A stretch of 64,000 nt of DNA from Bifidobacterium sp. B4142 (GTDB lineage: Bacteria; Actinomycetota; Actinomycetes; Actinomycetales; Bifidobacteriaceae): contig NZ_JAFNMJ010000005.1 in assembly GCF_026537325.1 (NCBI RefSeq), forward strand, positions 87,399 to 151,398, written 5' to 3'. The position numbers were made by a program, and so were the translations under genes. The notes under the pieces were generated by a model. That model was not told where the DNA came from and searched no databases. It was given only the letters and a program-made list of their open reading frames with translations. This document shows, piece after piece, positions 1 through 64,000 of this stretch (position 1 is its first letter; every line of letters begins with the position of its first letter).

Positions 1-1
1 C

Positions 2-3000
2 GGCAGACCTTCGTCCTCGTCGGTAACTGGCGGCCAGACCGTGCACGCGGTGCGCTTCGATCCTGCAAACGGAAGTGCGCCAGTGAGGTCAACTGTGCGG
101 GAGGGGGGTCTCGCCAGCCCTCCCGCGAATCCCCAGCGCGACGGCTACAGATTCGACGGATGGATGCAGGAGGGCAGGCTCTTCGATTTCCGGACCCCCG
201 TCCTTCAAGATATGGTCCTGACTGCCCAGTGGGCCCGAAGTGGGGACTGGACGCTCAGCCCGGATCGCGGACCCGCCGCAGGCGGCATCCACCTGACCAT
301 CAACCCGCCCTCCGGGCAAGAGCCGACCCTAACCTGCGTCCAGGCTTCCGGCGGCAGACTGACAGCCCTGAGCGGAGACGGCAGCTTGTACACATGGACC
401 GCGACCTCCTCGCTCACGCGTCTGCCCGCCCCCGCCCAGGCCGGGAGCGAGTTTCGCTACCTGCAGGCCGTCTCAGTCGGAGACTGGCAGATGATCCTGG
501 GCTCCGACCAGCAGATCTACGTCTGGACCGCTTCTCATCCCACCCCCGTCCCCTTGGACGCGGGACGTGGCACCCGGTACATGCACATCAGCGGCAATGG
601 AGAATGGCTCATGGCCGTGGACCGGCAGGGCCGCGTCCACGTCTTCCAAACAGGCCGGCAGGACCACGGCCCTTCTACCCTGAGGCAAGCCGAAACAGTC
701 CTGCCTCAGGGTAGACGGGCCGTGCTCGCGGTCGCCTCAGCCGGCCGACTCCTGGCCGTGGACGAGGACGGGCAGGCCTGGTCATGGAGCCCCGGTCAAG
801 CAGACCCGCACATCACACGCATCAGTCAGAATCCGTCCAGACGCATTATCCAGGCCGAGCCCCTCAGCCAGGGGATCCTCCTTCTGGACGCAGACGGCCA
901 GGCCCACTGGCTGGCTGACGAAGCGAACGACGCTAATCCAGTCAACTTGACCGGCGGCAGACCGGCCAGCCTAATCAACACCAACGAGGGTCAGGCCGTG
1001 ATCACGGACGCAGACGGACACCTCTGGGCCTGGAAACCAGGCGAGCCCACAGCCCGCATCCACGACGACGGGCGCGTCTGGACACAAGCCACCAGCGCGG
1101 ACGGCAGAATCACCGCCCTGGATAGGCAGGGCGGCCTCGCCTCATGGAGTCCAGGCCAGACCAGCAAACCAGTCGTCATCACCATTGCCTCGCCCCCGCT
1201 GCTGGAGGCGGCCAGCCTTGACGGCCAGCCCCTCAGACTCACTTGGATCCGCAATGCCTGGCAGGCCACCACACCCGCCCATAAGCCCGGACCAGCGAGC
1301 ATCGCCATCTCTGGCAGGCAAGCCGGACAGCCCTTTGCCGAAAATCTCGAATACACCTTCGAACAAGATGCTGGCCAGACCCCGGGCCTCGCCCGGACGG
1401 CCCAGCCAGACGCGGCCTTCACTGTCAGCTTTGACACAGCCGGGGGCAGCCCCCAGCCCGTCAGCCAACAAATCGCCAGCCCCTACCAAAGAGTCAGACG
1501 GCCCACACCCGACCCGGAACGAGACGGCTTCCTGTTCGACGGATGGTTCAATGGCAAGGCTGCCTACGACTTCAGCAGACCCGTCACTCAGAACCTCGCT
1601 CTTACCGCCCACTGGACACCTGACACCTGGGCCATCAACCCGGAGCAAGGCAGTCAGCTCGGCGGACAGGCCACAACCATCACCCCCCCAGCCACCCGCG
1701 GCATCCAATTCAACCAAATCAGCAGCGGGCCCGACACCAGTCATTCCTTGGCCATAAGTAGCGACGGCAACGCCTATGCCTGGGGAAGCAACAGCAACGG
1801 CCAGCTCGGCGACGGCACCACCATCGACAGGAGCGCACCAATCACCGTCAGAAAACCCGCGGGAACATCAAAGGACTTCACCTACACGCAAGTCAGCGCT
1901 GCAGGCCCCCACTCTCTGGCCATAGGCAGCGACGGATACGTATACGCCTGGGGGCGGAACCAGTATGGCGAACTCGGCAACAACAGCACCAGCGACTCAC
2001 ACGTCCCCGTGCGCGTGCGCGACCCAGCCCACCCCAACGACCCCAACACCGGACTCAAAGCCATACAAGTCAGCAGCGGGGGCTCTCACTCCGTAGCCTT
2101 GGGCAGCGATGGATACGTATACGCTTGGGGGTATAACAAGTGGGGCCAGCTTGGCAACGGCAACAAGACCGGCAGCGACTCACACGTCCCCGTGCGCGTG
2201 CGCGACCCAACCCACCCCAACGACCCCAACACCGGACTCAAAGCCACACAAATCAGCGGCGGGAACTGGCATAGCTTGGCCATAGACCAGGAAGGTAACG
2301 CTTGGACGTGGGGATATAATGACTGGGGCCAGCTTGGCAACAACACCGGCGCTGACTGGCTCGGCGTGAATTCCGTCCCCGTGCGCGTGCGCGACCCAGC
2401 CCACCCCAACGACCCCAACACCGGACTCAAAGCCACACAAATCAGCGGCGGAGGCGATGACTCACTGGCTGTCGGCAGCGACGGGTACGCATACGCCTGG
2501 GGATGGAACCAGTATGGCGAACTCGGCAACAACAGCACCAGCGACTCACACGTCCCCGTGCGCGTGCGCGACCCAGCCCACCCCAACGACCCCAACACCG
2601 GACTCAAAGCCACACAGGCCATCGGTGCAGGCTTCTATCATTCTCTGGCTTTCGATGACCAGGAGGGGAGCATTTGGGCATGGGGATACAATGGTGACGG
2701 CGAACTCGGCAACAACAGCACCGTCAGCTCGAATGTTCCAGTGCAGGTGAAGTCCAGCCTGGCACCGATCATCACCGCAGCCAGGTTCGATGCCTCCCCC
2801 GCTGCCATCAGCCGGTCCCGCACCGCCAGCAACACCGTCACGGCGGTGACCCCGCCCCATCAGCCCGGCCCGGTGACCGTCAGCATCGACTACACACTAG
2901 GCGGCACAGGTCCCACCATGACCAACACCTCACTGACCTATACCTACCAACCCCTGGCCCTGCCCAAGGCGGGAGGAGCAGGCATCCTGCTCACCCTGAC

Positions 3001-3076
3001 TGCCGGAGCCACCGGCACAGGCGCCATCCTGGCCTCACGGCGGCGCCGACACGAGCAAGCCCGCACCGGCCGCTGA
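2..3076 (+). CDS. RCC1-repeat / InlB-repeat cell-wall surface protein (5' end outside window)
   Basis: The reading frame is open from base 2, so the true start lies upstream; the first in-window start codon is a GTG at 41. Two modules are visible. Each opens with an InlB B-repeat-like segment (residues about 1-65 and 455-530 counted from 41, 'DGxxFDGW' cores), then a TIG-like strand rich in 'GGxxxTI', then beta-propeller repeats. The first propeller is degenerate. The second has about six clear RCC1 repeats (HSLA-DG-AYAWG-N-GQLG). The C-terminus has a sortase-type signal: LPKAGG, a hydrophobic stretch, then RRRRH. It is therefore probably wall-anchored and exposed, perhaps an adhesin; the ligand is unknown. 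Several RCC1 repeats are nearly identical at DNA level, which would allow copy-number change by recombination. Confidence 0.85.
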   Translation, partial: GRPSSSSVTGGQTVHAVRFDPANGSAPVRSTVREGGLASPPANPQRDGYRFDGWMQEGRLFDFRTPVLQDMVLTAQWARSGDWTLSPDRGPAAGGIHLTINPPSGQEPTLTCVQASGGRLTALSGDGSLYTWTATSSLTRLPAPAQAGSEFRYLQAVSVGDWQMILGSDQQIYVWTASHPTPVPLDAGRGTRYMHISGNGEWLMAVDRQGRVHVFQTGRQDHGPSTLRQAETVLPQGRRAVLAVASAGRLLAVDEDGQAWSWSPGQADPHITRISQNPSRRIIQAEPLSQGILLLDADGQAHWLADEANDANPVNLTGGRPASLINTNEGQAVITDADGHLWAWKPGEPTARIHDDGRVWTQATSADGRITALDRQGGLASWSPGQTSKPVVITIASPPLLEAASLDGQPLRLTWIRNAWQATTPAHKPGPASIAISGRQAGQPFAENLEYTFEQDAGQTPGLARTAQPDAAFTVSFDTAGGSPQPVSQQIASPYQRVRRPTPDPERDGFLFDGWFNGKAAYDFSRPVTQNLALTAHWTPDTWAINPEQGSQLGGQATTITPPATRGIQFNQISSGPDTSHSLAISSDGNAYAWGSNSNGQLGDGTTIDRSAPITVRKPAGTSKDFTYTQVSAAGPHSLAIGSDGYVYAWGRNQYGELGNNSTSDSHVPVRVRDPAHPNDPNTGLKAIQVSSGGSHSVALGSDGYVYAWGYNKWGQLGNGNKTGSDSHVPVRVRDPTHPNDPNTGLKATQISGGNWHSLAIDQEGNAWTWGYNDWGQLGNNTGADWLGVNSVPVRVRDPAHPNDPNTGLKATQISGGGDDSLAVGSDGYAYAWGWNQYGELGNNSTSDSHVPVRVRDPAHPNDPNTGLKATQAIGAGFYHSLAFDDQEGSIWAWGYNGDGELGNNSTVSSNVPVQVKSSLAPIITAARFDASPAAISRSRTASNTVTAVTPPHQPGPVTVSIDYTLGGTGPTMTNTSLTYTYQPLALPKAGGAGILLTLTAGATGTGAILASRRRRHEQARTGR
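1994..2612 (+). repeat. Four near-identical ~62-70 bp coding repeats inside the RCC1 propeller
   Basis: Almost identical units encode the linker 'VPVRVRDPAHPNDPNTGLKA'. They lie at 1994-2063, 2177-2246, 2374-2435 (shorter 5' end) and 2543-2612. The units differ at only a few bases while the sequence between them diverges more, which points to recent duplication or gene conversion. The spacing of about 180-200 bp equals one or more RCC1 blades. Confidence 0.9.
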
Positions 3077-3092
3077 AAAGCAAACCAGGACA

Positions 3093-3128
3093 GGGCTGTG
3101 CCATAGTCTCCGCACAATGGCACAGCCC
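3093..3128. terminator. Hairpin after the surface-protein gene
   Basis: A perfect 12-bp inverted repeat (3093-3104 with 3117-3128, 12-base loop) starts 17 bases after the stop codon of the surface protein. There is no T-run, so it may act as a factor-assisted or bidirectional terminator between converging genes. The rest of 3077-3371 shows no gene. Confidence 0.55.
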
Positions 3129-3371
3129 AACCACTTCGCACAATGGAGCAGAAAAGAAAAGCATGAGCCAGCTGCCGGATAAGCAGTCGAAGACGCGATG
3201 CGCGCAGGCTCGTCCTGGAAGAGTCTGATAAAACAGGCTCATGCATTCAATGCATTTGCCACTGTACCTTTTGCAAGTATGGTCAGATTTCCATCACTGC
3301 AATTCGGCGAACTGGCGGTTGCGCCCACCCCAACCGAGCGCGCCCGCCATGTACGCCTATGCCAATTACCT

Positions 3372-5009
3372 CTATACGGCTGAAAGGTACCCATCGTAGC
3401 GCTCAGGCATGTCAGCGAATTCCAGGCCAGCCGGCTGATACCAGGAGTATCGGCGGGTGCCGCCGTCGTCAGTCCAAATCTCAGGGCAGTCGTTGACCAG
3501 CCAGTCCGAGGGAAGGGCATGGGTGCCACCGGTTGAGGCCAGGGCCAAGGCCTGCCTGAGCTGGCCCTCTTGGTCGGTGGTCAGACTGTCGGGGCGAGCC
3601 GAGAAGAAGAGTGGAGTGCCGGTCCGCGCTAAGAGGTCCATCCACTGGCGGTTGAGCTTCCAGTCGATTGAGTCGGATATGCCCACGCAGTCGGCGTCGG
3701 TGGCGTAGAAGCTCCCGTTCTGTGGCAGGCGGAAGGCCAGGGTGTTGACCCCGATCTGCCTGGTCCGCTCCCACTGCAGGCCGCTGGTGTCGTCGCCGGT
3801 CCGGTTGATCTGCATGAAGCCGACGCCCAGATGTCCGACCACGTTGCAGCCCTGGACCAGCATCCCGGTCTCAGCGGCCTGCTCGAAGATGGCCCGGTAG
3901 AGCTGCTTGACCACCTGGGCGCTGGTCAGGCTCCGGTCGTAGAAGTGCCAGCCGTCCGGGCTGGGCCAGGGGTTCATCTGGAAGCCCCACCTGCCCAGCA
4001 GGTCGAAGGTGCTGAAATCGTGCTTGACCAGCTGGTAGCCCCACTCCCCCAGCTGGGCGATGTCCTGGCGGATGTAGTCCAGGGCCTGCGGGTTCGAGGG
4101 GTCCAGGCATCCATTGTGCGGAAGCTTCCACTGGTCGGCAATGATCTCGTCCTCGTTGAGAAGCGGACGGTACCAGATGCCGGGCTTGATGCCCATGGCC
4201 TTGATCTGGTCGGCCAGGGCGCCCATGTCTCCGAACTTCTCGTTGCCACGCCGCCAGGGACCGCCGTTGTAGTCCTCAAGCCGGTGGTGGTCCTGCCACC
4301 CGTCGTCCACGACCATGGTAGGGCGGTTGGCGCTGCCCTGGGTCAGGGAGGCCAAATACTCGGCATCGGCAAGAATCCGTGAGCGGCTGGAGTCCCCGTA
4401 GGCGTAGTACCAGTTGTTGCTCCCGTAGACTGGCTCGGTGGGTATGAGGCCCTTGCGGCTGATCCGGGAGCAGAAGTCACTGGCCACAGCAAAGACCGGA
4501 CCACCAGCCCGCTCCTGAAGCGGATATTGCAGGCAAACGATGGTGGCCGCTTCAAGCTCCCTGCCGTCCAGGACCAGGCCTGTGCCTCCATTGCGCAGAT
4601 CAAGGAAGAGGGTGACACCGGCCGTATCGACCTGCCAGAAGCAGAAGGCGTTGGCCCCGGTGACCACCCCGTACCCCTCGGCCTGCTCCTGACCCACCGC
4701 CAAGAAGTACCAGGGCATGAACCGGTTGGCACGCATGGTCTGGAAACCCATGCGGCCGTAGCCGCGCTCCCAGGCGTCGCCCAGGTAGAAGTCATCGGAG
4801 GGCATGGGCCTGGTCCAGCGCAGCACCAGGGACCGGATGGGGGTTGAACCGGCGGTCAGGCTGACTGTCAGAGCGGACCCGCCCTTAAGGCTGGCCCTCA
4901 CGTCAGGGGCTGTGTGAAAGCGTCTTCCCGCAGGCACAGTCTCCCTGTCGGCATCGGTGGTCAGCGTGATCCAATCCGGCTCTCCAAGGCTAAGGCTGGT
5001 TGGGTTCAT
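3372..5009 (-). CDS. GH36/melibiase-like glycoside hydrolase, divergent
   Basis: A 545-residue cytoplasmic protein without signal peptide. The fold looks like the GH36/GH27 melibiase clan: an N-terminal beta domain (about 1-190), then a TIM barrel with 'VVDDGWQ' (about 233-239), a 'VKHDF' strand (D331 as candidate nucleophile) and 'NRTGDD' (D406/D407 as candidate acid/base). It lacks the canonical WFEPEM and ESCASGG motifs of the neighbouring enzyme, so the substrate may differ. The start ATG has AAGGAG upstream. It is the last gene of the minus-strand operon that begins with the binding protein at 10417, about 45 bases after the canonical GH36. The role is probably removal of alpha-galactosyl or related residues from an imported glycoside. 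Family is fairly sure; specificity is not. Confidence 0.7.
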   Translation of the reverse strand: MNPTSLSLGEPDWITLTTDADRETVPAGRRFHTAPDVRASLKGGSALTVSLTAGSTPIRSLVLRWTRPMPSDDFYLGDAWERGYGRMGFQTMRANRFMPWYFLAVGQEQAEGYGVVTGANAFCFWQVDTAGVTLFLDLRNGGTGLVLDGRELEAATIVCLQYPLQERAGGPVFAVASDFCSRISRKGLIPTEPVYGSNNWYYAYGDSSRSRILADAEYLASLTQGSANRPTMVVDDGWQDHHRLEDYNGGPWRRGNEKFGDMGALADQIKAMGIKPGIWYRPLLNEDEIIADQWKLPHNGCLDPSNPQALDYIRQDIAQLGEWGYQLVKHDFSTFDLLGRWGFQMNPWPSPDGWHFYDRSLTSAQVVKQLYRAIFEQAAETGMLVQGCNVVGHLGVGFMQINRTGDDTSGLQWERTRQIGVNTLAFRLPQNGSFYATDADCVGISDSIDWKLNRQWMDLLARTGTPLFFSARPDSLTTDQEGQLRQALALASTGGTHALPSDWLVNDCPEIWTDDGGTRRYSWYQPAGLEFADMPERYDGYLSAV

Positions 5010-5054
5010 GACTCAGTGCTCCTTCATCCCTGTGGTGTGGCAGACGGCGGCGGG

Positions 5055-7175
5055 TCAGACCCGGACCAGGTCGATCAGGCGGATGGTCTCGGGCTGGCAA
5101 CGGGGTATGCGGATACCCACACGCTCCAGATAGGTGCCGGTGACCTCGGCGGTGCCCAGCGGACCTGTTGGATCCAAATGCTCCAACGAGGCCCTGGGCT
5201 TGGCGGGGCCGGTCCAGGTGAGCCGATACCGCGCCATGGGATCCAGACCGGGAATACGTAGACAAACACCACGATTATGCAGGGATTCATCCAACTGGAC
5301 ATGGGCCAGGATGGCGCGGCTGCGGTCGGGGGCCACCACGCCATGGGCCAGCGCCGAGGGGTCAGCCAGGTCCAGGCGAACCACGCGGCCGGAGTGGAGG
5401 AAGCCGCGGTTGACCTTGTACCAGGCGATCCATTCCTTGAGCCGCTCCAGGTCCTCCTCGCTGGCCTGGCGAATGTCCCACTCGATGCCCATGGACCCGA
5501 AGACGGCCGTGGCGGCCCGGAAATCCAGGCTGTAGGTTCTGCCGGTCTGCTGGGAGGAGGGCTGGGAGATGTGGGCGCCGATGTACTCGGGGGCCACGGT
5601 CTGCTCGGTCCAGCGCTGGATCAGCTGCCTGCTCAGGGCATCGGTCATGTCGGAGTTCCAGAAGCGGCGGATCTTTTCGATCACGCCCAGGTCGATGCGG
5701 CCGCCGCCCGAGGCGCAGGACTCCCACTCCACCTCAGGGAAGCGAGTGCGGAGGGCGTCCAGAAGGTGGTAGTAAGCCAGGGTCTGCTCGTGGATGGCCG
5801 GCGCGCCCCCATGGACCTGTGAGCCGGCCTCAAGAAGGTCGCGGTTGTGGTCCCACTTGACGTAGTCGATTTGGCAGGACCCCAGAACCTCGGTCATGGC
5901 CTCCAGCACATGGTTGAAGGCCTGGGGGTTGGTCAGGTCTAGGACCAGCTGGTTGCGCTGCAGCTCCGGGTTTCTGGAGGATGCCCTCATGACCCACTCA
6001 GGATGGTCGCGGAAGGCATCCGAATCAGGATTGATCATCTCCGGCTCGAACCAGAGGCCGAACTGCATCCCTAGCTTGTGGACATAATCAACTAAAGGCT
6101 CCAGACCCTGGGGCCAGACAGCAGGATCCACCCACCAGTCGCCTAGACCGGCCTTGTCGTCCCGGCGCAGGTGGAACCAGCCGTCGTCCAGAACAAGGCG
6201 CTCCACTCCGATGCGGGCGGCCCGGTCGGCCAGGTCGCGCAGGGTATTGAAGTCGTGGTTGAAGGCGATGGCCTCCCAGACGTTCAGGATGACCGGCTGC
6301 TCGCGCGGATGCTCGGTTAGGGTGCGCTCCCAGGCGTGCAGGCTGTTCATGATCGGATCCATGCCATGGTCGGAGGCGGTGACCACGATCCAGGGCGTGC
6401 TGTACTCCTGGCCCTGGTCCAAGACCACCTCGCCGGGCAGGAGGAGCTCGCCAGCGCTGACGCCGGCCGGGGTGGCGCTGTTCCGGTCCACCCGGAGCAC
6501 GGTGTTGCCGCTCCAGGCCGGCTGGACGCAGAGCACCCTGCCATGGTGGAAGTTGAACCCGGGGGTGCCCACCATGATTACGGGCCCTTCGAAGCCGGTG
6601 CGGCCCCAACGAAACTCACGCACCCAGGCCCCGTCGGCCATATCATGACGCTGGGGGCTGCGCTCACGCTCGTGCCTACCGGCGAAGTCCAGAATCTGGG
6701 TCTGCTGGTCGTCCAGGGGCAGGCGGATCTCCAGACCCTCCAGCAGGAAGGGATCGGCGCCCAGGTTGCGCAGGGTGTGACGAATCCGCAGGGAGCCGCC
6801 GGCCATGGCCTCCACCCTGGTCTTCAAGCCAAGCTGGGCACCCTCGTCGCGAGCCTTGATGATCAGCGAGTCGGCGGTCTGCTCGGGCCGGCCCTCGACC
6901 AGGAATCGTGGCGACCAGGAACGACCGGCCTGGAAGCCCTCGGAGCCCTGCGTGATCCGATGCCCGGTCAGGCCCGGATGCAGGTAGGTGTTCTGCGCAT
7001 GCTCCAGCAGCAGGGGCGAATGGGTTGAGGCCCAGACGGGGCTCTGTTCCAAGCCATCCAGGTCGGGGCCTGCATACAGCCCTCTGATGTCAGGAATATC
7101 GGCACCCGGCGTAACGGGCCCCAGGGCCATATAGGTGAGTGGCTGATCCGAATGGACCGACTGTGGAAAGAGCAT
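5055..7175 (-). CDS. Alpha-galactosidase, GH36
   Basis: A 706-residue intracellular enzyme that hydrolyses alpha-1,6-galactosides such as raffinose or melibiose. All GH36 landmarks are present: WFEPEM, 'YVKWDHNRD' with the nucleophile at about D442, 'ESCASGGGRID', and 'NSDMTD' with the acid/base at about D509. The start at 7175 (MLFPQS) is chosen over the upstream in-frame start at 7217 because AAAGGA lies just before it. It follows the two sugar permeases in the same operon, separated by a hairpin at 7237-7268 that may lower its expression relative to the transporter. Family confidence is high; the natural substrate is inferred from context. Confidence 0.92.
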   Translation of the reverse strand: MLFPQSVHSDQPLTYMALGPVTPGADIPDIRGLYAGPDLDGLEQSPVWASTHSPLLLEHAQNTYLHPGLTGHRITQGSEGFQAGRSWSPRFLVEGRPEQTADSLIIKARDEGAQLGLKTRVEAMAGGSLRIRHTLRNLGADPFLLEGLEIRLPLDDQQTQILDFAGRHERERSPQRHDMADGAWVREFRWGRTGFEGPVIMVGTPGFNFHHGRVLCVQPAWSGNTVLRVDRNSATPAGVSAGELLLPGEVVLDQGQEYSTPWIVVTASDHGMDPIMNSLHAWERTLTEHPREQPVILNVWEAIAFNHDFNTLRDLADRAARIGVERLVLDDGWFHLRRDDKAGLGDWWVDPAVWPQGLEPLVDYVHKLGMQFGLWFEPEMINPDSDAFRDHPEWVMRASSRNPELQRNQLVLDLTNPQAFNHVLEAMTEVLGSCQIDYVKWDHNRDLLEAGSQVHGGAPAIHEQTLAYYHLLDALRTRFPEVEWESCASGGGRIDLGVIEKIRRFWNSDMTDALSRQLIQRWTEQTVAPEYIGAHISQPSSQQTGRTYSLDFRAATAVFGSMGIEWDIRQASEEDLERLKEWIAWYKVNRGFLHSGRVVRLDLADPSALAHGVVAPDRSRAILAHVQLDESLHNRGVCLRIPGLDPMARYRLTWTGPAKPRASLEHLDPTGPLGTAEVTGTYLERVGIRIPRCQPETIRLIDLVRV

Positions 7176-7236
7176 GAAAAATCCTTTGGTGACTACGGCA
7201 CAAATGTGCAAAAACAACGATGCTTGATGAGCCAGT

Positions 7237-7268
7237 GAGCCGCCCGCTCAACTGCAGTTGGGCGGCTC
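7237..7268 (-). terminator. Intra-operon hairpin between permease and GH36 genes
   Basis: A perfect 9-bp stem (7237-7245 with 7260-7268) encloses a 12-bp palindrome at 7249-7260, so two alternative folds are possible. No T-run follows. It could be a partial terminator, a processing site or an mRNA stabiliser that sets the transporter-to-enzyme ratio. Confidence 0.5.
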
Positions 7269-7280
7269 CTGACTAAAAGA

Positions 7281-8141
7281 CTACTTGACTGCTCCGGCCA
7301 CCATCCCTGCAATGAAGTACTTCTGCAGGAACATATAGGCGACCACCATGGGGGCTGCCGCAATCAGGGATGCCGCTGCGGCGACGCCCAGATTGTTGGT
7401 ATTGGCCGAGAAGAAGGAGGCCACACGAGGGGCAATGGTCTGGGCCGAGGGATCGGTCAGGATGTAGCTGGACAGGGCGTAGTCGTTCCATACTGTCGAG
7501 CCGGTCATGATGACCACGGTCGCCGTCACCGGCTTGAGCATGGGCAGGACCAGGCGCATGAAGACTTGGAGCCGGTTGGCCCCGTCCAGCTCGCCGGCCT
7601 CATCAATCGCCGGGGGTATGGCCTTGATGAAGGCCGTGTAGAGGAAGACCGACAGAGGCAGGTTGGTGGCCGTCAGCACCACGATGATGCCCCAGTAGTT
7701 GTTCACCCCGCCGATCCTGACCAGGAAGGAGTAGAGGGGGACCAGAATGCTCAGCGGCGGAATCATCATCATGGAGAGGATGAAGGCCGATACCAGCTTG
7801 TTGAATCGGGTCAGGCGACGAGCCAGGGGGTAGGCCGCAGCTGCTCCCAGGATGCAGACCAGGGCCGTCGCCCCAACAGTCACCACCACGCTGTTGAGAA
7901 CGGATTTGAGGATGCCGCCCTCGTTGACGGCCTCGGACCAGTTGGACCATGCCAGGTCGTGGATGCGCATGCTCAGGGCCGAGCTCAGATCGTCCGAAGG
8001 CTTGAGCGAGGTGGTGATCGCCAGGTAGAAGGGCAGGAGCTGGCAGAGGCAGACGATGACCAGAAAGAGGTAGATGGCCCAACGCCCACGCTGGTATGAC
8101 CGCTCGGCAGGGGTCATCGCATTCTTGTTCTTGCTAGCCAT
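7281..8141 (-). CDS. Sugar ABC transporter permease, MalG type
   Basis: A 286-residue inner-membrane permease of the CUT1 family with about six transmembrane helices. The MalG-type EAA loop is visible at 'EAGELDGANRLQVFMRLVLPML'-like residues about 190-212, which docks the ATPase. GGGAGG lies upstream of the ATG, and the gene starts one base after the preceding permease. It forms the pore with the 8143-9129 permease and receives sugar from the 9155-10417 lipoprotein. No ATPase gene is in the locus, so a shared MsmK-like ATPase encoded elsewhere is expected. Confidence 0.93.
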   Translation of the reverse strand: MASKNKNAMTPAERSYQRGRWAIYLFLVIVCLCQLLPFYLAITTSLKPSDDLSSALSMRIHDLAWSNWSEAVNEGGILKSVLNSVVVTVGATALVCILGAAAAYPLARRLTRFNKLVSAFILSMMMIPPLSILVPLYSFLVRIGGVNNYWGIIVVLTATNLPLSVFLYTAFIKAIPPAIDEAGELDGANRLQVFMRLVLPMLKPVTATVVIMTGSTVWNDYALSSYILTDPSAQTIAPRVASFFSANTNNLGVAAAASLIAAAPMVVAYMFLQKYFIAGMVAGAVK

Positions 8142-8142
8142 G

Positions 8143-9129
8143 TCAGGCCTCCCAATCCAGCTTGGCCAGCCCCTTGTCGACCAGCCAGGTCACGATGGCA
8201 ATCAGGACAAAGAGGAAGACTCCGATAGCCGAGGCATACCCGGCCGCCTGGTTGTCGAAGTAGATCGTGCCGATATAGGTCGAGATGGAGTTGGTGGCAT
8301 ACCCGGGGCCGCCGCCTGTCAGCACCTTGACCATGTCGTAGAGCTTCAACCCTCCGATCAGGTTCAGAACCACGCTGGTCGTGAAGGCGGGCGACAGGAG
8401 CGGCAGGGTGATGTTCCAGAACTTCTTCCAGCCGGATGCCCCATCGACCTCGGCGGCCTCGACCACCTCCTGGTCCATGGTCTGCAGACCGGCCAGGTAG
8501 ATGATCATGGAGACGCCGACGAACTGGATGGAATTCACCAGCACGATGATGCAGACCGAGAACCCCGCATTGTTGAACCAGGCCACCTTGTGCAGACCCA
8601 GCGCCGTCATGACGGCGTTCAGGGCGCCCTGCTGGTACTGGAAGACGAAGTAGTACATGATGCCCATGATGACCGGGGCCACCAGAGCGGGCAGGTAGAT
8701 GATGGCCCTGATCAGGGTGCGCCCCTTGATCCTGGCGTTCAGCAGCAGTGCCAGAGCCAGGCCCAGGATCTGCTGGAGCACTGTGCTGCCAATGCCGTAG
8801 ATGAAGGTGTTGATGACCACCTGCTTGAAGTTGGCGTCAGTCAGCATCTGCTTGTAGTTGGCCAGCCCCACGAAGGACTTGGCCTCGTTGTACCCGTCCC
8901 AGTTGGTCAGGGAAAGTCCGATCCCCGACAAGAGCGGATAGATGATGAAGATCACCAGGAGGATGACGGCAGGAAGATAGAAGAGATTGATCGAGGCACC
9001 CTTGAAACGGCGACGACGCAGGGCGGGACCCCTGACGTGGTCAACGGATGCATCCCTGCTATCCCCATGTAACGGTGATCCGGATTGGGTGTCCTGCGAA
9101 GGAATCGCCCCTGAGCGGCTATCTGTCAT
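8143..9129 (-). CDS. Sugar ABC transporter permease, MalF type
   Basis: A 328-residue CUT1-family membrane protein with a short cytoplasmic N-terminus (about 45 residues) and roughly six transmembrane helices. The EAA motif is visible around 'VEAAEVDGASGWKKF' in the C-terminal third. AGAGGAG precedes the ATG. It follows the binding-protein gene by 25 bases and partners the MalG-type permease downstream. In this operon it most likely imports alpha-galactosides for the GH36 enzymes. Confidence 0.93.
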   Translation of the reverse strand: MTDSRSGAIPSQDTQSGSPLHGDSRDASVDHVRGPALRRRRFKGASINLFYLPAVILLVIFIIYPLLSGIGLSLTNWDGYNEAKSFVGLANYKQMLTDANFKQVVINTFIYGIGSTVLQQILGLALALLLNARIKGRTLIRAIIYLPALVAPVIMGIMYYFVFQYQQGALNAVMTALGLHKVAWFNNAGFSVCIIVLVNSIQFVGVSMIIYLAGLQTMDQEVVEAAEVDGASGWKKFWNITLPLLSPAFTTSVVLNLIGGLKLYDMVKVLTGGGPGYATNSISTYIGTIYFDNQAAGYASAIGVFLFVLIAIVTWLVDKGLAKLDWEA

Positions 9130-9154
9130 GACTCGGCTCCTCTTGGCTCACTGC

Positions 9155-10417
9155 TCAGGAAGACTTCTGGCCATACAGGCTGTTGAAGGAGGTCTTGACC
9201 TGATCGGCAGCGGCCTGTGCAGTCAGCTGACCGGTCAGCAGACCATCGGTCGACTTGGCCAGAGTGTTGTACATGCCGTTGGGCAGGTACTTGCGGTCGA
9301 AGAAGGGGACTAACTTGGTCTTCTTCTTGTTGACCCAGTAGTCGTATGTCGGCTCAAACTGCCCCAGCGCGGACTTGACGCCGGTCAGGGCCGAATCGTT
9401 CATGCTCACGTCTACCAGCTTCTGCAGGTTTTCAGGCTCGGCCATGAAGTCGATGAACTTCAATGCCGCGTCCTTGTTTTTGCTGGTCTTGGAGACGCCG
9501 AAGGTCAGGGTGTCCTCGCCTGTAGAGAAGTAGGGTCTGCCGACTTCTGCAGGAACCGGCATCATGCCCAGCTTGACCTTGGGATTGTAGGACTGGATCA
9601 GCTGGGAGCTGCCGTTGGCGCGGAAGGAGAAGCCGACCTTGTCCTGGGCCATCAGCCTGGATATGTCATCCTGGGAGGCGGAAGTGTAATCCACATTGAA
9701 CCAGCCGTCCTTGGCCCACTTGGCCACCCTGGAGGTGTACTTCTCGTAGACTGCGGTATCGAACTTGCCGGCAGAAAGGTCCTTGAGCTGGCTGTCGTCG
9801 TACATGCCCGGAAGCATGTAGTCGGCGATGTCGCCATTGGGACCCGCATCCTTGTTGGAGGAGATGAGCGGGGTGTACCCGGCGGCCTTGAGCTTGGTGC
9901 AGGCCTGCTCAAAGGCGTCCCAGGTGTCGATGGACTTGGGATCGATGCCGACCGCATCCAGAACCGTTTGGTTGTACATGATGCCAGACACTTGAATATC
10001 AGCAGGAAGGGCGTAGAATCTGCCGTCCTTGGTCTTGAAGACATCGTTGCCTATCGGCTTGAGCCGCTTGGCCCAGGGCCTGTTCTGCAGAGGCTCAAGA
10101 AAGTTGCCGTACCGGTCGCGCGACCAGCCGTGGGTGTTCCATATGTCCGGAGGGTTGTGGCCCGCTAGACGAACCTTGATGTCGTTCTCGTTGTTGTTGG
10201 TGCCAGGAACCATCTTGATGGCGATGTCTGGATTCTTTGCCTCGAACTTCTTGCCCAGGCCCTGAAGAGCCTTGAGCTGGGGGGTCCCCGTCGACTGCAT
10301 GGTCATGAATTCCACGGTCTTCTTGCCCCCGGAGGAGGAAGAGCCGCAGGCAGCCAATGAGGTTATTGCCATAGCGCAGCAGATGCCGACCGCCGCCACC
10401 GTCTTGATCTTGTTCAT
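9155..10417 (-). CDS. Sugar ABC transporter substrate-binding lipoprotein
   Basis: A family-1 extracellular solute-binding protein of 420 residues. The start at 10417 (MNKIKT) is chosen because GAAGGAG precedes it and it gives a short lipoprotein signal peptide ending in LAAC (lipid-modified C24). The mature part has typical sugar-binding features ('WDAFEQACTKLKAAGYTP', late aromatic-rich segment). It is the first gene of the minus-strand operon and has a strong promoter at 10489-10516. Function is capture of an oligosaccharide, probably an alpha-galactoside given the GH36 enzymes downstream; the ligand is not proven. Confidence 0.93.
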   Translation of the reverse strand: MNKIKTVAAVGICCAMAITSLAACGSSSSGGKKTVEFMTMQSTGTPQLKALQGLGKKFEAKNPDIAIKMVPGTNNNENDIKVRLAGHNPPDIWNTHGWSRDRYGNFLEPLQNRPWAKRLKPIGNDVFKTKDGRFYALPADIQVSGIMYNQTVLDAVGIDPKSIDTWDAFEQACTKLKAAGYTPLISSNKDAGPNGDIADYMLPGMYDDSQLKDLSAGKFDTAVYEKYTSRVAKWAKDGWFNVDYTSASQDDISRLMAQDKVGFSFRANGSSQLIQSYNPKVKLGMMPVPAEVGRPYFSTGEDTLTFGVSKTSKNKDAALKFIDFMAEPENLQKLVDVSMNDSALTGVKSALGQFEPTYDYWVNKKKTKLVPFFDRKYLPNGMYNTLAKSTDGLLTGQLTAQAAADQVKTSFNSLYGQKSS

Positions 10418-10488
10418 CAACCACTCCTTCGTAGGTTGCTTCTTCGCCGAACACGTTCCGAGAGAACCTGAACTCATTCGTGATTCTT

Positions 10489-10516
10489 AATATACACGAG
10501 TAGATTCGTCTGTCAA
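10489..10516 (-). promoter_or_regulatory. Promoter of the first alpha-galactoside operon with candidate LacI operator
   Basis: On the minus strand TTGACA (10511-10516), a 16-base spacer and TATATT (10489-10494) form a near-consensus sigma-70-type promoter. The 11-mer CGAGTAGATTC (10497-10507) lies inside the spacer and recurs at 10675-10685 in the lacI promoter, so it is a good candidate operator. A separate palindrome GAACACGTTC is at 10449-10458 in the 5' leader. The rest of 10418-10742 contains only this divergent control region. Confidence 0.65.
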
Positions 10517-10656
10517 ATATCTGACGCTGGTTGCCCGAACAGTTGCTTTTGAGGAAAAACGCACCCGCAACGGCTGGTTTTTTGGTGCTATTTACCTTGA
10601 TTTTTCAGCCTTAGCAAGACATGTGCAGACAGATCAATAATGGTGCTCAACCGGGT

Positions 10657-10684
10657 TTGACGGCAATATCAATTCGAGTAGATT
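10657..10684 (+). promoter_or_regulatory. Promoter of the divergent lacI-type gene with second operator copy
   Basis: TTGACG (10657-10662), a 16-base spacer and TAGATT (10679-10684) form a plausible promoter about 60 bases before the regulator gene. The shared 11-mer (10675-10685) covers the -10 element, which suggests autoregulation by the LacI-family protein. Confidence 0.55.
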
Positions 10685-10742
10685 CCCTATTCCGGGTAGC
10701 ATAAATTGAGACTGGCGAATAGGCAGATGGGAACGAACTCTG

Positions 10743-11756
10743 ATGGCTGCAAACAACAAGGATCACCGACAACGCAAAAGGGCCACGCGCACGGATGTGG
10801 CCAAGCTGGCTAATGTCTCCACAGCCGTGGTCAGCTACGTATTCAACAATGGGCCCAGGGCTGTGGCTCCGAACACATCCAAGCGGGTGCGCGAGGCGGC
10901 GAAGCTGCTGAACTACCACCCCAACCCCACGGCGCGCGCCCTGCGCACCGGCTATTCCAAGATGCTGGGGGTCATTGTGCCGGATTCTTCCAACCCATTC
11001 AGCGCCGGCATCTACGACGAGCTGCAGACGGTGGCCATGCGGCGGGGATACTCGGTTCTCTTCATGAACGTGCGCAGCGACCCCGAATTGGAGGAGCAGG
11101 CCATCAGACAGCTGCTGGAGCGCAACGTCGATGCCATTTTCCTCTCATCCTCACGCAGCTACGCACAGCTGAGCATGGCTCATCTCGAGGAGAGTCGCTT
11201 CGTCTTCATGGACCAGCCCAACCGGGTGAGCAATGCCAAGAGCGTGTCGACCGATTTCTTCCACTCTGGCCTGACCGCCACCCAACACCTGATCAAGCAC
11301 CGGCACTGCAGCGTCGACATGCTCTTCGGCGGCTCCCCCGACGACCGGGGCGACGCCCGCATCCAGGGCTGGTATGCGGCCCATCAGAACGCCAACCTTC
11401 CCGCCGGCAGGATTCGCCAGGCCTTCTTCACACGCGAGGGCGGCTACCGCGCCACCTTGGACCTGATTGACAGCGGCAGACCACCCCAGGCCATCTTCGC
11501 CGGATCGGACCTGGAGGCCATGGGTGCTTTGCGAGCCCTGCATGAACGCGGGCTGCGCATTCCCGAGGATGTAGCCATCGTCTCCTTTGACGGCACCATC
11601 GACTCCCTCTACACCTGGCCTCAGCTGACCACCATGCAGCAGGACACTGCGAAAATTGCCGCCTGCGCCATCAATGCGGCCTTGGAGCCGGACCAGGTCC
11701 CCGACGTGCAGATCATCAAGGCGGATCTAGCCATCCGTCACTCCTGTGGCTGCTGA
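10743..11756 (+). CDS. LacI-family transcriptional regulator of the alpha-galactoside locus
   Basis: A 337-residue repressor-type protein. Residues about 13-70 form the LacI helix-turn-helix and hinge ('TRTDVAKLANVSTAVVSYVF', 'LNYHPNPTARALRTG'). The rest is the periplasmic-binding-like sensor domain, with 'SNPFSAGIYDELQ' and 'FAGSDLEAMGALRALHERGLRIPEDVAIVSFDG'. It is transcribed away from the transport/GH36 operon, with a common 11-mer in both promoters. It most likely represses the operon and itself until the sugar is present. The ATG has only a weak upstream ribosome site. Confidence 0.92.
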   Translation: MAANNKDHRQRKRATRTDVAKLANVSTAVVSYVFNNGPRAVAPNTSKRVREAAKLLNYHPNPTARALRTGYSKMLGVIVPDSSNPFSAGIYDELQTVAMRRGYSVLFMNVRSDPELEEQAIRQLLERNVDAIFLSSSRSYAQLSMAHLEESRFVFMDQPNRVSNAKSVSTDFFHSGLTATQHLIKHRHCSVDMLFGGSPDDRGDARIQGWYAAHQNANLPAGRIRQAFFTREGGYRATLDLIDSGRPPQAIFAGSDLEAMGALRALHERGLRIPEDVAIVSFDGTIDSLYTWPQLTTMQQDTAKIAACAINAALEPDQVPDVQIIKADLAIRHSCGC

Positions 11757-11904
11757 TACGACAAACTATCCAAACCATGGATAATATCCAGAGCTTTTCA
11801 TCAATACAGACCTGCAACATATACCAAAAAGACGCTGGCATCATCACCGCAAAGGCAATAGACGCCAGCGCCTTCTCAGACTCTGTTCAGGCTCAGACGC
11901 AGGG

Positions 11905-13656
11905 TCAGGCCCCAATCAGATCCAGCATTTCAGGTACGGACTTCTTGCCGAACTCCACGGTCTCCTGTCCGTCCTTGCGGATCACAATGCAGGGGACGCT
12001 CATGACCTGGTATTGATCCTTCAGCTCAGGGAAGCGGGCCAGGTCGTAAGCCTCGGCGCGCACCTTGCCGTTCTGGGCCGCCACCCGCTGGGCGGACAGG
12101 ACCGTAGTCGGGCACATGGTGCAGGTCAGGGAGACCAGCATCATCACGTCCACCCGGTCCTTGATGGCATCGATCCGGTCCGAGGTGGGCTGATCAACCT
12201 GCTGCCCGGGGCCCGCCGCATTGTAGAGGGCCAGGACGAAGGAGTTGAACTCGTGGCCGCTGGGCACGCCATGGAAGGCCAATCCGGTCGGCTGGGAGAC
12301 GCCCTGGTCGTCCAGCCGGCAGATGCGCACGCTGGGACGTGCATCAGGCAGGTCGCTGGAGGGATCGTAGTCCTTGCTGTCCTCGTCCGTGCGGGAGTCG
12401 ACCCTGACGGTCAGCTTGCCGTCGGAGAGCCCGACCAGCTCATCCACGAAGGCCTCCAGCTCCTTGGAGACCTGGCTGCCGTCCAGATCCAGGGCCAGCT
12501 CCAGCTTTCCGGTCATCTTGCCGAAGACCATGCCCAGCTGTTTGCGGATGTCCGGCCCGAAGAAGCCGGAGGTCTTGGCCAGGGCCTGGCCGTCCTCCTG
12601 GGCCACAGGCGCGGGCGAGGTGCCCGAGGCCAGGGCGGAGTTCTCGGCCTGCCGCTCGGAACGGGCGTAGGGGGAGTCCTCGGGCCGCGGCGGCACCAGG
12701 CCGGTCTTGTCCGACATGTTGGAGGCGTAGCGCTCCAGCTCCACGGCGGCCACAGCCCCATCGGAGGCGGCGGTGATGACCTGCCGCAGGTTCTTGACCC
12801 GCAGATCCCCGGCGGCGTAGATGCCTGGCACCGAGGTCTCCAGGTAGTCGTGGGTCAGCACGTACCCGTGGTCATCCAGATCCACCACGCCCTTGAGCAT
12901 GCCGGTCTGGGGCACGTAGCCAGCGAAGACGAAGACGCCAAAGGTGCCGCCATCCTGGGGCTTCCAAGTGGTGGTCTGCCCGCTCTTGCGGTCCAGGATA
13001 GCGGCCTCGACCAGCCCGCCGGGGCCAGCGGAGACTCCCTTGAGCTCGGTGGAGTAATGAATCTCGATCTTGTCGTTCTTCCGGGCCTCGTCAGCCACGG
13101 CAGCATCGCAGGTGAAGTCCTCCTCGCGCACCAGCAGGGTCACCTTGGTGGCGTACTTGGTCAGGAAGACCGACTCCTCAGCGGCTGCGAACCCGCCGCC
13201 GACCACCAGGACCTCGCGCCCGGTGAAGAACTCGCCATCGCAGGTGGCGCAGTAGGCCACACCGCGGCCCGCATACTCCTGCTCGCCCTGGAAGCCTATC
13301 TTGCGGGGGCTGGCGCCGGTGGCGATCAGGATGCCGAAGGTGCGCAGGTCGCCCCGAGAGGTGTGGACCACCTTGATGTCGCCCTGGGCCTCGATACCTG
13401 TGGCCTCGGCGCTCATGAACTCGGCTCCAAAGTTCTGGGCCTGCTGGCGCATGGTATCGGTCAGCCTGCGGCCATCAGTGCTGGCCACGCCCGGGTAGTT
13501 GACCACGTCGGCCGTGATGGTGATCTGGCCGCCAAAGTCGTCCTTCTCCAGGATCAGGGTGCGATACCGCGCCCGGGCCAGATAGAGGCCTGCGCTCAGG
13601 CCTGCAGGACCACCGCCGATGACGACCACGTCATAGAGATTCTTGTCTTCCGTCAT
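11905..13656 (-). CDS. ahpF: AhpF-like peroxiredoxin reductase with C-terminal thioredoxin-fold domain
   Basis: A 583-residue flavoprotein (start at MTEDKN, GGAAGAGG upstream). The N-terminal half is a thioredoxin-reductase module: FAD site GGGPAGL (about 14-20), redox CATC (C136/C139) and an NAD(P)H site around VVGGGFAAAEE. The C-terminal half resembles the AhpF tandem-thioredoxin domain, with CTMC (about C512/C515) and a cis-Pro SVPC segment. In classical AhpF the thioredoxin-fold domain comes first, so the order here is swapped. It should pass electrons from NAD(P)H to AhpC, encoded just upstream. A terminator-like hairpin separates the two genes. The symbol is by function; some databases would call it a TrxB-like oxidoreductase. 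Confidence 0.85.
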   Translation of the reverse strand: MTEDKNLYDVVVIGGGPAGLSAGLYLARARYRTLILEKDDFGGQITITADVVNYPGVASTDGRRLTDTMRQQAQNFGAEFMSAEATGIEAQGDIKVVHTSRGDLRTFGILIATGASPRKIGFQGEQEYAGRGVAYCATCDGEFFTGREVLVVGGGFAAAEESVFLTKYATKVTLLVREEDFTCDAAVADEARKNDKIEIHYSTELKGVSAGPGGLVEAAILDRKSGQTTTWKPQDGGTFGVFVFAGYVPQTGMLKGVVDLDDHGYVLTHDYLETSVPGIYAAGDLRVKNLRQVITAASDGAVAAVELERYASNMSDKTGLVPPRPEDSPYARSERQAENSALASGTSPAPVAQEDGQALAKTSGFFGPDIRKQLGMVFGKMTGKLELALDLDGSQVSKELEAFVDELVGLSDGKLTVRVDSRTDEDSKDYDPSSDLPDARPSVRICRLDDQGVSQPTGLAFHGVPSGHEFNSFVLALYNAAGPGQQVDQPTSDRIDAIKDRVDVMMLVSLTCTMCPTTVLSAQRVAAQNGKVRAEAYDLARFPELKDQYQVMSVPCIVIRKDGQETVEFGKKSVPEMLDLIGA

Positions 13657-13717
13657 GAATGCCTCTTCCGAAGGAATGCACGGATGTGCTGGTGTTGGAT
13701 ACTGGTCGTGAATACAG

Positions 13718-13759
13718 AAAAGGGAACCCGCCCTGGTCGCTTCCGATCGGCGAGTTCCC
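13718..13759 (-). terminator. Intrinsic terminator after ahpC
   Basis: On the minus strand an 11-bp stem (13722-13732 with 13749-13759, one G-U pair) is followed by TTTTC. It lies between ahpC and the ahpF-like gene, so the two can be expressed at different levels. Confidence 0.7.
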
Positions 13760-13777
13760 GATATTGGCAGCTGCAGA

Positions 13778-14341
13778 TCAGAGCTGACCGACCAGATCCA
13801 GGCTGGGCTCAATGGTGTCCTCGCCGGGCTCCCACTTGGCAGGGCAGACCTGATCGCCGTGCTCGTAGACGAACTGGGAGGCCTGAACGCGGCGCAGCAG
13901 CTCGTCGGCGTTGCGGCCCACGTTGGAGGAGATGACCTCGTAGGCCACGACCTTGCCTTCAGGGGTCAGAATGAAGTCGCCGCGCTCGGCCTTGCCCTCA
14001 GCCTCATTGTAGGTCTGCAGGTCCTTGGCCAGGGTTGCGGTCGGATCGGCCAGCATGGGGTACTGGACCTTGGCGATCTTCTCGTTGGCCTCGTGCCAGG
14101 CCTTGTGGACGAACTCAGTGTCACAGGAGACGGAGTAGATCTCGCAGCCGATCTTCTTGAAGTCCTCGTACTTGCTGGCCAGATCCTCCAGTTCGGTGGG
14201 GCAGACGAAGCTGAAGTCCGCAGGGTAGAAGAAGAGCAGGGACCAGTGTCCCAGCAGATCCTTCTTGGAGACCGGGAAGGTCTTGTTATCCTGGTAGGCC
14301 TGCGTGGTGAACTCAGTCAATTCGTGCTGAAGCTGTGACAT
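13778..14341 (-). CDS. ahpC: Alkyl hydroperoxide reductase AhpC, typical 2-Cys peroxiredoxin
   Basis: A 187-residue peroxiredoxin of the usual length. The peroxidatic cysteine is C47 in 'FYPADFSFVCPTE' and the resolving cysteine is C166 in 'DQVCPAKW'. It reduces H2O2, alkyl peroxides and possibly peroxynitrite, and is re-reduced by the neighbouring AhpF-like flavoprotein. GAAAGGA precedes the ATG. It is divergent from the CNNM/CBS gene. The pair is an oxygen-defence unit, of interest in a family usually regarded as anaerobic. Confidence 0.96.
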   Translation of the reverse strand: MSQLQHELTEFTTQAYQDNKTFPVSKKDLLGHWSLLFFYPADFSFVCPTELEDLASKYEDFKKIGCEIYSVSCDTEFVHKAWHEANEKIAKVQYPMLADPTATLAKDLQTYNEAEGKAERGDFILTPEGKVVAYEVISSNVGRNADELLRRVQASQFVYEHGDQVCPAKWEPGEDTIEPSLDLVGQL

Positions 14342-14498
14342 GGGAAAATCCTTTCGGGAGCGTTGGGAACGTCGGCCTGAAGCCGAACCTGTCTCCGTAT
14401 TTCATGCTAGTCAGGAAGCACTGCATGGGGAAGACAGAGGTTCGCCGCTGGGGTGTGACATAGGGCACATGGGGCGTCCATACCCTAGCATTGAGGTT

Positions 14499-15884
14499 AT
14501 GGCATTATGGCTGAACATCCTGCTCATTCTCTTCTTCCTCCTGATCGGATCCGTCTTCTCGGGGACCGAGCTGGCGCTGGTCTCCCTGCGCGGATCGCAA
14601 CTGGAACAGATGGAGCAGCAGGACGCACGCGGCGCCCGGGTGGCCCGCATCGCCCGCGACCCCAATACCTTTCTTTCCGCTGTGCAGATCGGCGTGACAC
14701 TGACAGGCTTTCTCTCGGCCTCCTTCGGCGCATCATCCATCGCCCCCTACGTAGTGCCCGTCCTGACCGGGTGGGGAGTGCACGAGAGCCTGGCCGGCAC
14801 CCTGACCACAGTGATCCTGACCCTGATCATCTCCTACTGCTCCATAGTCATCTCCGAGCTGGTGCCCAAGCGGATCGCCATGCAGCGCACCGAGGCCATC
14901 GCCAGGGCCGTCGTCCCGGCCATCGACGTCTTCACCACCCTGTGCAGGCCGTTGATCTGGCTGATCGGCAAAAACACCAACCTCATCGTGCGCATCCTGG
15001 GCTTCGACCCCCAGCAGACCGACACCGAGGTCAGCGATGACGAGCTGCGGATGCTGGTCTCCTCCAACACCAACCTGAGCAAGGACGAGCGGATGATCCT
15101 GGGCGACGTCTTCGATGCCTCCGAGACCAGCGTGGCCGAGGTCATGCGCCCCCGGGCCGACGTGGTCTTCATCGCCGGAGACATGCCACTGCAGGAGGCG
15201 GTCGAATTCGTGCACGACGAGCCCTACTCGCGCTACCCGGTGACCGGACGCGACTTCGACGACGTGCTGGGCTTCGTCCACGTGCGCGACCTGATGGACG
15301 TGCGCAATCCCCAGGCCAAGACCGTGGCCGACGTAACCAGGCCCGGCATCGCCCTGCCCGGCACCTCCAAGCTCCTGCCCAGCCTGGAGAAGCTGCGCAA
15401 GAAAGGCATCCACCTGGCTGTGGTCATCGACGAGTACGGGGGCACCGACGGCATCGTCACCCTGGAGGACATGACCGAGGAGCTGGTAGGCGACATCCGC
15501 GACGAGTACGACCTGCCTGAGGAACAGAACCCGGCCCATCCCCAGGCAACCGCCTTCGTCAACGGCGTGGCCACGGTTGACGGCGGCATGACGATCGAGG
15601 ACTTCGCGGACCTGACCGGAATCGAGCTGGAGGACGGACCCTACGAGACCCTGGCCGGCTACTTCCTGGCCCAGACCGGGCGGATGGGGCAGGTGGGCGA
15701 CGTGGTCCACTCCGACGACGGATATGACATGGTGGTGACCAAGGTGGACGGGCGGCGCATCGAGACCATTGAGGTCAGGCGCCGGCGGGAGGCTGAGGGC
15801 CAGGCTGGCGATAATGACGAAGCCGGAGAAGACGAAGCGGATGAAGACAAGTCGAATCCCGAAGCAGGAGCAGGCCGGGAATAA
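14499..15884 (+). CDS. CNNM/HlyC-CorC family membrane protein with CBS domains
   Basis: A 461-residue protein from the ATG at 14499 (MALWLN). The longer frame from 14340 overlaps the divergent ahpC start and has no membrane-like N-terminus. Order: a CNNM/DUF21 domain with about three or four transmembrane helices (1-190), two CBS domains ('VMRPRADVVFI', 'RYPVTG', 'IVTLEDMTEELVGDIRDEYD'), then a CorC_HlyC C-terminal domain and an acidic tail (E/D/A rich). Relatives are linked to magnesium or other divalent-cation efflux; the 'hemolysin' name is historical. The start has only GAGG upstream and is moderately certain. Confidence 0.88.
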   Translation: MALWLNILLILFFLLIGSVFSGTELALVSLRGSQLEQMEQQDARGARVARIARDPNTFLSAVQIGVTLTGFLSASFGASSIAPYVVPVLTGWGVHESLAGTLTTVILTLIISYCSIVISELVPKRIAMQRTEAIARAVVPAIDVFTTLCRPLIWLIGKNTNLIVRILGFDPQQTDTEVSDDELRMLVSSNTNLSKDERMILGDVFDASETSVAEVMRPRADVVFIAGDMPLQEAVEFVHDEPYSRYPVTGRDFDDVLGFVHVRDLMDVRNPQAKTVADVTRPGIALPGTSKLLPSLEKLRKKGIHLAVVIDEYGGTDGIVTLEDMTEELVGDIRDEYDLPEEQNPAHPQATAFVNGVATVDGGMTIEDFADLTGIELEDGPYETLAGYFLAQTGRMGQVGDVVHSDDGYDMVVTKVDGRRIETIEVRRRREAEGQAGDNDEAGEDEADEDKSNPEAGAGRE

Positions 15885-16116
15885 CCAGAGCGGTTCTAAT
15901 CTGACTGAGATTGATTTGACCGAGGCTGGCCGTCAGCCTACGAGCATCCACGCTAGTCAAGGAAAAATGACTGTCAGCGTAGCCGATGGTCCGTGAATGA
16001 TTTCACTAGTTGATTCCCGCAAAATCCAAGCGTTTCCTTGCCTTTTCCTCTAGTCTGGAGATACAAGGTCGGGGCTGACCCGACCGCAGGCATAATTTCA
16101 TATTTAAGGAGCGATT

Positions 16117-16596
16117 ATGGCATTGAACTTTACCGTACCGGGACTCGACGAAGCGACCAGCGAGAAGGTCATCTCCATCCTGCAGAGCCGTCTGAGCCAG
16201 GAACAGGAGACTGCCCTGATTCTCAAGCACGCCCATTGGAACATGAAGGGCAAGGAATTCATCGGCATCCACGAGATGATGGATCCCGAGGTCGATTCGG
16301 TGCTGAACATGGCCGACGAAACCGCAGAGCGCATCGCCACCTTGGGCGGCTCCCCCGCCGGACGGCCCGACGACATCATGAAGAACCGCGACTGGGATGG
16401 CATCACCATGACCGGCCGCCAGGATGCCCTGGACTACCTGAAGGCCCTGGACACCTACTACACCACCTTCATCAAGCGCGACCGCGAGGCCATTGAGAAG
16501 CTGGACGACCTGGACATCGTCAGCTCCAACATCCTGCAGGACCACGTGCAGGAGCTGGAGCACTTCCAGTGGTTCATGCGCAGCCATCTGTTCTGA
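16117..16596 (+). CDS. dps: Dps-family ferritin-like DNA-protection / iron-storage protein
   Basis: A 159-residue protein of normal Dps length with ferroxidase-site residues in 'KHAHWNMKG', 'IHEMMDPEVDS' and 'MADETAERI'. It should form a dodecamer that oxidises and stores Fe2+, protecting DNA against peroxide. AAGGAG lies at good distance before the ATG, and a strong hairpin follows at 16655-16700. It stands alone, near the ahp genes, consistent with an oxidative-stress cluster. No regulator site was recognised in the 232 bases upstream. Confidence 0.93.
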   Translation: MALNFTVPGLDEATSEKVISILQSRLSQEQETALILKHAHWNMKGKEFIGIHEMMDPEVDSVLNMADETAERIATLGGSPAGRPDDIMKNRDWDGITMTGRQDALDYLKALDTYYTTFIKRDREAIEKLDDLDIVSSNILQDHVQELEHFQWFMRSHLF

Positions 16597-16654
16597 GTTA
16601 CTGAGTTACTCGATTTCTGAGCTCTGAGAGCTCATCGCCGCCTCCGATAGGCGG

Positions 16655-16700
16655 TATGCCAGCGGCCCTGCATCGTAAAAGGTGCAGGGCCGCTGGCATA
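16655..16700. terminator. Perfect 18-bp hairpin downstream of dps
   Basis: An 18-bp perfect inverted repeat (16655-16672 with 16683-16700) with a 10-base loop containing AAAA. The right arm is followed by 'actctttgg', with no long T-run. It is probably the dps terminator; its strength and symmetry are notable. Confidence 0.65.
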
Positions 16701-16812
16701 ACTCTTTGGACAAGATAGAATTGACATTTGGGAGACGGCCGGGCGCCGCCTCATGCCGGGAAGACTGGTCGGCCACGGAAGACCGAACCCTATCCGCCCG
16801 ACCAGGAGCATC

Positions 16813-18279
16813 ATGCCGCCCACGCCCACATTCCCAACATCTCAAATCAATCCACGTCGTCAGGACCCCGAACCATCAGACCCCCGACTTTCGAATTCTC
16901 AGCAGAATTCCAAGCCATCGAATGCCCAACCATCAAATCCACAGCGTGGGCAGGGCGGATCTGACAGGGACCAGCACAACAGACATCATCGTTCAAATTG
17001 TTTCGCAACCCTATCATCCTTGGCTGAAAACGATCGGATCACCGGGCCATTCATGATGGTCTGCGCAGTAGCCGGACTGATCCTGGCCAATCTGCCGAAG
17101 GCCGGGCCAGGCCTGAATGCGCTTGCCGCCTGGGTACCTCTGGATCTGCCGAGCGGGCTGAACCTGTCCTTGAAGGACTGGATACAGGACGGGCTGCTGA
17201 CCATATTCTTCCTGACCATGGGTCTTGACCTGCGCCAGGAAGCTGCCACGGGCACTCTGCGCGACCACAGGCAGGTCCTACTGCCCATGCTGGCCGCTCT
17301 AGGCGGTGTGGCCGTTCCGATCCTGATCTACTGCCTGCTCAACCTGGGCTCCCCCGCTGGTTTGCGTGGCTGGGCTGTCCCAACGGCCACCGATGTGGCC
17401 TTCTCCCTGGCGGCGCTGCAACTGCTTCTGCCCAAGGCCGGGCCCGCCCTGCAGGCCTTTTTGATGACCCTGGCCATCTTCGACGATCTGATTGGCGTCC
17501 TGCTGATAGCCCTGGGCTACTCCAGTTTGGGACAACAGAGCTGGCTGCTTGTCTGCCTAGCCGGCCTTGTGGTCTGGGCCCTGCTGGTCCGAGCGGTGAG
17601 CCGTTCCTCCCAACTCTGGAGACCGTTGATGCTGCTGTTCCTGTTGGGCGCCTTAGCGGGCGGACTTCTGGCCTGGTACGGCCTCTTCAAGGCTGGAATC
17701 CACCCAGTGTTGGCGGGAGTGGCGATGGGCCTATTGACCCCTGTGGCCAGGTCACGCGAGGCTGAACCATCCGGAGCAGAATCTACCGGGGCCAATCCAG
17801 CTGAGACCAAGACAATAGGAATTGAGCAGAGTTACTCCCGGGCACCATCGCCTGCCGAACAGTTGGATCGCCTGCTGACGCCTTTGAGCGCCCTGGTTGT
17901 CCTGCCCGTGTTTGCTTTCTTCTCGCTATCCATCTCCCTAGATCAGCTGGGGCCCGGACTGCTGACTGACCGCGTCTTTTGGGGCACCACGCTGGGACTG
18001 GCCTTGGGCAAACCCTTAGGAATCATGACCGTGGTGATCCTAGCAGGTCATTTGGGGCTACGGCGGCCTGCTGGCTCCACGACCGGGAACATGATCGGCC
18101 TCTGCCAGCTCTGTGGAATCGGCTTCACCATGTCTTTCTTGATCGCCAACCTGGCGTTCGCCGGATCCCCGCGCCTGAAGCCAGCACTGCTGGGCGTGCT
18201 GGCGGGATCGGTCCTGTCCGTGCTCATCGTGGCCGTCGGCACTATCCCCGGTCGACTGCGTTCCGCTAGGCACACATAG
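16813..18279 (+). CDS. nhaA: NhaA-type Na+/H+ antiporter
   Basis: A 488-residue antiporter from ATG 16813 (AGGAG four bases upstream; an earlier in-frame ATG at 16753 has no good site). Signature elements are 'VPTATDVAFSL' and the transport aspartates in 'LAIFDDLIGVLLIAL', plus about 11-12 helices. It exports Na+ in exchange for H+ for pH and salt homeostasis. The first 70 residues are a hydrophilic, Pro/Ser/Gln-rich extension absent from E. coli NhaA, and a low-complexity loop lies around residues 315-345, so the true start could be later (e.g. near the 'MMVCAVAGL' helix). Confidence 0.9.
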   Translation: MPPTPTFPTSQINPRRQDPEPSDPRLSNSQQNSKPSNAQPSNPQRGQGGSDRDQHNRHHRSNCFATLSSLAENDRITGPFMMVCAVAGLILANLPKAGPGLNALAAWVPLDLPSGLNLSLKDWIQDGLLTIFFLTMGLDLRQEAATGTLRDHRQVLLPMLAALGGVAVPILIYCLLNLGSPAGLRGWAVPTATDVAFSLAALQLLLPKAGPALQAFLMTLAIFDDLIGVLLIALGYSSLGQQSWLLVCLAGLVVWALLVRAVSRSSQLWRPLMLLFLLGALAGGLLAWYGLFKAGIHPVLAGVAMGLLTPVARSREAEPSGAESTGANPAETKTIGIEQSYSRAPSPAEQLDRLLTPLSALVVLPVFAFFSLSISLDQLGPGLLTDRVFWGTTLGLALGKPLGIMTVVILAGHLGLRRPAGSTTGNMIGLCQLCGIGFTMSFLIANLAFAGSPRLKPALLGVLAGSVLSVLIVAVGTIPGRLRSARHT

Positions 18280-18389
18280 GCTTAGCTGCCAAGACTCAAC
18301 CTCTGCCAGACCCGGTTCCTGCCAGAATCAACCTGTCAAACTGGGTTTTTGGCAGAATCAGTTTTGCCAGAATCGGTCCCTTACCAGGC

Positions 18390-19157
18390 TCAGCTGCGAC
18401 GGTAAAGCTTGGTGTATGAGCCCTCGGCACGAGGACGAACCACAATCTGGTCGATGTCCACAGTGTCGGGCTGCTCCAAGGCCCAGGTGACGCATCCTGC
18501 GATGTCGTCGGCGGTCAGCGGGTCGGGCACACCGGCGTAGACCGCGTCAGCCCGGTCGCTATCACCGCCGAACCGCTTCAGGGAGAACTCATCGGTGTGG
18601 ACCAGACCAGGGGCGATATCGACCACGCGCACTGGCTCGCCAATCAGTTCCAGCCGCAGAATGCGGGCCATGACCCGTTCCGCCGCCTTGGAAGCACAGT
18701 ATCCACCGCCGCCCTCGTAGGGCTCGATGCCTGCCGTCGAGGAGATGACGAGAACCGTGCCCTCCGACTCTTTCAGGGCCGGGAGCAGCTTCTGGATGAC
18801 CCGCAGGGTGCCGATGACGTTCAGCTCGTACATGCCGCGCCAATCGTCCAGGCTGGAGGTAGCCACCGGGTCCTTGCCAAATGCCGCACCGGCACAGTTG
18901 ACCAGAGCCTTGACCGGTCCACCCTTGAGTACAGCATCGACGGCCACCTGAGTGGAGTCCTCGTCGGTCACATCGCATACCTCATAGGTGAAGTTCTGAC
19001 CCAGCTGGTCGGCGAGGGCCTTGAGATTGTCCTCGCGCCGAGCCAGTCCGACCACCTTCCAGCCTTTGTCCACCAAGGCTCGCACACTGGCCTGACCGAT
19101 GCCGCTCGAAGCGCCGGTCACCACAGCACGCTTGATTGTCTTCTTGGATTCCGTCAT
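18390..19157 (-). CDS. Short-chain dehydrogenase/reductase (SDR)
   Basis: A 255-residue classical SDR. It has the NAD(P) site TGASSGIG near the N-terminus, 'NCAGAAFG', catalytic Ser in 'VISSTAG' and YxxxK in 'YCASKAAERVM'. The start MTESKK has AAGGAG upstream. It resembles the NADP-dependent 3-hydroxy acid / serine dehydrogenase-like (YdfG-type) SDRs, but substrate cannot be assigned. It converges with nhaA; the 110 bases between contain a few imperfect copies of 'GCCAGAATC'. Confidence 0.88.
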   Translation of the reverse strand: MTESKKTIKRAVVTGASSGIGQASVRALVDKGWKVVGLARREDNLKALADQLGQNFTYEVCDVTDEDSTQVAVDAVLKGGPVKALVNCAGAAFGKDPVATSSLDDWRGMYELNVIGTLRVIQKLLPALKESEGTVLVISSTAGIEPYEGGGGYCASKAAERVMARILRLELIGEPVRVVDIAPGLVHTDEFSLKRFGGDSDRADAVYAGVPDPLTADDIAGCVTWALEQPDTVDIDQIVVRPRAEGSYTKLYRRS

Positions 19158-19635
19158 CTCATCTGCTCCTTCATGATCGATTGCCCCGGATCGGCTCCAC
19201 ACTCGCCTCCGGGCCGCAGGGAGCCTGCCTAGCTGCTGCAGGATCGCCCCTCTTCCTCAACGCTAGCGCACCAGCATGGGCTGCGGCAGTCTCCTGTCGG
19301 CTTTGGAGGACAAATGTGGCGCATTAAACCAGCCTCGGGTAGAGTCAGCACGAATCAAATGCAGATCAGCTGAGTCAGAACAGCTCACAGTCAGTTCGGT
19401 CTGAATCAGACCGCATAGGCAGGTTAGATCTGCACAGACAGAACGCATCAAAAACCAATCCGACTTCGCTCCAAAAGACACAGCAGAGGTTCGGACGCGA
19501 AATCATCAGCACGTATGATGCCACAGATTCGTAATTTACAAGCTCACATTGCACAAATTCTGAAATCACGTGGAGCTGATGGCTCCGGAATTCATGGCTC
19601 TCGAAGTCATATCTTCATATGTCTAGCTTCTGTAG
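19158..19635. other. Non-coding stretch between SDR and YgjP-like genes
   Basis: No convincing gene on either strand. AT content rises towards 19.6 kb. One near-palindrome, CGGTCTG-aat-CAGACCG (19397-19413), could be a protein-binding site. Confidence 0.5.
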
Positions 19636-20253
19636 TCACAAAGCCAAATAGCGGTTGAGTCGACGACGGCGCTCAGTCCAGTCGGGCATATAGCGATCCA
19701 TCCGCGCGCGGAAGCCGGGGCCGTGACCGTGCTCGTAGAGGTGAGTCAGCTCGTGAACCAACACATACTCCAACAGATCGGAATCCAGCCAAGCCAGGTC
19801 GGTGTTGAGCCGGATACTGGCAGTGGCGGGGGTGCAGGAGCCCCAGCGCGTTTTCATCTTCCGCAGACTGATGCGCTCGGGCCGACGACCCACTACGGGG
19901 ACCCACCGATCAAGCAGAGTCGGCAGCCTCTCTTGGAGAATTCTCTTGGCTTCGTCCTCGGATCGTCCTGGCTGTAGCTGACCATCGGCTCCGGATTGGG
20001 CGTAGACATCGCGTGAGTGGGCCAGACGTTCTCTAGTGGTTGCAATCCAGCGGTGCTTGCCGTCGATAAAGGCACGAATCTGGTCGTCGCCCAGCTTTAG
20101 AGGCGCCGTCACTTCCAGATGGCCGTCAGGCGGCTTGACCCGCAGATAGACGTTGGCGATCCGCTTCCTGATAACCAGAACAGTCTCACCACCGACCTCC
20201 AGCTGCTCCGACCGGACTGGTTCCGCACGCCGTTTCCGCCTCATGACCCCCAT
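19636..20253 (-). CDS. YgjP-like (DUF45/SprT-type) zinc metallopeptidase
   Basis: About 205 residues. The C-terminal part has 'LVHELTHLYEHGHGPGF', the HExxH zinc site with a third ligand downstream, in the arrangement of YgjP/WSS1-like predicted metal-dependent hydrolases. 'RKMKTRWGSC' before it is also typical. The N-terminal half has the usual beta-rich segment ('VYLRVKPPDGHLEVTAP'). The start is uncertain: ATG at 20253, 20244 or 20304; the middle choice has GGCGGAAG upstream. Cellular role unknown. Confidence 0.85.
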   Translation of the reverse strand: MGVMRRKRRAEPVRSEQLEVGGETVLVIRKRIANVYLRVKPPDGHLEVTAPLKLGDDQIRAFIDGKHRWIATTRERLAHSRDVYAQSGADGQLQPGRSEDEAKRILQERLPTLLDRWVPVVGRRPERISLRKMKTRWGSCTPATASIRLNTDLAWLDSDLLEYVLVHELTHLYEHGHGPGFRARMDRYMPDWTERRRRLNRYLAL

Positions 20254-20348
20254 TCTTCCGCCAAGACGCGACGCGACGCCGCCGAGATTGACTTGAGGGG
20301 ACACTATGGTAAGCTAACCATTTGTGTGATTCTTCGGTCACACGGCAT

Positions 20349-20422
20349 GGGCCTGTAGCTCAGCTGGTTAGAGCGCATCCCTGATAAGGATGAGGTCGGA
20401 GGTTCAAGTCCTCCCAGGCCCA
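20349..20422 (+). tRNA. tRNA-Ile (GAT)
   Basis: 74 bases with a complete cloverleaf: acceptor GGGCCTG/CAGGCCC, D-arm, anticodon GAT (20383-20385) between TCCCT/AAGGA, T-arm GGTTCAAGTCC, discriminator A. The 3' CCA is not encoded. Confidence 0.97.
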
Positions 20423-20460
20423 CGCATTTCTTGTGTGGTTGAAGTTCTTTTCACATTCAC

Positions 20461-20533
20461 GGGGCTATGGCGCAGCTGGTAGCGCATCTGCTTTGCAAGC
20501 AGAGGGTCGCCGGTTCGAATCCGGCTAGCTCCA
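20461..20533 (+). tRNA. tRNA-Ala (TGC)
   Basis: 73 bases with acceptor GGGGCTA/TAGCTCC (one G-U), anticodon TGC (20494-20496) in loop TTTGCAA, T-arm CCGGTTCGAATCCGG, discriminator A, no encoded CCA. It lies 38 bases after tRNA-Ile. AT-rich accessory DNA begins right after it, so it could be an integration site, but no repeat of its 3' end was found. Confidence 0.97.
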
Positions 20534-20873
20534 CAGATAGTATTTCCGAGGCTTTCGAGGCTTTTTTACATCATCTTTGGCAAATATCGACTATCCAACT
20601 ACGACTACTACAGCGTGGATAACACTGATCCAGTGGGGTGGACACTCTAGCAGCTGAAGCTCATACAACCGAATGTATGACCACACCCCGCCGAATCATT
20701 CTATGTAAAGAGAACTTTCAACAATACTGCAAGCAGGAACAGAGAAATCAATTATAAAAGCCTGCAATCACTATTGAGTTACACAGTCGGTTTCAACACT
20801 GATGAAGAAGGAAATGGTCAGAACTCTTGCTCTCCGATAAAATGACCACCTTAAACCGGTGACTGAGCAGGAT
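20534..20873. other. AT-rich non-coding stretch after tRNA-Ala
   Basis: No gene seen. It includes the tandem 'GAGGCTTTCGAGGCTTTTTT' just after the tRNA, a T-rich element that could end tRNA transcription. Base composition is clearly lower in GC than the core genes. Confidence 0.5.
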
Positions 20874-21115
20874 TCACTTAACTGAAAAAGGCTGAGGGAT
20901 AAAATGCAATCTTCCGCTTTGATGCGGCTGGTCACTTTCAGCTTTAATGTATTCCGAGAACGCTCGCGAAATACGAATAATGCATGCAAGAGTATTCCTT
21001 AAGTGGATGCACTCCGAATTCCCCTGATAATACTGCTCGTAATTCTTGCATATTCTTTGTTCTAGATCTGACATCAATTTTGCTGCTATGCGTCGTATGG
21101 GCATACTGTTACAGA
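20874..21115 (-). pseudogene. Out-of-frame C-terminal part of the Abi gene
   Basis: These bases continue the Abi coding sequence in the frame reached if the C12 tract is one base longer. The frame is open from the tract down to 20874 and encodes Abi-like sequence ('LVYDYSSFLCMFLIV', 'RIAAKLMSDLEQRICKNY'). With C13 (or C10) the protein would be about 356 residues, the normal Abi_2 length. As sequenced, it is untranslated beyond the frameshift. Confidence 0.75.
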
Positions 21116-21943
21116 CTATAAGAAACATGCACAAGAAACTTGAATAGTCATAGACAAGTTGCGACTTCTTAATCGTACTCGGAATAGGCGCCGGGGGGGG
21201 GGGGTATCCATTTGGAATAAATCGCACAAACATCCATCAACAAACTCAGTCTGAGGCACATGGCCATGCTTGTTTGTCCTATCCACATCCAACAGTAACG
21301 GGGCACTATGCGATACCGCATTTCGCAACCTACGGAAGTTGCCAAAAAATTTTGTAGCATTGTCTCTCAGATGCAATGACTCCAGATACTTCATATATGA
21401 ATCAATCAAATCACCCAGATTGAAGCATTCCCATAAGTTCCATATTTCTGGGTCAGGGAAATATTTGCGAACCATAGCATCTGAATAAGGAGAATATTTA
21501 AGCTTAATTCCTGTCTTGCCAGGCCTGCCATCGTGCTGATTTCGATAGCCAGTCTTTTCATCAAATACAAAGCGATCATATGGATCAACCAGCTTTGCAA
21601 TTCGTCTGCCGTCAAGCTCAGAATTTGACATCAATAAATTATTGAATCGCACTTTCAAATCATGTTCCGCGTTTGCTACCAAATATTCCAGTGCCATCCT
21701 GAGTTCATAGTCAATGACCGCCAAATCTTTGAGTACAGCGAAATCGAGATTCTTGTACTTCCCGTCTTCGTGCTTGTTGAAATTAGAAGCATATCGCTTA
21801 ATCCAAAATAGGTAGGTGTTCGCAGATAGATATGCTTTAGCGGATTCCTCATTACAGATATCGAATACGATGCCGTCGTTTTGCAAATTAGCAATTTGAA
21901 AATCGAGGCTTTTAGCCAGACACATGCGCTTTGAACTGTCCAC
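21116..21943 (-). CDS. Abi-family (Abi_2 / HEPN) abortive-infection-like protein, frameshifted at a C12 tract
   Basis: 275 residues as sequenced. The start is a GTG at 21943, or ATG at 21925. The N-terminus ('LDFQIANLQNDGIVF', 'ANTYLFWIKRYA') and the core look like Abi_2 proteins. The HEPN RNase motif Rx4H is present as RNAVSH (about residue 211). Such proteins are linked to phage defence by RNA cleavage in other bacteria; that role here is inference. A run of 12 C (minus strand, 21193-21204) follows Met-Asp-Thr. After it, the current frame adds about 20 unlikely residues rich in Arg and stops, while another frame holds the expected C-terminus. The gene stands alone in AT-rich DNA next to tRNA genes, suggesting acquisition. 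It has no visible antitoxin partner. Confidence 0.75.
   Translation of the reverse strand: MDSSKRMCLAKSLDFQIANLQNDGIVFDICNEESAKAYLSANTYLFWIKRYASNFNKHEDGKYKNLDFAVLKDLAVIDYELRMALEYLVANAEHDLKVRFNNLLMSNSELDGRRIAKLVDPYDRFVFDEKTGYRNQHDGRPGKTGIKLKYSPYSDAMVRKYFPDPEIWNLWECFNLGDLIDSYMKYLESLHLRDNATKFFGNFRRLRNAVSHSAPLLLDVDRTNKHGHVPQTEFVDGCLCDLFQMDTPPPRRLFRVRLRSRNLSMTIQVSCACFL
21193..21204. repeat. Homopolymer tract, G12 (+) / C12 (-)
   Basis: Twelve G in a row on the + strand inside the abi gene. C12 gives a 275-residue protein ending at 21116, C13 or C10 gives 356 residues (with C10 one residue shorter) ending at 20874, and C11 gives 257 residues ending at 21169. This is the layout of a slipped-strand contingency locus. 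Confidence 0.95.
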
Positions 21944-22020
21944 ATTGGCCCCCGCAGCTAAACTAATGGGGCATCCGCTTCGAAAAGCGCTGCCCCATTA
22001 GTGAAGAGCTGGCCAATGTG
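21941..22020. repeat. 80-bp nested palindrome at the abi start codon
   Basis: Outer arms CACATTGGCC (21941-21950) and GGCCAATGTG (22011-22020) are perfect. Inner arms ACTAATGGGGCA (21962-21973) and TGCCCCATTAGT (21991-22002) are perfect. A core CGCTT-CGAA-AAGCG completes the hairpin. The GTG start of abi lies in the outer arm. It may be a regulatory hairpin, a terminator for + strand transcription or a tiny mobile remnant. Confidence 0.85.
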
Positions 22021-22500
22021 ACCAACTCCCTTTTGACTTTGTACCTACAATGCTAATTACATATAAGCATCTGTCAATTTATTTCGCGCGTGTTGAAAAT
22101 ATGGTTTTGACGCAAACAAAGGATAGATTTTTCTGTTTTTTCAAGGACTTATCAGGTGCTGCTGAGTATGTTTTCTGAAGTTATGAATACCGAGCAAATT
22201 TCATAATATTTAAAACTGATCTGTTGTCGATTCAACATAACAGCGCCAACAAAGTGCTCGATCTAAAGATAAAATTACTAAACATTTGATCTTTGCTGTT
22301 CACTGAGATCAGACTAGTTATATAAGTGCTGCTTTCATAGTCAAACTTACTGATTCTGCACTCGAGAGAAACATAGAAACCTGCATTAACGCCATTAAGT
22401 TCAGCGCTGGTCGTTGAAGCCAGGACGACTAATTTGCTGCTTTCCGAACAATGAAAAGAGACCGAACCCATGCAGATCCATATTCGTTTTCCGACTGACA
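22021..22500. other. AT-rich non-coding stretch between abi and nhaC
   Basis: No supported gene on either strand. Short open frames have no ribosome site and no recognisable protein character. Confidence 0.5.
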
Positions 22501-22540
22501 AGAAAAGCGCCACAACAGGTACTGCCCAGTGGTGGCGCTA
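22501..22540 (-). terminator. Intrinsic terminator of the nhaC operon
   Basis: On the minus strand, stem AGCGCCAC/GTGGCGCT (22507-22514 with 22533-22540) is followed directly by TTTTCTT, 25 bases after the nhaC stop. Confidence 0.8.
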
Positions 22541-22564
22541 ATTAGCCATAACAGAGAAAAGGCT

Positions 22565-24046
22565 CTACGCTTCCTTCTCCTTATCCAGCTCAGCGAGCAT
22601 GGCCTTCTGCTCATCCGGCGTTAGCTTCCTGATGCCAATTCCTGTGTATCCCCAGATGGTGGCAAAGATCACGCCGGTCCAGCAGAGAGTTGCCCAAGGC
22701 ATATAGGAGAGCGTGGGCACCCCCAACGTGGCCGCCATGTAGGCGCCAGCAGCTGTCCAAGGCAGGATCGGCTCGAATATGGTGCCGGAGTCCTCTATGC
22801 TTCGCCCGAGATTGCAAGGATGCAGACCTCGACGAATGTAGGCAGGCCTCAACAGCTCGCCAGGCAGCAGGAGGGAGACCTGCCCGTTGCAGGTGGTGGA
22901 TATGGTCAGGATGCCGGTCAGCAGGGTGACGACAATCAACGAGCCAGTGCTCTTGCTGATCTTAAGCAGAGACTCCACTATCTTGTTCAAAGCCCCGGAG
23001 GCCGAAAGCACTCCTGCGAAGGAGAGGGCGCAGAACGCAATTAGAAGGGTGCTCATCATGCTCTCCATGCCACCCCGATTCAGCAGACTGGTGATGTCCT
23101 TGGCTGCGGGACCCAGGTTGAAGCCCTTGGGGAGCATAGAGGTGTCGAATCCGTTGACAATGGCGTTGAACGCGTTGGTGACGGAAAAGCGCTGGATGAC
23201 GACAGCGTTGAACATGGCCACCGCCGACGAGAGCAGCATGACTGGAATAGTCGGCTTCTTCCACGCCGACCCGATCAGGATGATCAGGAGTGGTATAAGC
23301 AGCATGGGCACGTTCCAGGTGAAAGCCTGCGAAAGCGTGTTGTTCATCTCGGCGACTTTGTCAAAGCCACGGCCGCCTGTGGACTGGACTCCACGGCCCG
23401 CCACAAACATGACTATCGATGCCACCAGCAAGGAGGGGAAGGTGGTCCACAACAGGTGCTTCATATGCGTGAACACATTCACATGGGTGATGGCCGCAGC
23501 CAGGTTGGTGTCTCCGGACAGAGGGGAAAGCTTGTCTCCGAAATAGGCGCCACTGACCACTGCACCAGCGACGATGGCGGGATTGATGCCATCCATGCCC
23601 AGCGCCACTCCCATGAAGGCCACGCCAATGGTACCTGCGGAACCCCAGGAGGTTCCCGTGCAGACCGAAGTGATGACCGTGACCAGCAGAGCCGTCAGAT
23701 AGAGGTACTTGGGCGATACGATCTTGAGGCCGAAGTAAACCATCATGGGAATGGTTCCGCCGATCATCCAGGATCCGATAAGCATGCCCACCACTATCAG
23801 AATCAGCATGGCAGGCATGATCCCGGCGATCTTCTCGGCTATGGTGTTGAGCATCTCATCGTATCCGTGGCCAAGCATGTAGGCGATGATCGCTGCCACC
23901 ACGGCAGCCATGATAAGCATCGGTTCAGCGGGAAGTTCCAGCCAGATAGCCCCAACCCCCATAAACACCGCCATGGCGATAATTGGAGTCAGTGCCAAGA
24001 GCAGGGTGGGGGAACGCTGCTCTCTTTGTTTCCTTTCCTTCGTCAT
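22565..24046 (-). CDS. nhaC: NhaC-family Na+/H+ antiporter
   Basis: A 493-residue membrane protein of NhaC length with about 12 helices. Diagnostic segments are 'SWGSAGTIGVAFMGVA' and 'SGAYFGDKLSPLSGDTNLAAA'. NhaC proteins exchange Na+ for H+; some relatives couple organic acids or amino acids (e.g. malate/lactate), and the operon with a PLP enzyme hints at such a role here. The ATG overlaps the stop of the upstream aminotransferase gene as ATGA, so the two are translationally coupled. It ends with a clear terminator. Confidence 0.93.
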   Translation of the reverse strand: MTKERKQREQRSPTLLLALTPIIAMAVFMGVGAIWLELPAEPMLIMAAVVAAIIAYMLGHGYDEMLNTIAEKIAGIMPAMLILIVVGMLIGSWMIGGTIPMMVYFGLKIVSPKYLYLTALLVTVITSVCTGTSWGSAGTIGVAFMGVALGMDGINPAIVAGAVVSGAYFGDKLSPLSGDTNLAAAITHVNVFTHMKHLLWTTFPSLLVASIVMFVAGRGVQSTGGRGFDKVAEMNNTLSQAFTWNVPMLLIPLLIILIGSAWKKPTIPVMLLSSAVAMFNAVVIQRFSVTNAFNAIVNGFDTSMLPKGFNLGPAAKDITSLLNRGGMESMMSTLLIAFCALSFAGVLSASGALNKIVESLLKISKSTGSLIVVTLLTGILTISTTCNGQVSLLLPGELLRPAYIRRGLHPCNLGRSIEDSGTIFEPILPWTAAGAYMAATLGVPTLSYMPWATLCWTGVIFATIWGYTGIGIRKLTPDEQKAMLAELDKEKEA

Positions 24047-25227
24047 TGCAGGGTCACCTTTCTCGTGGAAGTACCAAGCGCCCGATGCATGCGCGACAGT
24101 GCCTCGGTCAGAATCGGCGTAGTTGTTGCCAGGTTGATACGCACAAAACCGCTGCCGCCCAGACCGAAGTCAGTCCCCGGATCCAGCTTCAGACCCTGGT
24201 CAGTCAGCCGCTTTTCGATCTCCTCATCCTGAAGTCCCAGCCCTCTCATATCTATCCAGGCCAGATAGGTGCCTTCAGGTTCGATCAGCTTCACGCCATC
24301 CATTCCGGCAACGCAGTCGCGCAAAAGATTGGTGTGCTTCTCGAGCTCAGCAAGAAGCTCGTCCAACCAGTCTGCGCAATGGTCATATCCTGCCTGAGTA
24401 GCAACTTGTGCAAAATAGCGGGGATTATGGCAGCCGGCATCATCGATGGCCTTTTCCACCTTGTGCCGCAGATCAGCATCAGGAACGACGATGTTGGCAG
24501 TTTCCAACCCAGCGATGTTGAAGGTTTTCCCCGGGGAAGTAAAGGAGATGCCTCCAGCTGCCTCGGGCGAAGAGGTCAGATAAGGCTGGAATCGATATCC
24601 TGAATGGATCAGATCAGCATGGAACTCATCTGAGATGACCAGAACATCATGCTTGGCGGCAGCCTTGGCAACCTTAGCCAGTTCGTCACGGGTCCATACA
24701 CGACCGGTGGGGTTATGCGGGTTGGTGATTACCATCGCATTGGCCTTGTCAAGCAGGTCTTCAAGCGCATCAAAATCGAACCGGTATTTTCCCTGGCCGT
24801 CTATCTTCAGCATCCATGGAAGGACCTTGCACCCTGCGGCCTTGATCGCCGTTGGGGTGGGCGAATATGCAGGATAGGGAACGATCACCGAGCTGACGGG
24901 CGGCAGAGCCTCCCTGAGTATGGCCGGCAAGGATTCTACCATTCTTCCTACCGGCACCAGACTGGCGGGTCTGATCTGCCAGCCGTGGCGCCTTTTGAAC
25001 CAGTCGCACACTGACTGTCTATACGAGGGGTCCAGGTAAGTGTAGCAGAAATCACCCACCTGAGCACGCTCGACCACAGCCTGGACCAACGGGTCCGGGG
25101 CTTTGAAATCCATATCTGCCACCGACAGGGATATGGCATCGTCACCGCAGTTGCGATGTGCATCATCCCAACGGATGCTATGTATTCTTCCCAGATCCTG
25201 GGTTGAAACGGGATGTAGAAGACCCAT
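24043..25227 (-). CDS. MalY/PatB-type PLP-dependent aminotransferase / C-S lyase
   Basis: About 394 residues, fold-type I. The PLP lysine is in 'SPGKTFNIAGLETAN', with 'NPHNPTGRVWTRDEL' and 'VISDEFHADLIHSG' upstream, as in MalY/PatB cystathionine beta-lyases. It probably cleaves C-S bonds of cysteine conjugates or cystathionine, giving pyruvate, ammonia and a thiol. The start at MGLLHP (25227) is chosen since it gives the usual length, with AAGAAGGGAA some 11 bases upstream; frames up to 25305 are open. It lies between a YheO-type regulator and nhaC in one operon. Confidence 0.88.
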   Translation of the reverse strand: MGLLHPVSTQDLGRIHSIRWDDAHRNCGDDAISLSVADMDFKAPDPLVQAVVERAQVGDFCYTYLDPSYRQSVCDWFKRRHGWQIRPASLVPVGRMVESLPAILREALPPVSSVIVPYPAYSPTPTAIKAAGCKVLPWMLKIDGQGKYRFDFDALEDLLDKANAMVITNPHNPTGRVWTRDELAKVAKAAAKHDVLVISDEFHADLIHSGYRFQPYLTSSPEAAGGISFTSPGKTFNIAGLETANIVVPDADLRHKVEKAIDDAGCHNPRYFAQVATQAGYDHCADWLDELLAELEKHTNLLRDCVAGMDGVKLIEPEGTYLAWIDMRGLGLQDEEIEKRLTDQGLKLDPGTDFGLGGSGFVRINLATTTPILTEALSRMHRALGTSTRKVTLQ

Positions 25228-25327
25228 GATTACGTCTGTTCCCTTCTTTACAACTATGCCGGATACCTTGCCTTCATTAGCAATGCAATCCTCTGAGGCC
25301 ACCATGGCCTCGGTACCACTCCCCCGC

Positions 25328-26152
25328 TTATTGCTTTTTCTTATCTTTAACGGAGGTCGTCTCGTCTATTTCTTTGAGATAGTTGTAGACGGTGAACCGT
25401 GAAATCTGCAAACGGTCGGCTAAGGTCTCGGCCGCGTCTCGCAGGAAGAAAAAGCCCTGTTCTTTGGCTTGTCGTATCACCTCCTTTTTATGGCTTTTCG
25501 TCATCAGCTCGACCGGTACACCCTGGCTGGCAACAGCACGGTCAAGCACGATATTTGCCAAGTCGCCAAGGTTGTGGACGAAGGCTTCACCCGCGGAGCT
25601 GGCTTCGGCCGATTCTGTTCCCTGATCTATCTGCCCTGTCTCAGATCCGGCTTTCTCGGCGCCACGCTGTTGGTTCTGATCCAAGTCTTCATCAAGTTCA
25701 GCTTCCGACTTTGGTTCAGAGCTTGCGTCTACACTGCCGTAGAGCATTTGCTGGCATATTTTCAGAAGCCCCGACCAGATCTCGACACTGCTGTTGATGC
25801 ACAATGCAGAGACCGGATTCCCTCGGCTATCTTTGACGGCGATAGTGGCACAACGAATCCGACGCCCGTCAGGCAGAACAGAGCTGTAGTTGACCATGGT
25901 GCGAACCCTACCCTCAGCCATCTGCTTGAGCAGCACATCGGTCGCCGGATCACCGACCTTGCGACCGGTCAAGCCTCCTGCGATGGCGACAATGGTGGTG
26001 GGCACCTGTGAAAGGTCATGCACCACAACCTCGCAATCCGCCATAAGCGATGCCAGCGGCTCCACCAGCTGGGCCAAGGATTGGATTATCAGGGCACGCT
26101 CTACGCTGTCCTGCGCCTTAAGGTCGCGTGCCGATTGTGCATCGTTGCTCAT
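25328..26152 (-). CDS. YheO/DauR-type regulator (PAS_6 + HTH_22)
   Basis: A 274-residue regulator. The N-terminal YheO/PAS-like domain covers about 25-135 ('CEVVVHDLSQVPTTIVAIAGG', 'VKDSRGNPVSALCIN'). A low-complexity acidic/Gln linker follows (about 150-190). The C-terminal HTH_22 includes 'LRDAAETLADRLQISRFTVYNYLKEI'. Family members such as E. coli DauR respond to amino acids; D-amino acids or sulfur amino acids are plausible here. It is the first gene of the operon with the PLP enzyme and nhaC, so it probably controls them. AAAGAG precedes the ATG. Confidence 0.87.
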   Translation of the reverse strand: MSNDAQSARDLKAQDSVERALIIQSLAQLVEPLASLMADCEVVVHDLSQVPTTIVAIAGGLTGRKVGDPATDVLLKQMAEGRVRTMVNYSSVLPDGRRIRCATIAVKDSRGNPVSALCINSSVEIWSGLLKICQQMLYGSVDASSEPKSEAELDEDLDQNQQRGAEKAGSETGQIDQGTESAEASSAGEAFVHNLGDLANIVLDRAVASQGVPVELMTKSHKKEVIRQAKEQGFFFLRDAAETLADRLQISRFTVYNYLKEIDETTSVKDKKKQ

Positions 26153-26699
26153 ACATCATCTCTTTCATGAAGTAGCTAAAGATAGTATAACCATTTAATA
26201 AACATTTTGTTGAGCGTTTCTATTAATTGTTTATTTTTTTCTGTCGCTCTTCCGAATTCACGATCTTCATAGGGGATATTCATCCGTTCAAATCGTTGAA
26301 AATCCGGCTGTTTAACCACGAAACACATAATGTTGAACGCAAGGCTGCAGACATCCATAATCTGCAGATATGGAATTAAAGTAGCCAGCTAGACCCTTGA
26401 CAGGGGCTTCAAGATATCGAAAAGGCTACGCCCTAGCGGGAATCGTGTTTGCCCAAGTAAGTTGCTTGAAACCGTATCTTTGACGACTAACAACTGCCAG
26501 ACTGACCAGATGGGCTGGCATCCGCTTATTAATTAGTAAAGCAAATCAGTAAAGCGATAACCTTGCTGATGGACTTAATTACCTCAACTCTGCCGAAAGA
26601 AATCCTCCACTTTTCAACTCTCTTAAGACGGCTAGGCTCCATGAACCACGCTTGCGCAGGAACCTTATCGAGATATCGCCACCCCGAGTGAGAGCTGAC
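26153..26699. other. AT-rich stretch upstream of the YheO-type regulator
   Basis: No supported gene. The first 100 bases hold the likely promoter of the regulator operon (minus strand); an in-frame shadow at 26176-26358 has no protein-like features. Confidence 0.45.
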
Positions 26700-27110
26700 A
26701 CCTGTTTTACTGAATCACTTTTCTCCGAACTGACTTCAATTGAACTTGCCATGTGCGAAAGACAGCAGATGGTTAACTCGGGCACAGACCGAGGAACGAG
26801 GGAGACGATTAGACAAGTGCGGCCACCCCTCTGTTCAATCAGCATGGTTTGAACTCCTCTCCAAAGTGAGCATCCATTCGCCAGGTCTAAGAGAAAAATC
26901 CAAACCTTTTAGAACAGCGACTTGGCCGCCGTGTTTACCCGGATCATTCCTGCCCGCGTCTGAGAAGGAAACCGTCCTGGACTCCTCTCCTATAAATTCC
27001 GTTAGCGAATTGTCGAAGTTTAGCTCAACCTCGCTCGCAGGTGGCCCCTTATCTAAAAGCGATTTGGCCCACACCTTCCATAGTGTCGGGCTGTGCCCCC
27101 ACGCCACCGC
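26700..27110 (-). pseudogene. Decayed, internally deleted copy of the ABC half-transporter at 28422-30176
   Basis: Two pieces in different frames match the intact paralogue. The upstream piece (27107 down to about 26860) reads 'LLDKGPPASEVEL', 'EFIGEESRTVSFSDAG', 'KHGGQVAVLKGLDFSLRPGE'. The downstream piece (26845 down to about 26710) reads 'LIEQRGGRTCLIVS' and DNA similarity then continues through the paralogue's last 25 codons. The roughly 120 residues from Walker A to Walker B are missing. Stops and frameshifts confirm it is dead. Confidence 0.85.
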
Positions 27111-27408
27111 TAGATTGGTTTATCCACAGCACTGACCCAACCCGCAGTGCGGAGCAGACTGGACACTATGGCAGAAAAGCAGGAAAATCAGCCAAGAATC
27201 GACTGGGCATGTGGCCAAAACGCCGGGGACCACGCTCATCATCGAAAACGGAAGCACCTGGCAAGTGGGTATTCGACATGAGCCTTCCCAGAACGCGCAT
27301 ATGCAGCGGACCTTAATAAGACTGGTCTGTTGCACAACCAGTGTTGTATTTAATTGCCTGGTAAGAGCCAGGCAGGAATGGCTGGACCTTTCGCGTTCAC
27401 GGAAGAGA

Positions 27409-27434
27409 GCAGCCCACCCTGTTGGACGGGCTGC
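27409..27434 (-). terminator. Hairpin after the small membrane-protein ORF
   Basis: GCAGCCC (27409-27415) and GGGCTGC (27428-27434) form a 7-bp stem starting just 8 bases beyond the stop of the 27442-27612 ORF on the minus strand. No T-run, so a weak call. Confidence 0.45.
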
Positions 27435-27441
27435 CTGGACA

Positions 27442-27612
27442 TCACCGCTTCCTGTGCCACACGTCATACAGGACTGCACACGCCATCATGACCAGACACA
27501 TCAGCCAAGCAGCGTACGAATCCATCCTGCCCGCGAGCGCTGGGACACCCACGAGAGCAGCAGCCATGAAGTACGATCCGCGACCGTCCTTGTTTGGATT
27601 ACCATTAGGCAT
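27442..27612 (-). CDS. Small two-helix membrane protein, unknown
   Basis: A 56-residue ORF starting MPNGNPNKDG with GAGGTGG seven bases upstream. After a polar N-terminus it has two hydrophobic segments ('SYFMAAALVGVPALAG' and 'AAWLMCLVMMACAVLYDVW') and a basic tail (HRKR). The strong ribosome site and membrane pattern support a real gene. The frame is open to 27687, but the upstream start lacks a ribosome site. I do not recognise the family. It lies in AT-rich accessory DNA between a dead ABC gene and an orphan terminator. Confidence 0.55.
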   Translation of the reverse strand: MPNGNPNKDGRGSYFMAAALVGVPALAGRMDSYAAWLMCLVMMACAVLYDVWHRKR

Positions 27613-27861
27613 CCAAACCACCTCGGTATATTGATAGAACAGCCAACCCGGATGAGCTGGCGGCCGCCATCTCCGCATCACCGGCATGGCGACTATCTGA
27701 TTTTATCCCATGATGAACTTCTTCGGTCGTCGACGGCGATATGATGGGGTTTGTCGGGAGACGGCAGCATCACCCGGTAGATATAAGAGGTAAGGATAAA
27801 TTCTTTTAGCATCTGCTGGTGCCGTACCCGATTGGGCCGTTTGGGGTCCATTGATAGAACG

Positions 27862-27895
27862 AAGGCCGATAGCTATTGCGCTGTCGGCCTTTTCC
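27862..27895 (+). terminator. Orphan + strand intrinsic terminator
   Basis: Stem AAGGCCGATAGC (27862-27873) with GCTGTCGGCCTT (27880-27891), one mismatch, followed by TTTTCC. No + strand gene ends just before it, so it may close a small RNA or a lost gene. The 11-mer ATTGATAGAAC occurs just upstream of it and again near 27630. Confidence 0.65.
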
Positions 27896-28021
27896 TATAC
27901 AGATAGGCTATCTTCGGATGACCCTGCTCAGCTAATATCTTTACCTGGCGGTCAGTCCAAAAAAGATGGCCACAACTCCAACAACTAATCGGCGATGTTA
28001 CCCATCCATTCGAGGTGTGTA

Positions 28022-28126
28022 ATGGAGACGATGGCAATCTTCTACTCTATGAGGAAAGCCACTGTCAGCTATGAAGATATGAACCCTGAGGCGGCTCTTC
28101 CGGTTATGGCATACACAACAAATTGA
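28022..28126 (+). CDS. Possible 34-residue peptide ORF
   Basis: ATG at 28022 with GAGGTG seven bases upstream; it starts METMAIFYSMRK and ends at TGA 28126. It is hydrophilic to mildly hydrophobic, with no recognised motif. It lies about 300 bases beyond the 3' end of an ABC half-transporter pair and could be a peptide gene or a chance ORF. Nothing else is seen between 28127 and 28421. Confidence 0.3.
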   Translation: METMAIFYSMRKATVSYEDMNPEAALPVMAYTTN

Positions 28127-28421
28127 GCAGTTCCCCTTCTGGCATCTAGTAACTTTTGCGACTCGCTGGCATCATCTTTTAAAGAGTTATCGCATTCTAG
28201 CGTTCCTATGCAGTCTACAGACAGACTGTCGGTTGACCACTGTTACATACGTTTGGCATAGCATATAGACCTATCCCGCTAGATTTCCTAACTCGATACA
28301 GCTAAAAGTCAGCAAATTATAACGAAATCATGTGTTGCCATACCTCTCAATCAGCTATTCACCTGACAAGGCTAGAGATTCTTCAGAAGCAATAGCAGCA
28401 GAACACGAACTTCTCTCATCT

Positions 28422-30176
28422 CTATCCTACCGCGCACGACATGGCATCTTTCTCCTCAACTAGTTTGCCGTCTCGCAGCGTCAGCAACCGGTCAACCCTG
28501 GCAAGGACCGAGGGACGATGAGAGACGATCAGACAGGTACGGTCGCCCTTCCGCTCGATCAGCCTGGTCAAGACCCGGCCCTCGAGGAGAGCATCCATAT
28601 TGCTGGTGGGCTCATCCAGAAGCATGAATGGCGCCGAGCTCAAAAAGGCGCGAGCCAGAGCCACCCTTTGCCGCTGTCCATCGGACAGGTCCGAGCCGTT
28701 GTCAGCAAGCAGATGATCCAAGCCGTCAGGCAGCTGGTCGATCAGATCATCCAGGCAGGCATCATGAGCTGCCTTCTCAATATCTTCTCTGCTGGCATCG
28801 GGCCGGGCCAGAGCGATGTTATCCGCCAAAGTAAGGCTAAATATATAGGTATCTTGACTCACCAAAGCCTGCTGGGCACGCAGGTCGACAGTGTGAATCG
28901 TCTCGATAGGCAGACCGGAAACCGTCAGATCCCCACCACTGCGCTCCTGGAACCGCATCAGCAGATCGATCAAGGTAGACTTGCCAGCTCCGTTGGCGCC
29001 TTGGATGCCGATCAGCTCGCCAGGCTTGATGGAAAGATCCAGACCGTCCAAAACCGAGATTCGGCCACCATGTTCACCTGAGTCAGTCTTGCCCGTGTCA
29101 GTCTTGCCAGCGTAGGAGAAGGAGACGGCCTTGGCCTCCTCTCCAGTGAACTCCGCCAGGGGATCCCCATGACCGGATTCCACCTCACGTACAGGCGGCT
29201 CCTTATCCAGAAGCGAGAAGACCCGTCGAGCCGCGGCCAAGGTGGGCTGCAGGCCGGCGCCTAGCCGGGCCACAGGTATCAAGGGAGCGAAGGAAGAGAG
29301 GAAGCCGACCAGTCCGATCATTCCCCGTGCAGGATTCACCAACCCTGCCGAACCTAGGTGGCAGGCCATCAATGTGAAGACTCCAGCGCAGATCAGAGTG
29401 ACCACGTTGGTGACCAGATCGTTGGCAATAGTCCGCCCAGAGGTACGGCCCCGCGCATCCAACATCTGGCCCGTAGCGGCTCCCACCCGGCGACGGGTAT
29501 TCCCCAGAGCGCCCAACCCCGCCAGCTCTGTGCGGCCCTGCAGAGTCTCCAGAAGAAGGGAATGCAAATTGGCTTGGGCCGTCCGCTCCTGCATGGCTAC
29601 CTTGAAGGTGGGTCTTGCGCTCAGGATGGGGATGAGCAGACCGACGATGAGGTAGGAGATCACGGCGGCCAGGCCCATCCAGGGCGAGAGCCAGGTGAGC
29701 AGGGCCAGGTTGGCCAAGGAAGTCACCAGAGCGATGGCGATGGGTGAAAGGGTGTGGGCGTAGAAAATCTCCAGCAACTCGATGTCATTGGTGATCACCG
29801 TCACCATGTCTCCGCGCGCCTGGTCGCGCAGACCGGCCGGGGCCAGGGACCGCATCTTGTCGAAGACCGTCGTGCGGATGTCGCGGAGCATGCTGAAGGC
29901 CATCTCATGGTTGCAGTACTGCTCCCCATAGGCCATGACCCCCCGGCTGAGGGCGGTCAGGACCGCCACCAAGGCCCAGAGGACCCACTGGCCATTCAGC
30001 GGCGGCCAGTCAGCAACCAGGCCGATCAGGGCCGCAGCGGCTGCCATCATGCTCCAGACCGCAAAGAGGTGGCCCAGGCTGCCGCAGAGGATGGCCTTGC
30101 CCTCCGTGCCGGCCAGAGGCTTCATCAGCCGGGCCATGCGGCGCATCATCACCAGGTTGCCGGTCGTCTGCTGCAT
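28422..30176 (-). CDS. Exporter-fold ABC half-transporter (second of a pair)
   Basis: 584 residues: a six-helix transmembrane domain (about 15-310), then an ABC domain with Walker A 'GANGAGKST', signature 'LSDGQRQRVALARA', Walker B 'FMLLDEPTSNMD' and a switch His in 'VSHRPS'. The start MQQTTG at 30176 has GGGGAGTGA upstream, which overlaps the stop of the partner gene. It almost certainly forms a heterodimer with that partner. The pair is divergent from a complete ECF transporter. Similar pairs include siderophore importers (YbtPQ/IrtAB type) as well as drug or peptide exporters. Substrate unknown. A decayed copy lies downstream at 26.7-27.1 kb. Confidence 0.85.
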   Translation of the reverse strand: MQQTTGNLVMMRRMARLMKPLAGTEGKAILCGSLGHLFAVWSMMAAAAALIGLVADWPPLNGQWVLWALVAVLTALSRGVMAYGEQYCNHEMAFSMLRDIRTTVFDKMRSLAPAGLRDQARGDMVTVITNDIELLEIFYAHTLSPIAIALVTSLANLALLTWLSPWMGLAAVISYLIVGLLIPILSARPTFKVAMQERTAQANLHSLLLETLQGRTELAGLGALGNTRRRVGAATGQMLDARGRTSGRTIANDLVTNVVTLICAGVFTLMACHLGSAGLVNPARGMIGLVGFLSSFAPLIPVARLGAGLQPTLAAARRVFSLLDKEPPVREVESGHGDPLAEFTGEEAKAVSFSYAGKTDTGKTDSGEHGGRISVLDGLDLSIKPGELIGIQGANGAGKSTLIDLLMRFQERSGGDLTVSGLPIETIHTVDLRAQQALVSQDTYIFSLTLADNIALARPDASREDIEKAAHDACLDDLIDQLPDGLDHLLADNGSDLSDGQRQRVALARAFLSSAPFMLLDEPTSNMDALLEGRVLTRLIERKGDRTCLIVSHRPSVLARVDRLLTLRDGKLVEEKDAMSCAVG

Positions 30177-30180
30177 GCTG

Positions 30181-31965
30181 TCACTCCCCGTCCTCATACT
30201 GGGCCTGCTCCTTCCACTGGGCCGCAAATCCGCCCCCGGCATCCATCAGCTCACGGAAACCGCCGCTCTCCGCCAGACGGCCCCCCTGCAAGAAAAGGAT
30301 GCAATCGGCATTGCGGACCCCGGCCAGGCGGTGGGTGATGGTCAGGACCAGGGACTCCTTGCCCAGCGCGTCCATCAGAGCAGCCAAGGTAACGTCATGC
30401 TCGCGGTCAACGGCGCTGGTGGCCTCATCGAAGATGTAAACAGAGGAACGCCGCAGGAGCCCGCGTGCAATGGACAGCCGCTGGCGCTGCCCTCCGGAGA
30501 GGTTGCCTCCCTCAGGGTCGATGGGAGCGTCCAGCCCGCCCTTGCCTTGGACAAGACCGGTCAGACCGACCTTGTCCAACGCGTCCAGCAGCTCACCATC
30601 CGAGTAGCCCAGTCCGGCCGGATCGAGATTCGACCTGACGGTTCCGGTGAAGAGGTGGTCGGTTCCCCGAACCACGGTCTGCAGGCCAACCAGGTCCTCA
30701 CGTGACAGATCGCTGATTTTGCGTCTTCCAATAGACAGTTCTCCGGTATACCTCTGAAGGCGCCCGGACAGCAGGCCCGCCAGGGTGCTCTTGCCGGAGC
30801 CCGAAGCGCCGACCAGGCCCACATGCCCCTTGGCCGGGAGATCGAAGTTCAGATTGGTCAGAGCCTGGAAGCCGTCAGGATAGGTGTAGGTCAGATTGCG
30901 AGCGCGGATGCCCAGCGCACCGGCAGATCCCGATGCAGGCCCTGGGACAGCGTCCGAGGCGTATTGCGGAGGCGCCGACTCCCTGTCACCCCCCTGCCGT
31001 GCCTGGAGAATGTTGTCGATGGCCTTGCCCTGCTTAATGGCGACCATGCCGGAATGCATCATGTAGACCAGCTGCCGCTCGGGCGCAAAGAGCCGAACCC
31101 CGGCCAGGGCGACGACCAGGCAGGATAGCACTCGAGAGGACCCGCCTTGCCCAATCAGGACTGTGGCTGCAACCGCCAGAATGAGGCTGGCGTAGATGAC
31201 CGCGTCAGCCTTGATCAGCGAGCGCAGCTGCCCGCCCAGGACCCCCATGGTTATCCGGCGGAACCCCTCGGACTCCTCGGCCAGATCATCAGCCTGCCGC
31301 TGGTCCGCTCCAAAGATCTTCAACGTGCTGAGCCCCCTCAGGGCATGCTCGAAGTGGACGCCGACCTTGTCGTACTTGCGCAGCTGGCCCAGCTGCACTT
31401 TGATGTTCTCGCCCATGGTCGGCTTGGAGGCCAGGGGCAGGGCCACCATGCCGATCACGACGATCCCCGCAGCCAGCGGGCTGACGGGCAGGAGGACGGC
31501 CAGAGCCACGACCAACATCAAGGCAGTCTGGACCAGGGCCGGAATGTAGGCCGTAAAGTAGGAGACGACCGACTTGACCCCCTCGGTCGAAAGCCTGGCC
31601 AGGGTTTGCGCCGGAACGTCCAGGTCGTTCTCCTGCCCATTGGGGTCGAACACGGATAGGTACAGGGCCTGGGAGAGCGCCTTGCCCATCCCATCGGCCA
31701 GACTAGCGCTGACGGATCTGGCGACCGCCTGAGTCAGGAACCGAACCAGAATCAGCCCGCCTATCAAGACGGCCAGAGGCCTAGGCCGACCGGGCACCCA
31801 AGCAAGGGTATGGGGAACAGCCAGTCCAAGGGAACGGCCCACGGCCGTGATGGCCACCGACAGGAGGAGGACCTCCACCAGCGCGCCGAGCGTCTGCAGG
31901 AGAGCCAGCAGAAGGCTGGCACCCATCCTGGCTCCTGGCAGATGGAGTAGTCGCTTGCTGATCAT
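30181..31965 (-). CDS. Exporter-fold ABC half-transporter (first of a pair)
   Basis: 594 residues: a six-helix domain (about 10-300), then an ABC domain with Walker A 'GASGSGKSTLAG', signature 'LSGGQRQRLSIARG', Walker B 'VYIFDEATSAVD' and His in 'TITHRLAG'. The site AAGAAGGA precedes the ATG. Four bases separate its stop from the start of its partner, so the two are co-translated. It has a consensus catalytic site. It is divergent from the ECF genes with about 240 bases of shared control region between. No regulator gene is next to them. Confidence 0.86.
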   Translation of the reverse strand: MISKRLLHLPGARMGASLLLALLQTLGALVEVLLLSVAITAVGRSLGLAVPHTLAWVPGRPRPLAVLIGGLILVRFLTQAVARSVSASLADGMGKALSQALYLSVFDPNGQENDLDVPAQTLARLSTEGVKSVVSYFTAYIPALVQTALMLVVALAVLLPVSPLAAGIVVIGMVALPLASKPTMGENIKVQLGQLRKYDKVGVHFEHALRGLSTLKIFGADQRQADDLAEESEGFRRITMGVLGGQLRSLIKADAVIYASLILAVAATVLIGQGGSSRVLSCLVVALAGVRLFAPERQLVYMMHSGMVAIKQGKAIDNILQARQGGDRESAPPQYASDAVPGPASGSAGALGIRARNLTYTYPDGFQALTNLNFDLPAKGHVGLVGASGSGKSTLAGLLSGRLQRYTGELSIGRRKISDLSREDLVGLQTVVRGTDHLFTGTVRSNLDPAGLGYSDGELLDALDKVGLTGLVQGKGGLDAPIDPEGGNLSGGQRQRLSIARGLLRRSSVYIFDEATSAVDREHDVTLAALMDALGKESLVLTITHRLAGVRNADCILFLQGGRLAESGGFRELMDAGGGFAAQWKEQAQYEDGE

Positions 31966-32205
31966 GCCTGTCCTTCTTGCTGCCTTTCTGATACACCCCT
32001 CTCAGTGGACCCTAGCAAAATCCCCGTGCACCAGGCAATACCCCCGGTATGAAGCCCTGGCAGGGGTCATGAAAAAATATCATTTACTTTCCGCCCCTGG
32101 CTCCCCTAGACTTGAATGCAGAACCTGACATCTGCTGATATGGCCTCACCTGGGCATGCCAACCCACGGACTGAGCGCCCGCCACCCGGATGGGAGCGAT
32201 CCTTC

Positions 32206-32814
32206 ATGAAAGCACTCAAGACGAAAGACCTGGTCAACGTCGGCATTTTCACAGCCCTCTACTTCGTCAGCATGGCGGTAGGCAACTTCATCACCGTCTT
32301 TCTGGCGGGCTTGGTCATGCCCGGCCTCTCCTCCCTCTTCATTCCCACTGTGGTGGGGCTGGTCTCTGGTCCGGTCTACATGCTGATGATCCGCCGGGTG
32401 CCCAGGTTCGGGGCCATCACTATCGTCGGCGTCATCATGGGCCTCTTTCTGCTGGTCTTCGGCCACTTCGCCCTCTCCTTCATCCCCTACGCCTTCTGCG
32501 GCCTGCTGGCCGATCTGGTTCAGTCCTCGCTCAGGGAGAGCCGTCCCAACCTGGCTCGCTGCCTGAGTTACGTCATCCTCACCTTCGGCTGCACCGGCCC
32601 CGTCCTGCCCCTCTGGTTCATGAAAGACGCCTACGTGGCCAGCCTGGTCCGCCGCGGCAAGAGCCAGGAGTACATCAACGGGGTCTTCGCACCCATCACC
32701 GGAGCCACCTTCCTGGTCTGCATACTGGCCACCCTGGTCGGCGCCCTGCTCGGGGCATGGATAGGCGCCAGGATCGTCGACAGGCATTTCAACCGGATAC
32801 CTGCCAAGCAATGA
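32206..32814 (+). CDS. ECF transporter S component (MptS/Trep_Strep type)
   Basis: A 202-residue integral membrane protein with about six helices, the substrate-binding subunit of an ECF importer. The start MKALKTKDLVNVGIF (GGGAG upstream) and the segment 'FIPTVVGLVSGPVYMLMI' resemble the Trep_Strep (TIGR02185-like) S components. It is followed by T and fused A1A2 genes with overlaps of 4 and 23 bases, so this is a dedicated (group I) ECF system. The substrate is unknown; relatives of this S-type have been linked to heme or metal uptake. The 240-base upstream region holds a hairpin (32031-32060) with an ATACC-CCC-GGTAT core, which may be regulatory. Confidence 0.83.
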   Translation: MKALKTKDLVNVGIFTALYFVSMAVGNFITVFLAGLVMPGLSSLFIPTVVGLVSGPVYMLMIRRVPRFGAITIVGVIMGLFLLVFGHFALSFIPYAFCGLLADLVQSSLRESRPNLARCLSYVILTFGCTGPVLPLWFMKDAYVASLVRRGKSQEYINGVFAPITGATFLVCILATLVGALLGAWIGARIVDRHFNRIPAKQ

Positions 32815-33509
32815 GGCCTATCTCCATCTACACCAGATTCCTGCTGGTCATCTTCGCCAACGCCCTTATTTTCCTCACCCTGCCCACCCCGCTGGTCCTG
32901 GCCATCAACATCTACTTCTGCAGCTTCCAGGTCATCGTGGGCAGGGTGAGGAAGGGCCAGGCCTGGCTTCTGGTCTGCCTGGTCTTCGCCCTGGGCGCCT
33001 CCCTGGCCATGGTTTTTCCAGAGAATCTGCCGGGGCATTACCTGCTCTTCCTCTTCGTCGGCGTAGGCAGGGTTCTTCCCCTGGTGCTGGTGGCGGCCTT
33101 CATGATGGGTACCACCAAGGTCTCGGAGCTGGTCTACCTGATGCGCAAGATTCACGCCCCCCAGTGGCTGGTCATCCCCGTCAGCGTCCTATTCCGCTTC
33201 TTCCCGACCGTCAGGCACGACTATGCCCAGATCAGACGGGCCATGAAGTTCAGGGGGATCGCCGTCACCACCGGCGACATGGTCCGGCACCCGATGCGGA
33301 CCATGGAGTACATCTACGTTCCCCTGCTCAACAACGCCACCAACGTGGCCTCCGACCTGACCTCAGCCGCCCTGACCAGGGGGATTGGCGACCCCGGTCC
33401 CAAGACCTCCATCCAACGGATTGTCTTCACCAGACTGGATGCGCTCATGTGCGCCCTGGGCCTGGTCCTTATGGGATGTGGAGCCTATGTTGCAATGTTC
33501 CAGGCTTAG
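32811..33509 (+). CDS. ecfT: ECF transporter T component
   Basis: A 232-residue transmembrane protein whose ATG overlaps the S-gene stop (ATGA). It has about five or six helices and a coupling-helix motif with 'IRRAMKFRGIAV' near residue 145, equivalent to the ARG coupling motif that contacts the ATPases. It links the S component to the ATP-driven A subunits. The gene overlaps the next one by 23 bases, which suggests coupled translation. Confidence 0.88.
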   Translation: MRPISIYTRFLLVIFANALIFLTLPTPLVLAINIYFCSFQVIVGRVRKGQAWLLVCLVFALGASLAMVFPENLPGHYLLFLFVGVGRVLPLVLVAAFMMGTTKVSELVYLMRKIHAPQWLVIPVSVLFRFFPTVRHDYAQIRRAMKFRGIAVTTGDMVRHPMRTMEYIYVPLLNNATNVASDLTSAALTRGIGDPGPKTSIQRIVFTRLDALMCALGLVLMGCGAYVAMFQA

Positions 33510-34938
33510 CTTCACCTACGAGGACGCCAGCCAGCCATCCCTCAAGGAGGTCTCCTGCCGGATGGGACAGGGCCGGCTAACCGTGGTCACCGGGCCGAGC
33601 GGATGCGGCAAGACCACCCTGTCCAGGGTCATCAACGGCCTGATTCCCGAACTCTACGAGGGCAAGCTGGAGGGCGAGTGCCTGATCGGGGGCGAACCCA
33701 CCACGGCCCGGCCCATCTACCGGCTTTCGGAGCAGGTGGGATCGGTCTTCCAGAATCCCAAGACCCAGTTCTTCACCACCGACGTCCGCAGCGAGTTGGC
33801 CTTTCCCCTGGAGAACACCGGGGTTCAGCCGGAGGCCATCCAGGAGCGTATAGACCAGGTGGCCGACCTCTTCGGCATCACCCAGCTCTTGGATCGGGAC
33901 ATCTTTTCCCTGTCCGGGGGCGAAAAGCAGATGATCGCCATCGCCTCCTCCTGCATGATGGACCCACAGATTCTGGTCCTGGACGAGCCCTCCGGCAATC
34001 TGGATGTTGAAGCGGTGGCCAGCCTGGCGCGGATCCTGGGCCGCTTGAAGGACCGGGGCCTGACCATGGTACTGATCGAGCATCGCCTCTACTACCTGGA
34101 CGGGCTGGCCGACGACTTCCTGGTCATGAAAGACGGCAGGCTTACAGAGCACCTGACCCCAACCGCCATGAGGGGACTGGATGGCCCGAGTCGTCAGGCC
34201 AGGGGACTGCGGGCCCTGAACCTGGATGCGAACGAGGATGCGAGCGCCCCTGCCAGTGTCGCCACTGAGAAGACCCCCGACCTACTCCGGGTCAGGAATC
34301 TGACCTATGCCTACCACCACGACCAGGCTCCTGCCCTAAATGTGGACGACCTGACCCTGTCCAGCGAGGACGTCACCGGCATCATCGGCCGCAACGGAGC
34401 CGGCAAAAGCACCTTCGCCTCGGTCCTGACCGGTCTGCTCAAGCCTGGCGACAGGTCGGAGATCAGCCTGAACGGAACCAAGCAGACCGCCAGGGAGCGC
34501 GTCGAGGACTCCTACATGGTCTTCCAGGATGTCAACTACCAGCTCTTCAGCGAGACCGTCGAGGGCGAAATGCTCCTTGGGGCCAGACGAACCGATCTCT
34601 TCAGGGAAGTGGCACAAAAACTTGACCTGGAGCGGCTCCTGGGCCGGCACCCCAACACCCTTTCCGGCGGAGAGAAACAGCGAGTGGCCATCGCGGCCGC
34701 CATACTGTCGGGCAAACGCCTGGTGGTTCTGGACGAGCCAACCAGCGGCCTGGACCTGCTCCACATGAACCAGGTGACCGGGATGATCCGCTATATGCGC
34801 TCCCTGGGAGTCATGGTGATCGTCATCTCGCATGACCAGGAGTTCCTGGCACAGACCTGCCAACGGTTCATCACCTTCCGCCAGGGCAGACCGGTCAGGG
34901 ACAGCCGCAAACTGGGCAACCTCCTGCAAGCCCTCTGA
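33487..34938 (+). CDS. ECF transporter ATPase, fused A1-A2
   Basis: A 483-residue fusion of two ABC ATPases. The first has Walker A 'GPSGCGKTTL' (about 34), signature 'LSGGEKQMIAIA', Walker B 'ILVLDEPSGNLD'. The second has Walker A 'GRNGAGKSTF' (about 300), signature 'LSGGEKQRVAIAAA', Walker B 'LVVLDEPTSGLD'. Both sites look functional. It powers uptake through the T and S subunits just upstream. The start at ATG 33487 (GTGGAG upstream) lies inside the T gene; an in-frame start earlier at 33385 would overlap far more. Confidence 0.92.
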   Translation: MLQCSRLSFTYEDASQPSLKEVSCRMGQGRLTVVTGPSGCGKTTLSRVINGLIPELYEGKLEGECLIGGEPTTARPIYRLSEQVGSVFQNPKTQFFTTDVRSELAFPLENTGVQPEAIQERIDQVADLFGITQLLDRDIFSLSGGEKQMIAIASSCMMDPQILVLDEPSGNLDVEAVASLARILGRLKDRGLTMVLIEHRLYYLDGLADDFLVMKDGRLTEHLTPTAMRGLDGPSRQARGLRALNLDANEDASAPASVATEKTPDLLRVRNLTYAYHHDQAPALNVDDLTLSSEDVTGIIGRNGAGKSTFASVLTGLLKPGDRSEISLNGTKQTARERVEDSYMVFQDVNYQLFSETVEGEMLLGARRTDLFREVAQKLDLERLLGRHPNTLSGGEKQRVAIAAAILSGKRLVVLDEPTSGLDLLHMNQVTGMIRYMRSLGVMVIVISHDQEFLAQTCQRFITFRQGRPVRDSRKLGNLLQAL

Positions 34939-35080
34939 GCCCTTGCCGGGCCTGTGGACATGTTGCCGCCCGGCAGGCGGTTCTCCTGTGCCCCAGGCCC
35001 TACGAACGTATACAGTAGTGGGGAGCAGAGCATCGGGGGGCGTCCCTTGCGTCGGACGGCCAGGGTTACGAGAGGGCATG

Positions 35081-35782
35081 ATGGGCTATATCGACGTCAT
35101 TGGAGAAACGAAGCGGTATGCGACCGGCGAGACGACCATTGTGGCCAACAACGACGTCACCTTCTCCATCGAGAGAGGCGAGCTGGTGGTCATCCTCGGA
35201 GCCTCGGGGGCGGGCAAGTCGACTGTGCTCAACATCTTGGGCGGCATGGACACCTGCGACGAGGGCCAGGTGATCGTGGACGGGAAGGACATCGCCGGCT
35301 ATGACGCCCGGCAGCTGACCACCTACCGCCGCTATGACGTGGGCTTCGTCTTCCAGTTCTACAATCTGGTGGCCAACCTGACCGCCAGGGAGAATGTGGA
35401 GCTGGCTTCGGAGATCGTAGACAACGCTGCCGACCCGGTCCAGACCCTGATCGACGTAGGCCTGGGCGACCGGATCGACAACTTCCCTGCCCAGCTTTCC
35501 GGCGGCGAGCAACAGCGGGTGGCCATTGCACGGGCCGTAGCCAAGAACCCCAAGATCCTGCTCTGTGACGAACCCACCGGAGCCCTGGACTATCGGACCG
35601 GCAAGCAGGTGCTGCGCATCCTCCAGGACCAGTGCCGCCAGAAGGGCGCCACCGTGGTCATCGTCACCCACAACGCGGCCATCGCCCCCATCGCCGATAG
35701 GGTCATCCGCATGCACGACGCACGGGTCCAGGCCGTGCAGACCAACGACAGCCCCGAAGACATCGAAAACGTGGAGTGGTGA
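35081..35782 (+). CDS. ABC transporter ATPase, LolD/MacB type
   Basis: A 233-residue ATPase with Walker A '[12 protein letters not shown]', signature '[14 protein letters not shown]', Walker B '[12 protein letters not shown]' and 'VTHNAAIA'. This is the type that powers FtsX-like permeases, here the next gene, which starts two bases after the stop. The start is the second of two adjacent ATGs (35078, 35081), with AGAGGG at better distance. A weak hairpin (34944-34975) lies between it and the ECF genes. Such systems act mechanically on envelope substrates or expel antimicrobial compounds; which applies here is unknown. Confidence 0.92.
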
Positions 35783-35784
35783 GG

Positions 35785-38700
35785 ATGCAGCCCGTCAGAA
35801 AGGTGCTCTGGCACGACATCCGGGTCTCCCTGCGCAAGTCCTTGGGACGGTTCATCTCCGTCGTCTGCCTGGTGGCGCTGGGCTCCTTCGCACTGGTCGG
35901 GCTGAGTGTGACCGGACCAGACATGCGGCAGGCCGGCAATGTCTACCTGTCCAGCCACCATCTGGCTGATCTGATGGTCATCAGCAGCTATGGCCTGGAC
36001 CAGGAGGACCGGGATGCCATCGACACCGCCCCCGGCAGCTCGGGAATCGAATACGGGTATCTGAAAGATGTGGTGCTCAAGGGGACCGATAAGAGCCTGC
36101 GCATCTACTCCGCCCCCGACCGGATCTCCACCTATGAGCTGGTCGACGGATCCATGCCCAGCAGACCGGATCAGGTGGCGGTCGACACGGCCCTAGCCGT
36201 AAGCCACCCCATCGGCAGCAGCATCAAGGTGGACGAGAAAGCCGACCAGCTGGGCAGGAAGGTCTTGAGGCATCACAGGCTTCGTGTCGTAGGCACGGTC
36301 AGGTCGACCGAAATTCTGAGCAAGGTCAACATGGGACCCTCTACAGCCGGATCCGGTTCCTTGGACTCCTACGCTGTGACCACGCCCGGGGCCTTCGATT
36401 CGGCCGAGTATATGATCGCCCGCCTGACTTTCAAGGACCTGGACCGGATCAGGGACCACTATTCCGACCAATACACCCAGGCCCTGCAGACCCACAAGGA
36501 CGACCTGAACAGGATTCTGTCAGGACGTCCCACCGCCAGGCTGAATGACATCAAGACCCCCCTGAAGAAGAAGCTGGACCAGGGGCAGGACCAGGTGAAC
36601 CAGTTCAGAGATGAACTCGAGGGGAACCGGCAGCAACTGGACCAGGCCAAAAAAGATCTGGACCAAGGCGCCCAGAGCATCCAGGCTGCCAAGAACCAAC
36701 TGGCCGCCAAGACGGTGCAGGCCCAGGCAGCTATCGACCAAGGACAGCAGGAGGTGGACCTGAGCTCGGCCGAACTGGCTCGGAAGCAGAGGCAGTACCA
36801 GTCCTCCGCCAGCCAGGTGGCCCAGGGCAGGCAACAGGCCGATCAAAGTCAGCAGGCCATCGACCAGGGACAGGCCAGGCTTGATGATTCCCGCCAGCAG
36901 CTGAAAGGCGGAAAAGCCCAGGCCGACCAGGCTGTAGCCCAGGCCCAGGAAGCGCAAAAGCAATGCAGACAGGGCATCGCACAGGTCACCGGCCTCATTC
37001 AGGCCATTGATGCTCAACTGGCCACACCCGGGCTGACCCCCCAGCAGCAGGACGAACTCAACCGCAGAAAGGCCGGGCTTCAGGCCCAGCTGGCCGAGCT
37101 CAACCGGCAGTCGCCGCAGATCGACGCCCTGGTGGCCAAGGCCAAAGCGGGCCACGATGCCTTCATGGCCAATCAGTACACACCCGGCATGGCACAGGTT
37201 GCAGCTGGCCAGCAGACCCTGGATGCGAAGCGGCAAGAGCTGACCCAAGCGAGGGCCAAGGTGAAGGAGGGCGAGCGCCAGCTGGCCCAGGGCAAGGCCC
37301 AACTTGATCAGGGTTCGGCACAACTGGCCCAGGGCAGGGCCAAACTAGCCCAGGCCCGGCAGCAGCTGGCCAGCAGCCATGCTTCAGCCCAAGGGCAGAT
37401 CGACCAGGCCCAGGCCACCCTGGATCAGAAAAATGCGGAATACCAGACCAAACTGGACAAGTTCAACAGGGAGAGCCCTGACGCCCAGAAGAAGATCGAC
37501 GACGCCCAGAAGAAGCTGAACAAGGCGGCCGACCAGCTGAGCCGGCTGGAGAAGCCGGTCTACGCCCTGGATTCGCGCCGTGAAGCGCCCGGCTCAGAGG
37601 GCTACAAGGTCTACGCCTCCGTCTCCTTCATCGTGGACTCGCTGGCCAAGGTCTTCCCCTACTTCATGTATCTGGTGGCCGCCCTGGTCACCTTCACCAC
37701 CATGACGCGCTTCGTGGACGAGGAGCGGATCAATGCCGGAACACTGAAGGCCCTGGGCTACAGGGACCAGGATGTCATGGCCAAGTTCCTGGTCTACGGC
37801 GGAGCAGCCTCGGCCCTGGGCGCGCTTCTGGGCATCGTCGCCGGCCACACCCTCTTGCCCTGGATTGTCTACCAGGCTTACGCCCATGCCTTCGACATGC
37901 CGACTATCCACTATGGCTTCCACCTGCCCATCACCCTCCTGGCCTGCTTGCTGGCCTTCCTGAGCGCCGTGGTCCCGGCCTTCCTGAGCGCCTGGCGGGA
38001 GCTGCGCGAGAAGCCGTCGGCCCTCCTCCTGCCCAAGCCGCCCAGTGCCGGTTCGAAGATCTTCCTGGAACATATCCCGCTAATTTGGAACAGGCTCAAC
38101 TTCACTCACAAAGTCACTGCCAGGAACATCTTCCGTTACAAGCAGCGGATGCTGATGACCATCTTCGGGGTCTGCGGGTCAGTGGCCCTGCTGATGGCCG
38201 GGTTCGGCGTGCAGGGATCCATCTCGGCCATCAACGAGCACCAATTCGGCCAAGTCATTCGCTACGACCTGATCGCTGCCGAGAACAGCCAGGCCACCAC
38301 CGACCAGCGCCAATCCATCAAAAAACGGCTGGAAAAGCCCGATGTGAGCCGTTCCCTGAATGTGCGCTACGAGGAGATGAGCAAGACAGCCGGCCACAAT
38401 GCCGACAAGCAGTCCATCACTATGATCGCGCCGGCCAGCTCCGAGCGCCTGGACGACTTCATCCGCTTGGACACCCGGTCCAGGCACAAGCCCCTGAGCC
38501 TCAAGGGCGACGGCGTGATCCTCTCCGAACGGATCGCCCAGCTGACAGGGACAAAGACCGGCGACAAGATCACCCTGCAGGATTCAGACGGCAAGGACAG
38601 AACCATGCGGGTGGACGGCATCTGCGAGATGTACTTAGGGCATTTCGTCTTCATGAGCCCATCGGCCTACAGGACCGTCTTCCACCAGGACTTCTCGCCC

Positions 38701-39243
38701 AACGCCCATCTGGTCACCTTCAAGGACTCCAGCGCAGATAACACCAGAAGACAGGCCGCATCCTTCATGCGGATAGACGGCATCCAAGGGGTGGTGCAGA
38801 ACACGACTCTGATGAGCCAGATCGACACCGTAGTCAGGTCCCTGAACATAATCATGCAGGTGCTGATCATCGTAGCCACCCTGCTGGCCCTGGTCATCCT
38901 CTACAACCTGACCAACCTGAACGTGGAGGAACGGATCCGCGAGCTGAGCACCATCAAAGTGCTGGGCTTCTACGACCGCGAGGTGACCATGTACATCTAC
39001 CGGGAGACCATCCTCCTGTCGGCCATCGGCGTCCTTGCCGGGTACGGGTTCGGGGCCTGGCTGCACCACTACATCATCACCACCGTGCCGCCGGACGACG
39101 TCCTCTTTGACCCCTCCATCAGCTGGGTGGCCTTCGTTGTGCCCCTGATCATGATCACGGTCATCACGGCCGGCCTGGGCTGGATGGTCAACAACAAGCT
39201 CAAGCATGTGGACATGCTGGAGGCTCTCAAGTCGGTGGACTAG
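35785..39243 (+). CDS. Giant FtsX-like permease with long coiled-coil insert
   Basis: 1152 residues from ATG 35785 (GGAG upstream). An N-terminal helix (about 20-45) is followed by a large extracytoplasmic region. From about 245 to 590 it is a Gln/Ala/Asp-rich coiled coil with many 'DQGQ', 'AQGK' and 'QLAQ' heptads. Then come three FtsX helices (about 615-745), a further helix near 795, a second extracytoplasmic domain, and three C-terminal helices with the FtsX pattern (about 1010-1135). This is the 4+4 or duplicated FtsX layout, as in large permeases of Firmicutes and Actinobacteria. It works with the ATPase upstream. The coiled coil could span the wall or contact a partner such as a cell-wall hydrolase, by analogy with FtsEX. 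Confidence 0.85.
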   Translation: MQPVRKVLWHDIRVSLRKSLGRFISVVCLVALGSFALVGLSVTGPDMRQAGNVYLSSHHLADLMVISSYGLDQEDRDAIDTAPGSSGIEYGYLKDVVLKGTDKSLRIYSAPDRISTYELVDGSMPSRPDQVAVDTALAVSHPIGSSIKVDEKADQLGRKVLRHHRLRVVGTVRSTEILSKVNMGPSTAGSGSLDSYAVTTPGAFDSAEYMIARLTFKDLDRIRDHYSDQYTQALQTHKDDLNRILSGRPTARLNDIKTPLKKKLDQGQDQVNQFRDELEGNRQQLDQAKKDLDQGAQSIQAAKNQLAAKTVQAQAAIDQGQQEVDLSSAELARKQRQYQSSASQVAQGRQQADQSQQAIDQGQARLDDSRQQLKGGKAQADQAVAQAQEAQKQCRQGIAQVTGLIQAIDAQLATPGLTPQQQDELNRRKAGLQAQLAELNRQSPQIDALVAKAKAGHDAFMANQYTPGMAQVAAGQQTLDAKRQELTQARAKVKEGERQLAQGKAQLDQGSAQLAQGRAKLAQARQQLASSHASAQGQIDQAQATLDQKNAEYQTKLDKFNRESPDAQKKIDDAQKKLNKAADQLSRLEKPVYALDSRREAPGSEGYKVYASVSFIVDSLAKVFPYFMYLVAALVTFTTMTRFVDEERINAGTLKALGYRDQDVMAKFLVYGGAASALGALLGIVAGHTLLPWIVYQAYAHAFDMPTIHYGFHLPITLLACLLAFLSAVVPAFLSAWRELREKPSALLLPKPPSAGSKIFLEHIPLIWNRLNFTHKVTARNIFRYKQRMLMTIFGVCGSVALLMAGFGVQGSISAINEHQFGQVIRYDLIAAENSQATTDQRQSIKKRLEKPDVSRSLNVRYEEMSKTAGHNADKQSITMIAPASSERLDDFIRLDTRSRHKPLSLKGDGVILSERIAQLTGTKTGDKITLQDSDGKDRTMRVDGICEMYLGHFVFMSPSAYRTVFHQDFSPNAHLVTFKDSSADNTRRQAASFMRIDGIQGVVQNTTLMSQIDTVVRSLNIIMQVLIIVATLLALVILYNLTNLNVEERIRELSTIKVLGFYDREVTMYIYRETILLSAIGVLAGYGFGAWLHHYIITTVPPDDVLFDPSISWVAFVVPLIMITVITAGLGWMVNNKLKHVDMLEALKSVD

Positions 39244-39346
39244 GCCATATCGGCATTTACCCATTCTGATGGCGTAAGCTGGCACTCCAAGAGTCCATAA
39301 GCCCATGCCATTGAGCCATTGAGAATCCAGAAAGCGGAGGACTACG

Positions 39347-42172
39347 GTGCTGCAGATCGAACACATCTCCAAACAATACAAAACAGGGGACTTCGTCCAG
39401 CAGGCCTTGAATGATGTCAGCGTCAACCTGCGCGACAACGAGTTCGTGGCCATCCTGGGCCCCTCCGGTTCCGGCAAGACCACTCTGCTCAACATCATCG
39501 GCGGGCTGGACCGCTACGACCAGGGCGACCTGATCATCAACGGCACCTCCACTAAAAAGTACAAGGACCGGGACTGGGACTCCTACCGCAACCACACTGT
39601 GGGATTCGTCTTCCAGAGCTACAACCTGATCCCTCACCAGAGCATACTGTCCAACGTGGAGCTGGCCCTGACCATCTCCGGCGTGCACCGGCAGGAGCGG
39701 CGGGAGCGGGCCAGGCAGGCCCTGGAGCAGGTGGGGCTGGGCCAGCACGTGAACAAGCGACCCAACCAGCTCTCGGGCGGGCAGATGCAGCGGGTGGCCA
39801 TCGCCAGGGCCCTGGTCAACAACCCCCGCATCCTCCTGGCCGACGAACCCACCGGAGCTCTGGACTCCGAGACTTCCATCCAGATTATGGACCTGCTCAA
39901 GGAGGTGGCCCAGGACCGGCTTGTGGTCATGGTCACCCACAACCCCGAGTTGGCCCACCAGTACGCCACCAGGATCGTGGAGCTGCACGACGGCTCTGTG
40001 ATCAGCGACTCCGACCCCCTGCCCGACGACCAGGTGCCCATCCGCCGGGCCCGCCACCGCACCTTCGGCAAGGCCTCCATGGGACTGCTGACCTCCCTAT
40101 CGTTGAGCTTCAACAATCTTCGAACCAAAAAGGCCCGGACTGCACTCACAGCCTTCGCTGGATCCATCGGCATCATCGGCATCGCCCTGATCTTGTCGGT
40201 GTCCACCGGAGTCAACCGCTACATCGACAGGGTGCAGCGGGAGACCATGACCTCCTACCCCATTACTATTCAGGAGCAGTCCTTCGACCTGAACAAGATA
40301 GCGGACTCTGCCCAGGAATCCCAGAAGGAGGCCGAAGCCCACAAGGATCTCAAGGCCATCCAGCCGGACGACTCCAGCATCAAGGGGGCCTCCAGCCTGA
40401 CCAGCAGCATCACCCAAAACAATCTGACCAACTTCAAAAAATACTTGGATAATCCCAGGAGCGAAATCCACCAGTACGTGGGGTCCGTGGGCATCCAGTA
40501 CTCCTATGCCACCAAGTTCTCGGTCTTCGAGCACGACCCGGACGGCAAGCTGGTCTCTGCGGACAAGGTGACCATGAATGGGCAGGATGCCGCCAGCTCT
40601 ACCGCCAGCCAGATGGCCACGGCCAACACCGACAGCGACATGGGCGACATCCAGTCCAAACAGATGTCCTACCTGACCGGCAAGACCGAGAAGAACAAGG
40701 CCCCGGAGATCTTCGGTGAGATCATGCCAGGGGCCGATGCCAAGACCGCCATCAGCAAGGTGGTGACCGACAACTACCAGGTGGTGAACGGCACCTGGCC
40801 TAAGGCCAAGGACCAGGTGGTCCTGGTGCTGGACAAGAACAACCAAATGCCCGTCACCAGCCTCTACAAGCTGGGCGTCCTCCCCTCCAGCCAGTACACC
40901 GACATGATGAACAAGCTCAACAGTGGCCAGGAGGTCAAGGTCGACACCAAGCCCATCGAATACGCCAAGGCCATGGACCAGAAGCTCTCCCTGGTGCCCG
41001 CCGCGGACCAGTATGCCAAGGGGACCGACGGCCACTACCACTACATCGGCGACAGCACAGACCAGATGACCAAGGCCGCCGACCAGGGCCTGCAGCTGCG
41101 GATCGTCGGCATCGTCCGCCCCAACCAGGGGGCCAAGGCCACGCCCCTCAAAGTGGGCGTCGGGTATACCCGCCAGCTGACTGACTACCTGATCGACCAG
41201 GCCAAGACCAGCCCCATCGTCACCGACCAGGAGGCCGATCAGGGCCACAGCGTCCTCAATGGAATGGCCTTCGCCCCTGCCGACGATGCCGCCAAGGCCA
41301 ACGATGCCAAGGCCTATATCGCATCTCTGGGCGTTAGCCAGAAAGCCAGCATGGCCCAGGAGATCATGAAAAGCCCAGCGGCCATGGCCGGCCAGGAGGC
41401 CCAGGGCCGGGCCGGAGCCGCTGCAAGAGCCCAAGGTTCTGCGGGCATCCCCACGGGGGCCTCTGCCGAACAGCAGACAGCCCAGGCCTTCGACCAGTAC
41501 ATCGCCACCGCCCCGCAGGATGCCCTGGTCGCCATATACAACCAGTACGTCTCCACTGGCACCTACGCCGACAACCTGAGCGACTTCGGCCTGATCTCCC
41601 GGGATGCCCCCTCCCGCATCAGCATCTACACAGACAGCTTCGAGAACAAGAATTCCGTGGGTGACTCCATCAAGCATTACAACGACAAGGCCGCGAAGAA
41701 GAACAGGATCGTCTATACCGACTACGTGGGCCTGATGATGAATTCGGTCACCACCATCATCAATGTCATCACTTACGTGCTGATAGCCTTCGTCGGGGTC
41801 TCGCTGGTGGTCTCCTCCATCATGATCGGCATCATCACCTACATATCGGTTCTGGAACGGACCAAGGAGATCGGCATCCTGCGCGCCATGGGCGCCTCCA
41901 AACGGAACGTCTCCAACGTCTTCAACGCCGAGACCGGCCTCATCGGACTTCTGGCGGGCCTGCTGGGAGTGGGCATCACCCTGCTGCTGATCATTCCGGC
42001 CAACAGCATCATGCACCACTTCATGGGGACCACCGAGGTCAACGCCGCCCTGCCTGCCTCAGGCGGTATAGCTTTGGTCATTCTGAGTGTGGTTCTGACC
42101 CTGATCGGCGGCCTGATCCCCTCACGAAAGGCAGCCAAGCAGGATCCTGCCACCGCCCTGCGCACCGAGTGA
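39347..42172 (+). CDS. MacB-like fused ABC ATPase-FtsX permease
   Basis: 941 residues starting at a GTG with GCGGAGGA upstream. The ATPase (about 1-225) has Walker A '[12 protein letters not shown]', signature '[14 protein letters not shown]', Walker B '[12 protein letters not shown]'. A first helix lies near 260-285, a large extracytoplasmic domain from about 290 to 790, and three FtsX helices near 800-930. The topology is that of MacB. The external domain contains a long low-complexity Ala/Gln segment (about 680-715). It is 103 bases after the giant permease gene and may be co-transcribed. Function may be export of, or resistance to, peptides or macrolides; not proven. Confidence 0.87.
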
Positions 42173-42253
42173 GGCTGAGTGACACTGGCAAAGAAGTGAA
42201 TTCCCGCACAGTCTGGCCTTAAGGGCGGTCCCTCTTTACTTGGGGATGCCATA

Positions 42254-43126
42254 ATGAACCCCGTGAATGAGCAGCCCAATCAGATGACAGACCAGCAGAA
42301 CAGGCAGCCCCTCTTCCCCGGGCGGGCCTTCATCAGCACCGTCCTGGACGTGGTTGAGAGCAAGAAGACCATGAGCGGCGCCCTGACCGGCAAGTACATG
42401 CAGCGAGCCACCATGGCCGGCCTCTTCGTGGGTATCTTCTTCACGGCCTTCTTCGTTATCATGGGTCAGGCCGGGCAAAACCCCGCCGACCACGGCTTGA
42501 TCCTGGCAGGCCGTGTTCTGGCGGCGACCACCTTCGGCTGGGCCCTGGTCCTGATCTACTACACCAACTCCGAACTGCTGACCTCCAACATGATGGTGGT
42601 CACCATAGGCGCTTATCACAAGCGCCTGGGCTGGCTGGCCTCCCTGCGGATCCTGGTCCTCTGCCTTCTGGGCAACCTGGCAGGAGCCCTGGTCGTGGCC
42701 GTGATCCTCCGTTTGTCATCTATCGTTAGCGGGCCGACCCTGGACCAGATGCTGACAGCCGCGGCGACCAAGACCGGCTACATCTCCGGCGGCCCTATGG
42801 GGTTCGCCGACCTGTTCGTACGTGGCATCCTGTGCAACTTCTGCATCAACATCGCTATGCTCATGGTCTACAACGGCAAGCTTTCCAACGACTTCACCAA
42901 GTGCATCATCATGGTCGTGGCCGTCTTCGTCTTCGCCTTCTGCGGGTTCGAGCACTCGATAGCGGATTCGGCCCTCTTCCTTATCCTGGGCGTCTTCGGG
43001 CAGGTCAATGCCTGGAAGGCGATCCTGGTGGTCCTGGTGGCCATGCTGGGCAACTACGTAGGCGGCGGCATCCTGATCGGCCTGAACTTCGCCACCATGA
43101 ACGATGAGCGCCGGTTCAAGGCCTGA
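42254..43126 (+). CDS. Formate/nitrite transporter (FNT) family channel
   Basis: A 290-residue FNT protein with six helices. Family landmarks include 'YTNSELLTSNMMVV' (constriction region, first half) and 'RGILCNFCINIAMLM' (the broken helix in the second half). FNT pentamers carry small monovalent anions such as formate, nitrite, lactate or hydrosulfide. Formate is the most likely in a bifidobacterium that makes it by pyruvate formate-lyase. A polar N-terminal extension of about 20 residues precedes the first helix. It stands alone, convergent with the LacI gene downstream. Confidence 0.9.
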   Translation: MNPVNEQPNQMTDQQNRQPLFPGRAFISTVLDVVESKKTMSGALTGKYMQRATMAGLFVGIFFTAFFVIMGQAGQNPADHGLILAGRVLAATTFGWALVLIYYTNSELLTSNMMVVTIGAYHKRLGWLASLRILVLCLLGNLAGALVVAVILRLSSIVSGPTLDQMLTAAATKTGYISGGPMGFADLFVRGILCNFCINIAMLMVYNGKLSNDFTKCIIMVVAVFVFAFCGFEHSIADSALFLILGVFGQVNAWKAILVVLVAMLGNYVGGGILIGLNFATMNDERRFKA

Positions 43127-43244
43127 CCGCAGCTGCCACATACAGCGGCTGAAACAGCGTTGCCTAGGAAAAACCACAGCCTGGGACACTGTCTGCTTCA
43201 AGTGCAGCCTTGGTTGGATAGTCAATTGCTGCTACAGCCGATCT

Positions 43245-44369
43245 TCATCGGCCACGTCCAGACTGTGGCGGAGCCGTGGACTCCCGAATGATCAGTCGCG
43301 ACGAGACCTGCTCGTCCCCCATCGCGCGGCTTTGTTGCAACTGATCAAGATCCGGCTCCTCTTCCTCACTTGCCTTATGAGTCCCGTCGTCTACCTTGCC
43401 ACTCTTGCTTCCATTGGCCTCCGGCCGGTCATCACTGTCAGGCCAATGAGCCAAGCGTTCAACAGCCTTGGCCCCTATTCCTTGAAAGTTCTGCCGCCAG
43501 GTCGTAATGCTTGGGACGGTCACTTCACCGATAGGGTTGCCATCGAAGCCGGCAACGCTGACATCTTCCGGAACCTTCTTGCCCTCGAGAAGAATGCCTC
43601 GTATGACACCTGCGGCCACCTCATCGTTGCCAGCGAAAATGGCTGTGACCTCCGGGAAAGAGCACAGGTAGCGTCCAATCTGCTCTGCCTTTCGGAAATC
43701 CCAGGTGCAGGACAAGGGTTCCTCGATAGGAGCCCCCACTTCCTCCAAAGCACGCCGCCAACCCAGGGATCGCGTATATTTATTGCCGTTTTCGGGAATG
43801 GATACATGGAAAACGGTTTTATGCCCCAGTCTCAGCAGGTACTTGGTGATCTGGTATCCGCCTTCATAGGCACCTATCAGCAGGCTCCCCGAAGCCAGAT
43901 CAGCTTCATCCACGATTACAGTGGGAAGCGATTGCGCAATGTATCCAGCGAAAGAGTGCAGGAGGCTGGAACGCTCCACGTCCAGGATGATGCATCCGAC
44001 CGGCCTGTTCTGGATGAGCTGGTCTACAGTCTCCTTTACCATCTCATGACCATTGCCGACCAGGGTCACTGTGACCAGATAATGCCGTCGGCGTGCAGCC
44101 AGTTCAATCCCTTGCACCAACTGCATGGATCCGTATAGGGATATATCCGTGGCGATAACCGCGATGGACTGAAATTCATTAGACACTAAGGCTCTGGCAA
44201 TGGTATTGGGTCGGTAATTCAAGTCCTTGACAGCTTCAGCTATGACCTTACGCTTGCCGTCGCTCAGGTTGCGGCCACCATTGAGATAACGGGAAACCGT
44301 GGAAACGGAAACACCGGCCTTTCTTGCCACATCCTTGATGGATGGAGCCCGTCTTTTCCCCGCAACCAT
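43245..44369 (-). CDS. LacI-family regulator of the second alpha-galactoside operon
   Basis: 374 residues with the LacI DNA-binding head at about 9-60 ('IKDVARKAGVSVSTVSRYLN', 'LNYRPNTIARALVSN') and a full sensor domain ('IFAGNDEVAAGVIRGILLEGKKVPEDVSVAGFDG'). A hydrophilic tail rich in Ser/Asp/Glu follows the domain (about 310-374), longer than usual. GAGGATGG lies upstream of ATG 44369. It is the last gene of the second sugar operon, 138 bases after the permease. It probably binds the CG-centred palindromes at 50176-50191 and 50276-50291. Confidence 0.9.
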   Translation of the reverse strand: MVAGKRRAPSIKDVARKAGVSVSTVSRYLNGGRNLSDGKRKVIAEAVKDLNYRPNTIARALVSNEFQSIAVIATDISLYGSMQLVQGIELAARRRHYLVTVTLVGNGHEMVKETVDQLIQNRPVGCIILDVERSSLLHSFAGYIAQSLPTVIVDEADLASGSLLIGAYEGGYQITKYLLRLGHKTVFHVSIPENGNKYTRSLGWRRALEEVGAPIEEPLSCTWDFRKAEQIGRYLCSFPEVTAIFAGNDEVAAGVIRGILLEGKKVPEDVSVAGFDGNPIGEVTVPSITTWRQNFQGIGAKAVERLAHWPDSDDRPEANGSKSGKVDDGTHKASEEEEPDLDQLQQSRAMGDEQVSSRLIIRESTAPPQSGRGR

Positions 44370-44507
44370 CTGCAACCATCCTCTCGAACACGCAGACGCC
44401 CGGCAAGCCTATTGCAGGCTGCCAGGCGGCCGACGCAAACATCAATCACCCTATCTGATTGTGTCACAACGGACAGGTTCGTGGTCCTTCGTACACCGTG
44501 CTACCTC

Positions 44508-45392
44508 TCACTTCACCGCCCCTCCGGTTATCCCTGAGATGATCTTCTTCTGCGCCACAGCGAAGATGATCAACAGCGGCAGGCTCATCAGAATGATATA
44601 GGCAAAGATGTAATGCCAATTATTCAGATAGAGTCCGGCATTGGCCACGTTGTAGAGGTTCAGCGGCAGGGTGTCCATCTTGCCCGAGAGGATAAAGAGC
44701 GCATAGAAGACATCATTCCAAATATACAGAATGAGCAGGATGGTCGCGGAAGCCATTGTGGGCCCAAGGAGGGGCAAAACAATGATAAAGAAGACCCTCA
44801 TAGGCTTGGCTCCGTCGATTCGAGCAGCTTCCTCTAAGGAGATCGGGATGGTGCGAATGAACCCGGTGACGAAGAAGATGACCGTCGAAAGGTAGATCCC
44901 CACATAGACGCAGATCATGCCGATGGCGGTTCCCGCCAGACCGATCATCTTCAAAAGCAGCATGACCGTAACCACGGCCGGCGGCAGAATCAGTCCAGAT
45001 ATGCATAGGGCATATACCAGAGCCATGGCCTTGGTAGCTCGTCGAGCCAAAATCCATGAAGCCATGGAACCAAAGATCAAGGCCACCACGACAGAAGGAA
45101 GCGTTACCACAAGAGAACCGAAGAATGCCGGAATCATCTTGCCTTGGGAGAGGACGATGCCGAAGTTTTCAAAGAGATGCCACTTAGTTGGCAACGCCAA
45201 GGACAGTCTTAGGGCCTCAGCCTGATCCTTGCCCGCTGTAACAACCAGCAGATAGAAAGGCACCCCTAGGCAGGCTACAACCAGAAAGACCAGGAGGACG
45301 GTGTGAAGCACCCTTTTGCCCAGAGCTCCCTTGTGTCCCGCAACACGCACGCCAGAATTAGTGGCGGCAGGTTCAAAACTCGCATTGCTCAT
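44508..45392 (-). CDS. Sugar ABC transporter permease, MalG type (second locus)
   Basis: 294 residues with about six helices and the EAA loop 'EEAARIDGAKPMRVFF' near 190. Its ATG overlaps the stop of the upstream permease (ATGA), so the pair is coupled. It forms the pore with that permease; the ATPase must be supplied from elsewhere. Compared with the permeases at 7.3-9.1 kb it is clearly divergent, so the two loci are not recent duplicates. Confidence 0.92.
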   Translation of the reverse strand: MSNASFEPAATNSGVRVAGHKGALGKRVLHTVLLVFLVVACLGVPFYLLVVTAGKDQAEALRLSLALPTKWHLFENFGIVLSQGKMIPAFFGSLVVTLPSVVVALIFGSMASWILARRATKAMALVYALCISGLILPPAVVTVMLLLKMIGLAGTAIGMICVYVGIYLSTVIFFVTGFIRTIPISLEEAARIDGAKPMRVFFIIVLPLLGPTMASATILLILYIWNDVFYALFILSGKMDTLPLNLYNVANAGLYLNNWHYIFAYIILMSLPLLIIFAVAQKKIISGITGGAVK

Positions 45393-46348
45393 AGTATCTT
45401 GGCCTCTCTTCTGCGAAGGTACCAAATCAGAGGAATGGCAATAATCATCACCACAATAAAGAGCAGGAGGCTCATCATCGTCGACTGTGAATACAGACCC
45501 TGGCCGAAGGTTCTCCAGACGAAGAGGTTGAGGATCTCAGTGGAGCCGCCAGGGCCACCTGCTGTTGTAGCCTGCACGGTATCGAACCCATTCATTGAGC
45601 CAAGGAGGGAGGTAGCCACATTGAAGGTCACAGCCGGGGCCAGGAGCGGGAATTTGATCTTCCAGAAAATCTGCCAGGAATTGGCTCCATCGATTTCGGC
45701 TGCCTCAAGGACATCCTCATCAATGGTTTTGAGCCCGGACAGGTAAATGAGCATGGCCAGACCAGCCCATTTCCAACCCTGGATTGCGGAAACTATGACG
45801 ATCGACCAGGTGGTGCTTCCCAACCAGGCCGTGCTAATGGTCCTTCCCGCAAAGAAACTCAGTATCTGGTCCAAGGCGCCATTGGCCTGAAGGACGGCCT
45901 GCCAAACATATCCCACGGCGAGGGCCGACATGAGCACAGGTATGAAGAAGAGTACGCGGGCGATGCGGTTTTCAGTCGTGTCCTTTTCAAGAAAAACAGC
46001 CAGAATCAGCCCAAAAGTATTCTGAAAAAGGGCGACGAAGAATGCGAAGACTAGTGTGGTCCTCAAATCCCGGAGCAGTATCCCGTTTTTGAAGAGGCTC
46101 ATGAAGTTGTCGAAACCGTTGAAGGAGATGGTCGTCTTGAAGGCAGACCAATCAGTAAAGGCATAGATGAAGTTCAGAACCGTGGGGACGAAGAAGAAAA
46201 CAAGTAGGATAGCCCCCGCTGGGACCAGGAACCGAAGCGGGTAATTCTTTTTCATAACCGCTGTTTCACTATTGGAACCAATAGATCGGTTCCCACCCAA
46301 GCGTTTCCGGCCTTTTTCAGCAGGACCCGCAGCGAATGCATCAGACAT
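45389..46348 (-). CDS. Sugar ABC transporter permease, MalF type (second locus)
   Basis: 319 residues: a cytoplasmic N-terminal stretch of about 35 residues, then six helices and an EAA loop 'LEAAEIDGANSWQIFWKI' near 225. AGAAAGGA precedes the ATG. A probable terminator/attenuator lies between it and the binding-protein gene. It partners the MalG-type permease just downstream. Confidence 0.92.
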   Translation of the reverse strand: MSDAFAAGPAEKGRKRLGGNRSIGSNSETAVMKKNYPLRFLVPAGAILLVFFFVPTVLNFIYAFTDWSAFKTTISFNGFDNFMSLFKNGILLRDLRTTLVFAFFVALFQNTFGLILAVFLEKDTTENRIARVLFFIPVLMSALAVGYVWQAVLQANGALDQILSFFAGRTISTAWLGSTTWSIVIVSAIQGWKWAGLAMLIYLSGLKTIDEDVLEAAEIDGANSWQIFWKIKFPLLAPAVTFNVATSLLGSMNGFDTVQATTAGGPGGSTEILNLFVWRTFGQGLYSQSTMMSLLLFIVVMIIAIPLIWYLRRREAKIL

Positions 46349-46400
46349 AAAAGGTCCTTTCTTCCGATGTGATTGTCCAATTCATGCGTATGAATCCAGG

Positions 46401-46435
46401 AAAAACGGCCGGAGGAATTACCTATCCCCCGACCG
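46401..46435 (-). terminator. Attenuator-like terminator after the binding-protein gene
   Basis: On the minus strand a 10-bp GC-rich stem (46406-46415 with 46426-46435, two G-U pairs) is followed by TTTTTCC. It lies between the binding-protein stop and the first permease, where partial termination would raise binding-protein levels over permeases. Confidence 0.65.
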
Positions 46436-46444
46436 CTGCTTTCC

Positions 46445-47824
46445 TTAGAAGCCCTTCACCCCCTGGGCCTTGGCTACCTGTGCGAACTGATCCTGCGTGG
46501 TCTGGGCGACCTGTTCCGGCGTCATGGTCCCATTAACCATGCTGGCCAGGTTGACATAAAGATCAGGGTTAGCCAGGGCTTGGAGCTGCATGGATCCGAC
46601 GCTGTGCTGAATGGACTGTGCCGCATCCAGGCTGGCCTGGGGCACAGTGTTCGGCGAATCGACGTTCTTCAGAACCGAAATGATGTTCTGCTGCTTGATG
46701 AAAGCCTTGTAGCCATCGGTCATCCAGAAATTGAGGAACTGTCTGGATGCTGCCTCGCGCTTGCTGTCCCCGCTCTTGAAGGCCACGACCCCATTGGAAC
46801 CATCAGGAATGATGGTGGTATAGTTGCCGTCCTTCGACACTGGGAAGTACCCGATCTTCTTGTCCAGAGCGCTCTTATCGTTGCCGGCCAAGGCGGAGAT
46901 GGCCAGGAATTGACTGGCATTGCCGAAGATCATCCCCGTCTTCCCGTCCCACAGGGCCTTTTCCTGGGCGGTGTCCTTAGCCGAGCCAGCATCGGCATTG
47001 TAGAGCCCCTTCTTGAAGAGGTCCTGATAATTGGTGATGGCTGCCATGATGTCCTTGCCGGTGAATTTATCCTTGCCCTGGTTCACGCGGTCCCAAAGAC
47101 CCCCTTGTGCCGCTTCGGCCAATTGGACCTGGACAGCCCACTGCGTGCCCCATTGGGAACCACCCATTTCAAAGAGGGGCGAATCCACGCCAGGGATATT
47201 GGCATCTTTGATTTTCTGAGCAGCCGCCACGAACTCGTTCCAGTTCTTGGGTACCGCCTCAAGGCCAGCGGCCTTGAAGACATCCTTGTTGTAATAGACG
47301 CCCATAGTCGAAGGCGCGCTCACCATAATCGCATATCTGCTGTTTTTGTAGAGCCCTGCCTCGTCATCTATACCCTTTTTGTAGTTCTTCTCAAAGGGGG
47401 CATTGTCAAGCTTCTGCAGTTTGCCTTGAGCAACCAAACCGGTCATCATGGACCTGGTCGGTTGCCAAAAAGCCAGGTCGGGAGTATCACCGGTCGTGAT
47501 TTTAGTCTGTGCATTGTTTTCATAGACTTCCGGAATGGTAACCAGATCAACCTTGGCACCCGTAGCTTTTTGGAAATCCTTGATGACTTGAACCGGAATC
47601 TTGTTGGCCTGAGGCGAGCTCCAGAACTTCAAAGTCACGCTGTCCAACTTGGCACTCGCCTCGGGCCAGTAGCCAGATGCCTTGGTGTCAGTGTCATCGC
47701 TGCTGGCAGCAGGGTTGCCGCATCCAGCTAAAGTGCCCAAGCACAAACCCGCAGCAATCACCAGACCGGCCACGGCTCGAACGCTCTTTCGTGAAGAATC
47801 GATCTTCCATTGGATCAACTTCAT
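46445..47824 (-). CDS. Sugar ABC transporter substrate-binding lipoprotein (second locus)
   Basis: 459 residues, family-1 solute-binding protein. The signal peptide (about 17-35) ends in a lipobox LAGC with lipid cysteine C35. The mature protein shows 'PVQVIKDFQKATGAKVDLVTIPEVYENNAQTKI'-like opening features and 'GVYYNKDVFKAAGLEAVPKNWNEF', typical of sugar binders. AAGGGA precedes the ATG. It follows the GH36 gene by 93 bases, which include a GC-rich hairpin (47846-47869). Ligand is probably an alpha-galactoside. Confidence 0.92.
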   Translation of the reverse strand: MKLIQWKIDSSRKSVRAVAGLVIAAGLCLGTLAGCGNPAASSDDTDTKASGYWPEASAKLDSVTLKFWSSPQANKIPVQVIKDFQKATGAKVDLVTIPEVYENNAQTKITTGDTPDLAFWQPTRSMMTGLVAQGKLQKLDNAPFEKNYKKGIDDEAGLYKNSRYAIMVSAPSTMGVYYNKDVFKAAGLEAVPKNWNEFVAAAQKIKDANIPGVDSPLFEMGGSQWGTQWAVQVQLAEAAQGGLWDRVNQGKDKFTGKDIMAAITNYQDLFKKGLYNADAGSAKDTAQEKALWDGKTGMIFGNASQFLAISALAGNDKSALDKKIGYFPVSKDGNYTTIIPDGSNGVVAFKSGDSKREAASRQFLNFWMTDGYKAFIKQQNIISVLKNVDSPNTVPQASLDAAQSIQHSVGSMQLQALANPDLYVNLASMVNGTMTPEQVAQTTQDQFAQVAKAQGVKGF

Positions 47825-47917
47825 TGTTTATCCCTTTCCGCCTCCGCCACCCGCTAATGGCGGGATGGCAGGGACATTCTCACTACATCACTCACGTCTT
47901 TTCAGACTGAAGGCCAA

Positions 47918-50224
47918 TCACTCACTGATTAAGAGGGTTCTGGCCGTGTACCCTTCTTCGGGCATATGAACTTCTAGACTCCCCCTTTCTCTATGCCAGA
48001 CATAACGCCAAGAATCCGACTCACCATTACGGTCGGCAAAACGCGGATAGAGAACCTGCATCCTGCAATCCTTGTTTGTGAACATAGGCAGGGGCAGATC
48101 GAGATGACCATCCGACGTGCACCTGGCCCAAACAGTGATCAGAACACCATCTCTGATCCCATCTGCTCCGTAATCGCGTGCATTTCTGATGCCGAGTGCG
48201 AGCTTGTCGTCATACCAGCCAGGCAGCCCCAATGGCCAGAAAGGCACACCCGTAGATACCCGGTCGCCGATTACGCGACGATAGACATCAATCGCATCCT
48301 GGACCATATTCAATTGATGCTCCGAGAACCGATTCAGGTACCCCGACAGGAAGAAGTGCCCCAGGAGGGTGTTGGTCAGAGCAAAGCGAAAGCTCTCGTC
48401 ATCCATATCGGCAGCCGGATACGCCCAATTGCCAGCCTGCTCGGGAAGCATAGCCATAGGCGCTGTAGCACTTATGCTCGCATACCGGCCGAAATCCTGC
48501 TGATCCGATGTAGAGAGAAGGTGGAATATAGAAGACTGGGCGAAATCCGTCCGCATGCCTCCAGAGGAGCAGTTTTCGAGGATCAAGTTAGGATGACGAC
48601 GATACAGCCCCTTTATCCATTCCTGATAGGCCCGGTTGTGACCTAGAAGACCATCACCAGGGCTATCCGAGCGATATGTGGTGCCTGGGCCAGGCATGAC
48701 ATTGTAGTCGAACTTAAAATAGCCGACCCCGAAATCTCCGACAAGCCTGTCGATCACTTCATTCATGTGCCCTATGGTCTGGGGGTTTCTGAAATCGAGC
48801 AGATACCTATTCTGTTCCACTACACGATGCCCTGCGTGCTGGAAAAACGCGGAATCCGGCAGCTTCTTGGCCAAGGGACTTTTGATTCCCACAACCTCTG
48901 GTTCAAGCCACAAACCTGGTATCATGTGCTCACGCTTAATAGCATCCATGACCTCACCAAGGCCTCCGGGAAATCGGGTCGTAGACGGCTCCCATTCACC
49001 GACTGACGGCCACCAATCGCCGGTGTCGTCGTACCAGCCGGCATCGATGCAGAATACTTCAGCACCAATGCTGCCGGCTGCCTTGATCAAAGGCAGCAAG
49101 CGGTCTGTGCTTGGATCACCGTTGAGAGTGTTCATATAATCGTTGAAGACGATCTTCGGAGTCTTCAACTTATCCGTCGCAAGATGCCAGCGTCGCCTAT
49201 AGTTTGTAACAGACTCAACGGCCTGATCAAAGTTGACGGCAGGAGTCACCGAAACAGGTACTGCTGTAAATTGCTGGTCCTTGTGAAGCACCACGGACCA
49301 ATCATGATTTTTGTAAGTCGGCCCGCTGAGCGCAAAGTATCCCTCGCTTTTTTCGCTTTCGCCCACCTCCCAGCGCCATGGTCCGTTGTGCTCGATCTGA
49401 AAGAGCCAGGTGATGTCCTGCTTCGACGAAGTCAGAACACCCATCGGCAGAACTTGCCCTGTGGAAAAAGTCCCCTCCGATACACAGGAGTAGGCACTTT
49501 GAGGCGTCCGGCCCACCATGTCATTATTAAGAAGAGGACATATTTCACGGAGTGGCTTCCATGACCAACGTCCCTCACCAAGCCAGTCATTCCGACACTC
49601 AGCCAGCTGCCAACCCACCAGCCTGTCCCTAGACTCGTCAAAACCATTCGTTTGTCCGAAGAGCTGGCAATAGGTGGGGAGAGATTCAAGGACCAGGTCG
49701 TCTTCCAAGGTGTTTTTAATGCTTGTCGTGACCTTGAACATCAGGTCACCGTCAGCTACCTGGAACAATTGGCTACATTCAATCCCATGTTCCTGGCTTT
49801 CCTGGCGTATTTCCAGGTTGCTGACTCCATTCGTATACCAGGTTTTCCAAGAAGCGAATCGCAGAGCATGGCCAAGGGATGTCTCAATAAGCCTACGTCC
49901 ACAAATTGTATGACCGGTACCGCGACCAGAGGCTTCTATCTGTACCATCGGCAGACGACCAGGAAAAGTGATGCGTTGTGTCTTCGGCCCGGAGGTATCG
50001 GCAGGCACGCGGCTGGACGATGACCCGACTGATTGTGGCAGGGATGAATACGTCTCATGGTACGGGCTAAAAGTCATGGAAACTAGAGCAACAGGTTGGT
50101 CATTTCCGACTTCGAACTCCAGTTGTATACAATTGTTCCCCCACTGTAAGGGTGAAGTTATAGTTGAATCCCCTTTTGGTATCGTTACCAATTTGAAGAC
50201 TTTAGAACTATCCCCGCTCTGCAT
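47918..50224 (-). CDS. Alpha-galactosidase, GH36 (second locus)
   Basis: 768 residues, a large GH36 enzyme without signal peptide. It has 'FCIDAGWYDD' (about 391-400), 'WLEPEVV', the nucleophile in 'YFKFDYNVMPG' (about D506) and the acid/base in 'STSDQQD' (about D574), after 'ENCSSGGMR'. The motifs differ in detail from the 5055-7175 enzyme (FKFDYN versus VKWDHN), so they belong to different GH36 subgroups. AAGGAG precedes the ATG. It is the first gene of its operon. The first codons contain a LacI-type palindrome. Probable role: hydrolysis of imported alpha-galactosides. Confidence 0.9.
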   Translation of the reverse strand: MQSGDSSKVFKLVTIPKGDSTITSPLQWGNNCIQLEFEVGNDQPVALVSMTFSPYHETYSSLPQSVGSSSSRVPADTSGPKTQRITFPGRLPMVQIEASGRGTGHTICGRRLIETSLGHALRFASWKTWYTNGVSNLEIRQESQEHGIECSQLFQVADGDLMFKVTTSIKNTLEDDLVLESLPTYCQLFGQTNGFDESRDRLVGWQLAECRNDWLGEGRWSWKPLREICPLLNNDMVGRTPQSAYSCVSEGTFSTGQVLPMGVLTSSKQDITWLFQIEHNGPWRWEVGESEKSEGYFALSGPTYKNHDWSVVLHKDQQFTAVPVSVTPAVNFDQAVESVTNYRRRWHLATDKLKTPKIVFNDYMNTLNGDPSTDRLLPLIKAAGSIGAEVFCIDAGWYDDTGDWWPSVGEWEPSTTRFPGGLGEVMDAIKREHMIPGLWLEPEVVGIKSPLAKKLPDSAFFQHAGHRVVEQNRYLLDFRNPQTIGHMNEVIDRLVGDFGVGYFKFDYNVMPGPGTTYRSDSPGDGLLGHNRAYQEWIKGLYRRHPNLILENCSSGGMRTDFAQSSIFHLLSTSDQQDFGRYASISATAPMAMLPEQAGNWAYPAADMDDESFRFALTNTLLGHFFLSGYLNRFSEHQLNMVQDAIDVYRRVIGDRVSTGVPFWPLGLPGWYDDKLALGIRNARDYGADGIRDGVLITVWARCTSDGHLDLPLPMFTNKDCRMQVLYPRFADRNGESDSWRYVWHRERGSLEVHMPEEGYTARTLLISE
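50176..50191. promoter_or_regulatory. Intragenic LacI-type operator candidate
   Basis: TTGGTATCGTTACCAA is a 16-mer, CG-centred palindrome with 14 of 16 positions symmetric, lying in codons about 12-17 of the GH36 gene. It shares 'TGGTATCGTT-CCA' with the promoter site exactly 100 bases away. Confidence 0.6.
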
Positions 50225-50268
50225 GGAATCTCCTTACAGCTACATTGCTTTATGAACTAGCTTCTCCC

Positions 50269-50296
50269 AGTATAACTGGTATCGTTCCCAGCGCAA
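50269..50296 (-). promoter_or_regulatory. Promoter of the second alpha-galactoside operon with operator
   Basis: On the minus strand TTGCGC (50291-50296), a 16-base spacer and TATACT (50269-50274) form a promoter about 45 bases before the ATG. The palindrome CTGGTATCGTTCCCAG (50276-50291, 12 of 16 symmetric, CG centre) fills the spacer, as expected for repression by the operon's LacI. The rest of the 402-base gap to 50630 shows no gene. Confidence 0.6.
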
Positions 50297-50629
50297 GTTG
50301 CAATTGAGATTAGTATCTGGCTTTCCCGTGGTCCAATCATCCACTAGACGAACCGGTCTTTTCTCCAGGCTTTACAAGCATTGGGAGAATGAAGGCTTGG
50401 AGATTCTCACACCAATTCTGCGGGAATCACAATAACGCCAGCTAGATACCTTGACGGCGAACATCATGATTGGCCGCACCCGGTGATGCAGCCTGATCAG
50501 CGCAACTTGGCTTTCTTCCCAGCAGACACCGGACCCCATAGAACCGGACGCACTTACGAAACAGATCGAATAATACCTATCATGAAGAAACTCGAAAGCC
50601 TATGTACAGGCAGAAAGCGGAGGTTCATG

Positions 50630-51013
50630 ATGACCGAAAGCGAGACAGCAGCCGACAAATCCCTGGTGCAGGAATTTTACGACCAGGTCTTCAGCCGGGG
50701 AGATGCCAGCAACATTGACAGGTTCATGCGGGACGACTATATCCAGCACAACCCCACCTGCGCCGACGGGAAGGCAGACTTCCTGGAATTCATCAAGGGC
50801 TTCCTGTCCTTGGGCCCGCAAATCGAGATCATCAGGCTGAACGGCGAGGACGACATGGTGTACGTCTTCTTCAAGTGCACGCTGAAGAACGGCCATGTCA
50901 ACAAGGTCTGCGACATCTACCGGCTGCAGGACGGCCAGCTGGCTGATCACTGGGACGTCATCGAGCACAATGTAGAAGGCATACAATCCCGGAACGGAAA
51001 CGGCCTGTTCTGA
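50630..51013 (+). CDS. SnoaL/NTF2-like small protein
   Basis: About 127 residues. The ATG at 50630 is chosen over 50627 since GGAGG is six bases upstream; the in-frame extension to 50483 has no ribosome site. The fold pattern is SnoaL-like ('FYDQVFSRGDASNIDRFMRDDYIQHNP', 'DIYRLQDGQLADHWDVIE'), typical of predicted ester cyclase or aldol-condensing proteins of the NTF2 superfamily. Function unknown. It converges with the TetR gene. Confidence 0.83.
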   Translation: MTESETAADKSLVQEFYDQVFSRGDASNIDRFMRDDYIQHNPTCADGKADFLEFIKGFLSLGPQIEIIRLNGEDDMVYVFFKCTLKNGHVNKVCDIYRLQDGQLADHWDVIEHNVEGIQSRNGNGLF

Positions 51014-51130
51014 CAGATACGTTGATCGGCCTGCATCCTCCCGGCAATCAGGCGCCTTCAACCGAAGATGTCCCGGAGGTTCCGCTGCCATCTGGCCGCG
51101 AGACCTGCGGACCTGTTCCTTGGCGCGAAC

Positions 51131-51832
51131 TCACCAGCACAGGTCGGCGTAGAGATATCGATCCAGCGTGGGACCGATGATACGAGCCAGCGCACCAGGC
51201 GACATCGAAGCCAGGGGCTCCACCCGGAAAACATCGCGGGCCATTATCAAACCAAGCATCTGCGACCCCACCAGCACCATGCGTTTTTCGATCCTGTCGG
51301 TTTTGATGGCTTTGAGCCGGTCACTGGTCAGCTCCCCTCGTACCAAGGCGACCATCAGGTCTCGGGCGTGGTCGTCCCGGCCCGCATTGCGCACGAGCGA
51401 AAGGTAGGCCTCGCCAGGTTCGGTCGTTTCCATGAACTTCAGAAAGGCCCTTATCAAGGTAACGCCCAAGGAGCCATCTACGCAGGACGCACGCTTGGCG
51501 TCCTGCTGAATGAACAGGTCGAGGAGATGGCTATCCCCGATGATCTGCTGTGCCGCCTTGGTGAAGAGCTCGTCCTTACCGCCGAAATAGTAGTGGATGA
51601 GCTTGGGGTCGCAACCTGCACGGCGGGCAATGGCCCGCAGGGTTACCTTGTCGAAGCCCTGACGCGAAAACTCATATCTCGCCGCCGAGAGGATATCATC
51701 ATAGGTTGTTGACGCCCTCTTTCCTCCGGGTCGGCCACGTCGGTGACGCAGAGATGTTGCGGAAACCTCAACCTCATGAGATTCCGAAGCTTCTTTCCGG
51801 CTGATTCCCTCACGAGCTGATTTCTCTGCCAT
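51131..51832 (-). CDS. TetR-family regulator
   Basis: 233 residues. The N-terminal 40 residues are a polar extension; the TetR helix-turn-helix follows ('DDILSAARYEFSRQGFDKVTLRAIARRAGCDPKLIHYYFGGKDELF', about 44-90). The C-terminal ligand domain belongs to the CecR/PF17920-like class by pattern. It is divergent from the ABC-2 exporter operon 210 bases away and is the likely repressor of it. AAGGAG lies 11 bases before the ATG. Confidence 0.9.
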   Translation of the reverse strand: MAEKSAREGISRKEASESHEVEVSATSLRHRRGRPGGKRASTTYDDILSAARYEFSRQGFDKVTLRAIARRAGCDPKLIHYYFGGKDELFTKAAQQIIGDSHLLDLFIQQDAKRASCVDGSLGVTLIRAFLKFMETTEPGEAYLSLVRNAGRDDHARDLMVALVRGELTSDRLKAIKTDRIEKRMVLVGSQMLGLIMARDVFRVEPLASMSPGALARIIGPTLDRYLYADLCW

Positions 51833-52041
51833 TCCGATCGCTTCTCCTTATTGGGTATCACCGCACCCGGTCAGTCTATCAAGAGAAAACAATATTCACC
51901 GTTTGATGAATATAGTGCTATGATTTTATTCGCCAACCAAGGAATTAATGGCTTCGTCATGATTCCCTGTGCAACGGTCAGACCGGGGTCGGCTTCCCGG
52001 CGTATGGCCGCTCGCTTGATTCACCAATAAGGAGGTGCACC

Positions 52042-53358
52042 GTGAAGGCGCTGATCATCAAGGAATTCAGAGAGCTGATGCGCGACAAGCGCACGGTTGC
52101 CATGCTGATAGCCATGCCCATCCTGCTCCTGTTCATCTTCGGATACGCCGCCAATTTCTCAGTCGACAGGATCTCCGTTGCCGTCATCGGCGACGGGGCC
52201 CAATCCGTGTCCGAGAAGGTCAAGGGTTTTGACGCCGCCAAGGACGGCATGGATATCGTCACCGTGGATCCGACGCAGCACGGCGAAAAGGATGCCACAA
52301 GCCTGCTCAGAGACAGGAAGGTCGATGCCGTCATCGTCGTCAGGGAGGACCAGCAGGACCAGGGCAAGGATCTGCTTTCCAACCGGACCAAGGTGTATCT
52401 TGATGGTTCCGGCCTCTTCGCTGCACAGTCCGCCAAACGAACTGTCCTCCAGCTGAACGCCGAGGAGGCCAAGGACCAGATAGCCGCCACCAGATCGCAG
52501 GCCATGGAATCCCGCAAGGCTGCGGCCCAGCAGGAGAAGCAGGGCCTGCAGGACTATCTGAGACAGATGCAGAATTACCAGAGCCAGGCACAGGCCGCTG
52601 CGACTCAGGGCCAACCCGCCCCGCCCATGCCTGCCTCACCGCAGTTGGATCCGGTTCAGGTACCGGAAGCCGACCTGCCCGACCCGGCAAGTGCAACCGA
52701 GACGGGAGAGGACAACGTGACCGTCCTCTTCAACCCGGACCTGAAGACCTCCTTCGTTATGATTCCCGGACTGATTGGCCTGATCATGACCCTGATCGGC
52801 ACCATGATCACCAGCATCGGCCTGGTCCGCGAGCGCGAGCAGGGCACCTTGGAACAGCTGGCGGTCATGCCTCTGAAGCCCGGAGCGGTCATCATCGGCA
52901 AGATCGCCCCCTACCTGCTTCTGGCCCTGATCGACATGGCCATCATCACGCTGATTGGCATGGCCGTTTTCGACCTGCCCTTCCGAGGTGATATCTGGGT
53001 CTTCCTGCTAGGGACCTTACTCTTCCTTTTTGTGGTCCTGGGACTGGGCATCTTCATCTCAACCGTGTCACAGAACTCAGGTCAGGCCGTACAGATGGCC
53101 ATGATGCTGGTCATGCCGCAGATGCTGCTGAGTGGCATCATCTTCCCCCTGGAGTCCATGGCCGCCTCGGTGCGCTGGATCGGCTACCTCCTGCCACTCA
53201 CCTGGTTCAACGAACTGGCCCAGGGCACCATGCTGCGCGGTGCCTCCTGGGGATCCCTCTGGCTTCCACTGGTCATCCTGGCCGGTGAGGCCGCCGTCAT
53301 CTTCTCAGCCGCCACTCTGCGGCTGCGCAATGTACTGACCCATGGGGGTGCACGATGA
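52042..53358 (+). CDS. ABC-2 type exporter permease
   Basis: 438 residues starting at GTG with AAGGAGG upstream. Topology: one N-terminal helix (about 17-37), a large extracytoplasmic domain (about 40-235, with a Gln/Ala/Pro-rich coiled part near 150-215), then five helices ending near 430, as in YhhJ/YbhR-type permeases. It couples to the ATPase gene that starts inside its last codon (ATGA). Controlled probably by the divergent TetR. Likely a drug or xenobiotic exporter. Confidence 0.87.
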   Translation: MKALIIKEFRELMRDKRTVAMLIAMPILLLFIFGYAANFSVDRISVAVIGDGAQSVSEKVKGFDAAKDGMDIVTVDPTQHGEKDATSLLRDRKVDAVIVVREDQQDQGKDLLSNRTKVYLDGSGLFAAQSAKRTVLQLNAEEAKDQIAATRSQAMESRKAAAQQEKQGLQDYLRQMQNYQSQAQAAATQGQPAPPMPASPQLDPVQVPEADLPDPASATETGEDNVTVLFNPDLKTSFVMIPGLIGLIMTLIGTMITSIGLVREREQGTLEQLAVMPLKPGAVIIGKIAPYLLLALIDMAIITLIGMAVFDLPFRGDIWVFLLGTLLFLFVVLGLGIFISTVSQNSGQAVQMAMMLVMPQMLLSGIIFPLESMAASVRWIGYLLPLTWFNELAQGTMLRGASWGSLWLPLVILAGEAAVIFSAATLRLRNVLTHGGAR

Positions 53359-55235
53359 ACCGTGAGCCTGTAACCCTTGACAAGGCCAGGGTCTCCTACG
53401 GGGTCATCCATGCCCTCCAGGGATTCTCCGGGAGCTTCCTCCCCGGCCAGGTAACGGCATTGACCGGTGGGGACGGGGCAGGCAAATCCACCCTGCTCAA
53501 GCTGCTGGCCGGACGGGCCCCTTTGCAATCAGGAAGCGTCCACGGCCTGCCCGACAAGAAGGACATAGGGTATCAGCCTGCGGATTCGGGCGTCTGGCGC
53601 GACATGTCGGTCATCGAGAACATGCGTTTCATCGCCTCGGCCTATCGGATGGATTCCAGCCTGGCTCGGAACAGGATAGAAGGCCTCCTGGCCGACGCCG
53701 GCCTCACCTATGCCCGAGATACGACGGGACGGAACCTGTCCGGAGGAATGCGTCAGAAGCTCGGCTTCATCATGGCCGCCCTGCATGAGCCCGACCTCCT
53801 GCTCCTGGATGAGCCGACGACCGGGGTCGACCCCGCCAGCCGCGAAGGAATCTGGACCCTGATCTCGGCCCAGGCGGCGGATGGAAAGACGGTGGTCTTC
53901 GCCACCACCTATCTGGACGAGGCCGAACGGTGCGCCAGCCTTTATCTGATGAACGACGGCAAGGTTCTTGCCCAAGGCAGGGCCGAGGACATCTGCGCCA
54001 AGGCCCCCGGCAGACTCTGGCAGGCCCCGGCTTCGGTCGGAAAGCAAATGACCCGGGATTCGTTCTTCGGATCCAGTCTCCAGGACAGGCCCGCCCCCTC
54101 GGCCTTCCACAACTGGCGCAGGGCCGATACGGCTCTGGCCTGGACCGCAGCAGGTGATGAGAGGACCCCGGAAGGGTTCACTAGAACCGGTTTCGACTTG
54201 GAAAACGCCAGCATCGCCTATCTGCTCCAGGATGACCAGGGCGGACTGCCGATCAGACCCCGGGCCGCGGCACCGAATGTGGACACCCCCAATCACCGCC
54301 AGCCAGGCGGGGAACCCGGCGAACCTGGTGGAGAAGGTCCAGGAAACACCGCGGATCGGGTACTGATCCAGGCCACGGACGTGGTCAAGCAGTTCGGATC
54401 CTTCACAGCCCTGAACGATGTCTCCCTCCAAGTCAAGCCCGGTCAGATCATCGGTCTGATCGGTGGGAATGGTGCGGGCAAAACCACGCTCATGCGCATT
54501 CTCCTGGGGCTGGAACAGGCCAACCAGGGATCCGCCCTCCTGCTCGGCGGGCCCCCTTCCTTGGAATCACGCAGACGAATCGGCTACGTTCCCCAAGGCA
54601 TGGGGCTCTACCCCACCCTCACGGCATGGCAGAACGCACAGTTCACAGCTGACGTTTACAGCACAAGCCCACAGGGATGGACCGCCAAGTACGCCCGCTC
54701 CCTGGGCCGGACGCCGGTGGGCAATCTACCCCTGGGTGCCCAACGGCTGCTTGCCTACACCCTGGCCGCCGGCCATGACACGGACCTGCTCATCCTGGAC
54801 GAGCCAACCTCAGGGATGGATCCCGTCTCCCGCATGAGGCTCTGGCGTGAACTCCACCGGAAGGCCGATCAGGGCGTAGGTGTCCTGGTCACCACCCATT
54901 ACATGGCCGAAGCCAGCCAATGCGACCAATGCGTGGTCTTGGCACATGGCCAGGTCCAGGCGAGGGGCGACGTGGAGCAGATTGTCGGCAGCCACCACTC
55001 CCTGGTCATCAAGACGGAGGAATGGGAGCAGGCGCTGAAGCTTCTGACAGCAGCAGGCCTGCCTGTCTCCATGGACGGACGCACTGTCCGCGCCATCGAC
55101 GCTGACGAAAACAGAGTGAAGGAGGTCCTGAAACCTCTCGGGACCGCCTATGAACTGACCAGGTCGCCGGCCCGGCTGGATGAGATCCTCACACTCACCT
55201 CCCAGCCGGCACAGGACCAGTCCCTCAGGGGATGA
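53355..55235 (+). CDS. Tandem ABC ATPase of ABC-2 exporter (YbhF/YhiH type)
   Basis: 626 residues. The first ABC domain has Walker A 'GGDGAGKSTLL', signature 'LSGGMRQKLGFIMAA' and Walker B 'LLLLDEPTTGVD'. A linker with low-complexity Gly/Pro/Glu (about 290-330) joins it to the second: Walker A 'GGNGAGKTTLM', signature 'LPLGAQRLLAYTLAA' and Walker B 'LLILDEPTSGMD'. The non-LSGG second signature is usual for this subfamily. The start overlaps the permease stop (ATGA). E. coli relatives use two permeases plus a membrane-fusion protein; here only one permease gene is present. Confidence 0.88.
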   Translation: MNREPVTLDKARVSYGVIHALQGFSGSFLPGQVTALTGGDGAGKSTLLKLLAGRAPLQSGSVHGLPDKKDIGYQPADSGVWRDMSVIENMRFIASAYRMDSSLARNRIEGLLADAGLTYARDTTGRNLSGGMRQKLGFIMAALHEPDLLLLDEPTTGVDPASREGIWTLISAQAADGKTVVFATTYLDEAERCASLYLMNDGKVLAQGRAEDICAKAPGRLWQAPASVGKQMTRDSFFGSSLQDRPAPSAFHNWRRADTALAWTAAGDERTPEGFTRTGFDLENASIAYLLQDDQGGLPIRPRAAAPNVDTPNHRQPGGEPGEPGGEGPGNTADRVLIQATDVVKQFGSFTALNDVSLQVKPGQIIGLIGGNGAGKTTLMRILLGLEQANQGSALLLGGPPSLESRRRIGYVPQGMGLYPTLTAWQNAQFTADVYSTSPQGWTAKYARSLGRTPVGNLPLGAQRLLAYTLAAGHDTDLLILDEPTSGMDPVSRMRLWRELHRKADQGVGVLVTTHYMAEASQCDQCVVLAHGQVQARGDVEQIVGSHHSLVIKTEEWEQALKLLTAAGLPVSMDGRTVRAIDADENRVKEVLKPLGTAYELTRSPARLDEILTLTSQPAQDQSLRG

Positions 55236-55271
55236 TCCGATCCTGTGCCATACAGAGGCACTGGCTTCCGT

Positions 55272-55866
55272 TCAGACCACCAGCGAGAGCAAAAGGACGG
55301 AAGCCAGACCTGTCACGGAAAGGACCGTGGTCACCGAGGTCCATGACATGAAGGTCTCCTTGAGACTGAGACCGAAGTACTCCTTGATCATCCAGAAGCC
55401 CGCATCGTTAACATGATCAGCCACAACCGAACCGGCGCCCACGGCCAGAACCATCAGTGCCGGGTTGACCGGCGACATGGCCATCAGGGGTGCCACAAGG
55501 CCTGCGGCGGTCAGGGACGCGACGGTTGCGGAACCCAGGCAGACCCTGAGAACCGCCGCCACCAACCAGGCGGCAATCAGGGGAGGCATGTTGATGTTGG
55601 CGAACATGGTGGATATGTAATCGGATATGCCTCCATCTACCAGGACCTGCTTGAAGGCACCACCGCCACCGATGATAAGGAGCATCATGGCGATCTGCTT
55701 GACGGATTCAGCCATCGAACCCGCGATTTCAGGCATCCGCTTGCCACGCGCATATCCCATAGACCAGATGGCGAAGCAGAGGGAGAGCAGCATGGCAATA
55801 TCCGGGGCTCCGATGAAAGCTACAACCCTGCCTACCAGGGTGGCCTTGGGCAGGACGAAGGAGCAG
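55272..55866 (-). pseudogene. gntP-like gluconate permease, 5' part deleted
   Basis: The last ~195 codons of a GntP-family permease (full length about 440-460) are intact: 'FVLPKATLVGRVVAFIGAPDIA', 'LRVCLGSATVASLTAAGLVAPL', 'DHVNDAGFWMIKEYFGLS'. In-frame homology ends near 55866, where a TGA and unrelated sequence follow. The first half is missing, so it cannot work as a transporter. The missing end abuts the truncated end of a LacI gene. Confidence 0.88.
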
Positions 55867-55867
55867 A

Positions 55868-56290
55868 TTCACCAGGGCCGCCCAGGCACTCAAGAAGCGG
55901 GCGGTCCGCATCGAAGTTGGCGATCACGATGCAAACTGGCTCGACGATAGACTGTGCAATGAGATCGGTGGGTCCGCACAGAAGGCCGGATCCCGAACCC
56001 TGCTGGTATCACTGATGGGGCCACTCCTCTTCCAGACGCTGACATCCCTGAAGCGGCTGAAACTGAACTTCCCCGATGACCTCGGCCTGGTCAGTTTCGA
56101 CGACTGGGAGTGGTCCCAATATGTGCAGAAAAACATTTACCTGCTGGAACAGGACCCGACGGCACTGGGCGAGCAGGCCGCGTCCAACCTCTGCCGGCAG
56201 ATGGAGGCAGCCGCCGAGAATCAGGACCCCTACCAAGCCAGTAGGAGCCTTGTCCTACCCGTCAGTGATGTACCCGCATCATCGATTTGA
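55868..56290 (+). pseudogene. LacI-type regulator, 5' part deleted
   Basis: The open frame from about 55868 to 56290 reads as the C-terminal ~140 residues of a LacI sensor domain ('RAAQALKKRAVRIEV', 'LNFPDDLGLVSFDDWEWSQYV', 'DPTALGEQAASNLCRQM'). The DNA-binding head and half of the sensor are gone. Divergent orientation to gntP suggests it was the gluconate regulator. Confidence 0.8.
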
Positions 56291-56458
56291 CGAACCGAGA
56301 ATGGTTGGCCCTTACTCTCACCGTGCATCCGGCGGGAAACGCCACATCAATCAGACACATAACCGTCTGGACGAATCTGATCCGACGACAGCCCCTTGGT
56401 TTGATGAATCACTGCGAATGCACGGAATCCGGACTGACAACCGTTTGCCGAATATGAG

Positions 56459-56488
56459 AATGGGGACCTCCGTCAAGAAGTCCCCATT
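56459..56488 (-). terminator. Terminator of the PTS operon
   Basis: A perfect 9-bp stem AATGGGGAC (56459-56467) with GTCCCCATT (56480-56488) lies about 50 bases beyond the ptsI stop on the minus strand. No T-run on that strand. The stretch 56291-56539 holds nothing else. Confidence 0.55.
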
Positions 56489-56539
56489 GGGATTTGATTT
56501 AAATCATGGGTTTCCCGGCTCTCAATCCGAATATCGCAA

Positions 56540-58153
56540 TCAGCGGGAGCGGATGACCTCCCTGACCGGCAGGACACTTGCCGGAGATACCGAGAGTTCG
56601 TCCAGACCGTCATCCAGGAAGGTCTCGGTCAGGGCCCGATCAGCACCCAGCTCACCACATATGCCACACCAGATGCCGGCACGGTGGGCCGCGTCCACGG
56701 TCATGTGAATCATGCGCAGAACCGCCGGCGAGTGCGGGTCGGCGAACTGCCCGAGATTTGGATTCTGTCGGTCGCATGCCAGGGTGTATTGGGTCAGATC
56801 GTTGGTCCCGATGGAGAAGAAGTCCACCTTTCGGGCCAACTCGGGAGCCATGATGACCGAGGCCGGGGTCTCGATCATGATACCCACCTGGATATCCTCT
56901 CTGAAGTCCACACCCTTACCACGCAACTCACTCTTGACCTGATCGATGATGACCCTGGCCTGGTCGACCTCGGTGGTGGAGGTGATCATGGGGAGCATGA
57001 TCGCGATGTTACCGAAGGCGGAAGCCCGCAGGATGGCCCTGAGCTGCACCTTGAAGATCTCCGGCCTGGTCAGGCAGATGCGGATGGCCCGGTATCCCAG
57101 GGCAGGATTGGCCTCCTGCTTCAGACCGAAGTACCCGACCTGCTTGTCGGCACCGATATCCAAGGTGCGGATGATGACCGGCTTGTCACCCATCCGCTGG
57201 GCGACCTCCTTATAGGCCTGGAACTGGAACTCCTCAGTCGGGAAGTCATCGCTTTCCAGGTAGAGGAACTCGCTGCGGAAGAGACCGACCCCCTCGGCAT
57301 CGTTGGCTTCTACCGCATCCAGGTCCGAAGGCCTCCCGATGTTTGCGTAAAGATGGACCTCCTGGCCCTCCTTGGTCCTGGTGGGCTTGCCCTTGAGTTC
57401 CTGGAGACGCTGCATGCGTTCCCGGTACTCCCGCTGCCGGGCCTCATAGGACCCCAGGGTCTCTTCGTCAGGGTCGATCAGCACCAGGCCCTGGCTGCCA
57501 TCCACAATGGCGGTCAGCCCCTGGTCCTCGGGCCTGGGACTCTGACCAAGGCCGATGACGGCCGGCAATCCCATGGTCTTGGCCAGGATGGCAGTATGCG
57601 AGTTGGCCGAGCCCTGGCTGGTGGCGAAGCCAAGCACCTGGGAGGGGTCCATCTGTGCGGTCTGGCTGGGGGCCAGGTCGGAAGCCATGATGATGGTCGC
57701 CTGGTCCTGTTGCCCTGCCTGGACCCCTGAACCCAGATTATCGATCAGTCGCCGGGAGACATCCTTCACATCGGCCGCCCGGGCCTGCATATACGGGGAG
57801 TCCATGGCGGCGAACATATCAGCAAACCTCTGCGCGGTGGCATCCACTGCGAACTCGGCGTTGACCTTGTCCGACCGGATCTGCCCCTCGATCCCCTCCA
57901 CATAATCCGGATCCTTGAGCATGAGCCGGTGGGTGTCGAAGAGTTCAGCCTTGTCCTCGCCGATTCTGGCTGCGGTATCCTCGCGAAGCTTGGCCAGCTG
58001 GTCCATGGAGACCTGCTGAGCCTGGTGGAAGCGCTCAATTTCGGCCTGGGGGTCGTCAACCGTGCGACGTTCCACCTGACCGGCCTCCTCCAGTACCTTG
58101 ATGGGGCCGATGGCGATGCCGGTCGAGACGCCGGTACCTTTCAGCTCCCTCAT
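56540..58153 (-). CDS. ptsI: PTS enzyme I (PEP-protein phosphotransferase)
   Basis: 537 residues, somewhat short but in family range. The phospho-histidine lies in 'GSANSHTAILA' (about H185). The PEP-binding domain has 'LYANIGRPSDLDAVEANDAEGVGLFRSEFLY' features, 'PVIIRTLDIGADKQVGYFG', 'MIETPAS' and 'FFSIGTNDLTQY', plus the catalytic Cys in 'GICGELGAD'. It transfers phosphate from PEP to HPr. It overlaps ptsH by ATGA and is the last gene of the operon, so general PTS proteins are co-expressed with one transporter. Confidence 0.95.
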   Translation of the reverse strand: MRELKGTGVSTGIAIGPIKVLEEAGQVERRTVDDPQAEIERFHQAQQVSMDQLAKLREDTAARIGEDKAELFDTHRLMLKDPDYVEGIEGQIRSDKVNAEFAVDATAQRFADMFAAMDSPYMQARAADVKDVSRRLIDNLGSGVQAGQQDQATIIMASDLAPSQTAQMDPSQVLGFATSQGSANSHTAILAKTMGLPAVIGLGQSPRPEDQGLTAIVDGSQGLVLIDPDEETLGSYEARQREYRERMQRLQELKGKPTRTKEGQEVHLYANIGRPSDLDAVEANDAEGVGLFRSEFLYLESDDFPTEEFQFQAYKEVAQRMGDKPVIIRTLDIGADKQVGYFGLKQEANPALGYRAIRICLTRPEIFKVQLRAILRASAFGNIAIMLPMITSTTEVDQARVIIDQVKSELRGKGVDFREDIQVGIMIETPASVIMAPELARKVDFFSIGTNDLTQYTLACDRQNPNLGQFADPHSPAVLRMIHMTVDAAHRAGIWCGICGELGADRALTETFLDDGLDELSVSPASVLPVREVIRSR

Positions 58154-58410
58154 AGATTCTCCTTGAAGAAGGCCTGGAGTTCCTCCGCTGCCTTGTCCTG
58201 GTCCGGACCATCGACGGTCACGTCAATCACGTCGCCCTGCTTCGCCCCCAAGGCCATGACCGCAAAGATGCGCTTGGCGTCCGCCGTGGTGCCATTGTCA
58301 TCCAAAATGATGGAGGACCGGTACTTCTGCGCCTCCTCGACCAGCCTTCCAGCGGGCCTGGCATGCATGCCCTCAGGATCGGAAATGGTAAAGGTGAATT
58401 CAGTTGCCAT
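58150..58410 (-). CDS. ptsH: PTS phosphocarrier HPr
   Basis: 86 residues with the phosphorylated histidine H16 in 'GMHARPAG'. The start MATEFT has GAGGAAACC upstream. Where most HPr proteins have the regulatory serine 46 (AKS-I/L), this one has Arg47 (AKRIF), so HPr-kinase control is excluded. It hands phosphate from EI to the EIIA proteins of the operon. The gene lies between the epimerase and ptsI genes, overlapping the latter. Confidence 0.94.
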   Translation of the reverse strand: MATEFTFTISDPEGMHARPAGRLVEEAQKYRSSIILDDNGTTADAKRIFAVMALGAKQGDVIDVTVDGPDQDKAAEELQAFFKENL

Positions 58411-58420
58411 GGTTTCCTCC

Positions 58421-59170
58421 TCAGTTCTGGCTGACGTAACAGCCGTTGTCGAACCGGTAGCCCGTGGATTCCTCATATTCGCGGACCATCTGATTCCAGG
58501 AGTCCTCGATCCGTTCGGTCAGGCCGAACAGGCCGGAGCGGCCGATTACGTAGATGTCCGGGTCCGCATCCGAAATCAGCTTCCAGTGAGCCAGGTTGGT
58601 GGACCCGTCCATCTCGATCTGATAACCGTAACCGTGTTCGTCTCGCATCTTGCGCAGCTGGACGATCTTGTCCAGGCAGACGGACAGGAAGCGCTGCCCG
58701 GCGAACCCCGGATCGATGGTCATGATGGTGACCTTGTCCAACAGGTCGATATAGGGCAGGATGGTCTCGACCGGGGTCTCCGGGTTGAGCACCATGCCGG
58801 CCTTGAGACCGGCATCGTGGATCTGGTCGATCAACCGGAAGGCCACCCCGTTGGAGACCTCGACCGGAATGCAGATCATCTCGCACTTGATGTCAATCAG
58901 CTGCTGGACCCAGAAGGGGGCGTCGGTCACCATCAGATGGGCCGACATGGGCAGATCGGAGATCTTGCGCGTCTGCTCGATGAACCACGGCGACAGGGTG
59001 ATGTTGGGCACGAAGTGACCATCCATGATATCGATGTGGTAGAGGTTGACCCTGCTGTTCAGGAAGCCGATCTGCTCCCTGAACCGGTCCAGATCCATGG
59101 TCATCAGCGAGGGGGCCAGTTGGATCCGCCGCGAACGCGTGGCCAGTGTCTGTGCGCTTGTTGCTGTCAT
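58421..59170 (-). CDS. D-allulose-6-phosphate 3-epimerase-like enzyme (AlsE/Rpe family)
   Basis: 249 residues of the ribulose-phosphate 3-epimerase family. Key segments are 'IQLAPSLMTMDL', 'HIDIMDGHFVPNITLSP' with the catalytic Asp, 'SAHLMV', 'KAGMVLNPETPVETI', 'IMTIDPGFAGQ' with the second catalytic Asp, and 'EMDGS'. The TLSP and VETI features and length resemble E. coli AlsE more than Rpe. AlsE converts D-allulose-6-P to fructose-6-P. With a PTS upstream and no phosphofructokinase in the operon, this would feed fructose-6-P into the bifid shunt. Plain Rpe activity is not excluded. Confidence 0.82.
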   Translation of the reverse strand: MTATSAQTLATRSRRIQLAPSLMTMDLDRFREQIGFLNSRVNLYHIDIMDGHFVPNITLSPWFIEQTRKISDLPMSAHLMVTDAPFWVQQLIDIKCEMICIPVEVSNGVAFRLIDQIHDAGLKAGMVLNPETPVETILPYIDLLDKVTIMTIDPGFAGQRFLSVCLDKIVQLRKMRDEHGYGYQIEMDGSTNLAHWKLISDADPDIYVIGRSGLFGLTERIEDSWNQMVREYEESTGYRFDNGCYVSQN

Positions 59171-59195
59171 TTGGATTGTATTTCCTTAGGTTGGT

Positions 59196-60314
59196 TTACA
59201 TTACCTGGATATCGTCCAGGTTCAGATCCTCTTCATCCTCGGCTCCGGCGGCCACGGGCTCATCGGCACCTTCGGGGATGTTCTTCTTGATCAGGGCGTA
59301 GACGATACCGGTCACCAGAATGTTGGCGGCGATGGCCAGGAGACCGACCCACCACTTGGCACCCATGGTCGGCAGCATCAGGAAGCCTCCGAAGGGAACG
59401 GTGGCACCCTTGCCGTCGGAGAGGGACATGAGGATGGCCCCCTCGCACATGCCACCGAGACCGGCGGCCACGATGCCCCTGACCAGGTCATTCATGACGA
59501 TGGGGATCGAGCCCTCGACAATGTTGACCACGCCCATGGGCACGGCCGACTTCAAGGTCTCGACCTCTTCATGGGTGTAGATCCGCTTGCGCAGGAGCTT
59601 GGCCACCAGGTAGGCGAAACCGAAGCCGATGGGGGTTGCGGTGTTGGTCAACTGGAGGGCGGTGACGGGGCCGTTGATGCCCTGGGCCTGAAGGGTCAGG
59701 GCGAAGGCGAAGGCCGTCTTGTTGATGGGGCCACCGAAATCGACGATGCTGAGCGCGCCCAGGACACCACCGAAGATCAGGTTGGAGGTGCCATTCATGC
59801 TGGTCAGCAGGTTGGTCAGCCAGGTGGTGAACCAGGCCACGGGGGTACCGACAATATAGACCATGATCAGGCCGCTCAGAAGGGATGCCAGGAAGGGCAC
59901 GATCAGGGTGGGCATGAGTCCCTTGGCCCAGCTCGGCACCTTGACATACCTGAGTACGGCAAAGGCCAGCCAGCCTCCGATGTATCCACCGATAATGCCT
60001 CCGATGAAACCGGCACTGATGGCCACTGCCGCCAGGCCGGTCACGAAGCCGGGCGCGATGCCGGGCTTGCCAGCAATTGAAAAGGCGATGCCGGTGGCGA
60101 TGATGACGGGCAGAAGGCCCAGAGCCTTGCCGCCCAGTGTGGCCAGCGCCTGGAAGAAGTCGAACTTCCCCATGACCAGACTGTCCTGGGCCTTGCCGCC
60201 GAATGCCATACCGATGGCGATGATGAAGCCGGCACCACATACAATCGGAATCATGTAGGAAATGGCCGTCAGGAGGTGGCCCTTGAAGTTGGCCTTCTTC
60301 ATAAATTGTTTCAT
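59196..60314 (-). CDS. PTS EIIC, fructose family
   Basis: A 372-residue membrane domain starting at MKQFMKK (AAGGAAG upstream). It is the size of fructose-family EIIC. It has about eight to ten helices, beginning 'HLLTAISYMIPIVCGAGFIIAIGMAFGG' and including 'GGYIGGWLAF' and 'DFGGPINKTAFAFA'. It forms the sugar channel across the membrane and presents sugar to EIIB. A short acidic C-terminal tail (E/D-rich) ends the protein. EIIA, EIIB and EIIC are separate genes here. Substrate is probably a ketohexose (see epimerase). Confidence 0.93.
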   Translation of the reverse strand: MKQFMKKANFKGHLLTAISYMIPIVCGAGFIIAIGMAFGGKAQDSLVMGKFDFFQALATLGGKALGLLPVIIATGIAFSIAGKPGIAPGFVTGLAAVAISAGFIGGIIGGYIGGWLAFAVLRYVKVPSWAKGLMPTLIVPFLASLLSGLIMVYIVGTPVAWFTTWLTNLLTSMNGTSNLIFGGVLGALSIVDFGGPINKTAFAFALTLQAQGINGPVTALQLTNTATPIGFGFAYLVAKLLRKRIYTHEEVETLKSAVPMGVVNIVEGSIPIVMNDLVRGIVAAGLGGMCEGAILMSLSDGKGATVPFGGFLMLPTMGAKWWVGLLAIAANILVTGIVYALIKKNIPEGADEPVAAGAEDEEDLNLDDIQVM

Positions 60315-60351
60315 GATGACTTCCTTGTCCGCATGGTTGCGTCCGCTTGGT

Positions 60352-60663
60352 TTACTTTCCGCTGATTTCGTGAAGCTTGGCGATGAGCTTGTTGGGGGAC
60401 TTGATGGCGGTTTCCGTGGAGACCTTGACCACTTTCTTCCCCTTGAAACGCTCCTCGTCGGCGATCTTGATATCGATGGCCAGGATGACCACATCCGCCT
60501 GCTTGATGTCTTCCGCCGTCAAAGCATTCTCGATACCGATGGTGCCCTGGGTTTCAATCTTGATGTCATCACCCGCGGCCTTGGCTGCATCCTCCAGCTT
60601 CTGCTGGGCCAGATACGTGTGTGCAATGCCGATGGTGCATGCAGTCACCCCAACGATCTTCAT
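60352..60663 (-). CDS. PTS EIIB, fructose family
   Basis: 103 residues with the phospho-cysteine C9 in 'VTACTIGIAHTYLA', diagnostic for the EIIB-Fru family. It accepts phosphate from EIIA and passes it to sugar in EIIC. The gene follows EIIA by 44 bases and precedes EIIC by 37. Confidence 0.95.
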   Translation of the reverse strand: MKIVGVTACTIGIAHTYLAQQKLEDAAKAAGDDIKIETQGTIGIENALTAEDIKQADVVILAIDIKIADEERFKGKKVVKVSTETAIKSPNKLIAKLHEISGK

Positions 60664-60707
60664 AATTGATTACTCCTTCTTTCTTCTTTTTCCGTATTGA
60701 CAATGCT

Positions 60708-61175
60708 TCATTTGGTCAGGGCCGCTACGACCTGGTCCTTACTGGTCGCCTGGAGAAGATCACGGACAACATCGGCCTTGGCAAGTTTGCGTGCGAATTC
60801 AGAAAGCAGTTGAAGGTGCCGTTTGGAACCCTCGTCATCAGCACCGACAGCAAAGAGGACCACCACCTTGGCACCGGTATCATCCAACGATTCCCACTCG
60901 ATCTCGTGATCGAGTATGGCGATGGCGACCCCGTTCCTCTTCACCGTGTCACTCCTGCCATGAGGTATGGCCACGTGCTCGCCGATACCCGTGGCACCCT
61001 GGGCTTCGCGCTCATGGATGGCCTTGAGGAACTCATCCACCGAATCTATGTATCCGGCATCATGCAGTCGCTGAGCCAGTTCCGCGAATACCTCTTCCTT
61101 GGTATCGGCCTTGAGTCCGGTGACCACTGTCCGTGCATCGATCGCCTCACTGAGTGATGCTGAATCCACAATCAT
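60708..61175 (-). CDS. PTS EIIA, fructose family
   Basis: 155 residues with the phospho-histidine in 'HVAIPHGRSD' (about H72). It takes phosphate from HPr. The ATG overlaps the preceding gene's stop by ATGA. It is the catalytic EIIA for the transporter; the neighbouring EIIA-like protein (61172-61612) is more likely regulatory. Confidence 0.94.
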   Translation of the reverse strand: MIVDSASLSEAIDARTVVTGLKADTKEEVFAELAQRLHDAGYIDSVDEFLKAIHEREAQGATGIGEHVAIPHGRSDTVKRNGVAIAILDHEIEWESLDDTGAKVVVLFAVGADDEGSKRHLQLLSEFARKLAKADVVRDLLQATSKDQVVAALTK

Positions 61176-61612
61176 TTCCCTTCTGTCAGTAATATCTGCT
61201 GAACATCTGTATCCGCGCCCGACTGAAGCACATTCATGAAGGCCTCATCGGCCATGCGCCGGTAAAGCATCCGCAATCTCACCAGGTCCCTGCCATCGGG
61301 CTTCTCCGGCAGGAGAGTGACCAGAATCCGGTCCACGTCATGCCTACCGTCCCAGTTCAGGATTGGGTCGCACAATTTGATATAGAAAATGAGGCATTCG
61401 CTGATCTCGGATAACTGCGCATGGGGGTTGGCCAGATTGGCTCCGACCAAGGTGCTGCCTGCGGCTTCACGGTCCACCAGCCGCTCACGAAGACGGCCCG
61501 GCTCCTTGACCAATCCCAGATCGGACAGGTAGCCAATCACCCAATCAAAGAATTCGAAAGCATCGACTGATGCCTTGCCCAGATCTGGCTCCCATTCCAT
61601 AATCGTTCTCAT
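61172..61612 (-). CDS. Free-standing EIIA-like domain, partner of the PRD regulator
   Basis: 146 residues of the EIIA-Fru/Mtl (EIIA_2) fold, with His in 'NLANPHAQL' (about H64) in place of the usual IPH. MtlR/LicR-type activators normally end with such a domain fused after the EIIB domain. Here the regulator stops and this protein starts in the same ATGA, so the domain is split off as its own polypeptide. It may report PTS activity to the regulator. It could instead be a divergent EIIA for transport. Confidence 0.78.
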   Translation of the reverse strand: MRTIMEWEPDLGKASVDAFEFFDWVIGYLSDLGLVKEPGRLRERLVDREAAGSTLVGANLANPHAQLSEISECLIFYIKLCDPILNWDGRHDVDRILVTLLPEKPDGRDLVRLRMLYRRMADEAFMNVLQSGADTDVQQILLTEGK

Positions 61613-63111
61613 CGACCAGCCTCCCCACTGCGAACCTGATCGGCCATACGCTCAAGCCGTTCCTGATCCTCGATGGTCAGCATGGCGCTGACAACCAGCG
61701 TGGGCATGGTCAGGCTCTCGGGAAGACCGACAGTCGAGACCACCAGGCCGATTTCATGATGCATGTCCAGCACAGCGTCGATGTCCTTGATCGCTACCGT
61801 TTCCACGATGTTCAGGTCGGAGAACCGGCGTTCGATCTTGGAACGGAGCAGCTGTGCCGTGCCTAGGCCTGTGGTGCAGACCAGCAGGATATTGACAGGC
61901 GTGCGCAGGTTCTCGACTGCCTGCGCAAAATAGACCGTGATGAACCCGACCTCCTCCCCGTCGATGTGGTTAAGGCCAAAACGTTCCTCCAACCGTTTCG
62001 TGGCATCCTGAACCGTCCGGAAAAGGTGGGGGTACTCCAGGCGAATCTGCTCCAACAGGTTGTTGTTGACCTTGATCTTGTTCTGCAGCCGATTCAGGAG
62101 GGGCTTCATGTGCTTGGCCAGACCGGAGAACAACTCTCGGCTATCGATATCCCTATAGCGGGGATCCAGCGCCACCTGTTCGATCAGATACTGGGTAGCC
62201 GAGCGCACCTCTTCAGGAATCTCGGCCGGGGTCGACAGGCCGCCTTCGATCCTTGAGGAGGTCAGATACTGGTAGAGGTAGTAGATCTCGGCATCTGGAA
62301 GGTCGGCATCCAGGTACATCTTGACATTATCAATCACGGACCGGCACACGTCCATGACCTTGGAATGCTCCTCCGGCCCTCCGTAACCCTCCGGACAGGA
62401 CGTGTCCTCCATCAGGGAACCCACCCTGCGAAAGCGTTCTATGAGTATGTACAGGTGGGTGAAGATGTTAACCCGGTAAGGGTAGGGAATCTCCGCATGG
62501 ATCAGCTCCTCGATCAGATCGAGTTGCTTGTTGACGAAGGCGGCATCGCGCTGCTCTATGCTCTGGTTTGGCTGCATGAATTGATGGTTTGCCAGGTCGC
62601 CCTCATCAACGAAAAGGCTGCTGATGGCCCGCCGGATATCCGCTTCGGCACCCTCGACCCAGACATACCCGCTGACTCGTTCCAGGGACAGACGAAACCT
62701 GCCCAGTATCAGGCGCAGCGAGCGCAAGTCGGTGGACATGGAGGAGTCGCCGATATAGTACTTCCCCCACAGCTCGCTCATCCGATACTTCTGTGGTGCC
62801 GTGATCAACAGACGCTTGACGATTTCATCGCGACGTTCAATGGATGAAAGATGGCTGACATCAATGTTGGCGTCGCCTAAGGCACATCCTACGTCACCAA
62901 GGGAAACGGCGTCCGGATTGCGCAACCGGTACCCACGACCGCGCTTGGCCTCGATAAGTCCATGCTGACCGCTTTGCTGGTTAATCTGTCTGACGGCCCG
63001 GGAAATGGTCTTGGTCGATACTTTGAGAGCAGACGAGAGCTCCGATCCACGAACAAAATCGCGACGATTGAGCAAATACCCAATCAGCGACTTCTTGAAT
63101 CTGGTCTCCAT
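61609..63111 (-). CDS. BglG/MtlR-type PRD transcriptional activator of the PTS operon
   Basis: 500 residues from METRFKK (AAAGGAGG upstream). Order: N-terminal helix-turn-helix ('RGSELSSALKVSTKTISRAVRQIN', about 18-45), a second winged-helix/Mga-like part, two PRD domains (about 180-390) and an EIIB-like domain with Cys in 'LLVCTTGLGTAQLLRSKI' (about 410). A DNA-binding head rather than an RNA-binding CAT domain makes it an activator of the MtlR/LicR kind. Phosphorylation of PRD and EIIB sites should tune it. It is the first gene of the operon and probably autoregulated. Confidence 0.9.
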   Translation of the reverse strand: METRFKKSLIGYLLNRRDFVRGSELSSALKVSTKTISRAVRQINQQSGQHGLIEAKRGRGYRLRNPDAVSLGDVGCALGDANIDVSHLSSIERRDEIVKRLLITAPQKYRMSELWGKYYIGDSSMSTDLRSLRLILGRFRLSLERVSGYVWVEGAEADIRRAISSLFVDEGDLANHQFMQPNQSIEQRDAAFVNKQLDLIEELIHAEIPYPYRVNIFTHLYILIERFRRVGSLMEDTSCPEGYGGPEEHSKVMDVCRSVIDNVKMYLDADLPDAEIYYLYQYLTSSRIEGGLSTPAEIPEEVRSATQYLIEQVALDPRYRDIDSRELFSGLAKHMKPLLNRLQNKIKVNNNLLEQIRLEYPHLFRTVQDATKRLEERFGLNHIDGEEVGFITVYFAQAVENLRTPVNILLVCTTGLGTAQLLRSKIERRFSDLNIVETVAIKDIDAVLDMHHEIGLVVSTVGLPESLTMPTLVVSAMLTIEDQERLERMADQVRSGEAGR

Positions 63112-63430
63112 CGCCCAACCTCCTTTACAAGAAAGAGTAAGTTGATTGAGGTCCACCGAGACTGGTGTGTATTGTTGTCTTAAGTCCGTTGATAGGGGAC
63201 GTATGAATGCAGGCCGCTCCACCTGCTGTCTCATTAATCAGAACCGGTATGAGCGATACCACTTCTGAATTTCCATTCCGTGTTTCGGCAGGATGCCGAT
63301 CACACTTACTACTACTGTCTGTCCGCCCCGGTCAACCACCGAAGACCGGCTTGACTCTGGTCTCGCTATCTACGAATCAGAAAACACCTGGGCGGACAAC
63401 AACCATGTACTTACACTACTCACTACTCAA
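63112..63430. other. Upstream control region of the PTS operon
   Basis: No gene is supported on either strand. The part next to 63111 should carry the operon's promoter and activator sites. I did not recognise a consensus -35/-10 pair, consistent with activator dependence. Confidence 0.45.
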
Positions 63431-63712
63431 TCATGCTCCGTCAATCAGGGCTTCCCTGATCGGCGTGTCACCGCACAGGATGTTGCAAGCATGGCCAATG
63501 CTCTGCCTGGTATCGATACAATCCACCAGGCACCTGGCCACATCATGAATCGGCATCTTTCCAGACCCCGAGTGGGAGAACTCAATATGCCCCGTACCCT
63601 CATCTTCGGTCAGGCTGCCTGGCTCGATAAGCGTGTAGTCCAAGCCTGAATGAATGAGATGCTGGTCGGCCATGTTCTTGGCCGTATAGTAATCACCCAT
63701 AGTTCTGATCAT
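63431..63712 (-). pseudogene. Truncated NAD(P)-binding SDR-like (NmrA-type) remnant
   Basis: 93 codons match the C-terminal half of atypical SDR / NAD(P)H-binding proteins of about 215 residues ('YYTAKNMADQHLIHSGLDYTLIEPG', 'DVARCLVDCID', 'ILCGDTPIREAL'). The N-terminal Rossmann half is missing: a TAG lies in frame eight codons before the first ATG. No ribosome site is at a usable distance, so it is probably a dead remnant between the PTS operon and the rrn operon. Confidence 0.75.
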
Positions 63713-63862
63713 CGGCTCGACACCGGGATCCTCCTATCAGTTCGCATCAGCTGCCTCATCAAAATGAGCAGACCACTTTATCTGATTGAATCGAACAAAC
63801 CATCATCTGGCAACGTGCCCAAGCTTGGGCTCCATTCAGTGGCGTGTTTGTGCTGATGCGCG

Positions 63863-63906
63863 TAAAAAGAAAGGACCCGTGCAGGAGTGTGCCTGCATGG
63901 GTCCTT
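63863..63906 (-). terminator. Intrinsic terminator of the rrn operon
   Basis: On the minus strand, AAGGACCCATGCAGG and its complement form a 15-bp stem (63871-63885 with 63892-63906, one mismatch) with a six-base loop. TTTCTTTTT follows. Confidence 0.92.
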
Positions 63907-63916
63907 CAATATCCGT

Positions 63917-64000
63917 GTTGTGGCGGCGGTGTGCTACTCTCCCACACTCTTCCGGGTGCAGTACCATTGCCGTGCTGGGTCTTAGCTTCCGGGTTCGGAA
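63917..64000 (-). rRNA. rrf: 5S rRNA, 3' portion (runs off the window)
   Basis: On the minus strand the sequence reads as the 3' two-thirds of 5S rRNA, with the conserved segments 'TTCCGAACCCGGAAGCTAAG' and 'GGTACTGCACCCGG' and a 3' end near 63917. The rest of the rrn operon should lie beyond base 64000, transcribed towards this window. Confidence 0.9.

Follow-up and report, generated by a model that had tools for sequence, protein, structure and literature searches.

A gene of Bifidobacterium sp. B4142 encoding an Abi_2/AbiD-type HEPN protein is broken in frame, after its HEPN core, at a run of twelve cytosines (C12), and comparison with relatives indicates that the sequence beyond the run is genuine gene. 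The reading that we favour, with modest confidence, is a functioning slippage switch in this AbiD/F gene. The product would be an AbiD/F-type HEPN ribonuclease, with growth arrest or cell death as its predicted effect on phage infection; in the part of the gene that encodes a loop behind the HEPN core, a short C run stands as C12 in this genome. Slippage of DNA polymerase at C12 would move the gene between frames, one tract phase giving the whole protein and the other two ending soon after the HEPN core with loss of the conserved C-terminal part, and the population would be a mix of full-length and truncated alleles. Four points are inferred: slippage at C12 itself, inactivity of the truncated proteins, a role against phage and whatever benefit the cell might gain.

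The gene, its tract and its surroundings

The assignment to the Abi/HEPN group in a sequence-only reading of this DNA is borne out by a match to PF07751 (Abi_2) of 45.5 bits, well above the curated cut-off of 25.6, by a PADLOC match to AbiD (34.5 bits), and by the motif RNAVSH, of which R207, N208, A209 and H212 are invariant in the 8 aligned sequences; the HEPN motif pattern is given as R-polar-xxx-H in the available passages of a study of AbiF (PMC12373285). The features of the locus are collected in Table 1.

Table 1. Features at the Abi_2 gene, with positions counted in the window (the whole stretch of DNA analysed, 64 kb in length)
Feature	Position	Strand	Basis or remark
Abi_2/AbiD-type HEPN gene, GTG start at 21943, 275 aa	21116..21943	-	ORF list, Pfam, PADLOC
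Abi_2 domain, residues 38-216, profile positions 2-182 of 184	21296..21832	-	Pfam; coordinates derived from residues
HEPN catalytic-type motif RNAVSH, residues 207-212	21308..21325	-	alignment
C12 tract (coding strand; G12 on the + strand)	21193..21204	-	site of frame change
C-terminal part of the gene, 105 codons open in another frame	20874..21192	-	frame analysis; ESL0199 comparison
80-nt hairpin upstream of the gene, outer stem pairing with the GTG start codon	21941..22020	-	fold
Promoter-like hexamers TTGACA-16-TAGCAT just before the hairpin	22050..22077	-	weak evidence
Low G+C stretch (38-44%) between tRNA-Ala and the antiporter gene	20500..22499	.	flanks 56-64%

The C12 tract lies after the HEPN core, exactly where it had been placed, and is the point at which the frame of the Abi_2 gene changes. 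It is the sole homopolymer of at least 8 nucleotides, of any base, within the window, and 0.06 G/C runs of at least 12 are expected there under a first-order Markov model of the window. The proposed layout of three states was recovered: viewed as separate pieces, the three frames beyond the tract stay open for 24 codons (the present frame, in which the ORF of 275 residues was found as described), 7 codons and 105 codons, the last running to 20874. In the assembly this C-terminal part is out of frame with the HEPN core; in Bifidobacterium asteroides ESL0199 the two are in frame. The conceptual protein of 356 residues put forward for the long frame is a product of arithmetic, no joined sequence having been built, and it roughly fits the natural protein of ESL0199 with its 354 residues. 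An Abi_2 alignment across the tract had been proposed as a check on homology; the Abi_2 profile stops before C12 and no Pfam family scores above cut-off on the downstream ORF, so that Pfam cannot decide whether homology spans the tract. The description of the sequence as Abi-like as far as 20874 therefore finds no backing in Pfam, and holds by way of the intact gene of ESL0199 and of homologs in phages and plasmids.

The G+C content of the surrounding stretch, compared with that of its flanks (Table 1), suggests that the AbiD/F gene was probably acquired horizontally. Integration at the tRNA-Ala end was considered, but the repeats listed for 20300-24300 include none of that end. A search for the end of the neighbouring antiporter gene picked out 7 of the 27 genomes of the genus, four of which have the Abi gene or a remnant of it; in the remaining three no Abi gene was found in the stretch fetched. 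The host is a Bifidobacterium of bee-gut type. Its genome has a second Abi_2 gene (L002, C18:1-440), which belongs to another subgroup and is cut by the contig start, and Abi_2 matches are present in 11 of the 27 genus genomes.

Relatives of the gene and the age of the frameshift

In ESL0199 (L010) a 97% identical gene forms a single open frame of 354 codons plus stop, and the genome G003, which may be that of the same strain, carries the same protein in a stop-to-stop frame of 372 codons. Residues 13-325 of the ESL0199 protein match Streptococcus satellite phages (28.5% identity, E 2e-16), and plasmid Abi proteins are matched as well. The search hit 15 phage records out of 50,697 and 13 plasmid records out of 72,556; at least 80% of the query is covered in 8 of the 15 and 3 of the 13, and most of the other hits stop close to the tract position or short of it. 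An alignment that includes six of these phage and plasmid proteins shows the shared region continuing after the tract position, and places the tract site itself in a small proline-containing loop that is 3-4 residues longer than in those six. Thus, the intact frame of ESL0199 and the homology of phage and plasmid proteins beyond the tract indicate that the sequence past C12 is a genuine part of the gene, as had been supposed. A profile search of the PDB gave no relevant match (best E 0.15), an AlphaFold2 model of the ESL0199 protein on a two-sequence alignment reached a mean pLDDT of only 35, and no relative turned up in one scan of viral contigs.

Before the tract the gene differs from that of ESL0199 by 7 nonsynonymous and 13 synonymous changes (pN/pS 0.14), the neighbouring ygjP gene giving 0.15 in the same comparison; after the tract there is one difference, a nonsynonymous one, in 315 sites, and no second break (a further stop or indel) is present relative to ESL0199. 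The pN/pS value and the lack of a second break indicate that selection constrained the gene over most of the period after the lineages split and that the frameshift is recent, within the reach of pairwise rates, which are blind to very late relaxation of selection.

The tract has a different history. At the same site ESL0199 has A followed by C6, a run that hardly qualifies as a long tract, where C12 stands here, and the stretch is 5 nt longer here; the comparison is with one relative and between species. On this evidence the long tract is not a conserved device, two sequences being too few for the direction of change. Selection has not kept it across relatives either: it is absent from ESL0199, and the other two copies, in G008 and B. 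mellis (G013, L011), are remnants that lack this part of the gene, only the gene start remaining at the same site. Beyond the B. mellis remnant lies a frame of 628 residues (L011:3625-5508) for which Pfam gave no match and PADLOC a weak one (PDC-M58A, 16.6 bits); it may be a further defence gene at a site of turnover. None of 14 other Abi_2 stretches (L012-L025) has a G/C run of at least 7 inside its Abi_2 gene, and all three such runs found in these stretches lie outside the Abi_2 frame; Abi_2 genes are thus generally without such tracts. The sequence-only reading had proposed a maintained bet-hedging switch held in the OFF state, and that proposal is not supported by these observations: the intact relative has no long tract, two relatives keep remnants, and the tract has no parallel in the other Abi_2 genes.

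The same observations are what one-way decay would leave behind. In such decay the frameshift would be the first inactivating mutation of a departing defence gene, and slippage only its cause. The two relatives with mere remnants, together with the absence of in-gene tracts from the 14 other stretches, make easy loss a strong rival to the slippage switch; the intact ESL0199 gene without a long tract points the same way, and residue 47, which is R in G003, G008 and B. mellis but W here, hints slightly at relaxed selection. However, outside the break the gene is open and, against ESL0199, constrained, as the substitution rates on both sides of the tract show, and the early signs that decay should leave, further stops and indels, are absent, although very late relaxation may escape pairwise rates. 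We hold decay to be possible, if on balance improbable.

Evidence on slippage at the tract

The genome of Bifidobacterium sp. B4142 has 30 G-tracts of at least 10 nucleotides, of which 18 are at least 12 (a count that takes in a G85 run at one contig end and a G22 run close to another, both discussed below), and such tracts of at least 10 are present in 26 of the 27 genus genomes, with totals in G006 (98), G007 (69) and G002 (65) far above that of the present genome. When the 30 tracts were compared with all 26 of G003 and with 30 of the 35 of G008, six had a single counterpart, always in G008. The flanks of these six are 89-100% identical, and in every case the two genomes differ in tract length. 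For a seventh tract the match was to several tracts of a repeated family in G003, and 23, C12 included, matched no compared tract. The six differences between sister species indicate that G-tracts in these genomes change length over short times; together with the abundance of long G-tracts in the genus, they suggest that the C12 site is probably slippage-prone.

Slippage of this type of tract, on which the earlier reading had relied as general knowledge, has been measured elsewhere in Bifidobacterium. According to the available passages of a study of B. breve (PMC9187656), G-tracts there are measured replication-slippage switches, and for a tract annotated as G11, 37% of the population carried that length and 60% carried G12. 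A single consensus length, such as that of the present assembly, thus cannot define an ON or OFF state.

G-tracts are hard to count, and annotated lengths may be wrong (PMC9187656), which favours a miscounted tract: the gene would be mostly whole in the organism and the number of bases wrong in the assembly. Two other runs in this assembly resemble artefacts, namely a G85 at the very end of contig C18 (L075) and a G22 (L057, contig C1) located 117 bases before the end of its stretch; both are probable sequencing artefacts and call for caution over G-tract counts here. Yet the excess of 5 nt over ESL0199 is above the usual miscount of one or two, in our judgement. An error of that size would still leave a long tract, which would be slippery regardless of its exact length. 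A miscount as the whole explanation is unlikely. Of the suggestion that the tract might be an assembly error, what survives is that the exact count, and hence the present state of the gene, is unsure; the length difference speaks against a pure artefact.

Long homopolymers can also cause slippage during transcription. RNA polymerase would then slip on one DNA sequence and give a fixed small share of full-length protein, a low dose that would suit a toxic RNase; nothing in the present data sets this apart from slippage in replication, and we consider it highly improbable. Returning to replication slippage, we find a mixed population of tract lengths to be the most likely state here. The site is expected to give ON/OFF diversity in practice, with or without selection for a switch, and a working switch is plausible.

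Three other G-tracts of the genome, in L066 (C11:78510, G15), L074 (C16:39172, G15) and L056 (C1:783658, G13), are situated at the start of or inside long frames that carry RCC1-like repeats and Flg_new domains. Just before the tract, L066 and L074 each have, in another frame, a piece resembling a signal peptide, which is the layout of a surface-protein slippage switch. Among the other genomes, G007 has four Abi_2 matches, two of which (L007 and L012) adjoin frames with RCC1-like repeats, as judged by eye from the translations.

The leader hairpin and comparison with known systems

The stretch of 96 nt around the hairpin upstream of the gene has a predicted fold of -50.5 kcal/mol (z -5.58), and none of 200 shuffles was as low; a raw energy as low was found in 22 of 5326 windows of 96 nt over the whole 64 kb, which is richer in G+C than this stretch. 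The hairpin is present in 4 of the 27 genus genomes, in one place each and always at this gene. In G003, whose stem is identical to that of the present genome, it folds at -49.5 kcal/mol (z -4.95), and in the two genomes where it accompanies gene remnants at -39.7 (z -3.93; G008) and -29.0 (z -0.62; B. mellis). The weaker folds beside the remnants are suggestive only of a hairpin that weakens or is lost where the gene is broken, there being four cases, among which that of G008 still folds well. Promoter-like sites in the stretch are not above chance (4 found, 5.0 expected).

The motif RF03085, which lies upstream of many abiF genes, was looked for in 20300-22700 with E values of up to 10 allowed, and beside the six fetched phage and plasmid relatives with a limit of 0.5; neither search found it. 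Other Rfam families were ruled out as the identity of the hairpin, none coming near its gathering score, and so was a dispersed repeat, since the hairpin occupies one place per genome in the four genomes that have it.

The hairpin may form a second, independent layer of control, holding translation down or acting as an RNA partner. Joined with the tract it would make a two-lock defence RNase, in which a heritable slippage switch would set which cells can make the whole HEPN effector and a locus-specific start-codon hairpin would be the other lock; a gut symbiont would then hedge its bets on abortive infection at the level of the population. This fuller proposal strikes us as rather doubtful, and within it the hairpin may also be an RNA antitoxin or a sensor. 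Abortive infection comes at a high price for the cell, and if only part of a clone were active, cost and immunity would be shared out by chance. If the switch is real, phage pressure could be traceable as change in tract length, and the start-codon hairpin is a testable lead on the silencing of AbiD/F genes that have no RF03085 RNA.

The gene resembles the AbiD/AbiD1/AbiF group of Abi_2 HEPN RNases in its Abi_2 domain, its R-N-x-x-x-H motif and, in the intact form of ESL0199, its length, but here the frame is broken at C12. Phase-variable restriction-modification and BREX systems likewise have simple coding-sequence repeats that switch defence genes; the familiar examples there are modification or methylation genes, whereas the gene described here encodes a HEPN effector. 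A slippage switch on a HEPN effector would, if true, be new as far as the open-licence literature shows.

AbiF of Clostridioides difficile, in the available passages on its RNA RCd22, has directly upstream a structured RNA, as is also found here, which acts as an antitoxin and contains the RF03085 motif; that RNA ends before the start codon, whereas the present hairpin is not of RF03085 and overlaps the start codon (PMC12373285). The sortase-dependent pili of B. breve, in the same genus, are the nearest likeness for the tract: an intragenic G/C tract of 9-13 sets the frame there as it would here, but, so far as the available passages of that study go, those tracts are near the start of surface genes and their slippage has been measured, whereas the present tract is late in a defence gene and its slippage is predicted (PMC9187656).
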